Shown here piece by piece: positions 1 to 64,000 of a DNA stretch of 64,000 nt. Made by a program: the position numbers and the translations under genes. The notes beneath the pieces were generated by a model. The model did no database searches, was not told the DNA's origin, and was given only the letters and a program-made list of their open reading frames with translations. The stretch spans positions 1-64,000 of the forward strand of contig CAJTDS010000015.1 in the NCBI GenBank assembly GCA_910575165.1, read 5' to 3'. This DNA comes from Eggerthellaceae bacterium (GTDB lineage: Bacteria; Actinomycetota; Coriobacteriia; Coriobacteriales; Eggerthellaceae). Each line of letters starts with the position of its first letter. The stretch's first letter is position 1.

Positions 1-139
1 GTTCAAGAAGGGCGGCGCCGACAGACGCGAGCTGCTGTTCCGCCACGCGTCGGCCGGAACGTACCGGACCACGAGGCGCGGCTACGTCGACCTGCTTCGC
101 CCCTTCATGGATTACTGGGGCGTGTCAACGGTGGTCTAA
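1..139 (+). CDS. 3' end of an unidentified gene (cut by window edge)
   Basis: The second reading frame is open from the window edge to a TAA at 137-139 and gives 45 residues ending DYWGVSTVV. The composition (Arg-rich, then a hydrophobic end) looks like a real protein tail, and the next gene starts 7 bases later on the same strand. I do not recognise the family. The tail could belong to a gene truncated by the same rearrangement that seems to have removed the start of the following gene. Confidence 0.4.
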   Translation, partial: FKKGGADRRELLFRHASAGTYRTTRRGYVDLLRPFMDYWGVSTVV

Positions 140-146
140 CATAGAG

Positions 147-908
147 ATGAGCTTTAGCCGATGGGCCCGCGGGGCAGTGCAACCCTCCCACGAGCTGCTC
201 GATTCTTTCTACAACGACGCCTTTAACCGCGGGATTCACCTTAACCAGATTAAAACCCAGCTCTACGAAGAAGATCTTCCCCCAGGCAAACTGCTACTCT
301 TCCATGGGTCGAAAAGCAGAATCGACGGGCCGCTCAAGACAGATGCCTCGCGACTCAACAACGACTTCGGACAAGGGTTTTACTGCGGAGAGCGCCTCGA
401 CCAGGCTGCGATGTTCGTCCACGGATTCCCGCGCTCTTGCCTCTACATGCTGAGCGCCTCCACGGCCGGCCTGAAAGGGATCCGCTTTACGGTCGACCAG
501 GACTGGATGCTCTCAATCGCCCTGTTCCGCGGCCAACTGAACGCATATGCCGACCATCCTCGCCTACTTGAGCTAAAGGCCAGGGTGCTCTGCGCCGACT
601 TCGTGGTAGCCCCTATCGCAGACAACCGCATGTACGAGGTCATTGACAGCTTTATCGACGGCGAGCTCACAGACGAGCAATGCCGCCATTGCCTTTCCGC
701 CACCAACCTGGGGAGCCAGTATGTTCTGCGAACCCAGCGCTCAATCGAGAGAACAAGCCTCCTCGAATGCTGCTTTCTCTGCTCCGCCGAGAAAAGGCAT
801 TACGGTGCCCTTCGAATCGAATCGTCCCGATCGGGGCCGAACAAAGCCAAGGCGGCAAGAAGACTGTATCGCGGCGTCGGACAATACATAGAGGAGGTGC
901 TGGCGTGA
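147..908 (+). CDS. DUF3990 family protein (ADP-ribosyltransferase-like), probable toxin
   Basis: A 253-residue protein. Residues 51-56 (LFHGSK) and 71-79 (NNDFGQGFY) are the hallmark DUF3990 motifs, followed by a Gln-Ala pair as in the family. DUF3990 proteins are relatives of ADP-ribosyltransferases and are usually encoded beside small partner genes. The first 40 residues (SFSRWARG, then a helical stretch) look like the end of an XRE-type helix-turn-helix whose first helices are missing, so the gene may be truncated at its 5' end. The ATG at 147 has only a weak ribosome binding site. The stop overlaps the GTG start of the next gene, implying translational coupling. The family call is good; the toxin role is inferred from family and context. 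Confidence 0.7.
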   Translation: MSFSRWARGAVQPSHELLDSFYNDAFNRGIHLNQIKTQLYEEDLPPGKLLLFHGSKSRIDGPLKTDASRLNNDFGQGFYCGERLDQAAMFVHGFPRSCLYMLSASTAGLKGIRFTVDQDWMLSIALFRGQLNAYADHPRLLELKARVLCADFVVAPIADNRMYEVIDSFIDGELTDEQCRHCLSATNLGSQYVLRTQRSIERTSLLECCFLCSAEKRHYGALRIESSRSGPNKAKAARRLYRGVGQYIEEVLA

Positions 909-1498
909 TTGCCCTTCCTCGCGAACCCGACATCGCCGCCCGCAGATTCCAGGCAGACGTGTTCGAGAAATCGGCGTCGGTATGCACCTGCAGCTCGGCA
1001 GTTTTTGTGCGCCGGTTCATGAAATCGAACCTTGCGAAGGACATGGACACCGACCCGTTGTCGTTCGGCGTCTCCACCCCTGAAGCAGCTCTTAGGCTCA
1101 TCGAGGAGGAATACGGGGCCAGCTCGTACGGTTCCGTCAGATACAGCGAAGAAGTCCTTCGCTGGATGGGCTACCTCTTCCGCTATTGGGCAAGCGCCTA
1201 CGGGGAATCGAGCCGGAATATTTACCGGATTGTCGGCGCGCGCGAACTGTGCGGCCTTTTCGAGGCATATCACTGCCTCGACCCCGATCAAGCAATCGAA
1301 AGAATCCTGGAATCGAAGGGCCTCAATCCCCAGCTGAACATTATCGATAAGGGGGTTAAGGAGCTACGGCGCATTCGCAACCAGGGAAAATACGAGTACT
1401 ACATCATAGAACTACCCGAACTCATACAATTGAGCACCGAAGGTAGCGAAGGGGACGCCGTTGAAAGCGCCAGCGAGACGACGCCGGGTCCGAAATAG
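905..1498 (+). CDS. Partner protein of the DUF3990 gene, putative antitoxin
   Basis: A 197-residue soluble protein. The chosen start is the GTG at 905, which overlaps the upstream TGA by four bases (GTGA) and follows a strong AGGAGGT-like site; a longer frame extending upstream would overlap the DUF3990 gene for more than 200 bases and is rejected. A central block (LRWMGYLFRYWASAYGESS, then YRIVGARELCGLFEAYHCLD) resembles a small-protein family that I recall next to DUF3990 genes in Firmicutes, where it is regarded as a partner or antitoxin. No enzyme motif or membrane segment is visible. The charged Ser/Glu-rich C-terminus is probably disordered. Confidence 0.55.
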   Translation: MIALPREPDIAARRFQADVFEKSASVCTCSSAVFVRRFMKSNLAKDMDTDPLSFGVSTPEAALRLIEEEYGASSYGSVRYSEEVLRWMGYLFRYWASAYGESSRNIYRIVGARELCGLFEAYHCLDPDQAIERILESKGLNPQLNIIDKGVKELRRIRNQGKYEYYIIELPELIQLSTEGSEGDAVESASETTPGPK

Positions 1499-1514
1499 TC
1501 CCCGACCCAAAATC

Positions 1515-1568
1515 CCGCACAACCGTCCACTTGCGCAGCGTTTCGTGATCAAGGTGCCGGTTGTGCGG
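1515..1568. terminator. Inverted repeat between convergent genes
   Basis: Eleven-base perfect arms (CCGCACAACCG at 1515-1525 and its complement at 1558-1568) separated by 32 bases lie between the convergent ends at 1498 and 1591. There is no clear T-run, so it may act as a bidirectional transcript end or belong to the palindrome family described in the findings. Confidence 0.45.
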
Positions 1569-1590
1569 TGCATATCCGTTCGCTTCGGCA

Positions 1591-2313
1591 TTAGGCGCAT
1601 GCGGCGGAAAGCCACCGCTTATCGCTCTCGACAAACTGCTCCATGGCCTGGCCCAGTGCGAAATAGATGCGGCTGGCGTCGTGCGCGTCCAACGACGCCA
1701 CCACCGAGCCGAGCCACGCGCCCAGGTGCTCGTCGGCAAAGGCCTTCTGCACGCGCAGGCCCGCCGCAAAAGCGTCGTCACCGGTGCCTGCAGGCGTGTC
1801 CACAGCCGGCTCGCCAGCACATGCATCATCGCCAGCCTGGGCCGCCTCCCACGAGCGCTGAGCCAGGGCGGCCATGAAATCCAGCATGAGCGGCAGGTAG
1901 TCCTCGGGGAAGTTGCCCTCGGCATCGGAGGCCAGCCCGGCTTCGCGCAGATAGCGGCGCATATCGATGGTGGTCTCACCGAAGATGGTGTTCATCTGGC
2001 CGGCGTACACGGACTCGTACAGCTTCACCGACTTGTCGCCGGGCACCAGGAACAGCTGGTTGAACGCCTTGTGCGCCGCGGCCACGAAGTCCGGCTCGGC
2101 CGCCCGACGAGCCCGCAGCTCCTCCACGGCCGCAACCAGCAGCGACACGTCGTAGCCGCCCTCGGTCAGCACCGCGGCTGCGTCCAGCGCATCGTCGCTC
2201 AGCAACGCGTCCATCACCTCGTCGGTAGGCTCAGCGGAAAGCACCACATGGAACAGCTTGTAGGCATAGAACCGAGCCACCAAGAGCTCCAGCTGCCGTT
2301 CGGAAAACTCCAT
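1591..2313 (-). CDS. TorD/DmsD-family molybdoenzyme maturation chaperone
   Basis: A 240-residue all-helical protein with a TorD/DmsD pattern: the FYAYKLFHVVLSAEP-like first helix, a central block around YESVYAG and MRRYLREAG, and a DYLPLMLDFMAAL helix. These chaperones bind the Tat signal of molybdopterin oxidoreductases and help insert the cofactor in the cytoplasm. The ATG at 2313 is chosen because GAGAGGA lies about ten bases upstream and the family N-terminus starts there; a longer frame to 2382 runs through a terminator hairpin. It follows the DmsB- and DmsA-like genes and presumably serves that reductase. An Ala/Gly/Asp-rich insert lies at about residues 158-181. Confidence 0.8.
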   Translation of the reverse strand: MEFSERQLELLVARFYAYKLFHVVLSAEPTDEVMDALLSDDALDAAAVLTEGGYDVSLLVAAVEELRARRAAEPDFVAAAHKAFNQLFLVPGDKSVKLYESVYAGQMNTIFGETTIDMRRYLREAGLASDAEGNFPEDYLPLMLDFMAALAQRSWEAAQAGDDACAGEPAVDTPAGTGDDAFAAGLRVQKAFADEHLGAWLGSVVASLDAHDASRIYFALGQAMEQFVESDKRWLSAACA

Positions 2314-2329
2314 AGCCAACGTCCTCTCT

Positions 2330-2370
2330 AAAAAGAAGGGCCGAAAGCGCTTGATGCGCGCCTTCGGCCC
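2330..2370 (-). terminator. Rho-independent terminator between the Fe-S subunit and chaperone genes
   Basis: Read on the minus strand, a GGGCCGAA...TTCGGCCC hairpin (2338-2370) is followed by TTCTTTTT. It lies after the DmsB-like stop at 2402 and before the chaperone start at 2313, so it should lower chaperone transcription relative to the reductase subunits. Confidence 0.75.
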
Positions 2371-2401
2371 AAAGCCTTGCAATCAACTGCGCAGCGCTAG
2401 C

Positions 2402-2977
2402 TTACCAGGCAACCTCGACCGGCGTGCCGGACTGGGCGGCCGGCTTCACCTTGATGACCAGCGACGGCTTGGTCATGTCGGCGCCGGGGTGCACCGTGGT
2501 CTCGCTCACCAGGTCGGAACCGTGAGCCTTCTTCAACTCGTCGATGTCGCCGAACTCCAGTGCACGGTTCGGGCACCCGGCCACGCAGGCAGGCTGGCCG
2601 CCGGCCTCGCGGATGGCGTAGCACGAGTCGCACTTGCGGGCGATCTTCGCAGCCTCGTCGTACACCGGCACCTGGTACGGGCAGGAGTTCACGCAGGTCT
2701 TGCAGCCGATGCACACATCATCGTCGTGCAGCACCACGCCGGAGGCATCCTTGTACATAGCGCCGGTGGGGCAGTTCGCCACGCACGCCGGCTCCTCGCA
2801 ATGGTTGCAGCTGAACGTGCAGGAGAACGCCTGCACCTCGGGAAACGTTCCCACCGAGAACGTGTGCGCGTTGCGGAACGCCATGTTGCCGCTCAGACGG
2901 TTCTTGTCCTTGCAGGCCACCTCGCACGCACGGCAGCCCGTGCAGCGGGTCATATCAACGTAGAAACCCATAGCCAT
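2402..2977 (-). CDS. DmsB-like [4Fe-4S] electron-transfer subunit
   Basis: A 191-residue ferredoxin-type protein with four cysteine groups: C12/15/18/22, C57/60/65/69, C89/92/95/99 and the C116/119/131/135 set, the pattern of DmsB/NrfC-type subunits carrying four [4Fe-4S] clusters. It passes electrons between a quinol-oxidising donor and the catalytic molybdopterin subunit encoded just upstream. It has no signal peptide, as usual for subunits exported by hitchhiking on the Tat-carrying partner. The start at 2977 has a good AGGGGGAT site. The gap to the catalytic gene is 17 bases, so they are co-transcribed. Confidence 0.9.
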   Translation of the reverse strand: MAMGFYVDMTRCTGCRACEVACKDKNRLSGNMAFRNAHTFSVGTFPEVQAFSCTFSCNHCEEPACVANCPTGAMYKDASGVVLHDDDVCIGCKTCVNSCPYQVPVYDEAAKIARKCDSCYAIREAGGQPACVAGCPNRALEFGDIDELKKAHGSDLVSETTVHPGADMTKPSLVIKVKPAAQSGTPVEVAW

Positions 2978-2994
2978 GTCATATCCCCCTTCAC

Positions 2995-5682
2995 CTATGC
3001 GACAGGCATGCCGTCGGCCGCGCGCTGAGGCACGTCGCAGTCCTCAGGAATAGCGGCGCCGGAATACTTCTCGATGTTGCAGACGTAGTTGTTGTAGCCC
3101 GAAACACCCATGCCGCCGTACTCGTTACCCAGCAGGTAGTTGTCGGAGCCGGCCTGGTCGATGCCGGTCTTCTCGTCAACATCCACCCACGCGCCATGGG
3201 GCACGCCCACAACGCCGGGCACGAGGATGTCCATGAGCGCAGCCTTGCGCAGGCCCTGGCCGGCAGGCGTGGTGATGAGCACGGTGTCGCCCTCGGCGAT
3301 GCCCTTCTCCTTCGCATCGGAAGCGTTCAGGAACACCGGGTTTCCCCAGGTCTCGCGCAGCCACGGGCAGTTGTCGAACACGGAGTGCGAACGGCGCAGG
3401 TAGTGCGGGTTGTACATGAGGTACGGGTACTCGCTCTTCTTGCCGCCGACCTTGCCATCCTCGAAGGTGGACTCGTAGCCCACGCAGGGCACCACGTAGG
3501 TGGGATAAGGCTTGTACTGGTCGATTCCAGGGTACTCGAACGACTTCATCAGGTTGTAGCGGGCCTGGCAGTAGATCTCCAGCTTGCCCGAAGCACTCGA
3601 ACGCGGATTGGCCTCGGGGTCCTCGACGAACTTCTGGTAGCCGATGTGGCCCAGGCCGTCGTCCTTGGTGCGCTTGAACTGGTAGCCGCCATTGGACACG
3701 AAGTCCTTGATGGAGATCTTGCCCTCCTGGGCCTCGCCTTCCACTTCCCATTCCTTGATGTCGGCGTCGGTGATGGTCACCAGGGGAACCATTTCGCCGC
3801 CGTCCATCACCTTGCTGCTGGCGATCTTGTTGAAGAAGGCCTGCTTCTCGGAGGCGCCGTAGGCCAGCGCCGGGTCGATGCCCATGGCCTCCAGCAGCAG
3901 CGTGCTGATTTCCTGGTCGGTCTTGGCCTCGCCCAGGGGCTTGGTAACCTGCGAGTAGCAGTACACGAACTCGCGATTGCAGGTGGTCACGTCGCCGACG
4001 CGCTCCCATTCGGTGGTCACCGGCAGCACGATGTCAGAGTACAGCGCATTGGTGGTCATGAACTGGGCGCGGGTGAGCACGAAGTCAACAGCGCGATGGG
4101 CCTCGATGCCGGCCTTCTGGTGCAGCGAGGTCTGCAGCGTGGCGTCGGTTACATGGAATATGCCCTTGATGGGGCCCAGCGTGGTGGGGACGGGCTCGTG
4201 GAACGCGCCGTAGCTGTTCGCTACGTCCAGAAGCTCGCCGCCGCCGTTCAGAATGAGGTCGTACAGCTGCGGCTGGCGCACGCCGGTAGACACCGGGTTT
4301 TGGGTCTTGGGGTTCGGCGACGAACCGCCCGCCACCAGGTTGGCGCCGTAATTGCCGGCGTTGGCATGGTAGTTGCCGCCCGTAGCGTGGCCGGACTTGC
4401 CCATGTGGCCGCCCATGGCACCCAGGGCCATCAGCATCTGGGGGATCATCTCGGCGCCGTTGCAGCGCACCATGCCGTAGTTGTGCAGCAGCATGGTCTT
4501 GTTGTTCTTGCCCAGGATGCGCGCGAAGGCGGTCACCTGCTCGGGCTTCACACCGCAGATGGGCTCGGCCCATTCGGGGGTCTTCGGGGTGTCGTCGTAA
4601 ACGCCCAGGACGTAGTCCTTCAGGTTCTCGTCCAGCTCGGCGTCTTCGGGCATGGACTCGGCGTCGAAGCCCACGGTGTACTTATGCAGGAAGTCCCAGT
4701 CGATGATGTCGCCCTCTTCCTCGTCCAGGCGCAGCATCTCGTAAGCGGTAGCCAGCATAAAGGCCATGTCGGTGCCGTTGCGAACCGGAATCCAGTCGGC
4801 GTCCAGCATCTGGGCCGAAGCATTGAACAGCGGGTCGACGGTCACGAACTTCGTGCCGGACTCCTTGGCCTGGATGAAGTAGTAGGTGGGCGTTCCGGCG
4901 GCCGACCAGGTGGGGTTGGACGAGTACATGATGATGTAGTCGGCGTTGGGCAGGTCGAAGCGGTCATTGGCCTCGCCGCAGTCCACACCGGGCAGGCCGA
5001 TCATGTCGCAGCCCAGAGTGTAGGTGCCGTGGGAGGTGGTGTCCCAACCGCGCACGCAGCCGCACATGAGGTTGATGGCGGCGTCGGGAGACTTGCAGTA
5101 GAAGCCGGTGGGGCCCAGCTCGTCGCTGATGCGCTTGATCTCTTCGACAGCCAAGCTGATGGCCTCATCCCAGCTGATGCGCTCCCACTCGTCCTTGCCG
5201 CGCATAGCGCCGTTGGAGTTCTCGCCGCCGCCGGGCTGCCAGCCCTTGCGCTTCAGCGGGTACAGCAGACGGTCGGCGCCGAAGCACTGCTGCTGCTGGG
5301 CCTTGCCGCGCACGCAGCCGCGCTGCTGCGGATACTCGGGGCTATCTTCGTGGGAGTCGTCGGTCTTCTGGCGAACGACCACGCCGTCTTTCACCATGAC
5401 CTTGTTCACGCAGCGGCCGCCGCAGTTGTGCCAGCACGCCGCGGGCACCCAGGTGCCGCCAGCCTCGTTGTTCGTGGGCTTGGGATGCTCGACGTCGGCC
5501 ACCGCGTTGGTGGGCTCTTCGGGCGCCTCGGGCTCGGGCTTCGGGTTCTCCTTCACGCTGGTGCCGTTGCTGCACCCCAGCGCGCTCAGAGCCGCAGCCG
5601 ACGCAGCCAGAGCGCCGCCGGCCTTCATGAAGGTGCGGCGACTCAGCGACCCTTGCGTGGCGGAATCGGTCTTACGTTCCAT
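2995..5682 (-). CDS. Tat-exported molybdopterin oxidoreductase, DMSO reductase family
   Basis: An 895-residue catalytic subunit. Residues 15-19 (RRTFM) and the hydrophobic stretch to about 37 form a twin-arginine signal; Cys37 in LSALGC also fits a lipobox, so the enzyme may be lipid-anchored. Cys83, 87, 91 and 123 bind an N-terminal [4Fe-4S] cluster. Later blocks match molybdopterin-binding regions (MYSSNPTWSAAGTP; DYILGV-type loops; C-terminal GDTVLITTPAGQ). The substrate (DMSO, TMAO, another S- or N-oxide, or a polyphenol) cannot be decided from sequence alone. It heads an operon with the Fe-S subunit and, after a terminator, the chaperone. No membrane anchor gene is in the operon. Confidence 0.88.
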   Translation of the reverse strand: MERKTDSATQGSLSRRTFMKAGGALAASAAALSALGCSNGTSVKENPKPEPEAPEEPTNAVADVEHPKPTNNEAGGTWVPAACWHNCGGRCVNKVMVKDGVVVRQKTDDSHEDSPEYPQQRGCVRGKAQQQQCFGADRLLYPLKRKGWQPGGGENSNGAMRGKDEWERISWDEAISLAVEEIKRISDELGPTGFYCKSPDAAINLMCGCVRGWDTTSHGTYTLGCDMIGLPGVDCGEANDRFDLPNADYIIMYSSNPTWSAAGTPTYYFIQAKESGTKFVTVDPLFNASAQMLDADWIPVRNGTDMAFMLATAYEMLRLDEEEGDIIDWDFLHKYTVGFDAESMPEDAELDENLKDYVLGVYDDTPKTPEWAEPICGVKPEQVTAFARILGKNNKTMLLHNYGMVRCNGAEMIPQMLMALGAMGGHMGKSGHATGGNYHANAGNYGANLVAGGSSPNPKTQNPVSTGVRQPQLYDLILNGGGELLDVANSYGAFHEPVPTTLGPIKGIFHVTDATLQTSLHQKAGIEAHRAVDFVLTRAQFMTTNALYSDIVLPVTTEWERVGDVTTCNREFVYCYSQVTKPLGEAKTDQEISTLLLEAMGIDPALAYGASEKQAFFNKIASSKVMDGGEMVPLVTITDADIKEWEVEGEAQEGKISIKDFVSNGGYQFKRTKDDGLGHIGYQKFVEDPEANPRSSASGKLEIYCQARYNLMKSFEYPGIDQYKPYPTYVVPCVGYESTFEDGKVGGKKSEYPYLMYNPHYLRRSHSVFDNCPWLRETWGNPVFLNASDAKEKGIAEGDTVLITTPAGQGLRKAALMDILVPGVVGVPHGAWVDVDEKTGIDQAGSDNYLLGNEYGGMGVSGYNNYVCNIEKYSGAAIPEDCDVPQRAADGMPVA

Positions 5683-5837
5683 CTTTCCCCCTTCTACTGC
5701 ACTTCGGATACGCCCCCGAGGGCTTCCTCGCAGCCTTGGCGGTGTGATGTCCGCAAAACTCGCGGCTCTACACCGCTTCGACCCCCTCTCAGGGCCTATC
5801 CCCCTGTGGAGCCACGTACGGCTCCCCTTGAGGTGAC

Positions 5838-5866
5838 ATACTATAGCGATTCACTAATTCAGTCAA
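5838..5866 (-). promoter_or_regulatory. Sigma-70-type promoter of the reductase operon
   Basis: On the minus strand TTGACT (5861-5866) is followed by exactly 17 bases and TAGTAT (5838-5843). It points at the reductase start at 5682, giving a leader of roughly 150 bases in which I see no other element. Confidence 0.65.
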
Positions 5867-5924
5867 TCCCTCTGTTTAAGGATGTGCATTGCTGCGCAAA
5901 GCGACGCACAGTGCACAATCACGA

Positions 5925-5971
5925 GCATCTCCCGCCCTGCCTCATCAAAGAACTGATTGGGCGGGAGATGC
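5925..5971. repeat. Perfect 13-bp inverted repeat
   Basis: GCATCTCCCGCCC (5925-5937) is repeated inverted at 5959-5971, with a 21-base loop. It lies between the reductase promoter and the repeats at 6048-6154. There is no T-run on either side. It could be a transcript end for something reading leftward from the ATPase gene or a protein-binding palindrome. Confidence 0.6.
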
Positions 5972-6047
5972 CGGCAATAGATCAGAACAACAATGTTTGG
6001 CTATCATGGTTTGTTGTCTAACTACTGCTCTGTGACCTGCTGCTTTC

Positions 6048-6154
6048 GCAAAAGTCATAGCAAAAATCGCTGTTTTAGTCGCAAAAGTTATAGCCGAAAA
6101 CGCTACTTTAGCCGCAAAAGTCGTGGTCATAATTACCTATTCGAGCGCAAAAGT
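6048..6154. repeat. Four CGCAAAAGT repeats spaced 32-33 bp (iteron-like)
   Basis: CGCAAAAGT occurs at 6048, 6080, 6113 and 6146, always in the same orientation. The flanks are partly conserved (TCATAG or TTATAG after it, TTTTAG/CTTTAG before the next copy), so this is a degenerate tandem repeat with about three helical turns per unit. It sits just downstream of the DUF4143 ATPase stop. The copies are too short and the spacers too alike for a CRISPR array. Confidence 0.7.
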
Positions 6155-6224
6155 CATGATTGAGGGTACAGGAACACGAGCATACACTGGGGAGCCCTCG
6201 CTTCCCTGAAGGCTGTTAGACGCG

Positions 6225-7550
6225 CTACGGCGCGAGGCAGGCAATGGGCACCACCAGCACGCCGTCCTCACGCTGGTAGGCATACTGGCCAAGCCCTTCC
6301 ACGACCGCCGTGAACACAGGGGCGCCCGCTCCTGCAGTCTCCATTTTCGAGGCGAGACGCAGGAGATTCTTGGCTGCCTGATCAGCCTGGCTATGACCTA
6401 GCTTTATCTCGATTGCGGCCCAGCGACCGTCGTAGGACTCGACAATCGCATCAACTTCCAGATCGGCACCGTCGCGGTAGTAGAAGACTCGCGCCTCGTT
6501 CGCCTCTGCGTACACAAGCAAGTCGCGCATGCAAAGGCATTCGAAGAGAAAGCCGAAGGCGTTAAGATCGCCTTGCAGCTTCTCCGGCGTCGCGCCGAGG
6601 ACGGCCGCGGGTAGAGACGGATCGACGAAATGGAACTTCGGCCTGCGGTTTATACGTACCGAGGAGCGCAGGTTAGGTGACCAGCCAGGTATCTCCTCCA
6701 CGACGAATATCCTTCGCAGCGCCTGCAGATAGTCCTCGACCGTCTCTTTGGAAAGGGCGTCCGCTCCCCCAGCAGCCGTCATGTCGCGAAGCATGGTCTT
6801 CGTAGCCGTGGCCTGCTCGGCATTGCGCGCCAGCGAATGCAGAAGCCTGGATACCTTCTGCGGATCGCGGGCAACGTCGTCGACACGCGAGAGGTCGTCC
6901 TCGGACACCTCGCGCACGTAGCTGCGAGCCAAACGCATGGCTCGACGCAGTTCCGTATGCTGAACCGCCGGCCATCCGCCCCGCATTACCCAGTCGCACA
7001 GGTCATCGAGGGTAATCGACGGCGCGGGGCTGTCCGGAATGTTGCCTGCAAACAGGTCGCTCAAGGACACCGAGCCGTTAGACTTTCCTGACTCGAAAAG
7101 CGTCATCGGGCGCATGCGGACCTTCTCGATACGACCAACTCCGCTGTGAAACGGCCGCTCCTTTCGCGGAACCGCGGATCCGGTGAGCACGTAAGTGTCC
7201 CGCTTCCCGCTTCTGTCAACCATATTTCGTACCGCATCCCAAAGCGACGGAACCTCCTGCCATTCGTCGACGAGTCGGGGATGCGCCCCCTCGAGCGCAC
7301 GCGTAGGGGAAAGACGAGCGAGCTCGCGGCTTTGGAACGCCCCCTCAGAATCCATCAGACAAATCTCGCTGTTGCAGAGACTACGGCCCGACCAAGTTTT
7401 GCCACAATATTTCGGTCCCTCGATGCATACGGCGCCGAAGTCCTCCACATCCTCGCTGATAAGCTTGTCCAGAATGCGAGGAACATACCCTTGATTGACT
7501 AACGCGCCTCGCGAAATTCCGTCTTCCATAGCTATATCCTGCCTGCTCAT
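6225..7550 (-). CDS. AAA-family ATPase with DUF4143 C-terminal domain
   Basis: A 441-residue protein. Walker A is GPKYCGKT (45-52) and the Walker B region is LVDEWQ (93-98); a sensor-like TYVLTGSA follows at 119-126. The C-terminal DUF4143 part contains DLEVDAIVE and WAAIEIKLG, which resembles the PD-(D/E)xK nuclease core. Such proteins are common accessory genes in Actinobacteria and gut anaerobes; their role is unknown, though many sit near toxin-antitoxin or defence genes. The start at 7550 lies just below a 23-bp tandem repeat; an alternative ATG is at 7529. The gene is monocistronic. Confidence 0.85.
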   Translation of the reverse strand: MSRQDIAMEDGISRGALVNQGYVPRILDKLISEDVEDFGAVCIEGPKYCGKTWSGRSLCNSEICLMDSEGAFQSRELARLSPTRALEGAHPRLVDEWQEVPSLWDAVRNMVDRSGKRDTYVLTGSAVPRKERPFHSGVGRIEKVRMRPMTLFESGKSNGSVSLSDLFAGNIPDSPAPSITLDDLCDWVMRGGWPAVQHTELRRAMRLARSYVREVSEDDLSRVDDVARDPQKVSRLLHSLARNAEQATATKTMLRDMTAAGGADALSKETVEDYLQALRRIFVVEEIPGWSPNLRSSVRINRRPKFHFVDPSLPAAVLGATPEKLQGDLNAFGFLFECLCMRDLLVYAEANEARVFYYRDGADLEVDAIVESYDGRWAAIEIKLGHSQADQAAKNLLRLASKMETAGAGAPVFTAVVEGLGQYAYQREDGVLVVPIACLAP

Positions 7551-7560
7551 TCGAATGATT

Positions 7561-7620
7561 CTTCTTTTTTCATCCAGTCTACTCTTCTTTTTTCATCCAG
7601 TCTACTCTTCTTTTTTCATC
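7561..7620. repeat. 23-bp tandem repeat (2.6 copies) upstream of the ATPase gene
   Basis: The unit starting CTTCTTTTTTCATCCAG repeats at 7561, 7584 and partly at 7607. On the minus strand it is purine-rich and places AAAAAAGAAG blocks directly ahead of the ATPase start, so copy number could change the leader or ribosome loading. Confidence 0.75.
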
Positions 7621-7847
7621 CATCCGCGACTCGGGCAATTGTCTTCTTTAATACCATTCACCAGGCACTATGTTTGTCAGCGTCGCAAGGTGCAGGCACA
7701 TCCGCTGTCGCGACATGATTTCCATGCGCTTTCCCGCCATACAGGATAGGAAGTAGCCGGGAAAGGGCGCACACAAGCGTATCAGCCCGCATCTCCGCAC
7801 CTGACGCACCGCCGAGAAGGCCCCTTTCGACTGCAACCCGTGCCCCT
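7621..7847. other. Intergenic spacer, no gene seen
   Basis: No convincing reading frame or RNA gene is visible. The only structure is a short direct repeat of CCCCTTTCGACTG-like sequence near 7831 and 7844, ahead of the RelB promoter. Confidence 0.5.
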
Positions 7848-7904
7848 TCGACTGGCCATGCTAGCTGTCATATACTACTATTAGCTGCAAATAGATGCTA
7901 ATAG
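7848..7904 (+). promoter_or_regulatory. Promoter and probable operator of the RelB-like gene
   Basis: TCGACT (7848-7853), 17 bases, TATACT (7871-7876) form a candidate promoter. An 8-bp perfect inverted repeat, CTATTAGC (7878-7885) and GCTAATAG (7897-7904), directly follows the -10 box. Antitoxins of this fold bind such palindromes to repress their own gene, so this is the likely autoregulatory operator (inference). Confidence 0.6.
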
Positions 7905-7920
7905 CAGTAAGGAGCCGCTT

Positions 7921-8157
7921 ATGTCTTCCCATCTCGCCACCGCCCCCCTGTCCACCAAGGTTACTGACGACGAGAAGCGCGCGTTCGTGGAGCTGTGCCA
8001 CGCCATCGGCACCTCTCCCAGCAACGCGCTGCGCATGTTCGTGACGGCGTTCAACCGCCGCCGCGGCTTCCCCTTCGACGTGTCCAACCCCGAAGGCTTC
8101 AATGCGGAAACGCTCCAGGCTACGAACGACGCCTTCAACCGCCGCGACCTGTTCTAA
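7921..8157 (+). CDS. RelB/DinJ-family antitoxin, no toxin partner
   Basis: A 78-residue protein. The N-terminal part has the ribbon-helix-helix pattern of RelB/DinJ (STKVTDDEKRAFVELCHAIG, then SPSNALRMFVTAFNRRRGFPFDV), with a short C-terminal tail. A good AAGGAG site precedes the ATG. Normally a RelE/YafQ-type mRNA interferase gene follows; here the next 450 bases hold only repeats, so it is an orphan, perhaps a relic or an antidote for a toxin elsewhere. Confidence 0.8.
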   Translation: MSSHLATAPLSTKVTDDEKRAFVELCHAIGTSPSNALRMFVTAFNRRRGFPFDVSNPEGFNAETLQATNDAFNRRDLF

Positions 8158-8282
8158 ACGCCCCCCTTAGCGCCTAGCGCCGAAGCAAGCGCCCGGTGAA
8201 TCCCTTCCGCAAATCAGCGATTCACGCACCTTCCCCACCCCCTCCCCCTGTGCCATAATGGAAGTACCGAAAGCCGCGAGCC

Positions 8283-8545
8283 GCAGCCAACCCCACAGGC
8301 AGCGCCCTGCGGCGGAGCGAGGGGGCTGAGCGATTCCGCAGCAGCGACGGGTCGCAAGCCGAAGGCGCCTGGCGGAGCGAGGACAAGCGAAGCCTGCCCG
8401 AGCGCCGACCGCAGCTAACCCCACAGGCAGTGCCCTGCGACGGGGCGAGGGGGCTGAGCGATTCCGCAGCAGCAACGGGAGCTCAAGCCGAAGGCGCCTG
8501 GCGGAGCGAGGACAAGCGAAGCCCCCTCGCCCCGTCGCAGGGCAC
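8283..8545. repeat. 128-bp duplicated palindromic block with a perfect 26-bp inverted repeat
   Basis: A unit of about 110 bases starts at 8283 and again at 8411 (period 128), with scattered substitutions; shared parts include CCCCACAGGCAG, GGGGCTGAGCGATTCCGCAG and GGCGCCTGGCGGAGCGAGGA. The second unit is closed by a 26-bp perfect inverted repeat (8430-8455 and 8520-8545, loop 64 bases). The stretch 8158-8605 has no gene. It precedes the NrfD-like gene and may form a stable transcript structure. Confidence 0.8.
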
Positions 8546-8605
8546 GGACAAGCACGACAAGGCAACGCGGAAGGGCGCAGAACAGCAGGGGAATCGAGGG
8601 GCAAG

Positions 8606-9478
8606 GTGTACGGACCGCTCATCATAGCGTACCTGTTCTTCGGGGGCACCGCCGCCGGGGCGATGCTGGTCATGGCCTGGTGGAGCCTGCGCTTCTACCA
8701 CAAGGCCAACCGCCCCACCAGCCGCATGGCCCGCGCCTTCGCGGCGATGCAGCAGCGCGTCTACCCCATCGGCTTCGTGCTGCTGCTCGTATCCATGCTG
8801 TGTCTGCTGGGAGACATGAACTACCTGGAGCGCGCGTTCCTGGTGTTCACGCGCCCACACCCCACCCCCATCACCTTCGGAGCCTACGCCCTGGCCGCAG
8901 AGATGGTTCTTGCAGCGGCCCTCAGCGTAGCCAACATCCTACAGCCGCTCTTCTTCACGGGAAAGGTGCGCCGCTTCCTGGAGATCCTTACGGTCCCCTG
9001 CTCCGTTTTGCTCATGGTGTACACCGGCGTCTATCTGTTTTCCATCATGGGTGTTCCGTTGTGGAACAACCCGGCTATCATCCCGCTGTTCTTCTGCTCG
9101 TCTCTTTCTTCCGGAATCTCCGCAGTGCTGCTGGTCGACTACTTCGCCGACGGCAGCACGCTTTTGCTGCGCGCCGCCAAACCGCTGCAGAAAGCGCATA
9201 TGACCTGCATCGCCGCCGAAGCGATCGTCGCAATCGCCTACGGCGCGTCCCTGGCGCTCGACCCTGCGGCCGAAGCGTCCCTTAGCCTGCTGACAAGCCC
9301 GGGCATCGCTCCGGTACTGCTCATCGGGTTCGCCGGCTTCGGCATGGCGGTACCTTTCTGCATGGAAGGCTACACCCTTGCGCGCAAAGAGTGCCGAACC
9401 ATTCCCGTCTCCGATTTCGTCTGCCTTGTGGGCGGATTCTGCTTGCGTTGGTGCGTTATCATGTGCGCAACTCATTAG
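8606..9478 (+). CDS. NrfD/PsrC/DmsC-like membrane anchor, orphan
   Basis: A 290-residue protein with about eight hydrophobic segments. The N-terminal YLFFGGTAAGAMLV is typical of NrfD-family quinone-binding anchors. These pass electrons between the menaquinone pool and a DmsB-type Fe-S subunit. The start is the GTG at 8606 after a GAGGGG site. No Fe-S or catalytic subunit is adjacent; the nearest is the leftward DMSO-reductase-type operon ending near 5.7 kb, which lacks an anchor, so the two may cooperate (inference). Confidence 0.8.
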   Translation: MYGPLIIAYLFFGGTAAGAMLVMAWWSLRFYHKANRPTSRMARAFAAMQQRVYPIGFVLLLVSMLCLLGDMNYLERAFLVFTRPHPTPITFGAYALAAEMVLAAALSVANILQPLFFTGKVRRFLEILTVPCSVLLMVYTGVYLFSIMGVPLWNNPAIIPLFFCSSLSSGISAVLLVDYFADGSTLLLRAAKPLQKAHMTCIAAEAIVAIAYGASLALDPAAEASLSLLTSPGIAPVLLIGFAGFGMAVPFCMEGYTLARKECRTIPVSDFVCLVGGFCLRWCVIMCATH

Positions 9479-9605
9479 CAGCGCGGCCGGCGATCGCCCG
9501 AAGTTCGCCATGGCCGCGCCGTCTCCTAGGTAGTCAGGTCGAGAGAAATCGGGAATCAGGCATTGCTTCGGCGGTATCGGAAAGCCAAGAAGCGGAAAGG
9601 ACGCA

Positions 9606-10061
9606 GTGGCGAAGGAAGCGGACATACGGGGCATCTTCACGGTAGACGAGCTGTCTGACCTGCCTATTTGGGTGCAGCTGCGCAATCGTATCGCGTACCT
9701 CATCCACATGGGGCACTTCGCCGCGGGCGAGCAGCTGCCCAGCGTCCGGTCCATGGCCGCCGCCGCCAAGATCAACTACAACACGGTGACGAAGGCCTAC
9801 CGCGACCTGGAGCAAGGCGGGCTGATCATCAACGTGCGCGGGCGCGGCATGTTCGTATCGAAGGAGGCGACCGCCGAAGACAACGGCACTGACGCCGCCG
9901 ACGCCATGGCTGAGGCCTGCTTGCGCCGCTACCGCCAAATCGGCATGAGCTACAAGGAAGCCGCCGAGCGCGTGAGCTCCATCGCGCAGGCCATGCAGAA
10001 CCGCTCGACCGAAACCACCGACGAGAAGAGAGGCTACTGGGATGCTGGGCAAGAAGGGTAA
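9606..10061 (+). CDS. GntR-family (YtrA-like) transcriptional regulator
   Basis: A 151-residue protein. Residues about 14-85 form the GntR winged helix (IWVQLRNRIAYLIHMG, LPSVRSMAA, NTVTKAYRDLEQGGLI, GRGMFV). The short C-terminal part without a large effector domain matches the YtrA subgroup, whose members usually repress an operon that includes their own gene. The start is the GTG at 9606 after GGAAAGGA. Its end overlaps the slipin gene by 20 bases, so the two are one unit and the slipin is the likely target. Confidence 0.85.
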   Translation: MAKEADIRGIFTVDELSDLPIWVQLRNRIAYLIHMGHFAAGEQLPSVRSMAAAAKINYNTVTKAYRDLEQGGLIINVRGRGMFVSKEATAEDNGTDAADAMAEACLRRYRQIGMSYKEAAERVSSIAQAMQNRSTETTDEKRGYWDAGQEG

Positions 10062-10986
10062 CGCAGGGACGAAGCGGGCCGAGCGCACGGATGTGCCGCA
10101 CATCGAAGAGTACAACTCGCCGAAAACCAAGCACACCGACGACAACGCCGGGGTGGTGTTTTCCGCCTTCGTGTTCATCGTGGCCCTGGTCATCGTACTG
10201 GCAGCAGCCTACGGCCTGGGCTTCGGCATCACCATGTGGACCATCACCGCGGCCGTGGTCGTAGCAGTGCTGGCCATCACCACCATCCACATCGCCCAGC
10301 AGTGGGAGCAGGCGGTCATCCTGCGCCTGGGCGCCTACCACCGCACCGCCGGACCGGGCGTCTTCTGCACCATTCCCTTCATCGACCACATCGCCCTGCG
10401 CGCCGACCAGCGCGTCATGCTCACCGGCTTTTCCGCCGAAGAAACGCTCACGAGCGACCTGGTGCCGGTGAACGTGGACGCTGCAGTGTTCTGGATGGTC
10501 ATCGACGCGGAAAAGGCCTGCTTGGAAGTGGAGGACTACTACGACTCCGTGACCATGGCCGCCCAAACCGCCCTGCGCGACGCCATCGGCCGCAAGTCCA
10601 TCGCCGACGTGGCCATGCAGCGCGAGCCGCTGGACAAAGAACTGCGCGACATCATCGAGGACAAGACCAGCGCCTGGGGCGTGTCCATCCTGTTCGTGGA
10701 GATCCGCGACGTGGTCATCCCCAAGGAGCTGCAAAGCGACATGTCGGCCGAGGCGCGGGCCGAGCGCGAGAAGGACGCGCGTATCGTGCTGGCCGAGGTG
10801 GAGAAGGACATCGCCGCCATGATGCACGAGGCCGCCGACATCTACCGCGACGACGAGGTGGCGCTGCGCCTGCGTTCCATGCACTTGCTGAGCAGCGGCA
10901 TGAAGGAGTCGAAGGGCACGCTGGTAGTCCCGAGCGCCTACACCGAAGGCTTCACCGAGGAAGCCGTCAGGAAAGCCGCCGAATAG
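10042..10986 (+). CDS. Slipin (SPFH/band 7 domain membrane protein)
   Basis: A 314-residue protein. Two hydrophobic stretches (about 36-60 and 65-83) anchor it, followed by the SPFH domain: EQAVILRLGAYHRTAGPG, a membrane-facing IPFIDHI and the helical SAEARAEREKDARIV segment. Slipins resemble stomatins and organise membrane microdomains; the bacterial role is not well defined and is often linked to proteases or stress. It is translated in coupling with the upstream GntR regulator (20-base overlap), which suggests a membrane-stress response unit. Confidence 0.85.
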   Translation: MLGKKGNAGTKRAERTDVPHIEEYNSPKTKHTDDNAGVVFSAFVFIVALVIVLAAAYGLGFGITMWTITAAVVVAVLAITTIHIAQQWEQAVILRLGAYHRTAGPGVFCTIPFIDHIALRADQRVMLTGFSAEETLTSDLVPVNVDAAVFWMVIDAEKACLEVEDYYDSVTMAAQTALRDAIGRKSIADVAMQREPLDKELRDIIEDKTSAWGVSILFVEIRDVVIPKELQSDMSAEARAEREKDARIVLAEVEKDIAAMMHEAADIYRDDEVALRLRSMHLLSSGMKESKGTLVVPSAYTEGFTEEAVRKAAE

Positions 10987-11109
10987 CCGCTCTCGCCGAC
11001 GCGAGACTTCTGCCTCTTCCCCTCCCCGAACCCATCCCCTAGCCGGCGACTCCCAATCGGCCGCAGCCCTCTGCGCTGGACGACCGATATCTACAACCAG
11101 CAAGCGACC

Positions 11110-11209
11110 CTAGCCGGCTTCAAGCTGGCTAGCGGCCTTGCCGACTTGAAGCCAGCTAGCGGCCTTGCCGACTTCAAGCCAACTAGCGGCCTCCGGCCCT
11201 TCAAATTGG
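11110..11209. repeat. 27-bp tandem repeat, three copies plus a partial copy
   Basis: Units start with CTAGCGGCCT at 11129, 11156 and 11183, each 27 bases, with a shorter diverged copy at 11110-11128. Adjacent copies also contain complementary CTTCAAGC/GCTTGAAG parts, so hairpins can form. It lies just after the slipin gene in the gene-free stretch 10987-11460. Confidence 0.75.
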
Positions 11210-11270
11210 CCAGCGCCCCACCAGCGTTTCTAGCTGGCCAGCACCCTGCCGACTCTTCAAACTGGTTGAT

Positions 11271-11322
11271 TTTTCCGGTTTTGCATGCCCATGCCCCCGC
11301 TTTCGCATGCAAAACCGGAAAA
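11271..11322. repeat. Perfect 18-bp inverted repeat with nearby copies of its core
   Basis: TTTTCCGGTTTTGCATGC (11271-11288) is exactly complementary to 11305-11322, with a 16-base loop. The core GCAAAACCGG recurs in one orientation near 11341 and 11370. The position between convergent genes suggests a transcript end; AAAA/TTTT at the stem ends supports terminator-like behaviour on both strands. Confidence 0.75.
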
Positions 11323-11460
11323 GTAAGCCATCTGGAGGTGCAAAACCGGCTTTTTCAGCCACCGCAAATGCAAAACCGGAATTATCAGCCAAAAAGTCGC
11401 GGGCGTCTTTCGCAACCTGCAAGAGTCTCAGGAACGTTGCGCATTCCTCGGGTCTTAGAG

Positions 11461-11964
11461 CTACAGCGACTCGTTCACGAAGGCAACGGCATCGCGCAAC
11501 CCCGCCAGCGCCACCATGTCGTCGCGGTAGCCAAGCTGGATGCGGGCGATGCCCTCCTCGCGATCGACCCACTCCGTAACCCCCACGAAAGCCCCAGGGC
11601 TAGCCAGCGGATTCGACGGACTTGCCCGCTCCCACGCTTCCGCCTGCAGCTGGATGACCAGGTGCTCCAGAAGATGCGGGAGACTCGCCCTGTCCATAAC
11701 CGCACCGAAGGTATCCCCGACCTCGTTCACGCAAGCATGGCCTTCTATCTGGGGAAACCGCGTGCGAACCGCCGCGGCAAGGCGCGGGGTCACCTCCTGC
11801 GAGAACCCAGGGGTCACGCGCACGTCGCACACCAGGCGATCCCGCTTCACCACAATGCGCGCCACCGTTATCGGAAGCGCCGCAAAGCGCGGCCCTCCCC
11901 CAAGCGAGAAAGGCTGGGCGGAAGCAAGCCCGGCGTCAGCAGCACCGAATCGAGCGCTGCCCAC
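11461..11964 (-). CDS. Conserved hypothetical protein, possibly cyanophycin-synthetase N-domain-like
   Basis: About 167 residues from the GTG at 11964, which lies three bases after the upstream stop (11967); the alternative start at 12072 would overlap the upstream gene by more than 100 bases. The block LPHLLEHLVIQLQ followed by IARIQLGYRDDMVALAGLRDAV faintly recalls the N-terminal domain of cyanophycin synthetase (EHVALELQ-type motif), but no ATP-grasp or ligase domain is present. It is soluble, with no signal peptide. It is co-oriented and nearly contiguous with the single-pass membrane protein upstream. Function unknown. Confidence 0.5.
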   Translation of the reverse strand: MGSARFGAADAGLASAQPFSLGGGPRFAALPITVARIVVKRDRLVCDVRVTPGFSQEVTPRLAAAVRTRFPQIEGHACVNEVGDTFGAVMDRASLPHLLEHLVIQLQAEAWERASPSNPLASPGAFVGVTEWVDREEGIARIQLGYRDDMVALAGLRDAVAFVNESL

Positions 11965-11966
11965 AG

Positions 11967-13178
11967 CTACGGCCTGTCGAGGATGGTTCGCCCGTCCTCT
12001 TCGCCGGAAGAGGCTTCCTTGCCGGCGCCCTCGACCCCGGCAAGCTCGTCCTGCAGCGACTGCACGCGCCACGGAATGTCATCCATCAGCGTGCTCAGCC
12101 ACGAGTAGCCGGTGCCATCGGTGATGACCAGCTGCGTGCGATCGGGGGAGAAGCGGTAGCGACCCTGCCCCTCCATGTTGCCCAAGCTGAAGGTGATGGT
12201 CTTCGCGAAGGGGTCGATCTCGTAATCGTAGGCCACATCGTCGGTCAGCTGGATCTGCTCGCCGTCGACGACCACCGTGGATGCGCTGCCGTTCGCCTGC
12301 CAGATGCCCTGCATGTCCGCCGCATCGTCGTAGGCCCCCCAGCGATCCCACGCCAGAAAAGCCACGAACGCCGCACAAGCCAGCGCGATAACGGCAACAA
12401 CCGAAACAACCACCACGCCCACGACGCTGCGCTTCTTGCGCACGGGGTGCGCCTCGCCGGCCCCCGCAGTCCGTGTTGCCACAGCCCTGCCGGCGGCCTT
12501 CAAGTCGTCGGCCCATTCGGCAGCTACGGCCTGAGCGCTGCGAACCGCGTCGGCCGCCGAAGACATCGCCGAAGCCGGCATCGGGTCCTGAGCCGGGTCC
12601 CATTCCGCCCCCATGGCCTCTTGCGCCGGCAACTGGCCCTGGGATCGGGGCTGCGCCTGCATTTGGGGCGACGGCTGCCCCTGGGGTTGTTGAAACTGTT
12701 GGCCCATCGCCGCCGCCGGGTCGACGCCAGCAGCAAACGCGGGCGCCGACACCGCAGGCATCGGTCCCGTCGCCTGCGAAGCGACAGCAGCCGCTTGCGC
12801 CTGTGCGCTCCCAGCGACAACGGCAGGAGCTGACGCGCGCGCAAGAGGCGCCGGCTGGGCCGCCGCTTGCGCCGCTACGGAAGTTTTCGCTTTCTTCGGA
12901 GCGGCCTTCTTGCCGAAAGGCCCGCGCCGTAAAGCGCGCTCGGGCGCGGAAGACTGCGGCGGCTGCGCTGGCGGGCGCCCCGCCGCCGCAGGCCGCCCGG
13001 CTGGCTGCACTACCGGCTGGACCCCCACCTGAGAGGCGACTTCGGACCCAACCGACCCGCCAGCTCCAGCCGCAGTCCTCCCGCCGCCTGCCAGGGGCGC
13101 CGGCTGGGCCGAAGACGCCGAGGCCGCAACAGATGCGGACCCCGGCTTTCGCTTCGTCGGCTTTCGCTTCGTGACCAT
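11967..13178 (-). CDS. Single-pass membrane protein with long Ala/Pro/Gln-rich N-terminus
   Basis: A 403-residue protein. Residues 1 to about 240 are low-complexity (Lys/Arg at the very start, then Ala, Pro, Gln), probably disordered and cytoplasmic. A hydrophobic segment follows (VVGVVVVSVVAVIALACAAF), then an extracytoplasmic part of about 120 residues with a small beta-rich fold (IWQANGSASTVVVDGEQIQL, TFSLGNMEGQGRYRFSPD), like lipocalin-type or DUF-type domains seen in Coriobacteriia membrane proteins. I do not recognise a family. It lies 34 bases after serS on the same strand. Confidence 0.6.
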   Translation of the reverse strand: MVTKRKPTKRKPGSASVAASASSAQPAPLAGGGRTAAGAGGSVGSEVASQVGVQPVVQPAGRPAAAGRPPAQPPQSSAPERALRRGPFGKKAAPKKAKTSVAAQAAAQPAPLARASAPAVVAGSAQAQAAAVASQATGPMPAVSAPAFAAGVDPAAAMGQQFQQPQGQPSPQMQAQPRSQGQLPAQEAMGAEWDPAQDPMPASAMSSAADAVRSAQAVAAEWADDLKAAGRAVATRTAGAGEAHPVRKKRSVVGVVVVSVVAVIALACAAFVAFLAWDRWGAYDDAADMQGIWQANGSASTVVVDGEQIQLTDDVAYDYEIDPFAKTITFSLGNMEGQGRYRFSPDRTQLVITDGTGYSWLSTLMDDIPWRVQSLQDELAGVEGAGKEASSGEEDGRTILDRP

Positions 13179-13212
13179 AGGCTATATCGTCGCCAAACCG
13201 CAGGCTGCGCGG

Positions 13213-14502
13213 CTATTCGGGCTTGATCACTTCCATGCCGCCCATGTAGGGGACCAGCACCTCGGGCACCTTCACGGAACCGTCGGCCTGCTGGTAGTTC
13301 TCCAGCACGGCGGCCATGGTACGGCCCACGGCCAGGCCCGAGCCGTTCAGCGTGTGAGCGTATCGCGTGCCCTTGAAGTTCTCGGGGTCGCGGTACTTGA
13401 TGTTGGCACGGCGCGCCTGGAAGTCGGTGCAGTTGCTGCAGGACGAGATCTCCTTGTAGCCGTTGTAGCTGGGCAGCCACACCTCAAGGTCGTAGGTCTT
13501 GGCAGCGGAGAAGCCGATGTCGCCGGTGCACAGGCTGATCACGCGGTAGGGCAGCCCCAGCAGCTGCAGGATGTTCTCCGCGTCGGCCACCATGGATTCC
13601 AAGTCGTCGTAGCTTTCCTCGGGCTTGGCGTACTTCACCATCTCCACCTTGTCGAACTGGTGCACGCGAATGAGTCCGCGGGTGTCGCGACCGGCGCTTC
13701 CGGCCTCCTCGCGGAAGCACGGCGTGAAGGCGCAGTACTTCAGGGGCAGCTGGCTGGCGTCCAGCACCTCCCCGGAATGGATGTTGGTCAGTTGCACCTC
13801 GGCCGTGGGGATAAGGTACAGGCCCTCGCGGGTGCGGAACAGGTCTTCCTCGAACTTCGGCAGCTGACCGGTGCCGGTGAGCGTTTCGGCATTGGCCATA
13901 GCCGGGCACCACCACTCCTTGTAACCGCGGTCGGTGTGGGTGTCGGCCATGAAGTTGATGAGGGCGCGCTCCAGGCGGGCACCGGCGCCGCCCAGCAGGA
14001 TGAAGCGGCTGGCGGCCAGCTTCACAGCCCGCTCGAAGTCGATGATGCCCAGTTCGGGGCCAAGATCCCAGTGGGGCTTCATGGTGATGCCCTCGGCCTG
14101 GAAGTCGCGGGGGGTGCCCCAGCGACGCACTTCGGGGTTGTCGTTTTCGTCCTTGCCCACCGGCGTGGTGTCCGCCGGCATGTTGGGGGTGGCAAGCAGC
14201 ATCATACGTAGCTCGTCGTCGGCCTTCGCGCGCTTGGCGCCAGCAGCGGCGATCTGCTCGTTGATGGTACGCACCTGCTCCTTGGCGGCTTCGGCTTCGA
14301 CTTTCTGGCCGGCAGCCATCATGGCGCCGATTTGCTTGGACGCGGTGTTGCGCTCGGCCTGCAGCGACTCTTCTTCGGCGATGGCCGCGCGACGAGCCTC
14401 GTCCAGCTCAGCGAAGCGCTCGCCATCCCACGAGGCGTTGCGGTTCTTCATGGCCTCGGCGACAGCTTCCTGGTTTTCGCGAACGAATCGAACATCGAGC
14501 AT
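13213..14502 (-). CDS. serS: Seryl-tRNA synthetase
   Basis: A 429-residue class II synthetase of normal length. The N-terminal 110 residues form the long coiled-coil tRNA-binding arm ([13 protein letters not shown] region). Motif 2 is visible as [17 protein letters not shown] followed by QFDKVEM, and motif 3 near the C-terminus ([20 protein letters not shown]). It charges tRNA-Ser with serine; a tRNA-Ser(GCU) gene lies at 30281. The ATG at 14502 begins [11 protein letters not shown], the usual family start. Confidence 0.95.
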
Positions 14503-14692
14503 GATGGCTTCCCTTCTGGACGAGCTGCTTCACGGCGCGCGTGCGGTCTCAGCGCCAACCTGCCGGCCAACCGCGCTCGCGCCTGCTGCGTAGTGTCGTC
14601 CCAGTATAGCGCAAGCATCGAGGTGCTCGCCGCCAACAGCCCAGAAGCGCACAAGCTCGGAACAGAGCGATGCGCCGTTACTTCGGCTCATC

Positions 14693-14839
14693 TTACGGGC
14701 GGAAGTGTTCCTCGCAGAAGGCTCGCAGAGGCGGTACGCAGGTTTCGATGGCGTCCCATGCTATCTCGGCGTCGAACATCTCACAACCGTGAACCAAGTG
14801 GTTGCGCATGCCGCAGATCATGCGCCACTCGCCGTTCTC
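14693..14839 (-). pseudogene. Remnant of a HepT-like (DUF86) toxin gene
   Basis: About the last 48 residues of an open frame read WRMICGMRNHLVHG, then AWDAIETCVPPLRAFCEEH, which matches the C-terminal half of HepT/DUF86 proteins (the RNxxxH ribonuclease motif, here RNHLVH). The N-terminal half is absent; the frame upstream of 14839 runs into degenerate TCGCAA-type repeats. No MntA-like nucleotidyltransferase antitoxin is nearby. It is therefore a broken relic. Confidence 0.55.
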
Positions 14840-14849
14840 AGCCCTCCAT

Positions 14850-14945
14850 CGGGTCGCGAGCTTGCAATCGCTCGCAAACTTGCGGTGGGTCGCGGCCTCG
14901 CAATCGCTCACAACCTTGCAATGAGTCGCAAACTTGCGTGGACCC
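14850..14945. repeat. Degenerate short repeats of the TTGCAATCGCTCGCAA type
   Basis: Sequences such as GCAATCGCTCGCAAACTTGCG recur in altered form three times within about 90 bases (near 14865, 14897 and 14922). Half-units are complementary, so short hairpins can form. They replace the missing front of the HepT-like relic. Confidence 0.5.
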
Positions 14946-14987
14946 GCTTGGAACCATCCTGCCGCCCTGCCCTACCGCCCCTGCCCC

Positions 14988-15199
14988 GTCTCCCCGCTGG
15001 CAGTTCGCGGCCGGATTGCACGGTTTTGGGACCTCAACCCCAGCCGAACAGGCTGTTTCGGGCCGGATTGAACGGTTTTGGACACATTTCCCGAAGCTAA
15101 CAGTACCAAAACCGTGCGATACGGCCGCAAAACGCTCCCTGGGAGGGTGCACAGGTCCCAAAACCGTGCAATCCGGCCGCGAACTGCCAGCGGGGAGAC
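14988..15199. repeat. Long nested inverted repeat, 47-bp perfect outer arms
   Basis: Bases 14988-15034 are exactly complementary to 15153-15199 (47 bp, no mismatch). Within the 118-base interior, a second imperfect pair (GGCCGGATTGAACGGTTTTGG near 15061 and CCAAAACCGTGCGATACGGCC near 15116) is a variant of the outer arm. The element ends 13 bases before the CorC-like stop codon at 15212 and has no reading frame of its own. Confidence 0.9.
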
Positions 15200-15211
15200 A
15201 GGGCGAGAGCC

Positions 15212-16576
15212 CTACTTGGCCGGCTTGGCGTCCTCGCCCTCTGCGGCCGGCTTGTCTTCGGTCACCACCAGGCGAATCTTGTCGATGCGGTGATGGTCCA
15301 TGTCCACCACTTCGAACTTCGCCGTGGTCTCGCGAGCATCGTCGCCCACACCCGTGACGCGCGCGATGCTCACCGACTCGCCGGTATCGGGGATGCGGTC
15401 GAACAGCACCAGCAGCAGGCCGCCGGCGGTTTCGCAATCCTCGGTCTCTTCGGGCTCGAAGCCCAACAGCTCCACCACGTCGTCGATGGGCACCGAGCCG
15501 TCCAGCAGGTAGCTGCCGTCGTCCATGGTGACCACTTCGTCCTCGTCGTCGTGATCGTACTCGTCGTCCAGGCGGCCGATGATCTGCTCCATGATATCGG
15601 ACATGGTCACGATGCCGGCCGTACCGCCGTGCTCGTCGATGACCACGGCAATCTTCGTGCGCGATTCCTGCAGCATGTTCAGCAAGCTGGCAATGGACGA
15701 CCCCTCGGGAACCGCCGGAATCTCGCGGATCTCCAGGTTCTCCATGGTAGCGTCTTCCGGAAGCGAGTACAGGTCCTTCACGTGCACGAAGCCCACGATG
15801 CGATCCTTGTCGCCGCGGCAAACCGGATAGCGGGTGTAGTTGTACTTGCGCGCCATCTCCAGCGTTTCGGGCAGCGTGTCCTCAAGGTCGACGCAGATGA
15901 CGTCGGTTCGCGGGGTCATGATGGCCTCGGCGTCCTTCTCGCCCAGGTCGAAGATGTTGTCAACGAACTCGTTCTGCTCGGGATTGATGAGCCCACTTTC
16001 CGTAGACTCGTCGATGAGCAGCATGATCTCCTCGTCGGTGTACACATCATGCTCGTTGGCCGGGTCGTGGCCTGCCAGGCGCACCACCGCGTTGGTCAGC
16101 GAGTTAAACAGCCACATGATGGGATACGTGATACGATAGAACCAAGCCAGCGCGCCCGCCGTGGCCAATGCGTAGCGCTCGGTGGAGAAAATAGCGAACG
16201 ACTTGGGAATAAGCTCGCCCACCACCACATGCAGCGTAGTCATCAGCAGATATCCGATGGCCACGGACACAACCGAGATAACCGCTTCGGGGGCGCCGAA
16301 CATCTCGAACAGCGGGCGAATGAGCTCCGAAAACGCCGGCTCACCCAACCAGCCCAAGGCCAGCGAGGCCAGCGTGATGCCCAGCTGGCAGGCGGAAAGG
16401 TAGGCGTTCACGTTCTCGGCGATCTTCTGGGCCGCCTTCGCGCCGCGCTTGCCCTCCTCTACGGCCAATTCCACCTGGGACTTGCGCACGCGCACCAACG
16501 CAAACTCCGCCACAACGAAAAACGCGTTCATCATCAGGAAGAACACTACGAGCAACAGGCTAAGCCATATCGGCAT
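15212..16576 (-). CDS. CorC/HlyC (CNNM-type) transporter-like membrane protein with CBS domains
   Basis: A 454-residue protein. It has an N-terminal DUF21/CNNM domain with about four hydrophobic segments (residues 1-190), a pair of CBS domains (about 205-335, including MTPRTDVICVDLEDT and the RTKIAVVIDEHGGTAGIVT stretch) and a C-terminal CorC_HlyC domain. The family is linked to magnesium or other divalent-ion export; the older name hemolysin is misleading. The ATG at 16576 gives the expected start directly at the first membrane helix. It stands alone, bordered by long inverted repeats on both sides. Confidence 0.88.
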   Translation of the reverse strand: MPIWLSLLLVVFFLMMNAFFVVAEFALVRVRKSQVELAVEEGKRGAKAAQKIAENVNAYLSACQLGITLASLALGWLGEPAFSELIRPLFEMFGAPEAVISVVSVAIGYLLMTTLHVVVGELIPKSFAIFSTERYALATAGALAWFYRITYPIMWLFNSLTNAVVRLAGHDPANEHDVYTDEEIMLLIDESTESGLINPEQNEFVDNIFDLGEKDAEAIMTPRTDVICVDLEDTLPETLEMARKYNYTRYPVCRGDKDRIVGFVHVKDLYSLPEDATMENLEIREIPAVPEGSSIASLLNMLQESRTKIAVVIDEHGGTAGIVTMSDIMEQIIGRLDDEYDHDDEDEVVTMDDGSYLLDGSVPIDDVVELLGFEPEETEDCETAGGLLLVLFDRIPDTGESVSIARVTGVGDDARETTAKFEVVDMDHHRIDKIRLVVTEDKPAAEGEDAKPAK

Positions 16577-16853
16577 GGCAGTTCGACTCCTTCAAAGAGA
16601 CTCGGTTACCGCGCAGCCTCTTGCCGCGCGTCTGGCGAGCGCGGCTGCCAACCGCGCCCCCAACTTGCACGGCTCGAGGCCGCGCCTGACTTTCCGCGCA
16701 GGTGGGAGTCCGTCTTGCTTTGCAATCGCCCATCCGTGCGCTTCTTAACCTGTAATTGTCCCATATGCATACAGCCATTGCATCCCATGATGCAAAATTG
16801 CGGCAAAACACTTGAGCATCTGTAACCACGGCAACGGCGCAGCCTCCCAAAAG

Positions 16854-16911
16854 GAGCGCACGGGGGCGAGGTTCTGCGCGAATTCCTGCAGAACCTCGCC
16901 CCCGTGCGCTC
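16854..16911. repeat. Perfect 24-bp inverted repeat
   Basis: Bases 16854-16877 are exactly complementary to 16888-16911 around a 10-base loop (GCGAATTCCT). The core is CGAGGTTCTGC/GCAGAACCTCG. It lies between the CorC-like start and the small-peptide gene at 17007, about 40 bases ahead of a TACAAT -10 candidate (16950-16955). Confidence 0.9.
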
Positions 16912-17006
16912 TACCGACACACCCAGCTCTACCGACGATCGCTCTATAGTACAATGCCGTGGGGCAGGCGGAAGGCTGCTTCCCTTCTTGCAGGGGGAGG
17001 TGGCCT

Positions 17007-17087
17007 ATGGTTACCTGGACAGAGCTTCTTGCCTTCGTTCTCGTGATCTTCGCGGCCATCAAGCTCGGGAAGTCGCTTCGGAAGTAA
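17007..17087 (+). CDS. 26-residue hydrophobic peptide, candidate holin-like type I toxin
   Basis: The ATG at 17007 follows an excellent AGGGGGAGGT site. The peptide has a short polar head (MVTWTEL), one hydrophobic span (LAFVLVIFAAIKL) and a basic tail (GKSLRK), which is the plan of small holin-like/Hol-Tox and other type I toxins. Downstream, GCC/GGAGCGGC-type pairing (17109-17132) and an ACATAA/TTATGT pair (17142-17160) could form the end of the message and of an antisense RNA. A -10 box TACAAT lies at 16950. The toxin role is inference from size, layout and ribosome site strength; the peptide itself could be any small membrane protein. Confidence 0.5.
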   Translation: MVTWTELLAFVLVIFAAIKLGKSLRK

Positions 17088-17280
17088 CGAAGCGATGGAA
17101 AGAGAAAGGCCGCCCCCTACGTGAAGGAGCGGCTCTTCATCACATAACCCGTACTTATGTGAAGCAGCCACCCGGCGCAACGGATGACCGCCTGCTCCGC
17201 ATTTTACGACAGAAAGCGCAGTAGGACAATCCCCCGCCGCGCTTCCCAAGCTTTCCAGCCGCCCGCAAAGGAGACCTCCT

Positions 17281-18120
17281 GTGGCCATCTACGATGTTCA
17301 CGCCCACATCTACCCCGACGCCATCGCGCCCCGGGCCGCCGAAGCAGTAGGCCGCTTCTACGGCGATGCGCCCATCCAGGGAACGGGGACCGTGGGCCAG
17401 CTGCTGGAACAGGCCGCGGAAAGCCCCGTGACGCATCTGGTGGTGCATTCCGTGGCGACCACCGCCCATGCGGTCACTTCCATCAACAACTTCATAGCCG
17501 CCACCGTGACAGAGCGCAACGCCCGGGCCGAAGCAGCGGGTACCGGCAAGCGCCTGATCGGCTTCATGGCCATGCACCAGGACTTCCCCGACCCCGAAGC
17601 CGAAATCGCGCGCGCCGTTAGCCTGGGGCTTCGCGGACTGAAGCTGCATCCGGACACCCAGGGCGTGGCCGTGGACGACCCGCGGATGATGCGCATCTTC
17701 GAGCTGGCAGAGGGGCGCTTGCCCGTCATCGTGCATACAGGCGACTTCCGCTTCGACTACTCCAACCCCGACCGGCTGGTGAACGTGCTGCGGGCCTTCC
17801 CGAACCTGACCCTCGACGCGGCGCACTTCGGCTACTGGTCCTGCTGCGATCGCGGCTGGGACGGCCTGCGCGAACAGGCCGAGCACAATCCCAACCTGTA
17901 CGTCGACTGCTCCAGCTCGCTCTACGCTTTGGGGCAGCGGCACTTTGCGGAGCTCGTGCGCCTGTGGGGCGCCGATCGCGTCATGTTCGGGAGCGACTAT
18001 CCCATGTGGCATCCCGCCGAAGAGTACCGCCTGGTCAGCGAATCGGGCCTTACGGAAGGCGAGCTGCAGGCCCTCTTCACCCGCACCCCCGAGCGCTTCC
18101 TGGGCGCGTTTCGGGACTAG
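17281..18120 (+). CDS. Amidohydrolase family protein (metal-dependent hydrolase)
   Basis: A 279-residue TIM-barrel hydrolase of the amidohydrolase_2 type. Visible metal-site features are DVHAHIYPD at residues 4-12, the histidines in LKLHPDTQG and VIVHTGDFRF, DAAHFGYW, and the aspartate in FGSDYPMWHP. Relatives include decarboxylases and hydrolases of aromatic or cyclic substrates; the substrate is unknown. The start is the GTG at 17281 with AAGGAGACC upstream. It is a single gene ending at a hairpin shared with the convergent menD. Confidence 0.85.
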   Translation: MAIYDVHAHIYPDAIAPRAAEAVGRFYGDAPIQGTGTVGQLLEQAAESPVTHLVVHSVATTAHAVTSINNFIAATVTERNARAEAAGTGKRLIGFMAMHQDFPDPEAEIARAVSLGLRGLKLHPDTQGVAVDDPRMMRIFELAEGRLPVIVHTGDFRFDYSNPDRLVNVLRAFPNLTLDAAHFGYWSCCDRGWDGLREQAEHNPNLYVDCSSSLYALGQRHFAELVRLWGADRVMFGSDYPMWHPAEEYRLVSESGLTEGELQALFTRTPERFLGAFRD

Positions 18121-18136
18121 CACATGTCCTGCGCCC

Positions 18137-18161
18137 GGGAGCAAGGGCGGCGCCCGCTCCC
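18137..18161. terminator. Hairpin between convergent genes
   Basis: GGGAGC (18137-18142) pairs with GCTCCC (18156-18161), with an inner GGGC/GCCC pair. It separates the amidohydrolase stop (18120) from the menD stop (18192). It lacks a T-run. Confidence 0.5.
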
Positions 18162-18191
18162 AGGAAACTCAGCGTCGCTGGATGCCAGAAA

Positions 18192-20291
18192 CTAGGAGGC
18201 TGCCACATTCCAGTAAGGCTGGTAGCGCTCCTTCACGCCGCGCAGAGGCAGGGTCACTTCCACCAGGGACAATCCGGGCTTGCGAGCGGCTTGCATGCAG
18301 GCCGCTTCAAACTCGCTGGCTTCGCTTACCTTCCAGCTGGGTACCGCGAACGCCTTCGCTGCAGCTTGGAAGTCCACGTCCTGGGGAGTAAGGAACAGCC
18401 GCTCGAAGTACGGGTCTTCGGAGCTTTGGGGCAGCATGTCGAAGATGGCTCCGCCGTTGTTGTTCAGTAGCAGGATGGTCAAGCTGACCGGCCGCGCTAC
18501 ATTGCGAAGCAGCTCGCGCTGGAGCGCAAGGGCGTTCAGGTCGTGCTGCAGCGTGAGATCTCCCGTGATGAACAGAGCGCGAAGCGGCTCGAGGGCGTGG
18601 TCTGCATCGCCAAGCGCGTGCTTTGCCTTGGGCTCCGCAGCCACGGCCGTCTTCGAAAGTCGCGCTCCTGGGGCAAGGCTTTCTTCGGCCGCCGCCAACG
18701 CCGCCCCCACAGCCGAGGACAGCGTGCCGTCTATGCCGTTCAGGCCGCGATTGCACAGCACCATCAGCTTGCGGCCCTTCGGATAGAAGGTGTCCAGAGC
18801 GCGAATGCTCATGGAATTGGCGGCGAACACCAGCAACCCCTCCGGCGCAAGCTCCAGAGCAGTCCGCACGTAGAACCCTTCCGACACGGGGTTTTTCGTT
18901 GCGTCCGCCACCTTCGCCCGCGCGGCGGCGGCGCGATGGTTCGCCTGCTGCCAAGCCAGAAGGAACGCCTCACGCGCTGCCTCTGGCGACGACCCCGTCG
19001 CCTCCGGAGCCCCTAGCAGCACATCGCGCGCCGCCGCCAGACCCGCGTTCTGGCTATCGCACGCATCGGAAGCCGAGGCTGCCAGTGGCTCCGTCTTCAC
19101 CGTCTCGCCCGGGGCCGGCGCAGGCGCAGGACGGGCGCCGCCGAGGTCAACATGCCCCTCTGCAACGTCGGTCAGAGCCCTCGCAAAATCAGCGGGGTCA
19201 CACGCCACCAGCATGCCGGTGCCACTGTTGAAGTCGCGGGATTGGATGCGGTCGACCACCACGGAAGACGCCCCCGCAGAAACTGCCGCCTGCGCCAGCT
19301 GCGAGGCCTTCTTGGAAACAGGGTAGCGGCCAAAGCGAATCACCAGGTCTGGCATCAAAGCCTCCGGAACCGCGCCCCCCGCCTCCACGATGCTGTCGTA
19401 ACCGTCGATGACCGCAAGGTCGCCGAACCGGCGCAAACCGGATAGCGGGTCTGCCAGAAGAGGCAGGCTGAAACGGTGGGCCCAGTTGAGAACAGCGGCA
19501 GCCTCTTCGTCGGTGGCACATGTGCCCTCGCCGGCCAGCACCAGGGGCTTCGCTGACTCAGCCAGCAAACGGGCAAAGGAGCGGGAGCCGCTAGCGTCCA
19601 GCGTCGGCCGTGACCACGCGAGCGGCGGCAGAGCTTGCAAACTCTCCAGGGGATCAGCCACGGCCAAGGGCAGCCCTCCCTCGTCCCATGCGGAAAAGTC
19701 CGGCTTCAGCGGCTCGTCGAAGGGGAAGTTCAAATGGACGGGGCCGCCGTTGCATGCACCGGCGATGCGCTTCGGAGCTGCCGCTTCTCCTTGCGCGGCG
19801 AACACCGCCTCCAAAGCCGCCTGACGCGCGAAGGCAAGCGCCTCGGCATCGTCCGAAGGAAGCATCATCTGGCGGAACGCGCGCACGTGAGCTCCGAACG
19901 CATGCAGCTGGTCGCAGGTTTGCGGTGCCCCCAATCCCTGCAGCTGCGGCGGGCGGTCCCCCGAAAGCAGCAGCAAAGGCACGCGGGATGACTCCGCCTC
20001 GAGCACCGCCGGGTACCAGTTGCCCACCGCCGTGCCCGAGGTGCACACCACTGCTGCCGGCACCCCGGTTGCCTTCCCCATGCCAAGCGCCACGAAAGCC
20101 GCGCCGCGTTCGTCCACGTCAACCAGCACGCGCAGACGATCCGGAAAGCGCTCGGACAGCTCGAAAGCAGCCATGGCCAACGGCGTCGAGCGAGAACCGG
20201 GGCTCACCACAATGTTCCGCACGCCGCACTTCATGAGTTCTGCGAAGAATTCTCCCAGATAAAGGGCTACCGCCTTCGGATTCGCCTTCAT
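18192..20291 (-). CDS. menD: 2-succinyl-5-enolpyruvyl-6-hydroxy-3-cyclohexene-1-carboxylate synthase
   Basis: A 699-residue thiamine-diphosphate enzyme of menaquinone synthesis, joining isochorismate with 2-oxoglutarate. The N-terminal pyrimidine-binding domain shows VVSPGSRSTPLAMAAF and VDERGAAFVALGMGKATG; the C-terminal diphosphate-binding part has FITGDLTLQHDLNAL. It is longer than the usual 550-600 residues because of Ala/Pro-rich inserts, mainly in the middle (around PAPAPAPGE) and before the GDLTLQHD motif. The ATG at 20291 (AAGGGAG site) is preferred over an earlier frame that would read through a parS site. The isochorismate synthase gene follows upstream on the same strand. Confidence 0.92.
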   Translation of the reverse strand: MKANPKAVALYLGEFFAELMKCGVRNIVVSPGSRSTPLAMAAFELSERFPDRLRVLVDVDERGAAFVALGMGKATGVPAAVVCTSGTAVGNWYPAVLEAESSRVPLLLLSGDRPPQLQGLGAPQTCDQLHAFGAHVRAFRQMMLPSDDAEALAFARQAALEAVFAAQGEAAAPKRIAGACNGGPVHLNFPFDEPLKPDFSAWDEGGLPLAVADPLESLQALPPLAWSRPTLDASGSRSFARLLAESAKPLVLAGEGTCATDEEAAAVLNWAHRFSLPLLADPLSGLRRFGDLAVIDGYDSIVEAGGAVPEALMPDLVIRFGRYPVSKKASQLAQAAVSAGASSVVVDRIQSRDFNSGTGMLVACDPADFARALTDVAEGHVDLGGARPAPAPAPGETVKTEPLAASASDACDSQNAGLAAARDVLLGAPEATGSSPEAAREAFLLAWQQANHRAAAARAKVADATKNPVSEGFYVRTALELAPEGLLVFAANSMSIRALDTFYPKGRKLMVLCNRGLNGIDGTLSSAVGAALAAAEESLAPGARLSKTAVAAEPKAKHALGDADHALEPLRALFITGDLTLQHDLNALALQRELLRNVARPVSLTILLLNNNGGAIFDMLPQSSEDPYFERLFLTPQDVDFQAAAKAFAVPSWKVSEASEFEAACMQAARKPGLSLVEVTLPLRGVKERYQPYWNVAAS

Positions 20292-20303
20292 GCACGCTCC
20301 CTT

Positions 20304-20319
20304 TGTTTCACGTGAAACA
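20304..20319. promoter_or_regulatory. parS: parS site 1
   Basis: Exact 16-bp palindrome TGTTTCACGTGAAACA, the consensus ParB-loading site. It lies 12 bases upstream of the menD start. Confidence 0.95.
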
Positions 20320-20477
20320 CTCTTCCGCCCAACGCTCGCAGGCCCGGCAGTCTCGGCAGCGTCACGCCGCAACCTGCGCTCTTCGCGCCACCGCACCACG
20401 CCCATCAACCAACACCTTGGCGCATCGCAGCCGCCAAGCGCCGCCACGAAAGCGCGCTTCGCCTACGAGGCCTTCGG

Positions 20478-21785
20478 TCACGCCTCCCCGTCGAACGCGC
20501 TTAGCACGGTCTGCAGCTTCATGGCGATCTCGTCGTACTCGGCTGCCGGGTCGCTGCCCGAGACGATTCCGCAGCCCGCGTACACGTAGCCGCGCTCGCC
20601 GTCGAACACGCCGGTTCGCAGCGCCACCGAGAACTCCCCGTCACCGGCGCCGTCCACGTAGCCGCAAGCGCCGGCGAAAAAACCGCGGTTGAACGGCTCG
20701 ATGCGGCGGATGAGCAGGCGCGCTTCGCCTACTGGAGTTCCAGCCACGGCCGGCGTGGGATGAAGGTCGCCCACCATGTCCCACAGCGACGTTCCTTCCA
20801 GCATGGAAGCGCTTGCCGGCGTATGCAGATGCTGTATGTTGGTCAGCGCCAGGATACCCGGAACGTCGGGCACGTCCACGTTGTAGCAGGTGCGCCCGAA
20901 CACGTTACGGACGAACTGCACCACGTAGTCGTGCTCGCGACGGTTCTTCTCGTCGGCCATCAGCCGGGCAGCCAACATCTTGCGCTCGGCCTCGCTCGTT
21001 CCTGTGGGCGCTGTGCCGGCAAGGCACATGCTCTCCACCCGATCGCCTCGTTTGCGCACCAGCAGCTCCGGCGTGCACCCGCAGAAGAACACGTCGGCGT
21101 AGCGATACAGCAGCACAGTGCCCTTCGCCGAGCCGTCTATAAGGTTGACCAGCAGGTCTTTGGACGAGAACGGCTCGGTTGCACGCACCCCCAGCCTACG
21201 AGACAGCACCACCTTCCGCACAGACGCCTTCGCCAATCCGTGCTTCGACGCATTTTCGGCGTCCGCCTCCTGCGTGCCGAGCGCCCCCATGGCTCCAAGC
21301 GCCTCTTCCACTTGGGAAATCCAGGCGTCGCGAGAGTCCATCTCCAGAGCAACCTCCACGGTTCGCCGCGAGCGGTGCGAAGCCGCTTGGGCTTGACGGG
21401 CAAACCGCTCCACACGGCCCTGATAGACCGGCGCCAATGAATTGACCTGCAGAAACACGCCCTGCTCGTCTTCGATGAGCACCACTTCGGGCAGCATGAA
21501 CCGCAGCCGGGGAAACGCTTCGCTCAGGGGATCAGGCGGGCAAGGGTTCTCGGCGTCGAACCGATTGAACGAGAAGAACACCGGCTCATGGTGCGAGGGC
21601 CCCTCCTTCAGGCAATCCACGTCCTCGAGCGAGGAAAACGCGATGCACCTGCCAAGGCCCATGAACCGCACCGGGGCATCTTTGCGATAGTAGACGAACT
21701 GGTCCGTGAATCCCCTCTGCAGCACGCAGAACGCGTCGACGACGTCGGCCTCTATGGGGCAGGTGAACGAGTGCACTTTAGCCAT
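20478..21785 (-). CDS. menF: Isochorismate synthase (chorismate-binding family)
   Basis: A 435-residue chorismate-utilising enzyme. The N-terminal 170 residues are variable, and the C-terminal 260 form the chorismate-binding domain with ELLVRKRGDRVESMCLAGTA, HTPASASM, and the family end motif YAGCGIVSGSDPAAEYDE. Beside menD, isochorismate synthesis is the best role; anthranilate or aminodeoxychorismate synthase is less likely. The ATG at 21785 is chosen; a TTG at 21800 lies too close to its possible ribosome site. A -10-like TAGAAT lies on the minus strand at 21876-21881. Confidence 0.85.
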   Translation of the reverse strand: MAKVHSFTCPIEADVVDAFCVLQRGFTDQFVYYRKDAPVRFMGLGRCIAFSSLEDVDCLKEGPSHHEPVFFSFNRFDAENPCPPDPLSEAFPRLRFMLPEVVLIEDEQGVFLQVNSLAPVYQGRVERFARQAQAASHRSRRTVEVALEMDSRDAWISQVEEALGAMGALGTQEADAENASKHGLAKASVRKVVLSRRLGVRATEPFSSKDLLVNLIDGSAKGTVLLYRYADVFFCGCTPELLVRKRGDRVESMCLAGTAPTGTSEAERKMLAARLMADEKNRREHDYVVQFVRNVFGRTCYNVDVPDVPGILALTNIQHLHTPASASMLEGTSLWDMVGDLHPTPAVAGTPVGEARLLIRRIEPFNRGFFAGACGYVDGAGDGEFSVALRTGVFDGERGYVYAGCGIVSGSDPAAEYDEIAMKLQTVLSAFDGEA

Positions 21786-22126
21786 GAGCAGTTCCGTCAA
21801 CTTCCTTCATACGGGTTACCAACGAAGCGAAAACAGGAGGCGAGAGGCCGTCTGTCGCGCCTGAACACCTGCTAAATTCTATCACGTCGCCCGAGGAATG
21901 CCCCTGCGCGTTGGGCGAGGGGCTTCTTGCTTGCGCCCGCGCGCCCTGGCTGAGCGAGGGCGGCGCGAAACAATTACAGGCTCACCGTCCAGCCGCCTAT
22001 TCGCTCGGCCGATCACGCTTTTTCGGGAGGCGCAGGTGCAGAGCTTCAGACCCTCCGTCGTCACCTGCCGGCGGCGGTGCAGGCGCCTCAAGACACCAGA
22101 GTGCCCACACGCACGAAAGGAAGGCC
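21786..22126. other. Spacer between divergent genes, little seen
   Basis: It contains the TAGAAT -10 candidate for the isochorismate synthase gene (21876-21881, minus strand) and GC-rich sequence with no conserved element I can name. An open frame reads through it into mscL but has no plausible start or family features. Confidence 0.4.
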
Positions 22127-22597
22127 ATGAAAAACTTCGTAAAGGAATTCCGCGAGTTCATCGACAAGGGCAACGTTATGGACCTAGCCGTAGCCGTTAT
22201 CATCGGCGGCGCGTTCACGGCTATCGTCAAGTCGCTCACCGACAACATTATCACGCCGCTCATCGCGTTCATCTTCGGGGGCGACGGCGCCATCCAGGGC
22301 CTGGTAGTGCCCGGCACGAACATCGACTTCGGCGCATTCATCGGCGCCATCATCAACTTCCTCATCATCGCGCTCATCGTGTTCTTGATGGTGAAGGGAA
22401 TGAACAAGATGCGCGCCGCCGGCGAAAGGGCCGTGGCCACCAGAGATGTCAACGGCCGCCCCGTGAAGCTGGTCGAGGAGGCCCCCGTATGCCCCTACTG
22501 CCTAGAGGAAGTGAAGCCGGGCGCCACGCGTTGCCCCCACTGCGCCGGCGAGTTCAGCAAGCCCGCCGAAACCACTATGAAGACCGTGGAGCTGTAG
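22127..22597 (+). CDS. mscL: Large-conductance mechanosensitive channel with C-terminal zinc ribbon
   Basis: A 156-residue protein. The MscL core is complete: KEFREFIDKGNVMDLAVAV at the N-terminus, first membrane helix, periplasmic loop, and a second helix (INFLIIALIVFLMVKGMNKM). It opens under membrane tension to release solutes. Unusually, the C-terminus adds a CPYC...CPHC zinc ribbon (about residues 123-140) beyond the normal cytoplasmic helix. The ATG at 22127 has a GAAAGGAAGG site; a longer upstream frame is rejected. A terminator follows. Confidence 0.93.
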   Translation: MKNFVKEFREFIDKGNVMDLAVAVIIGGAFTAIVKSLTDNIITPLIAFIFGGDGAIQGLVVPGTNIDFGAFIGAIINFLIIALIVFLMVKGMNKMRAAGERAVATRDVNGRPVKLVEEAPVCPYCLEEVKPGATRCPHCAGEFSKPAETTMKTVEL

Positions 22598-22627
22598 GCG
22601 GCGCAGCAATTACTCCTCAGCGCAAAG

Positions 22628-22664
22628 CGCTCCCTACCGAAACAGAGCGGTAGGGAGCGTTCGT
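22628..22664 (+). terminator. Terminator after mscL
   Basis: CGCTCCCTACCG (22628-22639) pairs perfectly with CGGTAGGGAGCG (22648-22659), followed by TTCGTCTCT. It sits 31 bases after the mscL stop and between convergent genes. Confidence 0.75.
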
Positions 22665-22708
22665 CTCTGTGGCTTACCCCGCCAGATAAACGGGTTTTGC
22701 GCGTCGCT

Positions 22709-23056
22709 TTAGCAGCCGCAGCCTACGCTGTGCTTGACGCGATCGGCCTCTTCGGCGCGCTTGCCGTCGTTGAAGCGGTCCAGCGTGCCCACAAGGTATC
22801 CGGTGATGCGACGGATGCGCTCGAAGGGCAGGGGAGTGAGGTCATAGCTGATGCCCACGTCCTCGCCTTCCACCTGCAGGTTCAGGCCCGACACAGAGCT
22901 GCCGTGATGCTGCTCGTTGCCACGGGAGATGTAGGCGCGAATCTCGGCGTCGGAAACCGGGGCGCTGCCGGCACAGACGTAGTTGATCTGCACGGGCACG
23001 CCGTCGACGGTGCGCTGCTCGGTCTCGTTCGCGGCAATGTTCTTAAGCTCTTCCAT
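22709..23056 (-). CDS. Small protein resembling the C-terminus of anaerobic ribonucleotide reductase NrdD
   Basis: A 115-residue protein from the ATG at 23056 (AAAGGCC site). The segment RITGYLVGTLDRFNDGKRAE followed by DRVKH matches the conserved end of class III ribonucleotide reductases and short stand-alone relatives annotated under that family. The C-terminus ends VGCGC. The catalytic barrel is missing, so it cannot be a reductase alone; it may be a regulatory or accessory protein. It is monocistronic. Confidence 0.55.
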   Translation of the reverse strand: MEELKNIAANETEQRTVDGVPVQINYVCAGSAPVSDAEIRAYISRGNEQHHGSSVSGLNLQVEGEDVGISYDLTPLPFERIRRITGYLVGTLDRFNDGKRAEEADRVKHSVGCGC

Positions 23057-23313
23057 GATTGGGCCTTTCGATGGGTCTGCTTCGTTTATATGATATTGAA
23101 ATAGTAGCATTTAACTGAGCGAAGTACTTGTCGTCTTGGTTGCACATGGAATCATCACACGACGGGCAGTGCGCCGGCTATCTCTTTCCACAAGATATTG
23201 TGCTCCGCGAAACGCAAGCGCACCGGTTCACGCAGCTGTGGTCAGAGCACGGCCCCTGCCGAACGCCATGCGTAAAACCCGGCACGCACGAGCAAGTCGG
23301 CCTGCGCAACCCG

Positions 23314-23583
23314 CTAGATCTTGTACATGTACTGGAACACGTCTTCGCGCTGGATGATCACCTGGACACCCAGCTCGTCGCCGACGGCCTTCAGGCGCTC
23401 CTGCACGGCGTTGAAGTCGGCTTTCTCTGTGTCCAGCGTGGTAAGCATGGTCATGGAGAATATTTCATTCAGGATGGTCTGGCTGATGTCGTCGATGTTC
23501 GCGCCGCATTCCGCCAGCGCCACGGCGATCGCCGCCACGATGCCGCTACGATCCTTGCCCAGAACCGAGATTACGCACTTCAT
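23314..23583 (-). CDS. ACT domain protein
   Basis: An 89-residue protein of the small UPF0237/ACT family. It begins KCVISVLGKDRSGIVAAIAV and ends VIIQREDVFQYMYKI. Single ACT domains bind amino acids or purines and act as sensors; the ligand is unknown. The ATG at 23583 has an AAGGAGAG site. In many genomes a PFL-like DUF711 gene follows; here the neighbour is folE, 35 bases upstream on the same strand. Confidence 0.85.
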   Translation of the reverse strand: MKCVISVLGKDRSGIVAAIAVALAECGANIDDISQTILNEIFSMTMLTTLDTEKADFNAVQERLKAVGDELGVQVIIQREDVFQYMYKI

Positions 23584-23618
23584 AACAGCTCTCCTTGATC
23601 TCTATCGATTCCGAAGCT

Positions 23619-24188
23619 TCACCGCGCGGGAGCCATGATCAGGCTCATCGCCTCGGCCCTGATTGCGTCGCGGCGCTCGAGCAGCCCGCGGACCGCGCTC
23701 GTGGTGGTCACCGAGCCCGGCTTCTTCACGCCGCGCATGGACATGCACATATGCTCGGCCTCCAGCACTACCAGCACGCCCGTAGGTTGCAGCTCGCGAA
23801 CCAGCGTGTCGGCTATCTGGCTGGTCAGCCGCTCCTGCACCTGGGGGCGCTTCGCGTAGGCGTCTACCAGGCGCGCCAGCTTCGACAGCCCGCAGATACG
23901 CCCCTCGGGCCCGGGAATGTAGGCCACGTGGGCCTTCCCGAAGAAAGGCACCAAATGATGCTCGCACATGGAGTAGAAGGAGATGTCCTTCACGATGACC
24001 ATCTCCTGATGGCCCTCGTCGAAAGTGGTTTCGAAGTGCACCGAAGGGTCCTCGGTCATGCCGGCGAACACTTCCTCGTACATCTTCGCCACACGGTGCG
24101 GCGTCTTCTGCAGGCCTTCGCGGTCGGGATCCTCTCCGATTCCCTGGAGGATAAGCCGCACGCCCTCTTCGATTTTCGCAGTGTCCAT
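23619..24188 (-). CDS. folE: GTP cyclohydrolase I
   Basis: A 189-residue enzyme that converts GTP to dihydroneopterin triphosphate, the first step to folate. Zinc and active-site motifs are clear: [20 protein letters not shown] and the later [17 protein letters not shown]. The ATG at 24188 (MDTAKIEEG) matches the family start, and an upstream extension through a parS site is rejected. No other folate gene is next to it. Confidence 0.94.
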
Positions 24189-24311
24189 TCTTGCGCTGCG
24201 CCTTTCCGCTCTGAGGGCCGTCCGAGGAAGCGTCTCGCGCTCGCCAACGCGCCCTTCGACGACCTGCCTTTTACTGCGGCGTATCATACCATCCATGCGC
24301 CGCCGCTTTGC

Positions 24312-24327
24312 TGTTTCACGTGAAACA
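24312..24327. promoter_or_regulatory. parS: parS site 2
   Basis: Exact TGTTTCACGTGAAACA in the spacer between exonuclease III and folE. Confidence 0.95.
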
Positions 24328-24378
24328 TTCGGCCAGAAAGCAGCGGCGTCTCTGCGAGGCCGAAAGAAAGGGCCGGCT

Positions 24379-24476
24379 CCTGCGTACGAAAGCCCGCACA
24401 ATCGGCAGGTTCGTGCAAAAAAGCGTACGAACCTGCCGATTGTGCGGGCTTCCATCTGGCGGCAAACCGACGCAGG
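24379..24476. repeat. Perfect 25-bp inverted repeat inside a weaker outer stem
   Basis: Bases 24390-24414 are exactly complementary to 24427-24451 around a 12-base A-rich loop. A second stem (CCTGCGT at 24379-24385, ACGCAGG at 24470-24476) encloses it. The core CAGGTTCGTGC resembles the other intergenic palindromes. It follows the exonuclease III stop and precedes the parS site and folE. Confidence 0.85.
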
Positions 24477-24528
24477 ACGGACGCAAAGCGCAGAGCGCAG
24501 GCGATGCGGTCCAGCGGTCGGGAGACTC

Positions 24529-25386
24529 CTACAGATCGAGCTCCAGGGCCACCGGGCAATGGTCGCTGCCCATGACCTCCGGGTAGATGCTGGCGGCGCG
24601 AACGCACGGCTTCAGCGCGTCGCTCACCAGGAAGTAGTCGATGCGCCATCCAGCGTTGTTCGCCCGCGCGTTGAACCGGTAGCTCCACCAGCTGTAAGCG
24701 CCCTCCAGGTCGGGGTGCAGCATGCGGAACGTGTCCGCGAAACCAGCGTCCAGCAGCTTGCCGAACGATTCCCGCTCTTCGTCGGAGAAGCCGGGGTTTC
24801 CCACGTTGGCCTTGGCGTTCTTCAAGTCGATCTCCTGGTGCGCCACGTTGAAGTCGCCGCACATGACCACCGGCTTGGGAGCGCTGGTCATCCCCGGCTC
24901 CGTGCGCGGCAGCAGCTCCACGGCCACGTGCCCCTGCCCGGGCGCCGGCTTCTCGTAGGGAACGCCCGCGGGCAGCACGCCCTCTTCCAGCCCCTTGCAG
25001 AAGTCGCGGAAGGCGTCGTCCCATTCCAGCCGATGGGTCAGGCGCGCCAGCTCGTTCTGGGCATTGGGGGTGTACACGTTCACGAACCAGAGCTCGGGAA
25101 ACTCTAACGCCGTGATGCGACCCTCGGTGTCCAGGTAGTCGCTGCCCAGACCATGAAGCACCTGCAGCGGCTCTTCCTTCGAGAACACTGCCGTGCCCGA
25201 ATAGCCCTTCTTCTGGGCGTAGCTCCAGTACTCCTTGTACTTCGGAAGGTCGAGCTCGGCCTGACCCTCCTGCAGCTTCGTCTCCTGGATGGCGAACACG
25301 TCGGCATTGAACGAGTCCACCACCTCCTCGAACCCCTTCTTCAAAGCGGCTCGAAGCCCGTTCACGTTCCACGACACGAATCTCAT
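24529..25386 (-). CDS. xth: Exodeoxyribonuclease III
   Basis: A 285-residue member of the endonuclease/exonuclease/phosphatase fold. Signature parts are [10 protein letters not shown] at the N-terminus, [14 protein letters not shown] and the C-terminal [11 protein letters not shown]. It repairs abasic sites and trims blocked 3' ends in DNA. It begins at the ATG 25386 and is monocistronic, with the palindrome at 24390 behind it. Confidence 0.93.
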
Positions 25387-25522
25387 AGTTGTCTCCTACT
25401 CGGGAAATAACGCGCCCTCGTCTGGCGCAGCATCGATGATTAAGCCTGGCTTCATTCTAGCATGGACGCGCGGTACCGCTCAGGGCTCGTCCGGGGGCCT
25501 TCGGCGGCCCGGCGGGCCTTGT

Positions 25523-26005
25523 CTACTTGTGGTATGGCTCGCCGCGGGAGATGCGGGCGGCTCGGTAGAGCTGCTCCAGCAGCACCACGCGAGCCAGGTT
25601 GTGGGGCAGCGTGATGGGGCCGAAGGATAGGCGCTCGTTGGCTTGTGCGCGCACGGCAGCCGACACGCCGCAGGATCCGCCAATGACGAAGGCGACATCG
25701 CTCACCCCGGAAACCGCCAAGTCGTCCAGGTGGCGCGACAGCCCTTCGCTCGACCGCCCCTTGCCGCCGATGTCCAGCAGCACCGTATAGGGGTTGCCCG
25801 CCGACGCCAGCGCCGCAAGGATAGCGGCCCCTTCACGCTCCACCGCCGCCGCATCGCCGCCTACCCGCGCCGGATCCACGTCGGCCAGCTCGCGAACCTC
25901 GCATTTCGCGTAGGGCTGCAAACGCTTCAGGTACTCCGCGCATGCGTCGGCCCAGAAACGCTCCTTCAGCTTGCCAACAGCAACGATGGTGTAGCGCATT
26001 CCCAT
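25523..26005 (-). CDS. rlmH: 23S rRNA (pseudouridine1915-N3)-methyltransferase
   Basis: A 160-residue SPOUT methyltransferase of normal length. FVIGGSCGVS and the knot segment LPHNLARVVLLEQLYRAARI are diagnostic. It methylates pseudouridine 1915 in helix 69 of 23S rRNA. The ATG at 26005 follows AAGGAGGG; the longer frame upstream is Arg-rich and unlike the family. RlmH genes are often near the origin, as here. Confidence 0.93.
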   Translation of the reverse strand: MGMRYTIVAVGKLKERFWADACAEYLKRLQPYAKCEVRELADVDPARVGGDAAAVEREGAAILAALASAGNPYTVLLDIGGKGRSSEGLSRHLDDLAVSGVSDVAFVIGGSCGVSAAVRAQANERLSFGPITLPHNLARVVLLEQLYRAARISRGEPYHK

Positions 26006-26217
26006 AAGGCGCAGGCCCTCCTTGGCTTCTCGCAGGTCTCTCGGAACGGGCAGCCCTCGCAGCACCGCACTTCGCCGGCTGCCGCGTCGTCCAGAAGCGC
26101 CGCAGACGGCCACGACCGATTACGTCTCTTTCCGCACGCTCATTATAGCCGCAGCGATCCGAGTCGCCCGTTCTGCGCCTGAAGAAACAGTCGCCCAGCA
26201 GGCAGCGCGCTACCGAT

Positions 26218-26233
26218 TGTTTCACGTGAAACA
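26218..26233. promoter_or_regulatory. parS: parS site 3
   Basis: Exact TGTTTCACGTGAAACA between the divergent rlmH and the small membrane protein gene. Confidence 0.95.
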
Positions 26234-26371
26234 CCGCCCCAAGGGCCGCTCTTTCTTGCTTCAATCTTGGAAAACCCAGGTCCCCCCTGAAAGCCGCTGC
26301 TCTATAATGAGGCCATCGGAGTCCCCCTAACGGGAATCCTTCGTACCAGAGCCCCTTTGAAAGGAGCAGTT

Positions 26372-26704
26372 ATGAAAATCCTCGGCTTGGGCATTCCCGA
26401 ACTCACCATTCTGCAAGTGTTCCTTATCCCCCTGGCATTTTTCGTGGTAGGCCTATTCGCCGCCAACCTCATGATCAAGTCGGCGCAGGAAAAGGGCCAC
26501 CACAGGGACAGCACTGGGCTTCTATGGGTTATCGCCATCTTCTGCACGCCCATCGTTTTGGGCCTCTATGTAGCAGGACTGCCCGACCGCGCCGCCACAA
26601 CCGCGGTCACGCCAGCAACAGGACCTGCCGCAACACCAGCCACCCCCCGGCCCGTTAGCCCTCGCAACGAGCCCCCAACACCTCCGAGCGCGCCCCTAGC
26701 CTAG
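26372..26704 (+). CDS. Small membrane protein with Pro/Thr-rich tail
   Basis: A 110-residue protein from the ATG at 26372 (AAAGGAG site). Two hydrophobic segments (LTILQVFLIPLAFFVVGLFA and LLWVIAIFCTPIVLGLYVAG) are joined by a short charged loop (KSAQEKGHHRDS). The last 40 residues are Ala/Thr/Pro-rich and probably disordered. I recognise no family. A -10 box TATAAT lies at 26303-26308, and a strong terminator follows the gene. Confidence 0.65.
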   Translation: MKILGLGIPELTILQVFLIPLAFFVVGLFAANLMIKSAQEKGHHRDSTGLLWVIAIFCTPIVLGLYVAGLPDRAATTAVTPATGPAATPATPRPVSPRNEPPTPPSAPLA

Positions 26705-26725
26705 CCCTCTTCCCACACAATGAGA

Positions 26726-26765
26726 AAGGCTCCCCCGACCGCTTAGGAGGGGGAGCCTTCTTTTC
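26726..26765 (+). terminator. Rho-independent terminator
   Basis: AAGGCTCCCCC (26726-26736) pairs with GGGGGAGCCTT (26749-26759), followed by CTTTT. It ends the small membrane protein gene and faces the symporter stop at 26801. Confidence 0.85.
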
Positions 26766-26800
26766 GAAACGAAACAGCCGGAACGACTAACGACGCCCAG

Positions 26801-28381
26801 CTACCCGATGGATCGCGCCTGCGCATCCACCGCTGGGTCCGCCGCCGGACCGGGCATTCCAAGCCGGTCGGTCAGCGGGTCGATAGGCGGCACCGACCAG
26901 TCGTCGCCAGGCAAATGCGGCTCCATGCCGGACTCCTCGCCGTCAGCAGCCTCCAACCGCTTGAAGTAGTCGCGGGTCTCGGCAACCACCACACCGGACA
27001 GCGCGATGAGCGCAATCATGTTCGGCACGGCCATGCAGGCGTTGAAGATGTCGGCGATGGTCCACACCGCAGCCACGGTCATGTAGGGGCCAATGAACAC
27101 TGCTGCAATGTAGAGCCACCGGTACACCTTCACGGCTTTCATGGAGCCGTTACTGAAGTACTCCAGGCAGCGCTCGCCGTAGTAATCCCAGCCCAGGATG
27201 GTGGTGAAACCGAACACCGCAAGGCACGCCATCAGGATGAACGCCACCGCCGACGCAGGCAGGAACGGCAGGCCCGCCTGGAACGCCGCCGTGGTGATGG
27301 CCGCACCCTCCAGACCGGGCACCTGGTAGGCGCCGGTCATGACGATGGCCAAACCGGTCATGGTGCACACGACGATGGTGTCCAGGAACGTGCCGGTCAT
27401 GGATACCAGACCCTGGCGCACCGGCTCGCGGGTCTGGGCGGCCGCCGCAGCGATGGGAGCGGAGCCCAGACCGGCCTCGTTCGAGAAGATGCCGCGCGCG
27501 ATGCCCTTCTGCATAGCCACGATGATGGCGCCCAGCATGCCTCCGGCCGCCGCTTGCAGGCCGAAAGCGCTCTGGAATATCACGCCGAAGGCCGCAGGTA
27601 CCTTGTCCAGGTTCGCGAAAATGAGCACCAGGCTGAAGCCCACGTACACCACTACCATGATGGGGATCACGCGCTCGGACACCTTGGCGATACGCTTCAG
27701 GCCGCCAATGACCACCAGGCCCACCAGCACCGCCAGCACCAGCGACCCCACCACTGTGGCAATGGAGTAGTCCATGCCCAAGATGCTCACCGTGTTCGCC
27801 TTCTCGGGGTCGAAGAACCCGGTGATCGCGCCCGAGATGGAATTCACCTGCGTAAACGTGCCGATGCCGAACAAGCCCACGCACATGCCGAAGAACGCGA
27901 AAATCTTCGCCAGCCACTTCCAGCTGATCTTCGGCAGGCGCTTGCCCATGCCGCGCTCGATGTAGTAGAAGGGGCCGCCCAGCACGTGCCCGGTCTTCTC
28001 GTCCACGCTGCGGTACTTCACCGCCAGCAGGCCCTCCGAGTACTTCGTCGCCATGCCGAACAGCGCCGCCAGCCACATCCAGAACAGGGCGCCCGGGCCG
28101 CCGGCCACGATAGCCGTCGCCACACCCACGATGTTACCGGTGCCGATGGTGGCCGAAAGCGCCGTGCACAGCGCCCCGAAGCTGGTCACCTCGCCCTTGG
28201 CGCCGTCCTCGTTCTTCACCATGTAGCGAAACGCGCGGCCCAGATGGCGGAACTGGATGCCCCGCAGCCGCACGGTAAGCAGAATGCCGCCTACCAAAAT
28301 GAGCACCATGAGCGGCACTCCCCACACGAAATCGTCGATGACCGCAAGCACGGCGTCCAACGACTCCATTGCCTCTTCCAC
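26801..28381 (-). CDS. Sodium:alanine/glycine symporter (AGCS family)
   Basis: A 526-residue transporter with about eleven hydrophobic segments. AGCS motifs include IGTGNIVGVATAI, LGSAPIAAAAAQT and the C-terminal TILGWDYYGERCLEY. It takes up alanine or glycine with sodium. The start is the GTG at 28381, five bases after GAGGAGG; an ATG four codons later is a fallback, and the frame further upstream is leader RNA. A glycine riboswitch lies 400 bases upstream on the same strand, so glycine is the likely substrate or signal. Confidence 0.9.
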   Translation of the reverse strand: MEEAMESLDAVLAVIDDFVWGVPLMVLILVGGILLTVRLRGIQFRHLGRAFRYMVKNEDGAKGEVTSFGALCTALSATIGTGNIVGVATAIVAGGPGALFWMWLAALFGMATKYSEGLLAVKYRSVDEKTGHVLGGPFYYIERGMGKRLPKISWKWLAKIFAFFGMCVGLFGIGTFTQVNSISGAITGFFDPEKANTVSILGMDYSIATVVGSLVLAVLVGLVVIGGLKRIAKVSERVIPIMVVVYVGFSLVLIFANLDKVPAAFGVIFQSAFGLQAAAGGMLGAIIVAMQKGIARGIFSNEAGLGSAPIAAAAAQTREPVRQGLVSMTGTFLDTIVVCTMTGLAIVMTGAYQVPGLEGAAITTAAFQAGLPFLPASAVAFILMACLAVFGFTTILGWDYYGERCLEYFSNGSMKAVKVYRWLYIAAVFIGPYMTVAAVWTIADIFNACMAVPNMIALIALSGVVVAETRDYFKRLEAADGEESGMEPHLPGDDWSVPPIDPLTDRLGMPGPAADPAVDAQARSIG

Positions 28382-28781
28382 TGAAACCTCCTCTAGAACA
28401 AACACCTGCAGTTCCGCTTGCGAGCGGATGCGTCGGCCAGTTGCCGCGGTTCCGCGAGCCAGCCCCGGCTGCCCGAGCGATCGAAACGACCGCCACGGTC
28501 TCGCGAGCCGGGGCCGGCTGTTCGGAAGGGCCAACCGACAGCCTGCAGTGCTCGAAAAACCTAGGTCTGCAGCCTGGTTGCCCGTGCGCCGAACGTTACG
28601 CTCCGTGCGCAAGCACGTTGCCTAGCGCGGTCGATGACGCGTTCTAGAACGGCCTTGTGCCGAACCGGAAAGAGTATGGGGTTCTGGAAAAGAAGGAGGC
28701 TTCGCTTGAGAAGAACGGGTTGCCAAACGAAGTCGCGCGATCGAATCGTCCGAGTTGTCCCTTGCGGGACACGTCCGATCT
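28382..28781 (-). other. Long leader between the glycine aptamer and the symporter start
   Basis: About 400 bases with no credible gene. It contains a GTCCC/GGGAC hairpin just after the aptamer and a near-perfect CAGCCCCGGCT/AGCCGGGGC pair around 28467-28522. One of these could be the expression platform, but I see no clear terminator with a T-run. Confidence 0.45.
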
Positions 28782-28918
28782 GCTCTGTCCTTTTGCCTGA
28801 GAGTTTCGGCGGGCGGTGGGGTGAACCGCCGGCTCCGTGCGCGGAACCGGTCCGCCCGAGCCTGCCTTGCCCCTTCGGCACCCATCTCGCTTGCGCGAAC
28901 GGGATTCTCCAGAGGCCC
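28782..28918 (-). ncRNA. Glycine riboswitch (single aptamer)
   Basis: On the minus strand the conserved glycine aptamer landmarks appear in order: CCTCTGGAGA, GCCGAAGGGGCAA, then AAACTCTCAGGCAAAAGGACAGAGC (its parts each match the family consensus). CTCTG at the 5' end pairs with CAGAG at the 3' end to close P1. A variable GC-rich arm lies between. No second aptamer is recognisable on either side, so it is a singlet. It sits upstream of the AGCS symporter gene. Confidence 0.9.
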
Positions 28919-29078
28919 CTTCTTCGTTCTGTCTTGCCGAACGGCAGTCCAGAACGCGTCATCGGGGTGCGCTATGCAATTGTGAGCGGAATTCTAACAA
29001 CTTGCGCGTCGGGCGTCCTTACCTCGCCGTAAGCAAACTCCGCGAGCGGGGCTGATTGTCCCGCCGAACGGCCAAATC

Positions 29079-29261
29079 TGGCAGAGATTCCGGGTTTGGC
29101 AAATTACCCCCAAGAATTTAGCGGGGACACAGAGCAAACCGACGGCGATGACACTCCAAGGACATCCCTCACCAGGCCTTTTTCTGGCCTTCCTGATAAC
29201 AGTAGCCGGCGCGCCCTTCCACGCGGTCCTCCCTCATTTGCCAAACCCCGAATCTCTGCCA
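29079..29261. repeat. 26-bp inverted repeat (one mismatch) enclosing 131 bases
   Basis: TGGCAGAGATTCCGGGTTTGG begins the left arm (29079-29104) and its complement ends at 29261, with a single mismatch. The interior contains an AGGCC/GGCCT hairpin. It lies in the spacer between the shikimate-kinase-like stop and the riboswitch region, with no reading frame inside. Confidence 0.8.
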
Positions 29262-29264
29262 CAA

Positions 29265-29348
29265 AAAGATGATGAGGGTGCGGGCTGTTGGATAATGCGG
29301 GTGCGGGGTGCTAGATGATGCGGGTGCTAGACGCTGCGGGCTGCTGGA
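29265..29348. repeat. Degenerate GATGATGCGGGTGCT-type tandem repeats
   Basis: Variants of GATGATGCGGGTGC recur about five times between 29270 and 29350, up to the stop codon of the shikimate-kinase-like gene. The copies differ in length and sequence. Confidence 0.55.
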
Positions 29349-29900
29349 TCATGCAGACTGCTTGCGGCTCTTTTCGATGGCGTCAGCCACCTTGCGGGCT
29401 GCGGCCGTAAGGGACAGGTCGTTCACATCCACGGTCACGTCGGCATACTGCTCGTACAGGGGGCGTCGCTCGTCGTAGAGTTCGCGAAGGCTCATCCCAA
29501 TGCCGCCTTTCAGCACCACGCCGCGCTCCTGCAGGTCGGACAGGCGTCGCACCAGCTCCTCGTAACTAATCTTCAGGTACACGATAGTGCCAATCTGCGC
29601 CAGGTGCTTCATGGCCTCGTCGGAGTACACGGCAGAGCCGCCCGTGGAGATGATGGAGCGCTCGGCCTTCAGGTCGCTCAAGATCTGGTTCTCCACCTGG
29701 ATGAAGCCTTCGGGACCCAGCCCATCGATAATCTTCTGCAGCGTGCGGTCGCACTGGTTCTGAATGACCAAGTCGGCATCGATGAAGTTGTAGTTCATGA
29801 TTTTCGCCAGCACAATGCCCAGCGTCGACTTGCCCGCGCCGGGCATGCCGATGAGCACGATGTTGTCGTTCGCCACGTTGTCCGCCATACCCTGGTTCAT
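29349..29900 (-). CDS. Shikimate-kinase-like P-loop kinase
   Basis: A 183-residue NMP-kinase-fold protein of shikimate kinase length. The Walker A is GMPGAGKST, then FIDADLV, STGGSAV and the lid RRPLYEQYADVTV. Two substrate-site positions differ from classical enzymes: the FRxxE arginine is replaced (FIQVE) and the GGG triplet is GGS. It may still be the AroK of this organism, but another small-molecule substrate is possible. The ATG at 29900 has a GAGGAGG site; a TATAAT lies at 29938-29943 on the minus strand. No other aro gene is near. Confidence 0.75.
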   Translation of the reverse strand: MNQGMADNVANDNIVLIGMPGAGKSTLGIVLAKIMNYNFIDADLVIQNQCDRTLQKIIDGLGPEGFIQVENQILSDLKAERSIISTGGSAVYSDEAMKHLAQIGTIVYLKISYEELVRRLSDLQERGVVLKGGIGMSLRELYDERRPLYEQYADVTVDVNDLSLTAAARKVADAIEKSRKQSA

Positions 29901-29937
29901 GAGCTCCTCCTCGGCCAGCCACTACGTTCGCCCGCGA

Positions 29938-29943
29938 ATTATA
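29938..29943 (-). promoter_or_regulatory. -10 box of the shikimate-kinase-like gene
   Basis: A consensus TATAAT on the minus strand, 38 bases upstream of the start codon. No good -35 box is seen. Confidence 0.4.
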
Positions 29944-30228
29944 CACCACCGCCGGCAACGCGAGGGCCACCCCCAGATCGCCTTCTGCCGGCCCATGCGC
30001 GTCGAAGGCGCGCGGCCCTCTAACGCGCCCGGCTCGTTTCCGTCCTTCCGCTGACCCTCCGCGTGCCAAAAGCGCACGCCCCCTTGGCGCGGACATGCTG
30101 GCGGACTCGGTGGGGCGTATCGCGCGGATGCCTCTTCGAAAAGGACCTCTCCGCCATCCTCGCAAATCGGCAGTCACCTGCACCCTTGCTATCCAAGCGG
30201 GGATAATGTGCGAGCACCCGCTTCGCGC

Positions 30229-30257
30229 TTGCACTGGGTTCGGGGTCGCGGTATTAT
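30229..30257 (+). promoter_or_regulatory. Promoter of the tRNA-Ser gene
   Basis: TTGCAC (30229-30234), 17-base spacer, TATTAT (30252-30257), ending 23 bases before the mature 5' end. Confidence 0.75.
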
Positions 30258-30280
30258 TAGCAACTGCACTTATAGCACGC

Positions 30281-30371
30281 GGAGAGCTGACCGAGAGGCC
30301 GAAGGTGCTCGCCTGCTAAGCGAGTACACCCCACAAGGGTGTCTGGGGTTCGAATCCCCAGCTCTCCGCCA
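30281..30371 (+). tRNA. tRNA-Ser (anticodon GCU)
   Basis: A 91-base gene including encoded CCA. The acceptor stem GGAGAGC pairs with GCTCTCC, the anticodon stem CTCGC/GCGAG encloses loop CTGCTAA (anticodon GCT at 30315-30317), a long variable arm (TACACCCCACAAGGGTGT) marks a serine isoacceptor, and the T arm is CTGGGGTTCGAATCCCCAG. It reads AGC and AGU codons. Confidence 0.97.
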
Positions 30372-30442
30372 CCTTCTATCCCTTGCAACAGACAAACCAC
30401 CGCAGCGCAAGACGCTCAGTTGCGTTGTGCGTCAACGCGCAT

Positions 30443-31153
30443 TCAGGCAATAATCCCATCGCCTTTGGTGGCCGCCGCAGTATTCTCTGCTGCTTCGTTC
30501 TCCGCTTCGCGGGCTGCCTTCTGGCGCTCCAGGCGCTCCACAGCTTCCCGAGCGGTTTCAGGATGCGGGGTTTCCTGGGAAATTGCCCAGCTCAGGCGCT
30601 CTTCGTCGGCGCCTTCAATGCGGATGCCCGTAATCGCGTCGCCAACGCGCAGGCTCTGCACCACGTCCAGCCCTTCCACTGTCTCGCCGAACACGGTGTA
30701 CTGGTCGTCGAACTGGGGCTGCTCGCCCAGCGAGAAGTAGAACTGGCTGCTCCCGGAATTCGGCGCCTGCTTGTGCGCGAAGCACAGGCTGCCCAGCTTG
30801 TGCACGTTCTTGGGGTTGGCGGCCCACTCATCAACGATGGTGTATCGCGCATCGCCCATCCCCGGATGCATCCCGCGAATGGGCCCTTGAGTGGCGGCCA
30901 GCACCTGGGCCGGCCCCATCGCCCGCGTAACCGGGCATCCGCCCATCACAGCGCTCCCTTCGCGATAGGCGTGGAACTTCAGGTTGTCGTAGAACCCCTT
31001 CGTCGCCAGCTCGAGGAAATTCCCCACAGTAACCGGGCACTCTTTGCCGAACAGCCGCACGCGAACGGGACCGCGCGTGGTGGCAATCACCGCCTCCTCG
31101 TTTCCGTTCGGCACGTAGTTCGGCGCGTGCACCGAAAGCTCTATGCGTCCCAT
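30443..31153 (-). CDS. Cyclophilin-type peptidyl-prolyl cis-trans isomerase
   Basis: A 236-residue protein. The cyclophilin core begins after a short lead, with VRVRLFGKECPVTVGNFLEL, then HAYREGSAVMGGCP, the central FAHKQAPNSGSSQFYFSL and the end QFDDQYTVFGETVEGLDVVQ. The C-terminal 45 residues are Glu/Ala-rich and helical. No signal peptide is present, so it acts in the cytoplasm. The ATG at 31153 follows AAGGAGGAG. Confidence 0.9.
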   Translation of the reverse strand: MGRIELSVHAPNYVPNGNEEAVIATTRGPVRVRLFGKECPVTVGNFLELATKGFYDNLKFHAYREGSAVMGGCPVTRAMGPAQVLAATQGPIRGMHPGMGDARYTIVDEWAANPKNVHKLGSLCFAHKQAPNSGSSQFYFSLGEQPQFDDQYTVFGETVEGLDVVQSLRVGDAITGIRIEGADEERLSWAISQETPHPETAREAVERLERQKAAREAENEAAENTAAATKGDGIIA

Positions 31154-31370
31154 TAGCTCCTCCTTGCCTTTGGCTTCCCGCTACTCGCTGAATCGAAGGG
31201 GACGGGCGATGCGACGCCGATGGCCCCTTTGCGCTGGGCTCATCCTAACGAAACCGGCGGCACTTTCCATCCGATGCACCATCCTGTTTTGCGTCGCTCA
31301 CCACAGGCTGCAAGAAGGGAGGCGGCTGCGGGGTCAGGGCGAGGAGCTGCAGAGCGCCCTGCTTGCAGCC

Positions 31371-33010
31371 TCAGGCTTGGAATCCTTCCACCAGGTCGAT
31401 GAGCTCCTGCTGCTTGTGGACGCCCAGTTTGCGGTAGATCGACTCGATGTGCGTGCGCGCCGTGCCCTTGGCTATCTGCAGGTCGCGCGCAATAATCGCC
31501 AGCGTGCGGCCGTAGGCCAGCAGCACCACCACTTCGCTCTCGCGGGGCGTCAGCTTGTAGGCAGCGGCCACCAACGCACACTGCCGCTCGATGCGGCCTT
31601 CGACAGGCGCCGCGCCGCCATCGAAAGCAGCCAAGCTCTCACCAGCGGCCGCACCAGCAACGCCCGCAAACTCGTTGCTGCTCGAATCACCGCCGCTGCG
31701 GGCTTCCTTCAACGACCCGGAAAGCTGCGCCACCGTCCCCTCCGGCAACACGAGAAACGCCACGATCACCAGGCACAGCACCGCCACCATGGCCACCATG
31801 TTCATCTGCACGGCACCGCTTGCCACCATCTCCTGGATAGCGTGGGCCGCCGTGTTGCCCAGCGCCATGCCCGCGAACATGAAGGCCACGCCAAGGCCGA
31901 ACACGTGCAGCGCGTTCTCGCCCTGGCGCCGCGCGCAATCCACAAACAGCACCCAGGCAAGGATGTCGAACAGCTCGTAGCCGACGTTGATGATGAGAAC
32001 CGACAGCGCCGCATGGGCGTCCAGCAGCAACGAGATAGCCGCATAGCCGGCCACCATGATAGGCAGGGAGAGCCGGTAGATCGAAGTGGGGTTAAGACGG
32101 TCGCCGGCCTTGTGCACGACGGCCAGGAACACCACACCCACTACCACCAGCGAGAACACGGCGCTACCGCCCAGGAAGGAGAACAGCCCATCGGCCGGCG
32201 CCATGGTGTCGAGCATGCGCGTGAGCAGCGAGAACACCATGATGGAGAGCATAAGCTTGCCAATTGCCAACGGGACCGAGCGGCGCGCGGACGCGTGGGC
32301 ATCCGAATCCGATTCCGCCGAAGCACCTGTGCAAAGGCCAACATCGGACATGCTGGCGCACTCGCCGCCGTCCGCAGAGACCATGCGGGCCGAAACGTCT
32401 CCTCCGCCAGTCGCGGCGCAAGCCGCGACGTCAGCGCTGCAGCAGCTCGAACCTGCGGCGGCGCGTGGGCCCGCGTCCGCATCCGTGGCGGTACCTCCAC
32501 CCACCTCGGGCGCACCGTCCGCAACGCCTGCAGGCACCGCCGAATCACCCGTCTCTCCAAAGCTTCCGCCTTGCCCGCGGCGAACCGGCAGCCACGAAAC
32601 CAGCTTCCCCAGCACCCCCATAACGCTTCCGTGGAACAGCAGCAGCGCGAAGGAAAGCAGCGGCACCACGGCATAGCCCATGGAGTTCACCTGGCTGGCG
32701 GACAGGGCAACCACCACCGCAGTCACGATGGCGGCCATAGGCAATGCGTAGGCAGCGAACTGCACGCTATGCTGGGAGAACTGCTGCCCCCACAGCACCT
32801 GAAGCGAGCCCGCACCCACGCCGCCCAGCACGAAGGCCGTCACCATCAGGCCCTGGCTCGAGAATCCCATGGCCAGCGGGATCAGCACGCCGCTAGCCAA
32901 AAGCGCCACCGGCGCAAGCGCGAACAGCGCCGACGACACCTTCCCCGCCCGTCGCCCGCTGTTGCGGCACAGCACCGCGATGGCGATGGCGGCAAGCGCG
33001 CCGCGCGCCA
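31371..33010 (-). pseudogene. LuxR-family membrane regulator, 5'-truncated
   Basis: The frame (open to 33032) encodes a membrane sensor of the Coriobacteriia LuxR type: hydrophobic helices, a long Ala/Gly/Ser-rich linker, six more helices and a C-terminal LuxR helix-turn-helix (LTPRESEVVVLLAYGRTLAI, then ARTHIESIYRKLGVH). Only five helices precede the linker instead of six, and the N-terminal residues are read antisense through the tail of the rightward gene fragment at 33007. The first helix and the native start and promoter are therefore missing. It may still be made from the ATG at 33032, but that is doubtful. Confidence 0.65.
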
Positions 33011-33264
33011 AGTACGCCGACAAGTACGGCATGACCTACGAAGTGGTGGAGCAGGCCATCGCCGGCGCCATCCCCGAGTACCACTTCCTGGACAGCAACG
33101 CCTACGAGGGCGCCTGCAAGCTGTCCTCCGTTGACGGCTTCGGCAACTTCCAGAGCCACTCCTACGGCGTCACCGGCGGCAACAACGCCGAAAACCAGGT
33201 GTGGGGCCATATCGCCGCCCGCCACGCAGCAGGCCTGGAGCCCTGGGACGGCGCGGCCGAATAG
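33007..33264 (+). pseudogene. C-terminal fragment of a reductase, probably FAD-dependent
   Basis: About 85 codons of good coding sequence (KYADKYGMTYEVVEQAIAG at the start, YGVTGGNNAENQVWGHIAA and PWDG at the end) with no start codon or promoter. The GGNNAEN...G.IA..AA pattern resembles the last segment of Tat-exported fumarate-reductase-like flavoproteins that pair with LuxR regulators in this lineage (inference). It begins exactly where the leftward LuxR gene loses its front. A terminator follows. Confidence 0.6.
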
Positions 33265-33324
33265 CCCGCTGCTAACGCGTCCGGCTCGTTTCGGGAACAA
33301 GCCCTGGACGATTCGGAAGCTTGC

Positions 33325-33358
33325 GAAGGGGCTGTCGGCCCAGGTCGACGGCCCCTTC
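33325..33358 (+). terminator. Hairpin after the reductase fragment
   Basis: GAAGGGGCTGTCG (33325-33337) pairs with CGACGGCCCCTTC (33346-33358) with one mismatch. This would be the original terminator of the broken gene. Confidence 0.6.
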
Positions 33359-33364
33359 ACTCAA

Positions 33365-33683
33365 TAAATACTTAGTTAGTATCTACGTAATTGCTATGCG
33401 AAAGGAGCGAAAGATGAAAGGCGACGCGAACCAGAGCCGCTGCACCACCACCCTGGCCGTCGTCCTGTGCGCCACGGGCCTGCAGGCCGCGCTACCCCGA
33501 GCATTTCCCTCCGGCGCTGCTGCAAGCGCCCCATGCAAAGAGCCCCGGCTGCTTCCCTCCCAGCGGCCGGGGCTCTCTACTCTTTTTCGACGCAGCCCGG
33601 CTGACAGCCTGCTCGCAGCCGCCGCGTGGCCGAGGACGCTTTCGCCCGCGGGAACGGCACTGGGTGGCCGAGGATTCCCCTAG
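33365..33683 (+). pseudogene. Start of a gene running into a terminator, likely remnant
   Basis: An AT-rich stretch with a palindrome-like ATACTTAGTTAGTAT (about 33367-33381) is followed by a good AAGGAG site and an ATG at 33414. The frame (89 residues, MKGDANQSRC...) reads through a strong AGAGCCCC/GGGGCTCT hairpin (33539-33576, with CTTTTT after it) and has no family features beyond its first 25 residues. It looks like the promoter and first codons of a lost gene joined to a terminator. Low confidence. Confidence 0.35.
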
Positions 33684-34696
33684 CGACGCACAGGGGCCAA
33701 AGCGGCGCCCAAGGGGCTGAAGCTGGTGGCACGGGCCCACCAGCCGCGGACGCGGGCAGCAGCTACCAGGGCCGTGGCTGCGGCGAAGCTTTCGCACACG
33801 ACGAAAGTGGCCGAGCCGCTGCCGGACATGAGCACGTTCTGCGCGCCGGGCTGCCCCTGGGCCCACCGGCGAATCTCGGCCAGCTCGGGCAGCAACGACT
33901 CGGCCGCAGGCACCAGGTTGTTCGTCAGGGGCACCTCGGCAGCCTGCTTCGCCGCGAAGGCCCGGTCGTAGCGCTGCTGGTCTACCAGCTGCGGGTCTTC
34001 GTCGAACAGACGGTACGCCGCCGCCGTGGACACGCCCTGGACGGGCTTGATAAGGGCCACAGGGCTTTTCATAGGCTCCAAGACGTGATGAAATTCGTCT
34101 CCCACCCCGCTGAGGGCCGCACAGCCCCCGTGCAGGAAGAAGGCGACGTCGGCCCCCAGCTTGCGGGCGACGCGCACCACGCGCGCATCGTCGGCGCCCA
34201 AGCCCCAGAACCGGCATGCGCCCACCAGGGCCGCCGCCGCATCCGACGAACCGCCACCCAGGCCCGCTTGGGCGGGGATGGCCTTCTCCACGTGCATGAC
34301 AACGGTTTCGCCGATGCCGCAGCCGGTTTCCCGGGCAAGCATCCTCACCGCGCGGACGGCCAGGTTGTCGTCGTCGTCAACGTCTACCGCAGGCAGTCCG
34401 GCGGCGAAGCGCATGGTGGCCGACACCTTCGGGCCCGCATCATGGTCCTGCGCCCCGTCGGGATACCCCAGCGGCTCGCGACGCATCCACACCACGTCGT
34501 GCAGCGCCAGGGAGTGCATGATGCTAAGGGCGTCGTGGTAGCCGTCGGCCCTTCGCTGCCCGATGCCCAGGAACAAGTTCACCTTGGCAGGCGCGATCAC
34601 CCGCAAAGCCCCTGGGCGCAGAAACGGATCGACCTCGGTGCGCTGCGCAGCCCGCGCCGTATCCATCATGTCTATCTTGCTTCCGCGTTCGCCCAC
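33680..34696 (-). CDS. ispE: 4-diphosphocytidyl-2-C-methyl-D-erythritol kinase
   Basis: A GHMP kinase of up to 338 residues in the non-mevalonate isoprenoid pathway. It shows APAKVNLFLGIG near the N-terminus, the ATP-binding PAQAGLGGGSSDAAA and the C-terminal SGSGSATFVV. The GTG at 34696 has a GGAAGG site seven bases upstream; the ATG pair at 34669-34666 is a shorter option. Its product feeds menaquinone side chains and the cell-wall carrier. The gene is single, downstream of citrate synthase with a 150-base gap. Confidence 0.93.
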   Translation of the reverse strand: MGERGSKIDMMDTARAAQRTEVDPFLRPGALRVIAPAKVNLFLGIGQRRADGYHDALSIMHSLALHDVVWMRREPLGYPDGAQDHDAGPKVSATMRFAAGLPAVDVDDDDNLAVRAVRMLARETGCGIGETVVMHVEKAIPAQAGLGGGSSDAAAALVGACRFWGLGADDARVVRVARKLGADVAFFLHGGCAALSGVGDEFHHVLEPMKSPVALIKPVQGVSTAAAYRLFDEDPQLVDQQRYDRAFAAKQAAEVPLTNNLVPAAESLLPELAEIRRWAQGQPGAQNVLMSGSGSATFVVCESFAAATALVAAARVRGWWARATSFSPLGAALAPVRR

Positions 34697-34852
34697 GTCA
34701 AAGCCTTCCCACTATTCAACAACCTTTGCAGAAAACGAGCAGCGGCACGTGTCAGGGGCCGGGGGCGTCCTGAAGGCACACGTCCCCCTGACACACCTCC
34801 AGCGCACCCTCGCACGCGCTTTTGGCTTTCTTTTCGCTTGGCTTGCGCGGCT

Positions 34853-36202
34853 CTAGCCGCGCTGCTCGATGGGCACGTACTCGCGATGCAGGCTGCCCAC
34901 AACCTTGTAGGCGGGGCGGATGATGCGCTTGCCGGACACGATCTCCTCGAAGCGGTGCGCCGCCCAGCCGGGCATGCGCGCGCAGGCGAACAGCGGCGTG
35001 AACAGCTCGTCGGGAATGCCCATCATGGAGTAGACGAAGCCGGAGTACATGTCCACGTTGGCGCACATGTCCTTGCTCGTGCCCTTCTCCTGCAGAATGA
35101 CCTGCGGGGCTAGCCGCTCGATGGATTCCAGCAGCTTGAACTCGGCTTCGAACTCGGTGCCCTCGGCCAGCTGCGAGGCGAAGCGCTTGCAGATGACCGC
35201 GCGCGGGTCGCTCTTGGTATACACCGCGTGCCCCATGCCGTACACCAGGCCCGACTTGTCGTAGGCCTGCTTGTTCACGATCTTGGCCAGGTACGCTGCC
35301 ACCTCGTCCTCGTTGGACCAGTCCTTCACCGCCTGCTTGATCTCGGCCTGCATGGCACGCACCTGGTGGTTGGCGCCGCCGTGCTTGCGGCCCTTGAGCG
35401 AGCCCAGGGCTGCGGCGTAGGTGGAGTAGGGGTCGGTGTCGGAGGAGGTGAGCACGCGCGTGGTGAACGTAGAGTTGTTGCCGCCGCCGTGTTCCGCGTG
35501 CAGGCACAGCATGATGTCGAGCGTCCGGGCCTCTTCAGGCGTAAAGGAGCGATCGGGACGCAGCATTGACAGGATGGTCTCAGCCGTGGACTGCCCCGGT
35601 ACGAAGCGGTGCATGATCATGGACTCGTTGGCGTAGCGGGCGCGCACGGCATAGTAGCTGAGCACCATGATGCGCGGCAGGCGCGAGATGAGCGACAGGG
35701 CGGCGTGGATCTCGTGCTCGGCGGAGCGCTCCTCGGCGTCGTTGTCATAGGCGTACAGCAGCAGGGCCGAGCGGGCCAGCATATTCATGATGTCGGGCGG
35801 CGTGTCGCGCATGATCATTGAGGCGGTGAAGCCGTCGGGCAGCTCGCGTTGGGAATCGATCTCGGCCACGAAGCGGTCCAGCTGCTCCTGCGTGGGAAGC
35901 GACCCCATAAGCAGCAGATAGGCCACCTCCTCGAATCCGAAGCAGCGGTTGGATCCCTCGTCGCCCAGCAGGTCGTATACGTCGTAGCCGCGGTAGGTCA
36001 GATGGCCCTCGTCGGCCACCTTAACATTATCGGACATTACGTAGCCGTGCACGTTGGAGACATTCGTAATGCCAGCAATGACGCCCGTGCCGTCGGCGTT
36101 GCGCAGGCCGCGCTTCACGTCGAAGCGCTCGTAGCCGCCGGCGTCCACGGAGTTGATGGCCATGAAGTTCTCGTAAAGGGCAAGCTTGCCGTCCGTCGCC
36201 AC
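34853..36202 (-). CDS. gltA: Citrate synthase
   Basis: A 449-residue enzyme joining acetyl-CoA and oxaloacetate. Active-site residues lie in CLHAEHGGGNNSTFTTRV (His), YGMGHAVYTKSDPRA (His) and DMYSGFVYSMMGIP (Asp). The N-terminus (about 60 residues before GHLTYRGYDVYDL) is longer than in the classical small form, as in other anaerobe citrate synthases. The start is the GTG at 36202 after GAAAGGAG. No other TCA-cycle gene is adjacent; it probably serves glutamate synthesis. Confidence 0.92.
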   Translation of the reverse strand: MATDGKLALYENFMAINSVDAGGYERFDVKRGLRNADGTGVIAGITNVSNVHGYVMSDNVKVADEGHLTYRGYDVYDLLGDEGSNRCFGFEEVAYLLLMGSLPTQEQLDRFVAEIDSQRELPDGFTASMIMRDTPPDIMNMLARSALLLYAYDNDAEERSAEHEIHAALSLISRLPRIMVLSYYAVRARYANESMIMHRFVPGQSTAETILSMLRPDRSFTPEEARTLDIMLCLHAEHGGGNNSTFTTRVLTSSDTDPYSTYAAALGSLKGRKHGGANHQVRAMQAEIKQAVKDWSNEDEVAAYLAKIVNKQAYDKSGLVYGMGHAVYTKSDPRAVICKRFASQLAEGTEFEAEFKLLESIERLAPQVILQEKGTSKDMCANVDMYSGFVYSMMGIPDELFTPLFACARMPGWAAHRFEEIVSGKRIIRPAYKVVGSLHREYVPIEQRG

Positions 36203-36450
36203 AGGCAGCTCCTTTCAATCGATTCAGCCGCCGAAGAGGGGCCGTCGTCAATCCATTCCGAATCATGGTAGCGCACCTTGGGCCGCTTGCGGAGCTGAAA
36301 CCCCGCAGGGTCGGCGGCGCACCACAATTGCCCGCCCTCATGCCCCGCAGGCGCGCATCGTCGGGAAGGCGCACGGCCCTTCTGTGGCACGAGCGGGAGC
36401 CTTCCGCTACAATATACTACCGCCTGGACGAAAACTCGCTTTGGAGACGA
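36203..36450 (+). promoter_or_regulatory. Promoter region of the divergent citrate synthase and LuxR genes
   Basis: A TACAAT (36408-36413) overlapping TATACT (36413-36418) lies about 35 bases ahead of the LuxR start, a reasonable -10 region. No other element stands out. Confidence 0.4.
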
Positions 36451-37944
36451 ATGACCGTTTCGCGCACATACCTGGTGCTCTCCGCGCTTTCCCTTGCGTG
36501 CTACTGGTCGTTCTTCGCGCTGATGCCCTTCCCCGTCGACCTGTTCTCCGAAGTCGACGGAAGGACCCTCGAATCTTCGTTTTTCCTTGCTCTCGTGCTG
36601 TCGCTGTGCTTCTGCTCCGCCGCGACGGGTATAGCCGGCAACCGCGGGGGCCGCCTATCGGCGTCGCGCGGGGCCCTCGTCGGCACGTTCTCGCTGTTCC
36701 TCGCCACCGTGATCGTATCTGCGGCGCTCAAGGCGCTCGGCGTCGTCGCATCTATTCCCTGGGTCCTTGCCTATGCGGTGCTGTTCGGCTTGTACGGGTT
36801 CGTGCTGTCCGTCTGGGTCTGCGCGCTGCTCGCCGTCTTCGACAACGGACGGGCGGCGCTGCTGCTGGCCTTCTCGCTGCTGCTCTCCACCATCATCGGA
36901 GGAGTCGTGGGCCTGCTGGACGAATTCGGCGTAGATAGCACCACGAGCTACGTCATGATGCTCGCGGCCGGGCCGCTCTGCCTGGCCGCCGGAGCGATGG
37001 CGCCCGCCGCCGTCCGCAGCGTACCCGACGGCGCAATCGACCCGAACGCCCCCCTGTCGGCAGGAGGGGCGCACGGCTTCGCCCCCTCGCCCCTCCTGCT
37101 GTCCGCCATCTGCGTGTTCTACCTGATCGGCAGCGCCGCCTTCATGAACATCTCCACGGGCTCGCAAGGCACCGGATGGTTCGCGAACGGCTGGACTCAT
37201 TACGGCATCAGCCTGGTCCTCTACGGCGCCCTCATCCTCAGCGTGGCCTGGAATGCCAAGCGCGAGCGCACCGCCATCCCGTGGTTCGCCTTCTTCCTGC
37301 TGTGCGTCGCCTGCCTCTACGTCGTCGCGCTCTTCTATCCGCAGGCGGCCGCCTTCTGCCAGGTGATAATCCTGCCCAGTCGGCCCATGGCCTTCGTGCT
37401 GCTCTGGGCGGCGGTCACCTACTGGCAACGCGACCGGAGCTGGGGTTTTTGGACCTGCGCGTGCATCGTCCCCGCGACCGTCCTGGGCATCGACCTGCTC
37501 ACGCAGCTCGGCGAGCCGCTGGCCGCGTCCCCCGAGCAGTACCCCACGCTGGTCAGCGCCGTCACGTTGGTCACGGCCTTCGCGATGACAGCCGGGCTCG
37601 TGCTCATGACCGTCCAGCTCATCGGCAGCCTCTCGTCCTGTGCGTCCGTCGCCGAAGCGCCCGCCGACGTCTCCCGCCCGCTTGGGACCGATTCCCACGG
37701 CAACGAGTGCTCCGTCTTCGACGAAATCGCGCGCAGCCACGGCCTGTCCAAGCGGGAGCGCGAGGTCATGGAGCTGCTTGTCCAGGGGAATACCCAGAAG
37801 CGCATCGCCCAGGAGATGGTCGTGTCCATCAACAGCGTGCAAACCTATGCGAAGGGTCTGTACCGCAAGCTGGGCATCCATTCCCGCCAGGAGCTGATCG
37901 ACCTGGTGCAGACGGCGCAGCGGCAAATGGAAGCGGGGGCCTGA
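36451..37944 (+). CDS. LuxR-family transcriptional regulator with 12 membrane helices
   Basis: A 497-residue protein from the ATG at 36451 (GGAGACGA site). About 12 hydrophobic segments form two bundles, followed by a C-terminal LuxR DNA-binding domain (LSKREREVMELLVQGNTQKR, then QTYAKGLYRKLGIH). This plan is typical of Eggerthellaceae, where such sensors sit beside genes for exported reductases and probably control them in response to an extracellular substrate. The convergent neighbour is exactly such a flavoprotein. A GGGGGCCT/AGGCCCCC hairpin overlaps the stop. Confidence 0.88.
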   Translation: MTVSRTYLVLSALSLACYWSFFALMPFPVDLFSEVDGRTLESSFFLALVLSLCFCSAATGIAGNRGGRLSASRGALVGTFSLFLATVIVSAALKALGVVASIPWVLAYAVLFGLYGFVLSVWVCALLAVFDNGRAALLLAFSLLLSTIIGGVVGLLDEFGVDSTTSYVMMLAAGPLCLAAGAMAPAAVRSVPDGAIDPNAPLSAGGAHGFAPSPLLLSAICVFYLIGSAAFMNISTGSQGTGWFANGWTHYGISLVLYGALILSVAWNAKRERTAIPWFAFFLLCVACLYVVALFYPQAAAFCQVIILPSRPMAFVLLWAAVTYWQRDRSWGFWTCACIVPATVLGIDLLTQLGEPLAASPEQYPTLVSAVTLVTAFAMTAGLVLMTVQLIGSLSSCASVAEAPADVSRPLGTDSHGNECSVFDEIARSHGLSKREREVMELLVQGNTQKRIAQEMVVSINSVQTYAKGLYRKLGIHSRQELIDLVQTAQRQMEAGA

Positions 37945-38028
37945 CGGCGAATCGCCCAGGCCCCCGATCGTACCCGCTTCCGCCAAACGGCGTCGCGCAT
38001 TTGCTCGCCTAACGTTGCGTCGGCGCTC

Positions 38029-39732
38029 CTACCAGACGGTGATCTCGTGGTCGCACATCTCGGGCGTCTGCCACGCGAATTTGCCGTCCTGGTCCTTGAA
38101 CAGGTCGGACACCTGCTCGAAGCCGCCGGGCTTCTTCGGCTCCATGCCGCCGGTCAGCGCGTTGATGACCGTGTAGCGTCCCGCCGTGAAGATATGCGCG
38201 TTGGAGAAGCCGCCCGGCATGTTCCAGTTGATGCCGCCGCAGGGGTTGCCCGCCTGGATGCCGGCGGCCCAAAGATGCGGAATGGGCTGGCCTTCGTCGT
38301 CGATCACGCGGTAGAACTCGTCCACCATGACGCCGGCGTTGATGCCCGACATGGCGATGTCGCCTTTGATGCAGAAGAACGGAGGCGTATCGATGGCGCA
38401 CATGTCCGATCCCGGCACGCCGAAGTCGTCGTCGCGTCCCTGGGCGCACAGCTCGTTGTAACGCTTGATGGAGGCCACGCCGGCCTCGACCGGCATGCCC
38501 GCGTTCTCGCACAGCTCCTCCAGCGTGTTGCCGGACACCACGATTTCGGCGTCCATCCACGCCGACCCCTCACCCACGAGCGCCACCGCGGGCACGCCGG
38601 GCAGACCCTTGAACCCGCCTTCGACCTTCGAATCGAAGATGCGGTAGTGAATGCCGCCGTCCTTGGGCTGGAAGGTCTGGGCCATGGCGCCGTTCAAGCT
38701 GGACATGGGGATGTTCTCGTTGCAGAAGCGGTTGCCGTGGGCATCGAGCGCCAGGAAGTTGTAGAACATGAACGGTCCGATATAGTTGGTGTGGATCTGG
38801 CGCGCGTGGCCCAGCGGCGCCATGCGGCCGCCGGCCAGAATGCCCATGATGTGCCCGTCTCCGGTATGGTTGATGAGGCACACGGGGAACGCCATGGAGT
38901 CGCGCAGGTTGCGGCTAACCATGGAATCGTTGTTCATGTAGTCGCCCGCGGCCAGGACCACGCCCTTGGTGGCGTTGAGCTTGATGTAGGAGCCGTCGGC
39001 CTTCTTGCCGATGGCGCCGGTGACCGTGCCGTCCTCGGCCTGCACCAGCTGCACGCACGGCGTGGAGTAATAGAACGTGGCGCCCTGCTGCTCGGCCACC
39101 TTGGCCAGCGCGGTCATCAGGTCGTTGTTGGAGGCCTGGGTCACGTCACAGACGGCGACTATTCCGCCGTCGTCGTAGGAGATGGTCGAAGACGTCAGGT
39201 ACTCGACCGGCTCGATGCCGGCGGCGCGGCCCTGGGCGACGACCCACGGCACCGCCTCCTCGGCGTAGCGGACGTAGTAGTCGAAGAGCTTGTTGTTGAT
39301 GCGCCAATCGTTGCGCTCGGCCCAGCTGCTGCGCCAGCGCGAGATGCCCGCCGGGTTCGATTCGGCGTTCACCACGAAGGAGGCGCCGTTGCCGTTCGCG
39401 GACACGGCGGCTTCCTTCTGCAGGCAAGCCACGCTCGCCCCCTCCTCGACGGCGGTCAGAACGGCCGGCACGCCAGCGCAACCAGCACCCACGACCACGA
39501 TGTCGTAGGTCTGCTCCTCGGCAAAATCCGTGATGGGCTCGAGCTCCACGACGCTGAAATCGAAGTCGGACTCCTTCAGGTCCAAGGGCAGCGGTTTCGT
39601 CGCCGCCTGGACGGATACCTCTTCTTTGCCCTTCTGGTTGGTCGGCGCGCATCCGGCAAGACCCGCCAGAGCCGCTCCGGCAGCGAGCGCAGCGCCGCCC
39701 TTCAGAAACCCGCGTCGATTGATGTTCTCCAT
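38029..39732 (-). CDS. Tat-exported FAD-dependent reductase (fumarate reductase flavoprotein-like)
   Basis: A 567-residue enzyme. The twin-arginine signal is NRRGFLKGG (residues about 4-12), ending in a lipobox-like LAGCA, so it is exported and probably lipid-anchored. The FAD-binding motif is DIVVVGAGCAGVPAV, and the C-terminal FAD part has PHLWAAGIQAGNPCGGINW. No flavin-FMN (CXXCH heme or FMN_bind) domain is fused. Relatives reduce fumarate, urocanate or other unsaturated carboxylates; the substrate is unknown. The ATG at 39732 follows GAGGAGG. It converges on the LuxR regulator, its likely controller. Confidence 0.88.
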   Translation of the reverse strand: MENINRRGFLKGGAALAAGAALAGLAGCAPTNQKGKEEVSVQAATKPLPLDLKESDFDFSVVELEPITDFAEEQTYDIVVVGAGCAGVPAVLTAVEEGASVACLQKEAAVSANGNGASFVVNAESNPAGISRWRSSWAERNDWRINNKLFDYYVRYAEEAVPWVVAQGRAAGIEPVEYLTSSTISYDDGGIVAVCDVTQASNNDLMTALAKVAEQQGATFYYSTPCVQLVQAEDGTVTGAIGKKADGSYIKLNATKGVVLAAGDYMNNDSMVSRNLRDSMAFPVCLINHTGDGHIMGILAGGRMAPLGHARQIHTNYIGPFMFYNFLALDAHGNRFCNENIPMSSLNGAMAQTFQPKDGGIHYRIFDSKVEGGFKGLPGVPAVALVGEGSAWMDAEIVVSGNTLEELCENAGMPVEAGVASIKRYNELCAQGRDDDFGVPGSDMCAIDTPPFFCIKGDIAMSGINAGVMVDEFYRVIDDEGQPIPHLWAAGIQAGNPCGGINWNMPGGFSNAHIFTAGRYTVINALTGGMEPKKPGGFEQVSDLFKDQDGKFAWQTPEMCDHEITVW

Positions 39733-39836
39733 GTATACCCTCCTCGAATAGGCTGGAAACGAGACGGCGAGCATGGTCCCATGTTTCGCCCCTGCGCGCT
39801 TCACAAGGAACTGGGAAGAATGGCCCCATCGCCCTC

Positions 39837-39849
39837 ACATAAATTATGT
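39837..39849. promoter_or_regulatory. Palindrome upstream of the flavoprotein gene
   Basis: ACATAAATTATGT, perfect except for the central base, lies 105 bases upstream of the flavoprotein start in an otherwise featureless 300-base spacer. It could be the operator for the LuxR-type regulator (inference). Confidence 0.4.
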
Positions 39850-40036
39850 CAGCGACTTGAACTGGGGAAACGGGAGCACTTTTCTCCGCGCTCCCCGTCG
39901 ATGCCGCTCGGAAAGGCGCGGGCGTGGACGACCCTCCGCCGTAGGCGGCGCGTTCCGTCGGGCTGCGCCTAGGCCCGAGCGCGAAAAAGGCGCCCCCGAG
40001 GGGACGCCTTGCGGTGAAACAGTTGAAGCAGGAAGG

Positions 40037-40186
40037 CTACTTCGCAGCGCCGATGCGGCAGATGGTGGTACCGCAGTCGGGGCACTTGCCCTTGGTGATC
40101 GGCTTGCCGTTCTTGGTCGTGCTCTCGACGGGGTCCTTCATGACCTTCTTTTCCTTGCACTTGACGCAATAAGCTTCGATAGCCAT
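40037..40186 (-). CDS. DUF5679 zinc-ribbon protein
   Basis: A 49-residue protein from the ATG at 40186 (AAAGGG site). Two CxxC pairs, CVKC near the start and CPDC near the end, form a zinc ribbon. The middle (DPVESTTKNGKPITKGKC) is typical of DUF5679. The function is unknown. A longer upstream frame is rejected. Confidence 0.85.
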   Translation of the reverse strand: MAIEAYCVKCKEKKVMKDPVESTTKNGKPITKGKCPDCGTTICRIGAAK

Positions 40187-40335
40187 CTGAAATACCCTTT
40201 CCCGTTCTATGGTGGGCCTCCGCCCACATTCTTCTTTCTTTCCCGAGACCGCAAGGGCGAACCCCCTATGCCCCAGGCACACGGCGGCCTATTATACGCT
40301 TTGCCCTTCGTTTTGCCGAAGGAATTCTTGCATTA

Positions 40336-43300
40336 CTAGATATTCTTGAGCAACTCCATAACGAATGTAGCGTTTTCTTCCAACAGGGCTTCGTCCACGT
40401 TGTCCAGCACGTCGTCCATCTGGGCGAAGAAGGCCGGCTTCTGGCCTGCAACGCCGCACAGGTGCATAGCTTGGCAGCCCTGCTTGGTGGCGTAGGAGGC
40501 CGCCGATTCGTGCCATTTCATCTTGGCCGACCCCACCGACACGCCGGTAGCCTGACTAGCCTTGCGAATGTAGCGGGTCATGCGCGAGGGAACCTTCACG
40601 CTGCGCAAGCGTCCTTCATCGGAGACCACGCACATATCCCCGGCGCCCAGCGACGAGAGCTCCACGATCACAGAACCACGCAGGTCCTGCTGATGCTCAG
40701 CCATAAAGGCGCGCATGCCGCTGTTGCCCGACAGCTCGGAGCCCAGGGCCACGAACCAGATCTCTATGTTCAAGTCAGGGTTGCGGAACTGGTAGATCTG
40801 CCGAAGCTCCTCGGACACCTCGGCGCGGCCCGCGGCGGCCAAAGCGGCCTCTTCGGCGATGTCGCGGGAATCGAGGTCGCCGTTCTCCAGGCGACGGGGC
40901 GTGTAGGCGCCGCCCGACCAGTCGTCCTCGAAGCCGTCGATGCCGAACTCGTTGCGATCGCGGCGCACGCGCCAGGGGTGCTTCGGCTCGGGGGCCTCCT
41001 GGGTCTCGGGCTCGACGAAGCAGCCGCCGGCTGCGAACGAACCGGACTGAGGCTGGCCTGCGAAGGGCTGAGAGGACCGCTGAGCGCCGAGGGCAGCGTC
41101 AGCCGGGTCTTCGGTGCGGAAGCTGTCCCAGCTGCCCCGCTGCGCGCCCACGGTGCGAGCGTCGAAGCTCTCGTCCACGTTGAGCCACTCCTGCGCCGAC
41201 ACTTCCTCGAACTCGTCGGGCTCCTGGTTGTGGCGGAACTTCCCGAAGAAGCGCTGCATGCGAGACTTGGGCATCTCCACGTAGGCCGGTCCGCCGAAGG
41301 TCCCCACGCCGCTTTGGCTGGTCACGTAGTCGGAATCGTCGGCATCGTCGATGATGAAGTCGCCGCCCGCTTCAGCAGACAGGCGCTCTCCCACAGGCGC
41401 GAAGGACACCGTCGCACCGGGAAGGGACGGCTCGGCAGGGGCGGCAGGGGCGACGTCCTGCACCACGGCCACGGCGGCCGCCTCCTGGCTCAGCGCCTCG
41501 TTCACCAGGGCACCGGCCACCGGCGCGAACGACGAGGTGTTGCTGGGGCTGGCCGACACGGCGGGGATGGCGCCGGAAAGGCCGGCCATGGTCGAGCGCA
41601 GCGGAATGCCCACCGAGCCGGTCTTGCCCAGGGAGGGCATGCCCGCGAGGGCGCTGGCCACGGAGCCGTCGGATGCGGCGGAGTCGGACCCGGTCTGCGC
41701 ATGCTCGGCGGCAATGTCGTCCAGCGTGATGGAAGGAAGCATGGACAGCAGGCTCTTGGCCGTGGGCGCCACGCCTTCCTCGGCCAGAGGGGCGCGCTGC
41801 TTGGGCATTTCGGTGATGGGAGCCAGGTTGGCGGCCGAAACGCCAATGGAAGGCAGCGTGATGGGGCGCGGAGCAGCCTGAGGGGTGTCCGGCACCAGCG
41901 AGATGTCGATGCGGCCGCTCGCATCCAAGGGAGCGCGGGTAACGTCCACCCGATGGGCCGTGCGCTGAGCGGCGGCGTCCTGTGCCTCTTCCTTGGCGCC
42001 GGCCACCGCGTCGAGCCACTGCGGAAGGGCTACGGTCTCGGAAGGCTCCGGGACGTCCGAAGGATCGACTGCGGAAGCGGAATCCTGGGGCACCATCTCC
42101 GGTACCGACGACGCGGCGCCGTTGCCGGGAAAGACCCATTGCGGGGCTTTGACCTCGCGAATCTCTTCGCGACCGGCGGAAAGCGTCTCCTCCAGGCGCT
42201 GCTCCACAATCAGGTTGGCCTCGGCGAAGTGGCCGTTGCTCTCCACCACCGCCTGGTCGAGCGCATCGGCGTAGCGGGAACGCTGAACGGGGCGGGTGGG
42301 CGGCTCCTGGCGCTTGGCCTTCTTCTGGGCTTCGGCATACCAATCGGGAACCGCAGGCTGGGAGGAAGGCTGGGCCGAAGCCGCGGGAACGGACTGGAGC
42401 TCCTGGATTTCCTGGGCATAGGCCTCGTCGGCCACGAAATCAGCGGCGTCGTCAGCAGGCGCGGCGGAGGCGGCGGGCGTTACCCCCACTATGGAAGCCG
42501 CCGGCGCAGGGCTTGCAGCCAGGGGCGCGGCGGGGTTGTCGACCACCTCGGCGAACACCGTGGCCGCCCCCTCCACGGGCTGGCCGGTCAGCGCTGCAAT
42601 GGCGGCCTTGGCTGCTGCCAGGCCGTCAGTGGGACGCCCGGCTGCCACCGCTGCTGCAGATACAGCCCCTTGGCGCCCGGTGGCAGCACCGACGGCGCTG
42701 TTGGGATGGGCGGTATGCGAGGAACCCGCATGCATGCGTCCGGAATTCCCCAACGCGGGAGAGGCGTTTTCTGCGACCTCGTACACAAGCTCAGCGCCCT
42801 GCGGCACCACATCGGCGGCGTAGGCGGCCTCCTGGCCGTGCACTAGGGGCTGAGCGCTCTCCTGCTGGGCAGCGATCTCGGCCTCGGGGATGCGACCGGT
42901 CCCCACGCGCTTGGCTACCTCCAACATCACCGCCACGCCGGAGGCGTTGCAGTTCGCCGCATCGTTGTAATGGGCAACCTTGTGCATAATGGAAATGACC
43001 AGCGTGAGCAGACAGAACAGGCAGGCGATAGCCATCAACGCTGTAAGCACCAGCGCAAACGCATCGCCCTCTTCTCCAACCCCCACGAAACGCACCAGCG
43101 CCAGCACGGGTAGCAGCGCCATGGACATGGCCGTCCCCTTCTGGAGAATGGGAAGGACAGACAGGAAAGGCTCGCGCAGCTCGGCGCGTACCTTCCCCGA
43201 GTCGTAGCGGGCCACCAGGATAACCTTGCGCCGCCGCGTACCGCCAGCCTGCTCGGAGTAACCGGGCTCGTAGCGGGCCACCACGTTCTGGCTCACGCCC

Positions 43301-43629
43301 TTGCCCAGAAAGCGGGACAACACCGGGCGGTCTAGCTCCTCCAAAATGAACAGCGCGCCCGCCACCAGCGTGACAGCGACGGCCGCCGGCCATAGAACCG
43401 GCAGGAAGAACGACAGCAACACCACGACCAGGGAAAGCCCGCAGCAGATAGCCCGGGGAAGATCGGGCGAAGGCGCGCTTTCGAAATCCTCCATATGAGC
43501 GGAAAGCCCCGCTTCTTTCTGTATCCGCTCGGTGAGGTAGAGCGCCGCCTGCTGCTCTTCTTCGGTGCCGGCAGGGCGAGGTCCTATTTCGTTGGACAGA
43601 TAGGCAACATGGTCGAGAATCTCCGCCAT
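40336..43629 (-). CDS. Very large membrane protein with a split, degenerate M28 peptidase fold
   Basis: A 1097-residue protein. Residues 16-36 (GPRPAGTEEEQQAALYLTER) open like an M28 aminopeptidase. Two hydrophobic helices lie at 60-96; the first metal strand is VILVARYDSG (137-145), where the expected His is Arg. Two more helices (about 167-215) are inserted before YNDAANCNASGVAVMLEVAK (221-240), the second metal block with Asp kept. A disordered Ala/Pro-rich insert of about 700 residues follows, then the fold resumes with WFVALGSELSGNSGM (the second Glu is Leu) and KWHESAASYA. It is probably not an active peptidase. The ATG at 43629 has an AAGGA site. The dinG-membrane protein unit lies upstream. 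Confidence 0.7.
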   Translation of the reverse strand: MAEILDHVAYLSNEIGPRPAGTEEEQQAALYLTERIQKEAGLSAHMEDFESAPSPDLPRAICCGLSLVVVLLSFFLPVLWPAAVAVTLVAGALFILEELDRPVLSRFLGKGVSQNVVARYEPGYSEQAGGTRRRKVILVARYDSGKVRAELREPFLSVLPILQKGTAMSMALLPVLALVRFVGVGEEGDAFALVLTALMAIACLFCLLTLVISIMHKVAHYNDAANCNASGVAVMLEVAKRVGTGRIPEAEIAAQQESAQPLVHGQEAAYAADVVPQGAELVYEVAENASPALGNSGRMHAGSSHTAHPNSAVGAATGRQGAVSAAAVAAGRPTDGLAAAKAAIAALTGQPVEGAATVFAEVVDNPAAPLAASPAPAASIVGVTPAASAAPADDAADFVADEAYAQEIQELQSVPAASAQPSSQPAVPDWYAEAQKKAKRQEPPTRPVQRSRYADALDQAVVESNGHFAEANLIVEQRLEETLSAGREEIREVKAPQWVFPGNGAASSVPEMVPQDSASAVDPSDVPEPSETVALPQWLDAVAGAKEEAQDAAAQRTAHRVDVTRAPLDASGRIDISLVPDTPQAAPRPITLPSIGVSAANLAPITEMPKQRAPLAEEGVAPTAKSLLSMLPSITLDDIAAEHAQTGSDSAASDGSVASALAGMPSLGKTGSVGIPLRSTMAGLSGAIPAVSASPSNTSSFAPVAGALVNEALSQEAAAVAVVQDVAPAAPAEPSLPGATVSFAPVGERLSAEAGGDFIIDDADDSDYVTSQSGVGTFGGPAYVEMPKSRMQRFFGKFRHNQEPDEFEEVSAQEWLNVDESFDARTVGAQRGSWDSFRTEDPADAALGAQRSSQPFAGQPQSGSFAAGGCFVEPETQEAPEPKHPWRVRRDRNEFGIDGFEDDWSGGAYTPRRLENGDLDSRDIAEEAALAAAGRAEVSEELRQIYQFRNPDLNIEIWFVALGSELSGNSGMRAFMAEHQQDLRGSVIVELSSLGAGDMCVVSDEGRLRSVKVPSRMTRYIRKASQATGVSVGSAKMKWHESAASYATKQGCQAMHLCGVAGQKPAFFAQMDDVLDNVDEALLEENATFVMELLKNI

Positions 43630-43711
43630 ATCCTTGTCCTTTCGTTTGCCTAGTCCCCAGGGGGAATCATATTCGAGCGTAATTACGCACAGTTGTTTTT
43701 AGTATACGCCA

Positions 43712-45094
43712 TTACTGGGATGTTCCCAAATAATCGCGAATAAATGCGTCACTTGCGGCCGCTTGTACCCGAGCTTGCTCGTAGGCCTGGCAAGCGGCGG
43801 CTGCGTCGTCCAGGAACACCTGGAGAATATGGGATTCCATTGAGGTAGGAAGATTCTGGGCGTCCTCGGCGGCCTGGGCGTCCAGCTCGTTGTAGCGGTC
43901 GTTATGCTCTACCGCCGCTTCCGTATCTCCGTCTAGCAGCGCCTGGTTGGAGGCTTGGGCCTGGTCAAGCGCTTGCAAGCGCAGCTGGACGTAGTCCTGC
44001 ACGGCATCAAGCGAGCAGACGGGATAAGCCTGGGCCGCTTGGGCAAGCAACGTCTGGGCTTCCTGGAACCGGACGATGGCGGCGCTTCCCTGCTCGGAGG
44101 ACTCCCGTATCTGGTCCTCGCTCGCCCCGCCCAGCGCGGACACGGCACTTCGGGCCAGCTCGTCGGCCTCCACAAGGGCATTCCAGCCTTGCACCGCATC
44201 CGAGAGCGCAGCGGCGGCGCCCGCAGCGGAAAGCTGCAGCGCTCCGGCCGCGGAAAGCATCTCCTGCTTCCTCGTCAGCGACGCGCTCACCTGGCTGGCC
44301 GCCTCCCGGTCGTCGTTGTCCTGAAGCTGGCTTAGGGCCATCTCCACCTGCACGCCGGAGGCCTGCAGGGCCGCCGACGCAGCCTCCATGGCCTCGGGCG
44401 AGGGGGTGAGGGAAAGCCGCTCCAACCGATCTGCGGTCTGCGCATCCTCCGGCTCCGCAACCAGCGCCCCCCTCGAAGGGGCAGCGCTGCGCAGGCTCGG
44501 CAAGCCGCCGTCGCCAAAGACCTGGTTGTAGGACTCGTCAAACGCGGCAAGGGACTCGTCGGCTTCGGCAAGGTAGGCGAACGCATCTTGGAGCTGGGCG
44601 GCTCCCTGCGTTTGGGACTGAGTGCGCGCCGCCCACCAGGCCCCGGCGCTGCCCACGGCTGCCACCACAGCCACCACAGCTACCCCCGCGGCGGCGAAGG
44701 CGGCCACGCGGCGCAGGCGCTTCCTTCGGGAAATCTCCCCGGACGCACCGGTGAAGCTCTCCACCGGAAGCCCGGTGGAGGCGGAGCTGCGCACGCCGGG
44801 CTGCTCGGCCACCCGGGCCGACCACGCGCCGTGGCTTCCCGACGACCGTCCGTGAAGCCCTTCGGCGCGGGACTTCTCCTTGGGTGCCTTGCGCGGCAGG
44901 GACACGCCGAACGAAGGGCGCGGCAACGAGAAGGACGGGCGAGGAAGCCTGCCGGAGCCGCCCTGGCGCTCCTGCCCGGCATCCAGCTTGTTGCGGGCGG
45001 CGTCCAGCACACTGAGAGAGATCTCGTTGGATGTGCCCAGGGTATGGCGCTTGATATGGGCTGCGCGGGCCAGCTTGTCGTCGCTACGCGCCAT
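43712..45094 (-). CDS. Single-pass membrane protein of unknown function
   Basis: A 460-residue protein. Residues 1 to about 125 are basic and low-complexity (LPRPSFSLPRPSFG repeats), then a membrane helix (AAFAAAGVAVVAVVAAVGSAG), then about 310 extracytoplasmic residues predicted to be helical with many Ala, Gln and Glu. No family is recognised. The start overlaps the DinG stop by 11 bases, so it is translated from the same message. Confidence 0.6.
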   Translation of the reverse strand: MARSDDKLARAAHIKRHTLGTSNEISLSVLDAARNKLDAGQERQGGSGRLPRPSFSLPRPSFGVSLPRKAPKEKSRAEGLHGRSSGSHGAWSARVAEQPGVRSSASTGLPVESFTGASGEISRRKRLRRVAAFAAAGVAVVAVVAAVGSAGAWWAARTQSQTQGAAQLQDAFAYLAEADESLAAFDESYNQVFGDGGLPSLRSAAPSRGALVAEPEDAQTADRLERLSLTPSPEAMEAASAALQASGVQVEMALSQLQDNDDREAASQVSASLTRKQEMLSAAGALQLSAAGAAAALSDAVQGWNALVEADELARSAVSALGGASEDQIRESSEQGSAAIVRFQEAQTLLAQAAQAYPVCSLDAVQDYVQLRLQALDQAQASNQALLDGDTEAAVEHNDRYNELDAQAAEDAQNLPTSMESHILQVFLDDAAAACQAYEQARVQAAASDAFIRDYLGTSQ

Positions 45095-48000
45095 CGCCCG
45101 TCTCCGCAGAGCGCCCGGCGGCGGGGCGGTGCGCCACAGCTTGCCGCAGCTCCTCGACTATCTCGGCGCAAGTGAGTGTCTTCACCGTCTTGCTGGGCAT
45201 CGAGCGCAGGAACATCTTCCCGTAGGACTTCGTCAACAACCGGCCGTCGGCCAAGATCAGCACGCCGGAGTCGTCGGCCTTGCGTATCAAGCGCCCTGCT
45301 GCCTGCTTTGTCTCCAGCACCGCCGCCGGCAGCACGTAACGGCGCCAGGCCGCATCGTCCCGGGCGGCGCGCTCACAGGAAAGCGGATCGCTTGGCTTGG
45401 CGAAGGGCAGCTTCGGGATGATGACGCCGCGCAGCGTCGACCCGGGGGCGTCGAAGCCCTCCCAGAAGCTCTTCAGCGCGAACAGCGACAGGTGCTCGTC
45501 GGCAAGGAAATCGTCGCGCAGGCCCTTGGCCGACACCCCCCACTTCTGGCACACCACGCGCAGATCATCGCCCTTCAGGTCGTCGCGCACCACCTCGTAG
45601 CACGCCTCCATCTCGCGGCGGTTCGTGAACAGCGTCAGCATAGACCCCTGCTGCGCGCGGTGGGTTTCGGTCAGCAGGCGCTGCAGCGCCCCCAGATAAG
45701 CCGGGTCGTTCGGCTCGGGCATGTCGGTGGGCACGTAGATGGTCATCTGCTCGTCGAAGCGGTAATGGGACTGCAGGGCAAGCTTCGCGGCCTGAGACTG
45801 CTCCCCCTGGTCCAAGCCGATGGCGTTGGCGAAGGAGTCGAACTTCCCGTCCACCGAAAGCGTGGCCGATGCGAACACCACGCTGAAGGTACGGGCGAAC
45901 AGGGTCTCGTTCAGGGCGTCGCCCACGTTGAGCAGCTGAGCCTCCACGCTGTCCTGCCAGCGGTCCTTGTGCTTGTTCAGCATCGCAGAGTACACGTAAG
46001 TGTCCTCGGGCCGTTCGAATATCACCTCCAGGGCATTCACAAGGCCCTTCAGGTCGCAGGCGAGGGCGGCGAACTCGCGCTGGCTATCGGCCATGCCCTC
46101 GATGCCCTCCAGGTAGCCGGCCACGCCCTGGCAGGCCGACGCCAGGTGCTCGGACACCTCTTTGAGCGCAGTAGCGGCCAGGGAAAGCTCGCGGAACACC
46201 GCCGATGCGCGCACCGTCTCGTTGACCCACAGCTCCGTGGTCTCGTAGCGCTTGCTGCCCTTCGCCTGGTCGAAGTAGAGCAGGCCCTTCATGGCGCCGT
46301 TGAACTGCTCCACTGCTTCGCGGAACGATACGCCCTGACGCCGCCCCTTCGCCACCAAGGCGTAGAACAGGCTGCCCGCATCGCCGGCGTCGTTGCCCTC
46401 CGCATCGGCGGACGAGACCCCTATCCCGGCGTTGGCGGCCTCGCGGTCCGCCAGCACCAGCTTCTCGCCGGGCACCGACTGGATGCGAGACTCCACCCGC
46501 GCGAACATGTCCCGCCGGCTGCTGGCGCTGTTGGCCTTCGAGGCCATGGACAGCAGCTCCTCGGCCGAGATCTTCAGCGAGAAGGCCCGCCGCGCCTCGT
46601 CCTCCACGGAATGGGCCTCGTCTATGACCCAGAACCGGGCAGGAGGCAAAAGACCCCCGTCGGCGACCACGTCGCAGAACAGCAGAGAATGGTTGGTCAC
46701 CACGATATGGGACGCCTCGGCGCGGCGGCGGGCCCCGAACACGAAGCAGCCGTTGCCGTAGTAGGGGCACTTCCGACGCAGGCACTCCAGGCTGCCGGTG
46801 GTGATGGCGGGGCGGGGCAGGGCTCGGTAGTCGATCTTAAGGCTGTCCATGTCATCGATGTCGGACTGCTCGATGAAGGAGAGCAGCCCGGCCACGGCAG
46901 GGGCCTGGGGCATCTCCACGTTGTTCACCAGGCGCGTGCCCACCCCTGCGCGCAGCAGGTTGTCCACCTTGTGCAGGCACGGGTAGTGGGAGAACCCTTT
47001 CAGCGGGGCGTAGGTAAGCCGCGGCGCATCGGGGTTGACGGCGGCAAGAGAGTCGGCCAAGGCGGGCAGCTCCTTGTACACCAGCTGGTCAAGGAGGGCG
47101 TTCGTCTTGGTGGCCACGCCCACGGTCACGTCGTTCATGAGCGCGGCGTAGGCGCTGGGCACCAGGTATGCCATGGACTTCCCCACGCCGGTTCCCGCCT
47201 CCACCACCAGATTCTCAGAGGTGGAGAAGGCCTTGTTAACCGCCTGGGCCATGGCCAGCTGCGCCGGGCGGGGTTCGTAGTCGCCGTAGAGCGACCCCAC
47301 GGCTCCCTCGGTGGAGAACGCCTCGTCCACCTGGGCGCTGTCGGCGAACCGCAAGCCCTGGGAAGGGTCTTCCGCCAGCACCTCGGCATCACGCTTCGGA
47401 GGGGCCGCGTCCCCTGCACGCCGATAGCACAGGGAGCGAAGAGAGAAGCGAACGTCGGCGTTGCCGCGCACCACGGCACCCGGCAACGTCATCGGATAGC
47501 GGTCGATCCCGGCCCCCATGTCGGCTTCTGCCAGCAGCAGGTCGAACTGCCCTTGAAGCTCCTGGGGCTGGTCGGGAAGCTCGCCCGCAACCCCGCAGGC
47601 CGGTTCGAGCGCAGGCCGGGCACCCTCGTCCGACGCGGCCAGGCTCCCATGGACCATGCGGCGGTACTCCGCGGCGAAAACCTTGAACACGAACTGGGTG
47701 GACCACAACCCTTCCGCCGAAAGGTCGGCTATCTCCACCGTCAGCGCCGGCGGCATGGCCTCAACCGCAGCCAGCAGGATGCGGTACATGGCGCACGTGG
47801 CCTCCACGTCGGCGTCGGCCCGATGGGTGGAAAGCGGTGCGTCGAAGGCGCGCACCAGGTCCAGCAGCCGATGGGACTTCATCCGCGGCAGCGCGATGCG
47901 GGCCAGGTCGAGAGAATCGATCCACACGTTCTCGAGCAGTGGATAGCCTTCGGGATGGCGAGTGGTGAACGTACGGTCGAACCCGACGTTGTGGGCGACC

Positions 48001-48389
48001 ACCTTCGCATCGCCCACGAACTCCACCAGCTGCTCCAGCGCCTGCTGGGGAGTAGGAGCGTCGGCCACGTCGGTATCGTGGATGTTGGTCAGATGGGCGA
48101 CGTCTTCGGGAATGGGCTTGCCCGGGTTCACGAAGGTGACGAACCATTCCGTGATGCGTCCGCATTCCAACCGCGCGGCCGCTATCTGGGTAAGCTCGTC
48201 GTGGTTGAACGAGACGCCAGTGGTCTCTGTATCAAGAACCACCACGTTGCGGTCGAGCGGTCCGAAATCAGAAGCATCGGCCAAGCGGGACAGGCCGGCG
48301 TAACGCCGCACCACCGATTCCGGCGTACCGTCCATTATGTAATCTGCAAGCAAAGGGGCGCCCTTCGGTAGTCGAAGCTGTTCTTGCAC
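45084..48389 (-). CDS. dinG: DinG-family helicase fused to a DnaQ-like exonuclease
   Basis: A 1101-residue protein. The N-terminal 3'-5' exonuclease domain (about 45-215) has VLDTETTGV, HNVGFDR and the HRADADVEAT block, the DEDDh set. The helicase follows: EAGTGVGKSMAYLVPSAYA (Walker A), VIDEAHSVEDE (DEAH box), and a four-cysteine Fe-S segment (HYPCLHKV, later LECLRRKCPYYGNGC). Motif VI-type sequence is near the end (KSFWEGFDAPG). Fused DinG proteins unwind and trim damaged or branched DNA. The start is the GTG at 48389. Confidence 0.9.
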   Translation of the reverse strand: MQEQLRLPKGAPLLADYIMDGTPESVVRRYAGLSRLADASDFGPLDRNVVVLDTETTGVSFNHDELTQIAAARLECGRITEWFVTFVNPGKPIPEDVAHLTNIHDTDVADAPTPQQALEQLVEFVGDAKVVAHNVGFDRTFTTRHPEGYPLLENVWIDSLDLARIALPRMKSHRLLDLVRAFDAPLSTHRADADVEATCAMYRILLAAVEAMPPALTVEIADLSAEGLWSTQFVFKVFAAEYRRMVHGSLAASDEGARPALEPACGVAGELPDQPQELQGQFDLLLAEADMGAGIDRYPMTLPGAVVRGNADVRFSLRSLCYRRAGDAAPPKRDAEVLAEDPSQGLRFADSAQVDEAFSTEGAVGSLYGDYEPRPAQLAMAQAVNKAFSTSENLVVEAGTGVGKSMAYLVPSAYAALMNDVTVGVATKTNALLDQLVYKELPALADSLAAVNPDAPRLTYAPLKGFSHYPCLHKVDNLLRAGVGTRLVNNVEMPQAPAVAGLLSFIEQSDIDDMDSLKIDYRALPRPAITTGSLECLRRKCPYYGNGCFVFGARRRAEASHIVVTNHSLLFCDVVADGGLLPPARFWVIDEAHSVEDEARRAFSLKISAEELLSMASKANSASSRRDMFARVESRIQSVPGEKLVLADREAANAGIGVSSADAEGNDAGDAGSLFYALVAKGRRQGVSFREAVEQFNGAMKGLLYFDQAKGSKRYETTELWVNETVRASAVFRELSLAATALKEVSEHLASACQGVAGYLEGIEGMADSQREFAALACDLKGLVNALEVIFERPEDTYVYSAMLNKHKDRWQDSVEAQLLNVGDALNETLFARTFSVVFASATLSVDGKFDSFANAIGLDQGEQSQAAKLALQSHYRFDEQMTIYVPTDMPEPNDPAYLGALQRLLTETHRAQQGSMLTLFTNRREMEACYEVVRDDLKGDDLRVVCQKWGVSAKGLRDDFLADEHLSLFALKSFWEGFDAPGSTLRGVIIPKLPFAKPSDPLSCERAARDDAAWRRYVLPAAVLETKQAAGRLIRKADDSGVLILADGRLLTKSYGKMFLRSMPSKTVKTLTCAEIVEELRQAVAHRPAAGRSAETGDGA

Positions 48390-48581
48390 GTCAGACTATC
48401 ATCTTTCCCTCTGCTCGCTTACCAGAGGGCCGCGATTCCATGCCCAAAACACCCTTGCGCCGCTCCCGCGGAGCACGCCTTCGCTACAATGGTTCCGTCC
48501 GCCCGGAAGCGTCCTTCCGAAAGCAGCGGCACCTCTGTGGCCGCGTTGCATCGTAAGAGCGCGCTCTTCGGATGAACCGAA

Positions 48582-48597
48582 TGTTTCACGTGAAACA
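48582..48597. promoter_or_regulatory. parS: parS site 4
   Basis: Exact TGTTTCACGTGAAACA, 31 bases upstream of the next start codon. Read as protein it gives the odd FHVKH tract in a false N-terminal extension of that gene. Confidence 0.95.
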
Positions 48598-48628
48598 TCG
48601 CGCCCGCGCCGACCGCCAGGAGACCCCA

Positions 48629-49276
48629 ATGCAACAGGACTGCTACTTCGGAACCTATGCCCGGTTCGAAACCCCCTCGAAGAAGGAGGGCAGCGCGCTA
48701 GTAGGCGCGGACAACCTGGTGGGAGATAGATTCGATATAGAGTTCCTCACGCAAGACGGCGTGACCACAGCCTGGATGCGCAACCGGTTTGGGGCGCTGG
48801 TGGCGTTCTTCGACGAGAACCTGTCGCGGCGGCTGGCCATCATGAACGCCCGTGGATGGAAGCTGCAGGCACTGCTGTCGTTCGTGGCCTACACCGACTC
48901 CCCTGAGCCGGCCCGCTACTGGGGCGAGGCGGCGGTAGTGGCCTTCGACCCGAAGGACCAGGCGGCCTTCGACCGTTTCCTCTCGTTGGTGGGCAAGCGT
49001 CTTGCCGACGGGGTGCGCCCGGAGGTGAACCTGGGCTCCCAGGCGGTTCGGTCCGTCTTGGAAGCCGGGGGCGACTGGAAACCCACCAAGACCGTGCCGT
49101 TGCCGAAGCGGGCAGCCGGAACCGTCATCATGAAGTCGCGCCGCAAGCTTTCCGAGAAAGTTATCGAGCTGGGGCGCTCGCGCAACGTCGGCTGCTACGT
49201 TGTCAGCTGGGCGTTCATCATCGCCCTCGTTGCCGGGGCGGCGCTGCTGGGATTGAAGGCAGCCGGCATCGTCTAG
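48629..49276 (+). CDS. Membrane-anchored protein of unknown function
   Basis: A 215-residue protein from the ATG at 48629 (CAGGAGA site). A soluble alpha/beta part of about 185 residues (MRNRFGALVAFFDENLSRRL, SFVAYTDSPEPARYWGEAAV) is followed by one C-terminal membrane helix (VSWAFIIALVAGAALLGL), a tail-anchored layout. I do not recognise the family. It is monocistronic, between dinG and ddl. Confidence 0.7.
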   Translation: MQQDCYFGTYARFETPSKKEGSALVGADNLVGDRFDIEFLTQDGVTTAWMRNRFGALVAFFDENLSRRLAIMNARGWKLQALLSFVAYTDSPEPARYWGEAAVVAFDPKDQAAFDRFLSLVGKRLADGVRPEVNLGSQAVRSVLEAGGDWKPTKTVPLPKRAAGTVIMKSRRKLSEKVIELGRSRNVGCYVVSWAFIIALVAGAALLGLKAAGIV

Positions 49277-49400
49277 CCCGGCTTCCCCTTCTTGAGGCGG
49301 CCGGGACAACCCCCCCCCTCAGGGGGAGGCGAGACGGTGCGATCGTGCCGATTCCCGAAACGCCAAGGCACGGCCCCGGGCGCGGGCTTCGAAAGAGCTA

Positions 49401-50378
49401 CTACTCCAACGCCAACGAAACCAACTGGGTGCACAGGGTGGGGAAGTCCATTCCCGTCACCCGCGCGGCGTCGGGAATGAGCGAGGTGCTGGTCATGCCG
49501 GGCAGTGTGTTCGTCTCCAAGGCCCACATGGCGCCGTCGTCGTCCATGATGAAGTCGGTGCGGGACACGCCGCGGCAGCTCAGGGCCTTGTGGGCCATAA
49601 CCGCGTAGCGCTGCATGCGATCGGTCTGCTCGTCGGAGAGCGGCGCCGGGCACACATGGCGCGAGCCGCCGGGGGCGTACTTCGCCTCGAAGTCGTAGAA
49701 GCTGCCGTTGGCGGGCAGAATCTGGATGACCGGCAGCGCTTCCGGATCGCTGTTGCCCAGCACGGAAACGGTGTACTCGGAGCCGGCAATGAACTGCTCA
49801 ACCAGAACGTCGTCGTCGAAGGAGAAGGCCTGCTGCAGCGCCTCGGCCAGCTCATCCCTTCCTTCCACGATGTAAAGCCCCAAGGTGCTTCCGCCCGATG
49901 CGGCCTTCACCACCAGGTGCGAGCCAAGCTCGTTCACCAGGGCGCCGGCGTCTGCGGGTTCGCCCTTGCGCAGCCACACGGAAGCCGGGGTGGGCACGCC
50001 GGACGCGCGGTAGAACAGCTTCGTCTTGGTCTTGTCCATGGCCACAGCACTCGACCACACGTCCGACCCGGTGTAGGGAAGCCCGATGGTGTCCAGGAAA
50101 CCTTGAAGCGTGCCGTCTTCGCCGCCTTTGCCGTGGGTGCATAGAAACGCGACGGCGAAATCGCCGGTCATCAGGGCTAGAAGGTCTTCTTTGCGTGCGG
50201 GATCAAAAACGGTGACGGGGAATCCCGCTTCCCGAAGGGCTTCTGCCGAGGAAGCACCCGATTTGAGCGAGATCTCCCGTTCGGTGCTGGTTCCTCCGCA
50301 AAGAACCGCCACAGGGCACTGCTCGGGCACGAGGCCGCTGGCTGACCGCTCATTCGACTTCTGGCAATCCATGGACAC
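49401..50378 (-). CDS. ddl: D-alanine--D-alanine ligase
   Basis: A 325-residue ATP-grasp ligase that makes the D-Ala-D-Ala dipeptide of peptidoglycan. Motifs include HGKGGEDGTLQGFLDTIGLP, KAASGGSTLG, DDVLVEQFIAGSEYTVSVLG and DFIMDDDGAMWALETNTLPG. The start codon at 50378 gives a 20-residue lead before VAVLCGGTSTEREISL. It is leftward like the parAB genes, with rlmN about 120 bases upstream. Confidence 0.94.
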   Translation of the reverse strand: MSMDCQKSNERSASGLVPEQCPVAVLCGGTSTEREISLKSGASSAEALREAGFPVTVFDPARKEDLLALMTGDFAVAFLCTHGKGGEDGTLQGFLDTIGLPYTGSDVWSSAVAMDKTKTKLFYRASGVPTPASVWLRKGEPADAGALVNELGSHLVVKAASGGSTLGLYIVEGRDELAEALQQAFSFDDDVLVEQFIAGSEYTVSVLGNSDPEALPVIQILPANGSFYDFEAKYAPGGSRHVCPAPLSDEQTDRMQRYAVMAHKALSCRGVSRTDFIMDDDGAMWALETNTLPGMTSTSLIPDAARVTGMDFPTLCTQLVSLALE

Positions 50379-50496
50379 TTCCTCCGAAAGATCTTGGCTG
50401 CAAACGTTCCGGTCGTCACGTCGGGAAGTATAGCAAAGCTCCTCGACGCGCGAATTGTCCGCCGCGCGCCCTTACCGAAGCAACAGACCGAAAGAC

Positions 50497-51543
50497 CTAC
50501 GGGCGGTACGGGGCGGTCATCTCGTTTTTCAGCTGCCCGCATGCGCCGGCGATGTCGCCGCCCTTCGACCGGCGGACGGTGGCCTGCACGCCGGCCTTCT
50601 CGAGGGCGCGAACCCATTTGCCCACCGTAGCATGGTCGGAGGGCTTGAAGGACGATCCGTCCACCGCGTTCAGCGGAATGAGGTTCACATGGCAGAGCAG
50701 CCCGCGGGCGAACTCGGTCAAAGCCTCCAGGTGGGCGTCGCTGTCGTTCTCCCCCGCCAGCAAGATGTACTCCAACGTGACGCGGCGGTTCGTTTTGGCC
50801 GTGTACGAGACTATAGCCTGGCGCAAGGCCGGCAGCGTCTGATGGGCCATGGACGGCATCAGCTTGTCGCGGGTCGCCTGGTCGGCGGAATGGAGGGACA
50901 CGGCCAAGGTGAACTGTTCGGGAATCTCGGAGAAGCGGCGAATGCCAGACAGGATGCCGCAGGTGGAAACCGTAATCTGCCGGGCGGCGATGCCCAGGGC
51001 CTTCGGATCGTTCATGATCTCAAGGGCGGCTCGCACCGCGTCGAAGTTCGCGAAGGGCTCCCCTTGCCCCATGGCCACCACGTTGGTGACACGGCGTCCC
51101 ATCTGCCGACCTACAAGGGCCGCCTGGTCCACCATCTCGCCGCAGGTAAGGTTGCGCGTAAGCCCCTGCTTTCCCGTAGCGCAGAAACTGCAGGCCATGG
51201 AGCAGCCGGCTTGGGTGGAGAAGCACACCGTCAGGCGCTGCCCGTTGGCCGACGGGATTCCCACGGTCTCCACGCACGCCCCGTCGGCGAAACGCACCAC
51301 ATACTTCTCCGTGCCGTCGGAGGACAGCGCCTTGTGAGCCACCTCGGGAAAGGACAGCTCGTAAGATTCGGCCAGGGTCTCCCTCAGGGCTTTCGGAAGG
51401 TTGGTCATCTCGTCGAAGGAGGCGGCATGCTTGCCGTAGACCCACTCGTACACCTGCTGGGCGCGGAACTTCGGCTGCCCCAGCTCCTGCAGGGCTTCCT
51501 GCAGCTGCTGGCGCGAAAGCCGCTTGATGGATTGCTTGCTCAT
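50497..51543 (-). CDS. rlmN: 23S rRNA/tRNA adenine-C2 methyltransferase RlmN
   Basis: A 348-residue radical-SAM enzyme. The cluster motif CSMACSFCATG lies in the middle, with VAMGQGEPFANFD and NLIPLNAVDGSSF later; the C-terminal catalytic Cys lies in DIAGACGQL. It methylates A2503 of 23S rRNA and A37 of some tRNAs. It starts at the ATG 51543 and is normal in length. Confidence 0.94.
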   Translation of the reverse strand: MSKQSIKRLSRQQLQEALQELGQPKFRAQQVYEWVYGKHAASFDEMTNLPKALRETLAESYELSFPEVAHKALSSDGTEKYVVRFADGACVETVGIPSANGQRLTVCFSTQAGCSMACSFCATGKQGLTRNLTCGEMVDQAALVGRQMGRRVTNVVAMGQGEPFANFDAVRAALEIMNDPKALGIAARQITVSTCGILSGIRRFSEIPEQFTLAVSLHSADQATRDKLMPSMAHQTLPALRQAIVSYTAKTNRRVTLEYILLAGENDSDAHLEALTEFARGLLCHVNLIPLNAVDGSSFKPSDHATVGKWVRALEKAGVQATVRRSKGGDIAGACGQLKNEMTAPYRP

Positions 51544-51677
51544 AGGGCCTCCTTCGCTTCTCGGCGGTGCCGGTCCGCCTCTACGGCCTCTGGTCAGATG
51601 AATCTACCGGGCGAGCAAGAAGGCGGGAGCAAGCCCGCCTTCTTCAATCTGCATCACTTTGCCCGCGATGCGCCCTC

Positions 51678-52973
51678 TTAGTCCTTCTTCGCTTTTCGGG
51701 CGGCGGCGAACTCGGCGAGGAGGCGCTGCAGGTCCTCTTCGTCCTTGAACTCAATCTCCAAGCGATTCTTCCCGCCGGACACCTTCACGCGAACCCCGGT
51801 CTGGAGCATGCGGCGAAGCGACCGGGCGGCCTTCTTGAAACTGGGCGGCATGGGCTGTTTGCGGGGCGGTTCGGGGCGCTTGTGGGCGAACAGGCGCGCC
51901 AGGTTCTCGGTGTCGCGAACGGAGAGCTTCTCATCCACCAGCTTCTTCGTGAGGGCTTCGCGCCCCTCCTTGCTGGGAATCGACAGGATGGCGCGCGCAT
52001 GGCCGGGAGTGATCTTCCCCTCGAAGAGCAGCTGCTGGGCGCTTTCGGGCAAGTCGAGCAGGCGGATGGCGTTGGCAATGGTGGAGCGGCCCTTCGACAT
52101 CATCTGGGCGAGCTCGGACTGGGTGAGCCCTTGCTTGTCCATCAGGCGCTTGTAGGCGTAGGCTTCCTCGATGGGGTTCAGGTCGTTGCGGTGCAGGTTC
52201 TCGACCAGGGCAAGCTCGATGGCGCCGTCGTCGTCGGCCTCGCGGATGCTCACGGGAATCATCTTCATCCCGGCCATCTTGCAAGCCTGCCAGCGGCGCT
52301 CGCCGGCGATGATCTGGTAGCGGTTGGCGCCAAGCGGCCTCACCAGAATCGGCTGGATCATGCCGTTCTTGCGGATGGACTGGGCCAATTCCTCCAAGTC
52401 CTCCTGGTTGAAGGCAATGCGGGGCTGGTCAGGGTTCGGCTCCACCGAGGATACGGGCACCTCGTTGTTGCCGCGGGTGGTCACCGAGCCGGCACGCACG
52501 CTGCTCTCCACCTCGACAACCGCATCATCTTCGACAGCGGTCGTCGAGGAAACGTCCGCCGTCTTGCTTTTAGGGGCGACCACCTGCCGGCGGGAGAACA
52601 CCTCGGCAGCGCGCTGGGCGTAAGTCTTCGGGCCCTTCGATTCCCCAGCGGCTTCCTGAGAGGCCTTCTCCGGCGGGTTTTCAACTCGTGCCGGGCGCAT
52701 AATGACCACGGCCTCTTCGGCATCCGTAGGGGCCGTCACAGCGGCTTTCTGGGGCGCTGTGGGTTCCTGAGCAGGTTCGGCCTGCTCCTCGACCACCTTC
52801 CGAACCGGCTCGGGTTTTTCCGCCTGCGGCTTCTCCTGAGGCTGCTCCCGCTGGGAATCCTCCGCCACGGTGACGCGACGCTGGTTCGGCTCTGCCGGCG
52901 CCGCTTCGTCGTAAGAGCCCCCCAACAGGGAATTCAGGCCCCTGCCCAAACCGCTTTTAGTTGCCTTAGCCAC
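51678..52973 (-). CDS. parB: Chromosome partitioning protein ParB
   Basis: A 431-residue protein. The first 130 residues are a long Glu/Pro/Gln-rich extension. Then comes the ParB core: a Spo0J/ParB N-domain with GERRWQA and LVENLHRNDLNPIEEA, the helix-turn-helix (TQSELAQMMSKGRSTIANAI) that reads parS, and a basic C-terminal dimer domain. It loads at the six parS sites in this window and slides as a CTP clamp (family knowledge). The GTG at 52973 overlaps the parA stop by eight bases. Confidence 0.95.
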   Translation of the reverse strand: MAKATKSGLGRGLNSLLGGSYDEAAPAEPNQRRVTVAEDSQREQPQEKPQAEKPEPVRKVVEEQAEPAQEPTAPQKAAVTAPTDAEEAVVIMRPARVENPPEKASQEAAGESKGPKTYAQRAAEVFSRRQVVAPKSKTADVSSTTAVEDDAVVEVESSVRAGSVTTRGNNEVPVSSVEPNPDQPRIAFNQEDLEELAQSIRKNGMIQPILVRPLGANRYQIIAGERRWQACKMAGMKMIPVSIREADDDGAIELALVENLHRNDLNPIEEAYAYKRLMDKQGLTQSELAQMMSKGRSTIANAIRLLDLPESAQQLLFEGKITPGHARAILSIPSKEGREALTKKLVDEKLSVRDTENLARLFAHKRPEPPRKQPMPPSFKKAARSLRRMLQTGVRVKVSGGKNRLEIEFKDEEDLQRLLAEFAAARKAKKD

Positions 52974-53958
52974 GGCGAATCACTTCCTTAGCCAGATCGA
53001 GGTAGGCCTGCGAGCCTTTGCCTGCGGGGTCGTATTCGATAATCGGCTGCCCGTAGCTGGGGGCCTCCGAAAGCTTCACGGTGCGGGGAATGGTGGTGGT
53101 GAACGCAATCTTCCCGAAGTAGGAGCGCACCTCCGACGCCACCTGGCGCGAAAGGGTAGTCCTGCCATCGTACATAGTCAGCAGCACGCCGAAGATGTCC
53201 AAGGTGGGATTCAGGCGCGTTTTGACACGTTTCATCGAATCGAGAAGTTTTGTCACGCCTTCCAAGGCGTAGAACTCGCATTGAATGGGGATGAACAGCT
53301 TGTCGGCCGCCACCAGGGCGTTCACGGTGAGAAGCCCCAGGGAGGGGGGACAATCTATAAGGATGTAGTCGTAGCGGCCGCGCAGGCTGCCCAGGGCATC
53401 CTTCAGGCGGTTCTCGCGGGCCATCTCGGACACCAGCTCCACTTCGGCGCCGGCCAGGTTGATGGTAGCCGGAACCAGGTCGAGCCCTTCATAGACGTCG
53501 GGGATGATAACGTCGGTCAGGGGAGTATCGTTGAGCAGCACATCGTAGATGCAGTTGTCAATCTGGCTCTTCTCGATGCCCAAGCCGCTGGTGGTGTTTC
53601 CCTGCGGGTCCAAGTCAACCAGCAGCACCTGCTTGTTCAACGCGCCCAGGGCAGCGGACAAGTTGATGGCGGTGGTGGACTTCCCCACGCCGCCTTTCTG
53701 GTTGATGATGGCCAGAATCTTCGTCTGCCCTACCACGTGATTCACGCGCTTCTTCTGGCTATAGGACTTCACCTCGGTCGGAACGAATCCCTCGCCGCTG
53801 ACCCGGGGTTGGGGCACTCGCTCGACCACTTCGACGTCCTCTATATTCAAGGATTCCTCGACTGCTTCCTCCTCGGGCGTCTCGGTTTCCTCCACGACGG
53901 GTTCGGCGGCCGGTACGGCGGCTCCACGCTCCCGTTTTAGATTGTCAAAAAACCCCAT
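52966..53958 (-). CDS. parA: Chromosome partitioning ATPase ParA (Soj)
   Basis: A 330-residue protein. After an 80-residue Glu-rich lead comes the Walker-type ATPase: INQKGGVGKSTTAINL, DLDPQGNTTSGLG, ILIDCPPSLG. It moves ParB-parS complexes. The ATG at 53958 (AAGGAGCC site) is preferred over 53985. A parS site lies 45 bases upstream, so ParB bound there could regulate parAB. Confidence 0.95.
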   Translation of the reverse strand: MGFFDNLKRERGAAVPAAEPVVEETETPEEEAVEESLNIEDVEVVERVPQPRVSGEGFVPTEVKSYSQKKRVNHVVGQTKILAIINQKGGVGKSTTAINLSAALGALNKQVLLVDLDPQGNTTSGLGIEKSQIDNCIYDVLLNDTPLTDVIIPDVYEGLDLVPATINLAGAEVELVSEMARENRLKDALGSLRGRYDYILIDCPPSLGLLTVNALVAADKLFIPIQCEFYALEGVTKLLDSMKRVKTRLNPTLDIFGVLLTMYDGRTTLSRQVASEVRSYFGKIAFTTTIPRTVKLSEAPSYGQPIIEYDPAGKGSQAYLDLAKEVIRRG

Positions 53959-54003
53959 GCGCGGCTCCTTCCACAGTTGAGCCATAGTATAGCGGCTTTA
54001 GGG

Positions 54004-54019
54004 TGTTTCACGTGAAACA
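54004..54019. promoter_or_regulatory. parS: parS site 5
   Basis: Exact TGTTTCACGTGAAACA immediately upstream of parA. Confidence 0.95.
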
Positions 54020-54305
54020 ATTGCGAAGGAGAAACTCTCTGGGGACGAATCATCATAGTTAACGGAATGGGAACAGGAGCGCAGGAGGAAAAGCCGCCAG
54101 GGCCTCTGCTGGAAAAGGCTTCCCGCACAGCCAGTGAACCGTCTTCCTCTTCACCCATTCATCTGAGCAAACGGAGGTCTTTCTCCGAAGAAAAATGCTA
54201 TACGGTTTACCGGCAAGACGCCCCTGCTGATGGGAATTCAACATCGTCGGGCATGCTGCTGCGAGCGAGCTGCTAGAAAAACGCCCCTACCGGCAGAAGA
54301 ATCCT
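54020..54305. other. Spacer upstream of the parA parS site, no gene seen
   Basis: Open frames here are short and lack ribosome sites or family motifs. Apart from an A-rich stretch near 54190 nothing stands out. Confidence 0.45.
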
Positions 54306-54974
54306 CTATAAAGGCTTCTTCTGAGCAAATCCCGTTTTACGGGGCAGCTTGATGCTCGGTTGCGTAATCTTCTCGAAGCAGAGGATGGTACGGTGGTTGC
54401 CGTGCAGGTCCACCTCGCGCTGGGATACAAGGGAAAAGCCCAGGGTATCCTGCAACGAAAGACCATGGGACAGCTCTTCCTCGCTCGGATTCGCCTTGTA
54501 GCAGACGAGCCTTCCCCCAAGGCGGAGCAGGGGTGAGGACAGCTCCATCAGCACGGAAAGCTGCGCCAGCGCCCGGGCGGTCACCACGGAGAACTCCCGG
54601 GGTCTTTGTCGGGCTAAATCCTCTATTCTCCCTGCGTACACTTCAACATTACCAATTCCCAGCTCTTGCACGATGCCGTGGACCAGCTGCATCTTTTTCG
54701 CTACGGAATCTACCAACAATGTCGGGCGGCCCGTCGCAATGGCCAAGGGAACGCCGGGAAATCCGCCGCCGGAGCCAAGATCGGCATAGGGACCTTCGGG
54801 GGCGTCGCCCATCTCGGGAAGAGCCACGAGCGAGTCCTCAAGATGCAGTACCTGCGCACTCTCCTTGTCGGTGATGCGCGTTACGTTGGTCTTCTCGTTC
54901 TCCTGGATAAGCCGGTCAAGGTAGCGCTCCATGAGCGCCGAAGGCTGCGCAGCCACAGGCTCCCCCTCTCGCAT
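54306..54974 (-). CDS. rsmG: 16S rRNA (guanine527-N7)-methyltransferase
   Basis: A 222-residue enzyme (GidB). The SAM motif YADLGSGGGFPGVPLAIA, the later VTARALAQLSVLMEL and GGRLVCYKAN are standard. It methylates G527 of 16S rRNA; loss gives low-level streptomycin resistance in other bacteria. It starts at the ATG 54974, with jag 54 bases upstream. It sits in the classic rpmH-to-parA gene order. Confidence 0.94.
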   Translation of the reverse strand: MREGEPVAAQPSALMERYLDRLIQENEKTNVTRITDKESAQVLHLEDSLVALPEMGDAPEGPYADLGSGGGFPGVPLAIATGRPTLLVDSVAKKMQLVHGIVQELGIGNVEVYAGRIEDLARQRPREFSVVTARALAQLSVLMELSSPLLRLGGRLVCYKANPSEEELSHGLSLQDTLGFSLVSQREVDLHGNHRTILCFEKITQPSIKLPRKTGFAQKKPL

Positions 54975-55028
54975 ACGACAAGGGCCCCACGGTTTCCCGC
55001 AGGGCCCCCTGAAATCCGAAGATGACGC

Positions 55029-55595
55029 TTACCCCTCTGCAGGGAAGATGACGATATGGCGCGACGGGCCCTCGCCCTCGGACTCCGTGTACACGCGCTC
55101 ATCGTCCCGAAGGGCGATATGCACGATGCGGCGCTCGTAGGGGCTCATGGGCCGCAGGCTCACGCTGTGTCCGCGGTTGACAGCGTAATCAGCCTTGGAT
55201 CGGGCGATGTTCTCCAGCTTCTCGCGCTGGCGGCCCTTGTAGCCCTCCACATCCACGACCACCGGATAACGGTAGCCGATTTTGCGCACGGTGATGGCGG
55301 AGACCAGGAACTGCAGCGCGTCGAGGGTCTTGCCGTGGCGACCGATGAGCACCGCCAGATCGGAGCCGGTAATGTCGAGGATGAGCTCCCCTTCGTCTCC
55401 CTCGTACTCGTCGATGGTGACCTCGCCGATGTCGAAATGCTTCAAGATGTCCTGCAGCGCGCCTATGGCGGTATCGGCGATGGCATCAAGCTCCTCGTCG
55501 GTGACCTCCAGTTCCTCGTTGCCGTTCGTCAGCGATTCGGAAGCCTCGGCAGCGGCGAAATCCTCCTGGGGCATCTCCTCAACCTGTTCGCTCAT
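55029..55595 (-). CDS. Jag/KhpB-like RNA-binding protein (KH and R3H domains)
   Basis: A 188-residue protein. An acidic N-terminus of about 40 residues replaces the usual Jag-N domain. A KH-like domain (GSDLAVLIGRHGKTLDALQF) and an R3H domain (SKADYAVNRGHSVSLRPMSPYERRIVH) follow. It binds RNA and in other bacteria affects cell division and wall synthesis. The ATG at 55595 has an AAGGAGAAG site; yidC lies just upstream across a parS site. Confidence 0.9.
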   Translation of the reverse strand: MSEQVEEMPQEDFAAAEASESLTNGNEELEVTDEELDAIADTAIGALQDILKHFDIGEVTIDEYEGDEGELILDITGSDLAVLIGRHGKTLDALQFLVSAITVRKIGYRYPVVVDVEGYKGRQREKLENIARSKADYAVNRGHSVSLRPMSPYERRIVHIALRDDERVYTESEGEGPSRHIVIFPAEG

Positions 55596-55624
55596 GAGCT
55601 TCTCCTTATCTTGTATCCAAAGGG

Positions 55625-55640
55625 TGTTTCACGTGAAACA
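55625..55640. promoter_or_regulatory. parS: parS site 6
   Basis: Exact TGTTTCACGTGAAACA between jag and yidC, extended by a GGG/CCC match on each side. Confidence 0.95.
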
Positions 55641-55666
55641 CCCCCGAACTTCCCAGTGAAAGCGGC

Positions 55667-56455
55667 TTAGCGGCGCTTCGACGAGTCCTTCTTGGTGGGA
55701 CGGGGCTTCTTGACCTTGCGGGTGACATCAACCTCGACAGGCTTCACGTCGATCACCGCTTCGGCCTCGGCGTCCTTCTTCTTCATGATGCGCAGCGAAA
55801 TCTGCTGCTGACCTATACCGATGACCGAGGAGGCGCCCCAGAACAGAAGCACGCCGGCAGGGGAGGACCAGCCGATCCACAGCATGAAAAGACTCATGAC
55901 GCCGGCCATAATGAGCGTCTGGTTGCGCTGCGGGTTGTCCTTGTTGCCCATCTGCATGAGCACCATGGGGAGGAACGTGGCGCCCGCAAACACGATCATG
56001 AGGATCAGGTAGGGCAGAAACGTGCCGAACCCTTCGCCGAAGGCCTGGCCGGGCGTGGTGATCAGGTTGGGAACCAGGTTGTAGAACTGGTAGGCGCTGT
56101 CACCGATCTTGCTGGGCATGTCGTCGCGGAGTACCTGGAACAGCGCGATGAAGATGGGCATCTGCAGCAACATGGGCAGGCAGCCGGCCAGGGGGTTGAA
56201 CTTCACCTCGGCGTAGAGCTTCTGCATCTCCTCCTGCATGCGCTGGGGGTCGTTGGCGTACTTCGTCTGAATCTCCTGCATCAGGGGCTGAACCTTCTGC
56301 ATCTGATACGACGACTTCGACTGCTTGTGCATGAGCGGGGAAATGATGATACGGAAAATCACCGTTACGATGATGATAGCCATACCCCAGTCGCCGCACA
56401 TGTTGTAGAAGAACTGGATGATGTCGAATATCCAGCCTTTAAACACTTCCCACAT
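55667..56455 (-). CDS. yidC: Membrane protein insertase YidC
   Basis: A 262-residue YidC/Oxa1 protein of the short Gram-positive kind. The first helix is in MWEVFKGWIFDIIQFFYNMCG. The cytoplasmic hairpin follows (QKVQPLMQEIQTKYANDPQR), then LAGCLPMLLQMPIFIALFQ and three more helices; the tail is Lys/Arg-rich. It inserts membrane proteins, alone or with Sec. The ATG at 56455 is chosen because an AGAGAGGCAGG site precedes it; 56503 is a longer option. Confidence 0.94.
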   Translation of the reverse strand: MWEVFKGWIFDIIQFFYNMCGDWGMAIIIVTVIFRIIISPLMHKQSKSSYQMQKVQPLMQEIQTKYANDPQRMQEEMQKLYAEVKFNPLAGCLPMLLQMPIFIALFQVLRDDMPSKIGDSAYQFYNLVPNLITTPGQAFGEGFGTFLPYLILMIVFAGATFLPMVLMQMGNKDNPQRNQTLIMAGVMSLFMLWIGWSSPAGVLLFWGASSVIGIGQQQISLRIMKKKDAEAEAVIDVKPVEVDVTRKVKKPRPTKKDSSKRR

Positions 56456-56524
56456 GCTGTCCGTACCTGCCTCTCTGCTCTTGGAAGAGCCTATTCCAGC
56501 CAAACAACCCGCACACCCCGACGT

Positions 56525-56797
56525 TTAGGGAACCGGGTCGTACCCCTTCCCGCCGCCAGGACGGCAGCGGAGGATACGTTTGGCGGTCAACCGAAACCCT
56601 TTGAGAAACCCGTACCTCTGAAACGCGATCATCCCGTACTCCGAGCAGGTGGGGGTGAAGCGGCAGCAAGAGGGAAACATCGGCGAGATGGCCGCTCGGT
56701 AGAACCGGATGAGAAACAGAGCAATGGAGCACGGAATTCTTCTCAACCTTGAACCAACGCGAGAAGAATCCTCGTGCGCCGCCGCGCGGCCACCCAT
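56525..56797 (-). CDS. yidD: Membrane protein insertion efficiency factor YidD
   Basis: A 90-residue protein with the family core FLIRFYRAAISPMFPSCCRF, TPTCSEYG and KRILRCRPGGGKGYDPVP. It helps YidC insert proteins. The N-terminal 20 residues are extra. It starts three bases after the rnpA stop, so the two are coupled. Confidence 0.92.
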   Translation of the reverse strand: MGGRAAAHEDSSRVGSRLRRIPCSIALFLIRFYRAAISPMFPSCCRFTPTCSEYGMIAFQRYGFLKGFRLTAKRILRCRPGGGKGYDPVP

Positions 56798-56800
56798 CTC

Positions 56801-57124
56801 TCAACCCCTCCGCCTGCGAACAAGTTCGGCGTAGGCGCGCTCGACATCCCGATAGGGAACATCCAGAATGCGCCGCTTGGCGACAAACACCGTGTCGTAA
56901 CCCTGCCGAGGGCCGCCGGCCAGGCGACATATTTCCCTCATCCGCCGCTTCGCGCCGTTTCGCCACACCGCTCCGCCCAGCTTCTTCCCCGCAACAAAAG
57001 CAACACGACCGGGGTGGTCGTGTTCTTCGCAAGGTAGAGAGATGAGTGTCAGGTAGGGCGTATGACGACGCTCGCCGCATGAAAAAAGGTTGGAGATATC
57101 CTCATGGGATTTTATGATCTCCAA
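56801..57124 (-). CDS. rnpA: Ribonuclease P protein component
   Basis: A 107-residue protein. The family signature appears as VAGKKLGGAVWRNGAKRRMRE, preceded by HTPYLTLISLP. It assists the RNase P RNA in trimming tRNA 5' ends. The start is a TTG at 57124, six bases after AGGTGA; a stop lies just upstream in frame, so no earlier start exists. It lies 28 bases after rpmH. Confidence 0.92.
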   Translation of the reverse strand: MEIIKSHEDISNLFSCGERRHTPYLTLISLPCEEHDHPGRVAFVAGKKLGGAVWRNGAKRRMREICRLAGGPRQGYDTVFVAKRRILDVPYRDVERAYAELVRRRRG

Positions 57125-57152
57125 CCTTTCTCACCTGCTTGGGTGCGCGGTC

Positions 57153-57287
57153 TTACACGCAGAGGCGCTTGCGGCCCTTGGCGCGGCGGCGGGCCAGAAC
57201 GCTGCGGCCGCCCTTCGTGGCCATGCGAGCACGGAAACCGTGGCACTTGGCACGCTTACGCTTGTTAGGTTGATAGGTGCGCTTCAT
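57153..57287 (-). CDS. rpmH: 50S ribosomal protein L34
   Basis: A 44-residue protein: [20 protein letters not shown] at the start, then a long basic helix ending GRKRLCV. L34 is part of the large ribosomal subunit. It has an AAAGGGAAG site and opens the leftward rpmH-rnpA-yidD-yidC-jag-rsmG group beside the origin. Confidence 0.96.
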
Positions 57288-57561
57288 AGTCTTCCCTTTC
57301 GACATGCAAAGACGGGGGTCCTTATGAGCCGCACCGCCTTCGTTTTGCTCAAAACATGCGTATCGGCCATTTTTTCACACGGACTACATCCATGCAAGGA
57401 TTAATTCCTGTTCAGAGCCTTAAATAACAGATTTGCCATAAGAACTGCATAAACGGGAGAAGGCCGATTTACACAGCCTTTTAGTTAACAAGATATTAAA
57501 CTATATATTTCATTAACTACATAGTTATAAGATATGAAACCAATTCTACCAGGTAAAACTT
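57288..57561. other. AT-rich spacer upstream of rpmH
   Basis: The stretch 57410-57560 is strikingly AT-rich for this genome (for example TTAAACTATATATTTCATT). It should contain the rpmH promoter; TTGCAT 17 bases ahead of AAAAAT on the minus strand near 57320-57350 is a weak candidate. The AT-richness also makes it a possible unwinding region near the origin. Confidence 0.45.
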
Positions 57562-58746
57562 TTAGATTGTCCGGGACGCTATGATGTTGCCGATTTCGGT
57601 AAGACCCCGTTTCTTATCGTCGTACTTCATCACAAGACCTTTAGCTTCCAGCTTCTCAAACACCGCAGACGTCGACGAAGAGGCGAGGTTGAGAATCTTC
57701 CCAAGCTGGGATCCTCTGATAGGCCCCTGTTGATACATAATCGCCATTGCGTCGAGCTCGCGCTGGGTGAGCTCGGGGATATCCACCGAATACCCGCGGC
57801 CATGGGACTGCCCGACGAGAACACCTGACGCCACCGAAGGCGACGCGGGAACCGGCTGCTGAACGGGTTGTCCGGGCACATACTGAGCGGTAGGAACCTG
57901 CTGAGTGTAAGGGTAGGTCGCCTGGGGGGCTACGTACACCGGCGCAGGCGCCATGGAAGCCATATACGGGGACGAAGGCTCGTAGCCAACCGCCGGTTGG
58001 GGGTAGACGCCAGGTGCAGCAGGCTGCGAGACTTGGGCAGGCACGAAACTCGCAGAGCCAGCCTGCGGCGCGCCGGATCCAACAGACGCCGTCCCTGACC
58101 CGTTGGGGAAATAGGCTATCGAGGGACCCGATGACACTCCATAGGTAGAAACCTCGCCGCCCGTTTCGGCTGGTCTCGTAGCAAGGGGGGACGAAGGCTC
58201 TCCCGAAACAGCCCCGTCCTGCACCAAGCTGATGGTCACCACGGCGCCGGTACCCAAATTGTCCTCGATGGTCACTCGGCCGCGGGAAAGCTCCATGTAC
58301 TCGCGCACAATGGGGAGACCGCTGCCCACGCCGCGGATGTAAGGCTTCATAGGCTCGATGGCGCGGGTGAACCCCGGCTGCTGGGCGCGCTCCTTGTCGG
58401 GAATACCGGGACCCTGGTCGGTGAACCGGACGGTGTTTCCCCGATCCAAAATGGAAACGGTGGCCTCGGCGAAGCGCGCATGGATGAAATTCTCCGACAC
58501 TTCCCGAATTGCCATGTAGGGCAGCGACCCTCCGGCGTTTCTCGCCTCGTTGTAGACGATTTGGGAAAGGTTCTCTATGAACGTGGCGGTATCGGCCGGG
58601 GGCACCACCACCATGCGCGGGATGCTGTGCCCGTCGTCGTAAACGGCGATGCGAACCGGATTCACCACGTTCGAATAATCGTAGGGCAGCCCTTCAGAAT
58701 AATTTGAATCACGCACTTCATCTGGGATTTCATTCTGGTTGTTCAT
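57562..58746 (-). CDS. GHKL ATPase fused to a C-terminal winged helix, beside oriC
   Basis: A 394-residue protein. Residues about 60-190 are a HATPase_c domain: N box EVSENFIHARF, G1 box DQGPGIPD, and G2 box GVGSGLPIVREYMELS. No phosphoacceptor His domain is present. A Pro/Gln/Tyr-rich linker follows, then a winged helix (LTQRELDAMAIMYQQGPIRG, LGKILNLASSSTSAVFEKLE) of MarR-like type. A sensor-kinase or anti-sigma-like ATPase joined to a DNA-binding domain is unusual. It is a single gene between rpmH and dnaA. Confidence 0.75.
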   Translation of the reverse strand: MNNQNEIPDEVRDSNYSEGLPYDYSNVVNPVRIAVYDDGHSIPRMVVVPPADTATFIENLSQIVYNEARNAGGSLPYMAIREVSENFIHARFAEATVSILDRGNTVRFTDQGPGIPDKERAQQPGFTRAIEPMKPYIRGVGSGLPIVREYMELSRGRVTIEDNLGTGAVVTISLVQDGAVSGEPSSPLATRPAETGGEVSTYGVSSGPSIAYFPNGSGTASVGSGAPQAGSASFVPAQVSQPAAPGVYPQPAVGYEPSSPYMASMAPAPVYVAPQATYPYTQQVPTAQYVPGQPVQQPVPASPSVASGVLVGQSHGRGYSVDIPELTQRELDAMAIMYQQGPIRGSQLGKILNLASSSTSAVFEKLEAKGLVMKYDDKKRGLTEIGNIIASRTI

Positions 58747-59345
58747 ATATGTTCCGTTGTTCAGAATTCCAGTATTCCAAGGGTTTCAGAGCGTTTTCCG
58801 AAAAGATTGTACCTGTTTTCGAATTCTAAAACCATCCATCAGGGTTAACGCTCATCATTTCAGGTGGAAAACATAGTTTTCTGAGTTTTCAACAACTTGC
58901 TCATCTCGATTTTTCAGAGTTTTCCCCTTTTTGTTCAGAGAAAGTGGAAAACATTGAAGAATTCTCAAATTCATCGATTCGGCGGCGTGAAAAACCGTCC
59001 AAGAATGTGAAATAAAAGCCGTCCCAGCCAAAACAACCCCATATGTTCGCCCTTGTTTCCAGAAGACCTCCTACAGAATCTCCGTGACCTCGCCTTATGA
59101 CGCCTTTGAAAATCATTTTCGGAGGCGCTATGGCGAACTTGTTCTATTTTCCCAGTTCAAGTAAATGTTATCTTAACCAGACAAAATCAAATCACCTGAT
59201 AGAAGCGCTACGCGTCGTTCATGGAAACACGCTTGACAAAACAGCGTAAAAGGTTTTTCCACAAGCCGTCATGTATCGGAGGGTTTGTTTTTAACCTTTT
59301 CCACATTTTACGGCTGTTCGATAGGAATTACAGCCCCCATCCCCT
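58747..59345. other. oriC: Candidate chromosomal origin (oriC) upstream of dnaA
   Basis: A gene-free, AT-rich spacer with DnaA-box-like TTTTCCACA/TGTTTTCCAC sites: inverted at 58864-58873 and 58944-58953, direct at 59255-59263 and 59297-59305. These differ from the E. coli TTATCCACA by one base and resemble boxes of some Actinobacteria. Adjacent short TTTTC/GAAAA tracts may serve as weaker boxes. Position between rpmH and dnaA supports an origin; it is not proven by sequence alone. Confidence 0.65.
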
Positions 59346-59350
59346 ACAAT
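59322..59350 (+). promoter_or_regulatory. Putative dnaA promoter
   Basis: TAGGAA (59322-59327), 17 bases, TACAAT (59345-59350) point at dnaA. They would give a 5' leader of about 365 bases and overlap the in-frame ATG at 59349, arguing that this ATG is not the start. Confidence 0.45.
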
Positions 59351-59720
59351 GTCAACGAGAGAACCCCGTGTGAGCACCGGCTGGAAACGTTTTTCACAGC
59401 CGGCAGTTCCGAAACCTGCAAAGAGGAGCGTCGGCGGGGGACGACACACCGAGGCAACGGCTGCGGAGTCGAAAGGGCGTCCGGGTCGCCAGAAGCGGAA
59501 GAAACAGAAGCGGAAAAGAAGCGAAAACGGCAGAAGAGGCGAAACCAGAACCTCTGATGGCGAAACGGGATGTGCGACGGCTAGAAGGCAGGGCGGGAAA
59601 GCCGGCCCTTCGGTGCCGAAGCGAAGCAAACGGAAACAGTGGCGGCACGAAGAGAGCGAAAGCGGCGGCGTCGCGAAAAGAGCAGAAGCGGGACGTGCCG
59701 GAGGAAAGGCCAAGGGACCC

Positions 59721-61316
59721 ATGAACAACCTGGAACTCGAACGCACATGGGCTGATGTAACGGAACGGGTGAAAAGCTACCCCGGCGTAAGCGCGCCCCA
59801 GGTGGACGCGTTCTTCATGCGCCTGCACCCCCAGGCCGCGAGCGAAGGGTTCCTCATGCTCACCGCCGACAACGACTTCATAAAGAAGCATATAGAGCAG
59901 AACTTCCTCGAACACATCACCCGGGCGATGGAGGAGTGGTCGGGGGTAGCGTCCACCGTGCTCATAGAGGTGGACGAGCCGAGCTCGGCACCGAGCGCGC
60001 CGGCGCAGCAGGCCTCCGACACGCCTGCCGTATCGCCTGCGGCCCCTGTTGCCGCGCCGCAGGCCCCCAACCAACCGGCGGGCGACGCCGGCGCCGAGCA
60101 GGCGTGGGGGGCCCAGGGCGTACCGGCGGCCAGAGCACCCGAAACCGTTGCGGCAGCAGATCGGGCAGTACCCGCCGCAGCAGAGGCAAATGCTGCGCCT
60201 GCAAGCACCCGATCAGAGAAAACGGCGGATACCCCCGAAAGGCGGGGACTCGACGACGCCACCACGGGAAGCATGTCCTTTGAGAACTTCGTCGTGGGCG
60301 ACTCGAACGCCATTGCCTTCGACGCCGCCATGAAGGTGGCAGAGCATCCGGGGCTGCCCATGTCGAACCCGCTGTTTATCTATGGGAAGAGCGGTCTTGG
60401 CAAAACGCACCTGCTGCGGGCCATAGAAAAGTACATCAACGAGAACATGACCTTCCGCAAGACGGTCTACGTAGACACGAACTCCCTGGTGGACGACTAC
60501 GTGGAGGCCGGGCGCGTGCAAGCCCAGGACCGCACCAGCTACCGGGCGTTCAAGGACCGCTACGAGAGCGCCGACGTGCTGCTGGTGGACGACGTGCAGC
60601 ACCTGCAGGGCAAGAAGCTGACGCTGGACGCGGTGTTCCAGATGTTCAACAAACTCATCGACAGCGGCAAGCAAATCATCTTGTCGGCCGACCGAAGCCC
60701 TTCCAACATCGACATCGACGAGCGTTACACCTCCCGCTTCAACCAGGGAATGACCTGCGACATTCAACCGCCCACGGTGGAAACGAAGCTGGGAATCATC
60801 AAGAACCACATCGACGACCTGTGTGCCATGGAGCCCAGCGGAGGCTTCCAGCTGTCGCGGGAAGCCCAGACCTGCATCGCCGAGATGAGCGGCAGCAATA
60901 TCCGCGAGCTCAAAAGCGCCGTGGGGCGCATCTACCAGCAGATGAGGACGTTCCAGATGGACGAAATCTCGGTGGGAGAGGTAAAAAGCGTGCTGGAAGG
61001 ATACTTCAGCAGCGGCCCCTCCCGCCGCATCCTCGTCCCCGACGTACAGCGCGAGGTTGAGTCTCATTACAAGGTAAGTCACGCCGACCTGATCGGGAAG
61101 AAACGCTCGCGCAACATCGCCCATGCCCGGCATGTGGCCATCTACCTGTGCCGCGAGATGATAGACCTGCCGTTCGGAGACATCGGAAAGCAGTTCGGAA
61201 ACCGCGACCATACCACGGTGATGTACGCCTACAAGACCATAGGGGGCAAGCTGCCGAAGGACCGGACCCTCCAGGAAGAGATAGAGTTGCTGCGCCAATC
61301 CATCAGAGACGCGTAG
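59721..61316 (+). CDS. dnaA: Chromosomal replication initiator DnaA
   Basis: A 531-residue protein from the ATG at 59721. Domain I is LERTWADVTERVKSYPGVSA onward; domain II is a long Ala/Pro linker; the AAA core has GKSGLGKTHLL (Walker A) and VLLVDDVQHL (Walker B); domain IV ends with GNRDHTTVMYAYKTI, which binds DnaA boxes. The frame is open back to 59349 and would add 124 Arg/Lys/Gly-rich residues unlike known DnaA; I place the start at domain I. dnaN and recF follow in the same direction. Confidence 0.95.
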   Translation: MNNLELERTWADVTERVKSYPGVSAPQVDAFFMRLHPQAASEGFLMLTADNDFIKKHIEQNFLEHITRAMEEWSGVASTVLIEVDEPSSAPSAPAQQASDTPAVSPAAPVAAPQAPNQPAGDAGAEQAWGAQGVPAARAPETVAAADRAVPAAAEANAAPASTRSEKTADTPERRGLDDATTGSMSFENFVVGDSNAIAFDAAMKVAEHPGLPMSNPLFIYGKSGLGKTHLLRAIEKYINENMTFRKTVYVDTNSLVDDYVEAGRVQAQDRTSYRAFKDRYESADVLLVDDVQHLQGKKLTLDAVFQMFNKLIDSGKQIILSADRSPSNIDIDERYTSRFNQGMTCDIQPPTVETKLGIIKNHIDDLCAMEPSGGFQLSREAQTCIAEMSGSNIRELKSAVGRIYQQMRTFQMDEISVGEVKSVLEGYFSSGPSRRILVPDVQREVESHYKVSHADLIGKKRSRNIAHARHVAIYLCREMIDLPFGDIGKQFGNRDHTTVMYAYKTIGGKLPKDRTLQEEIELLRQSIRDA

Positions 61317-61576
61317 AGCATGTACCTTCTAAGTCCCATGCTTGACAACACGCTTGAAAAGCGGCGGAGCAAGGGTGGAAAACGGCCGTGGTGCGGTGGA
61401 TTGACAGGGGGCCTCGAAAGGCGGTGGAAAGGAAGCACATCCTTCCCACCATGGAAACGGCAAACGAACCGAGCCCTCATCTGGAAAGACGCGGATTATC
61501 CCCCTTTCCACCGCTCTTATTACTACGATGGATGTATTTTAGAAAAGAGAAAGATAGTCAATAGAAAGGCCCGCCG
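61317..61576. other. dnaA-dnaN spacer with further DnaA-box-like sites
   Basis: It contains GTGGAAAAC (61375), GTGGAAAGG (61424) and TTTCCACC (61505), plus a TTATCCCC near 61496. These resemble the boxes upstream of dnaA, so initiator binding may span both sides of the gene. The dnaN ribosome site is GAAAGG. Confidence 0.6.
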
Positions 61577-62674
61577 ATGAAGTTCGTCATCAACCAGTCG
61601 GAGTTCCAAAGCGCCCTCAGCATCGTGCAGAAGGGAGCCTCCACGCGCTCGACCCTGCCTATCCTAGCAGGCATCTACATCGAGGCGCGGGGCGACTCCA
61701 TCACCCTGCAGGCCACTGACCTAGAGCTTTCCATCCAATACACCGTGAACGCCATGGTGGAGGAGGAGGGACGAGCGGTGTTTCCCGCGAAGCTGACCCT
61801 GGACGTGGTCAAGAACCTGTCCAACGCGGCGGTGTACGTGGTGGCCGAGGAGGACTCCGCGATCATCACCTGTGACACCACCTCGTTCTCGCTGAAGACG
61901 CTGGACCCCGAGGACTTCCCCGGTTTCCCGAAGGTGAGCACCGAACAGGAGATATCCATCCCGTTCAGCATGTTCTCCCAGATGGTGAAGCGCGTGGAGA
62001 AGATGGTGTCGCGCGACGAGAGCCGACCGATCTTCACCGGCATCCTGGTGTCGCTGGAGGGCGGTTCGCTTAAGATGGTGGCCACCGACACCTACCGGCT
62101 GGCCTTGGCTGAGGCCGACCTGGCCTGCGAAGCAGAGGACTTCCAGGCCGTGATCTCGGGCGCCTTCATGCGCGAGCTGGCCGCCCTGGCCCCCTCCGAC
62201 GAGGGCATTCACCTGGCCCTGGCCGAGAACCAGATCGTGGCCCACTACCGCAACACGGTGTTCATCAACCGCCGCATCGAGGGCAACTTCCCCAACTACC
62301 GCATGCTCATCCCCGATTCCTACAACACCCGCGTGAAGGTGGACCAGCAGCGTCTGACCCAGGCCGTGCGCCGCATGAGCGTTATCGGTCGCGCCGATGC
62401 GCGGGTGGTGTTCAACATCTCCCCCGAGGCCAAGACTCTGCAGTTGACCAGCGTGGAGCAGGACGTGGGAAGCGCCCAGGAAGTGGTGTCCTGCGAAGGG
62501 GAAGGCGAGGAGCTGGCCATCTCGTTCAACTGCTCCTACGTGCTGGACGGCCTGTCGGCCCTTGGTGGCGAGGAGGCCTATCTGGAGACCACCACCAACC
62601 GGCAGCCGGGCATCTTCCGCTCCGCCGACGCCTCCGACAAGTTCCTGTACTTCGTCGTTCCCATCTCCATGTAA
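61577..62674 (+). CDS. dnaN: DNA polymerase III sliding clamp (beta subunit)
   Basis: A 365-residue clamp protein with the three repeated clamp domains. The N-terminus MKFVINQSEFQSALSIVQKG and the C-terminal FVVPISM are typical. It holds polymerase on DNA and loads many repair proteins. It lies between dnaA and recF. Confidence 0.96.
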   Translation: MKFVINQSEFQSALSIVQKGASTRSTLPILAGIYIEARGDSITLQATDLELSIQYTVNAMVEEEGRAVFPAKLTLDVVKNLSNAAVYVVAEEDSAIITCDTTSFSLKTLDPEDFPGFPKVSTEQEISIPFSMFSQMVKRVEKMVSRDESRPIFTGILVSLEGGSLKMVATDTYRLALAEADLACEAEDFQAVISGAFMRELAALAPSDEGIHLALAENQIVAHYRNTVFINRRIEGNFPNYRMLIPDSYNTRVKVDQQRLTQAVRRMSVIGRADARVVFNISPEAKTLQLTSVEQDVGSAQEVVSCEGEGEELAISFNCSYVLDGLSALGGEEAYLETTTNRQPGIFRSADASDKFLYFVVPISM

Positions 62675-62686
62675 GAAGGCCGGCCC

Positions 62687-63802
62687 TTGAGGGTGCAGAG
62701 CCTGACATTGCGCGACTTCCGCAGCTACCAAGCCCTTCGTCTGGAGGGGCTTGGCATGCTGACGGTGTTCTCCGGCCGCAACGCCGCCGGGAAGACGAAC
62801 CTGCTGGAGGCCCTGGCCCTGCTCACCTCCCGGTCGTCGTTTCGCAGCCCCCGTGTGCCCGAGCTGGTGCGCGAGGGTGCAGAGCGCGCCAACGTATCCG
62901 CCGAGCTGGGGGATGGGCAGCGGCTGGTGCAGGTGGAGATGGTGGTGGACGAGGGCCGCAGGCGCTTTCGGGTGAACGGCAAGCCGAAGCAGCCCTCGGC
63001 ATTGGCGGGCCTGCTGCCGTCGGTGGCCTTCACCCCCGACGACCTGGCCTTGGCCAAAGGGGGCATGGCCAGCCGCCGGGGCGCCTTGGACAGCCTGGGC
63101 GGGCAGCTGTCGGCCAACCACGACCAGGTGAGGCGTGATTTCGAGAAGGCTCTGGCCTTCAAGAACCGCCTGCTCAAAGAGGATGCCTCCGACGGCTACC
63201 TGGACAGTATCGACGAGACGCTGGCCCTGTGCGGGGCCATGCTTTCCTGCTACCGGGCCGCGCTCTTCCGTCGTCTGCAGGACGCGCTGCGGCTGTGGTA
63301 CGGGCGCATCTCCGACGGCGAGGACGTGCGCGGCGAGTACCTCCCCTCGTGGCTTGACGACGAGTCGTCCGACCCGCCGGAGTTCGGCCGCGACGAGGCC
63401 CGCGAGCGCCTGCGCGCGTGCATGGCGCAACGGCGCCCCGAGGAGCGCGCACGGCGGCGCGCTGTGGTGGGACCCCATGCGGACAAGGTGCGGCTGCTGG
63501 TGGAGGGTCATGCCCTCGAGCGCTTCGGCAGCCAAGGCCAGCAGCGCAGCGCCGTGCTGGCGTGGAAGCTGGCGGAGGTGTCGGTGATCCAGGATGTGCT
63601 GTCGGTGAAGCCGGTGCTGCTGCTGGACGACGTTATGAGCGAGCTGGACGAGCGCCGCCGCCGCGCCCTGGTGGAGTACGCCGTGGGCGATATGCAGACC
63701 TTCATCACCACGGCGAACCTCGATTACTTCGACGCTTCCCTGCTAGATGCCGCCCGGGTGGTGGCGTTGCAGCGGCTGGAAGGTGTCACGACCGTCGTCT
63801 AG
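62687..63802 (+). CDS. recF: DNA replication and repair protein RecF
   Basis: A 371-residue SMC-like ATPase. The Walker A lies in FSGRNAAGKTNLLEALALL, and the signature and Walker B are in FGSQGQQRSAVLAWKLAE and VLLLDDVMSELDERRR. It helps load RecA at gaps. The start is a TTG at 62687, seven bases after GAAGG; the GTG at 62693 is an alternative. The gene starts 12 bases after the dnaN stop. Confidence 0.95.
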   Translation: MRVQSLTLRDFRSYQALRLEGLGMLTVFSGRNAAGKTNLLEALALLTSRSSFRSPRVPELVREGAERANVSAELGDGQRLVQVEMVVDEGRRRFRVNGKPKQPSALAGLLPSVAFTPDDLALAKGGMASRRGALDSLGGQLSANHDQVRRDFEKALAFKNRLLKEDASDGYLDSIDETLALCGAMLSCYRAALFRRLQDALRLWYGRISDGEDVRGEYLPSWLDDESSDPPEFGRDEARERLRACMAQRRPEERARRRAVVGPHADKVRLLVEGHALERFGSQGQQRSAVLAWKLAEVSVIQDVLSVKPVLLLDDVMSELDERRRRALVEYAVGDMQTFITTANLDYFDASLLDAARVVALQRLEGVTTVV

Positions 63803-64000
63803 ACCCTTCGCTGGCCTTTGTGTGGTGCGAACTAGTCCTTGCACCCATCTTGCAGAAAACCACACCGCAGCTTGCGTGTTTTAAGCGCTTATTTGACGTA
63901 TACATGCAATTTAATGGGTTGGGACTCGTAAAAATTGAAAAACCATGCTTAGAATCGATGAGAATGCGTCTAAAAGCCATGTAGAGCCTCTCCTTGGGAG
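63803..64000. other. Spacer after recF, no gene seen
   Basis: The sequence turns AT-rich after 63870. I see no start codon with a ribosome site, no tRNA and no clear promoter. gyrB would be expected beyond the window. Confidence 0.4.

Follow-up and report, generated by a model that had tools for sequence, protein, structure and literature searches.

A GHKL ATPase-winged helix fusion gene kept beside dnaA in several lineages of Actinomycetota: a candidate regulator of initiator supply

Introduction

Why should a gene that joins an ATP-binding domain to a DNA-binding winged helix lie beside dnaA, and could its product influence how much initiator a cell contains? Control of the initiation of chromosome replication is understood mainly in Escherichia coli and Bacillus subtilis. 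According to the accessible portion of PMC5720831, no homologues of the known DnaA regulators have been identified in many bacteria, among them mycobacteria. The autoregulation of dnaA in E. coli, in which DnaA takes part along with other factors, has been reviewed (PMC8203912, available in part). Actinobacterial development is treated in the accessible portion of PMC4255298.

The gene considered here, for which the name GM (GHKL-winged-helix gene) is used, lies in a stretch of 64,000 nucleotides from an Eggerthellaceae bacterium, the whole of which is referred to as the window (Table 1). A sequence-only reading of the window had described GM as a GHKL ATPase fused to a MarR-like winged helix, had assigned it a fixed place between rpmH and dnaA, and had proposed a link to origin control or growth state. 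The observation is confirmed, and the interpretation is partly supported, its reach having been understated, in that GM is found in several lineages of the phylum. No description of GM was recognized in searches of the full-text literature, beyond whose reach most subscription journals lie, and none is present in the accessible portions of PMC8203912, PMC9137472, PMC4255298, and PMC8146576. A gene that keeps to dnaA in several Actinomycetota lineages, and whose domains suggest direct signaling from ATP to DNA, is a specific and testable candidate, and GM stands as a good one for a hitherto unstudied control over the timing of chromosome copying in these bacteria.

Table 1. Features of the GM-dnaA region of the window; start codons are estimates throughout.
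Feature	Position	Strand	Basis or remark
GM	57562..58746	-	394 aa; list of open reading frames and Pfam
GHKL (HATPase_c) ATP-binding domain, residues 24-178	58213..58677	-	Pfam, structure model, residue counts
GHKL motifs: N box E82..N86..H89; G1 box D110-x-G112-x-G114; G2 box G139-x-G141-x-G143; G167			
Low-complexity Pro/Gln/Ala/Ser linker, about residues 179-321	57784..58212	-	predicted to be disordered; variable across the family
MarR-like winged helix, residues 322-394, wing K379-R380	57565..57783	-	Pfam, model, family profile
rpmH, first of the run rpmH-rnpA-yidD-yidC-jag-rsmG	57153..57287	-	
dnaA	59721..61316	+	
dnaN	61577..62674	+	
recF	62687..63802	+	
Origin-like spacer separating the divergent GM and dnaA genes	58747..59720		974 bp; putative origin function
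-10-like promoter sequence GGTACAAT, 60 nt upstream of the GM start	58806..58813	-	pattern and alignment of relatives; putative function
Degenerate copy of the CCCAGGTGGATRGATTC element, window version CCCTGATGGATGGTTTTA	58827..58844	-	
DnaA box TTTTCCACA	59255..59263	+	exact
DnaA box TTTTCCACA	59297..59305	+	exact
Three DnaA-box-like 9-mers within 58863..58951	58863-58871; 58886-58894; 58943-58951	-; +; -	

Domain Architecture and Conservation of GM

Both halves of GM are readily recognized. The HATPase_c domain is matched over residues 77-174 (7.1e-11, above the Pfam cut-off) and the MarR domain over residues 326-378 (1.1e-8; 35.3 bits vs. a Pfam cut-off of 24.6), while an AlphaFold2 model built with 63 relatives displays pLDDT values above 90 over most of both domains, a disordered linker and, outside the two domains, nothing other than this linker and a short N-terminal extension. 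Modeled alone, the GHKL domain reaches a mean pLDDT of 94.7. With both domains above their cut-offs and a confident model, the open reading frame and the pair of domains that the sequence-only reading had described are real. The absence of a phosphoacceptor domain, which it had also noted, is borne out by a lack of HisKA/DHp among Pfam matches up to E 10; judged by this lack, GM would not belong among the two-component histidine kinases, and its intact N, G1, and G2 boxes would place it within the GHKL superfamily. GM is single-copy in its own genome, where two further matches are weak GHKL proteins with 32% identity.

Conservation was followed through 135 stretches of DNA, comprising the window, 75 loci found with peptide patterns (nearly all from Eggerthellales) and 59 stretches from further genomes that were picked by hand from the match lists of the class and the phylum; all 135 GM proteins are distinct. 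Residues E82, N86, H89, D110, G112, G114, G139, G143, G156, and G167 are invariant in all of them, G141 is present in 134, and Pfam PF02518 is found in each of the 63 members of the family alignment A2. Using a profile derived from one half of the family, the winged helix was recovered in the same open reading frame in 133 of the 135 proteins, the exceptions being one without a match (L074) and one whose value of 0.0015 falls short of the threshold (L126), and no relative was seen in which the domains are split into two genes; the fusion is not an artifact. Position 380 of the wing is Arg in 124 and position 379 is Lys or Arg in 114 of the 135 proteins. Judged from sequence, ATP sensing and DNA binding would fit the ATP site, which is intact and conserved, and the basic wing of the winged helix. 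What does not hold for the family is the Pro/Gln-rich linker, through which the sequence-only reading had the two domains joined: the linker measures 145 residues in the window and ranges from 6 to 164 residues (median 27), so that the long version found in the window is not essential.

Distances between GM proteins correlate with those between the corresponding DnaA proteins (r 0.82 over 122 loci; none of 500 permutations as high), and with a median identity of 43%, vs. 37% for DnaA, GM is no less conserved than its neighbor. Because relatedness alone yields such a coefficient for any vertically inherited pair, these values demonstrate vertical descent rather than interaction. The possibility that the DnaA of the window, which sits on a long branch, has been specially accelerated was considered and dropped, as dnaN and recF of this lineage are also divergent.

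Relationship of GM to Known Protein Families

The best fold match of the GHKL domain is 3lmm (Z 14.3, rmsd 2.9, 149 aligned), whose protein, DIP2311, we take to be a member of the SLFN_AlbA_2 - HATPase_c_4 - winged-helix regulators (PF04326 + PF13749). These regulators have the same order as GM, a GHKL fold followed by a C-terminal winged helix, and their profile runs collinear with GM through both domains (168 columns, 96.5%). Unlike them, GM contains no AlbA_2 domain among Pfam matches up to E 10, returns no match to HATPase_c_4 (PF13749) in the window protein, retains the canonical DxGxG and GxGxG motifs, and is confined to a single, dnaA-linked locus. When profiles are compared using the ATPase domain alone, histidine kinases score 99.7, AlbA_2/HATPase_c_4 regulators 27.7, and RsbW-like proteins 17.7, the histidine-kinase and RsbW-like profiles being small (13 and 7 rows) and rough. 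We read this as an architecture held in common and not as membership. The notion of GM as a truncated AlbA_2 regulator was likewise set aside as a structural parallel only, since the agreement in fold does not extend to the ATPase sequence, for which histidine kinases are closer. An AlbA_2 - HATPase_c_4 regulator of similar domain order is present in the same genome as GM (L151 556-2007, contig C9), where it is the sole PF13749 match.

Next among the fold matches are histidine kinases (Z 11.4) and SpoIIAB (Z 11.2, rmsd 3.0, 122 aligned), which are tied. Like GM, the HATPase_c domain of histidine kinases and of stand-alone HATPase regulators contains N, G1, and G2 boxes in an ATP site of the Bergerat type. 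SpoIIAB and RsbW resemble GM in having a GHKL domain without HisKA; GM differs from them by its fused winged helix, and no sigma factor or anti-anti-sigma partner is seen alongside it. That GM might be an anti-sigma factor, a suspicion raised by the likeness to SpoIIAB, was lowered by a TIGR01925 score of 18.9 bits against a cut-off of 135 and by the profile comparison given above.

In the MarR family, as it is defined, outer dimerization helices flank the winged helix. GM carries the winged-helix core (structural matches to MarR cores with a Z of about 14, covering some 74 residues), and in the model the N- and C-terminal dimerization helices are missing, with no linker helix before residue 328 and the protein ending at residue 394; dimerization of GM, if any, must therefore come from elsewhere. 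A stand-alone HATPase regulator has been described in Streptomyces, namely SspH, whose function requires the N-box Asn and an Asp; like GM it is without HisKA, and GM differs by the addition of a winged helix (PMC9137472, available in part).

Genomic Position of GM

Within the 128 stretches that carry both genes, GM adjoins dnaA in every one. It lies directly upstream of dnaA and on the same strand in 126, with a median gap of 63.5 bp (<150 bp in 114 of the 126), and is divergent from dnaA across the origin region in two, the window and locus L042, in which the operon link is broken. In the other seven of the 135, dnaA lies off the stretch; five of these (L107, L111, L118, L119, and L136) have GM at a contig end and dnaA opening the other end of the same contig, as expected for circular records cut between the two genes. 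Since the stretches were chosen for holding GM, the adjacency figure is conditional on its presence. Outside of the Coriobacteriia, 36 of 119 matching genomes, from 20 family groups, were examined, and dnaA was on the stretch in 31 and adjoined GM in all 31. Random scattering of orthologues, which would speak against a fixed place, was accordingly not seen, and there was no GM match in the plasmid collection and no relative in viral contigs.

Three layouts, with strands in parentheses, were distinguished: A, rpmH(-) GM(+) dnaA(+) dnaN(+); B, dnaN(-) GM(+) dnaA(+) rpmH(+); and C, rpmH(-) GM(-) dnaA(+) dnaN(+). The 73 classified Eggerthellales loci (the window and L004-L078) comprise 39 of layout A, 32 of layout B, in which the GM-dnaA block is flipped such that GM faces the dnaN side, and two of layout C. 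A quick tree of the Eggerthellales DnaA proteins, in which several forks are open and some branches long, calls for at least seven changes of layout, four of them forced by starred branches, and GM was beside dnaA every time, while rpmH and dnaN switched sides relative to the GM-dnaA block. The two layout C loci fall apart from each other on this tree, and the window's own genus contains one relative of layout A, one of layout B, and a third with GM beside dnaN at a contig end. The fixed place between rpmH and dnaA claimed by the sequence-only reading is thus correct for the window and some lineages and fails in the 32 loci with the flipped block: the constant neighbor of GM is dnaA, not rpmH, and the divergent layout of the window is a derived exception. 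In the layouts seen, no other gene is a conserved partner beside GM. What can be read from the conserved linkage is selection for proximity or co-expression, not which product acts on which. As a separate observation, the repeated inversion of the dnaA block with respect to dnaN and rpmH in Eggerthellales is unusual for so conserved a neighborhood.

Distribution and Loss of GM

Across the Coriobacteriia, where the same fusion and position were sought, GM was found in 343 of 396 sampled genomes, two of which (G384 and G057) match weakly (about 1e-7) and may contain another GHKL protein, and in 295 of 314 when only good-quality genomes are counted; wherever a stretch carries both genes, dnaA adjoins. 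In a sample of 396 genomes from the Actinomycetota as a whole, 157 have GM, 119 of them outside the Coriobacteriia, including Rubrobacter xylanophilus (strains AA3-22 and DSM 9941; the accession of the latter is given in the accessible portion of PMC8146576). The remaining 239 phylum-wide genomes have no GM match, and Actinomycetota outside the matched families manage without GM.

A profile search of 20 of the 53 Coriobacteriia genomes without a match revealed no convincing GM in any. In 17 of these 20 dnaA is absent as well, and one gap in the assembly probably explains the lack of both genes. In three genomes of one genus (G161, G226, and G329), dnaA and the whole rpmH side lie uninterrupted on one contig without GM, and here the absence is a genuine loss, which indicates that GM is not universally needed and argues against strict essentiality. 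These three loci (L152, L153, and L154) also constitute a natural experiment on GM function.

The Region Upstream of GM

A -10 sequence of the TAYAAT type is present 20-110 nt upstream of GM in 43 regions (drawn from the window, L004-L078, and L137), and 24 of these 43 Eggerthellales promoters have a CAGGTG-like core 31-33 bp further upstream. In relatives, a 17-bp element, CCCAGGTGGATRGATTC, overlaps the -35 region of the GM promoter. The best genome-wide match to this element is the GM promoter in eight of eight genomes, with no mismatches in five and two mismatches in the three genomes of group g10, as expected of a locus-specific rather than a global factor; further sites with two mismatches number one in G200, one in G009, and two in G250. 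The element is weakly symmetric (complementarity 0.39 vs. a mean of 0.27 over 18 non-redundant sites), and it could belong to DnaA or RNA polymerase.

Two further candidates did not survive scrutiny. A palindromic operator, TGAAT-N15-ATTCA, seen in a few genera, is not claimed as a GM site, given the weak symmetry over the 18 sites. A GM regulon reached through CCCAGGTGGATRGATTC was sought in the eight genomes, where matches with two to three mismatches exceed the reversed-pattern control, an excess that probably reflects codon usage.

DnaA boxes were called with variants that we presume to be those of the DnaA box. Upstream of GM, 228 exact boxes are present over 128 loci, vs. 6.1 expected from shuffled sequence. 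In the Rubrobacter family, exact boxes are concentrated in the dnaA-dnaN gap (15 and 16 in L102 and L132; 12, 14, and 16 in L147, L149, and L150), and the rpmH-GM gap has three in each of the four genomes in which that gap is complete. With the main cluster downstream of dnaA and GM still upstream, GM follows dnaA and not the cluster. The link proposed by the sequence-only reading is therefore revised to one with the dnaA gene and not with the origin itself.

Possible Function of GM

Computation establishes the fusion, the intact ATP site, the conserved winged helix, and an operon-like coupling to dnaA that is kept through rearrangement. The explanation that we consider best, with a probability of roughly one half, is that GM serves the GM-dnaA operon alone, as a one-component transcriptional regulator gated by nucleotide. 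ATP would be bound by the GHKL domain, and the nucleotide state would alter the GM dimer, or its contacts with other proteins, and thereby how tightly the C-terminal winged helix binds DNA; bound at the GM promoter, next to the DnaA boxes, the latter would govern the amounts of both GM and DnaA, so that initiator supply would follow energy or growth state. For the direction of the effect, repression is the default guess. With GM divergent in the window, its action on dnaA there would be in trans, over the origin region that both genes share. In this scheme, the binding of ATP, a DNA binding that depends on nucleotide, autoregulation, and control of initiator supply are activities predicted from sequence. 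Counting for it are the adjacency to dnaA through layout changes, the short gaps between the two genes, the position of GM away from the main box cluster in the Rubrobacter family, the correlated GM and DnaA distances, the joint absence of both genes from 17 of 20 genomes, the invariant ATP residues, the basic wing, and the genome-wide best match of the promoter element. Counting against it are the presence of this element in only 24 of 43 promoters, its degeneracy in the window, its weak symmetry, the uncoupled operon in the window and L042, the three genomes without GM, and the 239 genomes of the phylum sample without a match.

An alternative that we regard as rather unlikely is that GM acts directly in initiation, contacting DnaA or origin DNA and controlling assembly of the orisome and not transcription, much as SirA, YabA, Soj, and DiaA control orisome assembly in other bacteria. 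Genes of interacting proteins are often co-encoded, GM is co-inherited with DnaA, and the excess of DnaA boxes upstream of GM would suit such a role; yet in the Rubrobacter family GM has stayed on the opposite side of dnaA from the main box cluster, and winged helices with a basic wing are typical of transcription factors. Were the linkage a neutral relic, GM would be an ordinary regulator of other genes that shares an ancient promoter with dnaA, separation being rare with insertions near oriC selected against. The uncoupled operon in the window and L042 and the existence of GM-less lineages in one genus are what such a relic might leave behind, and we nonetheless hold it to be very improbable: at least seven layout changes left GM adjoining dnaA while rpmH and dnaN switched sides, and the best match of the CCCAGGTGGATRGATTC element lies at the GM promoter in all eight genomes.

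It is also improbable that the GHKL domain works in the manner of SpoIIAB and RsbW, as a switch that binds a protein or acts as a serine kinase, with a sigma factor or another protein as partner and the winged helix as DNA anchor. The N-box Glu acts as a base in kinases of this kind and is invariant in the GM family, the window protein has no HisKA match, and SpoIIAB is among the top folds; against this stand the low TIGR01925 score, profiles that favor histidine kinases over the seven-row RsbW-like set, and dnaA as the one conserved partner gene beside GM in the layouts seen. Returning to the nucleotide-gated regulator and its possible breadth, we suggest, tentatively, that GM may represent a new class of DnaA-control factor, ancestral to much of the Actinomycetota, in which a GHKL switch mounted on a winged helix ties the supply of initiator, or the assembly of the orisome, to the energy state of hosts that seem to lack the E. 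coli and B. subtilis regulators, such as SirA, YabA, Soj, Hda, DiaA, and SeqA.

Further Features of the Origin Region

The box cluster between dnaA and dnaN in the Rubrobacter family, unlike the arrangement in Coriobacteriia, suggests that the origin switched sides of dnaA within the phylum. In the window, a 124-codon open frame with many Lys and Arg codons occupies 59349-59720 (+) and runs in frame into dnaA, whose start is placed at 59721; it probably arose by chance, and an extended N-terminus of DnaA is the other possibility, not favored over chance. Finally, of 76 regions upstream of GM in Eggerthellales, 26 contain an exact 8-mer, TGAACTGG (CCAGTTCA), vs. 2.1 expected; it is found at 59152-59159 of the window, and in relatives it lies about 366-430 nt upstream of GM, mostly at a near-constant distance, and is perhaps an element of the origin.
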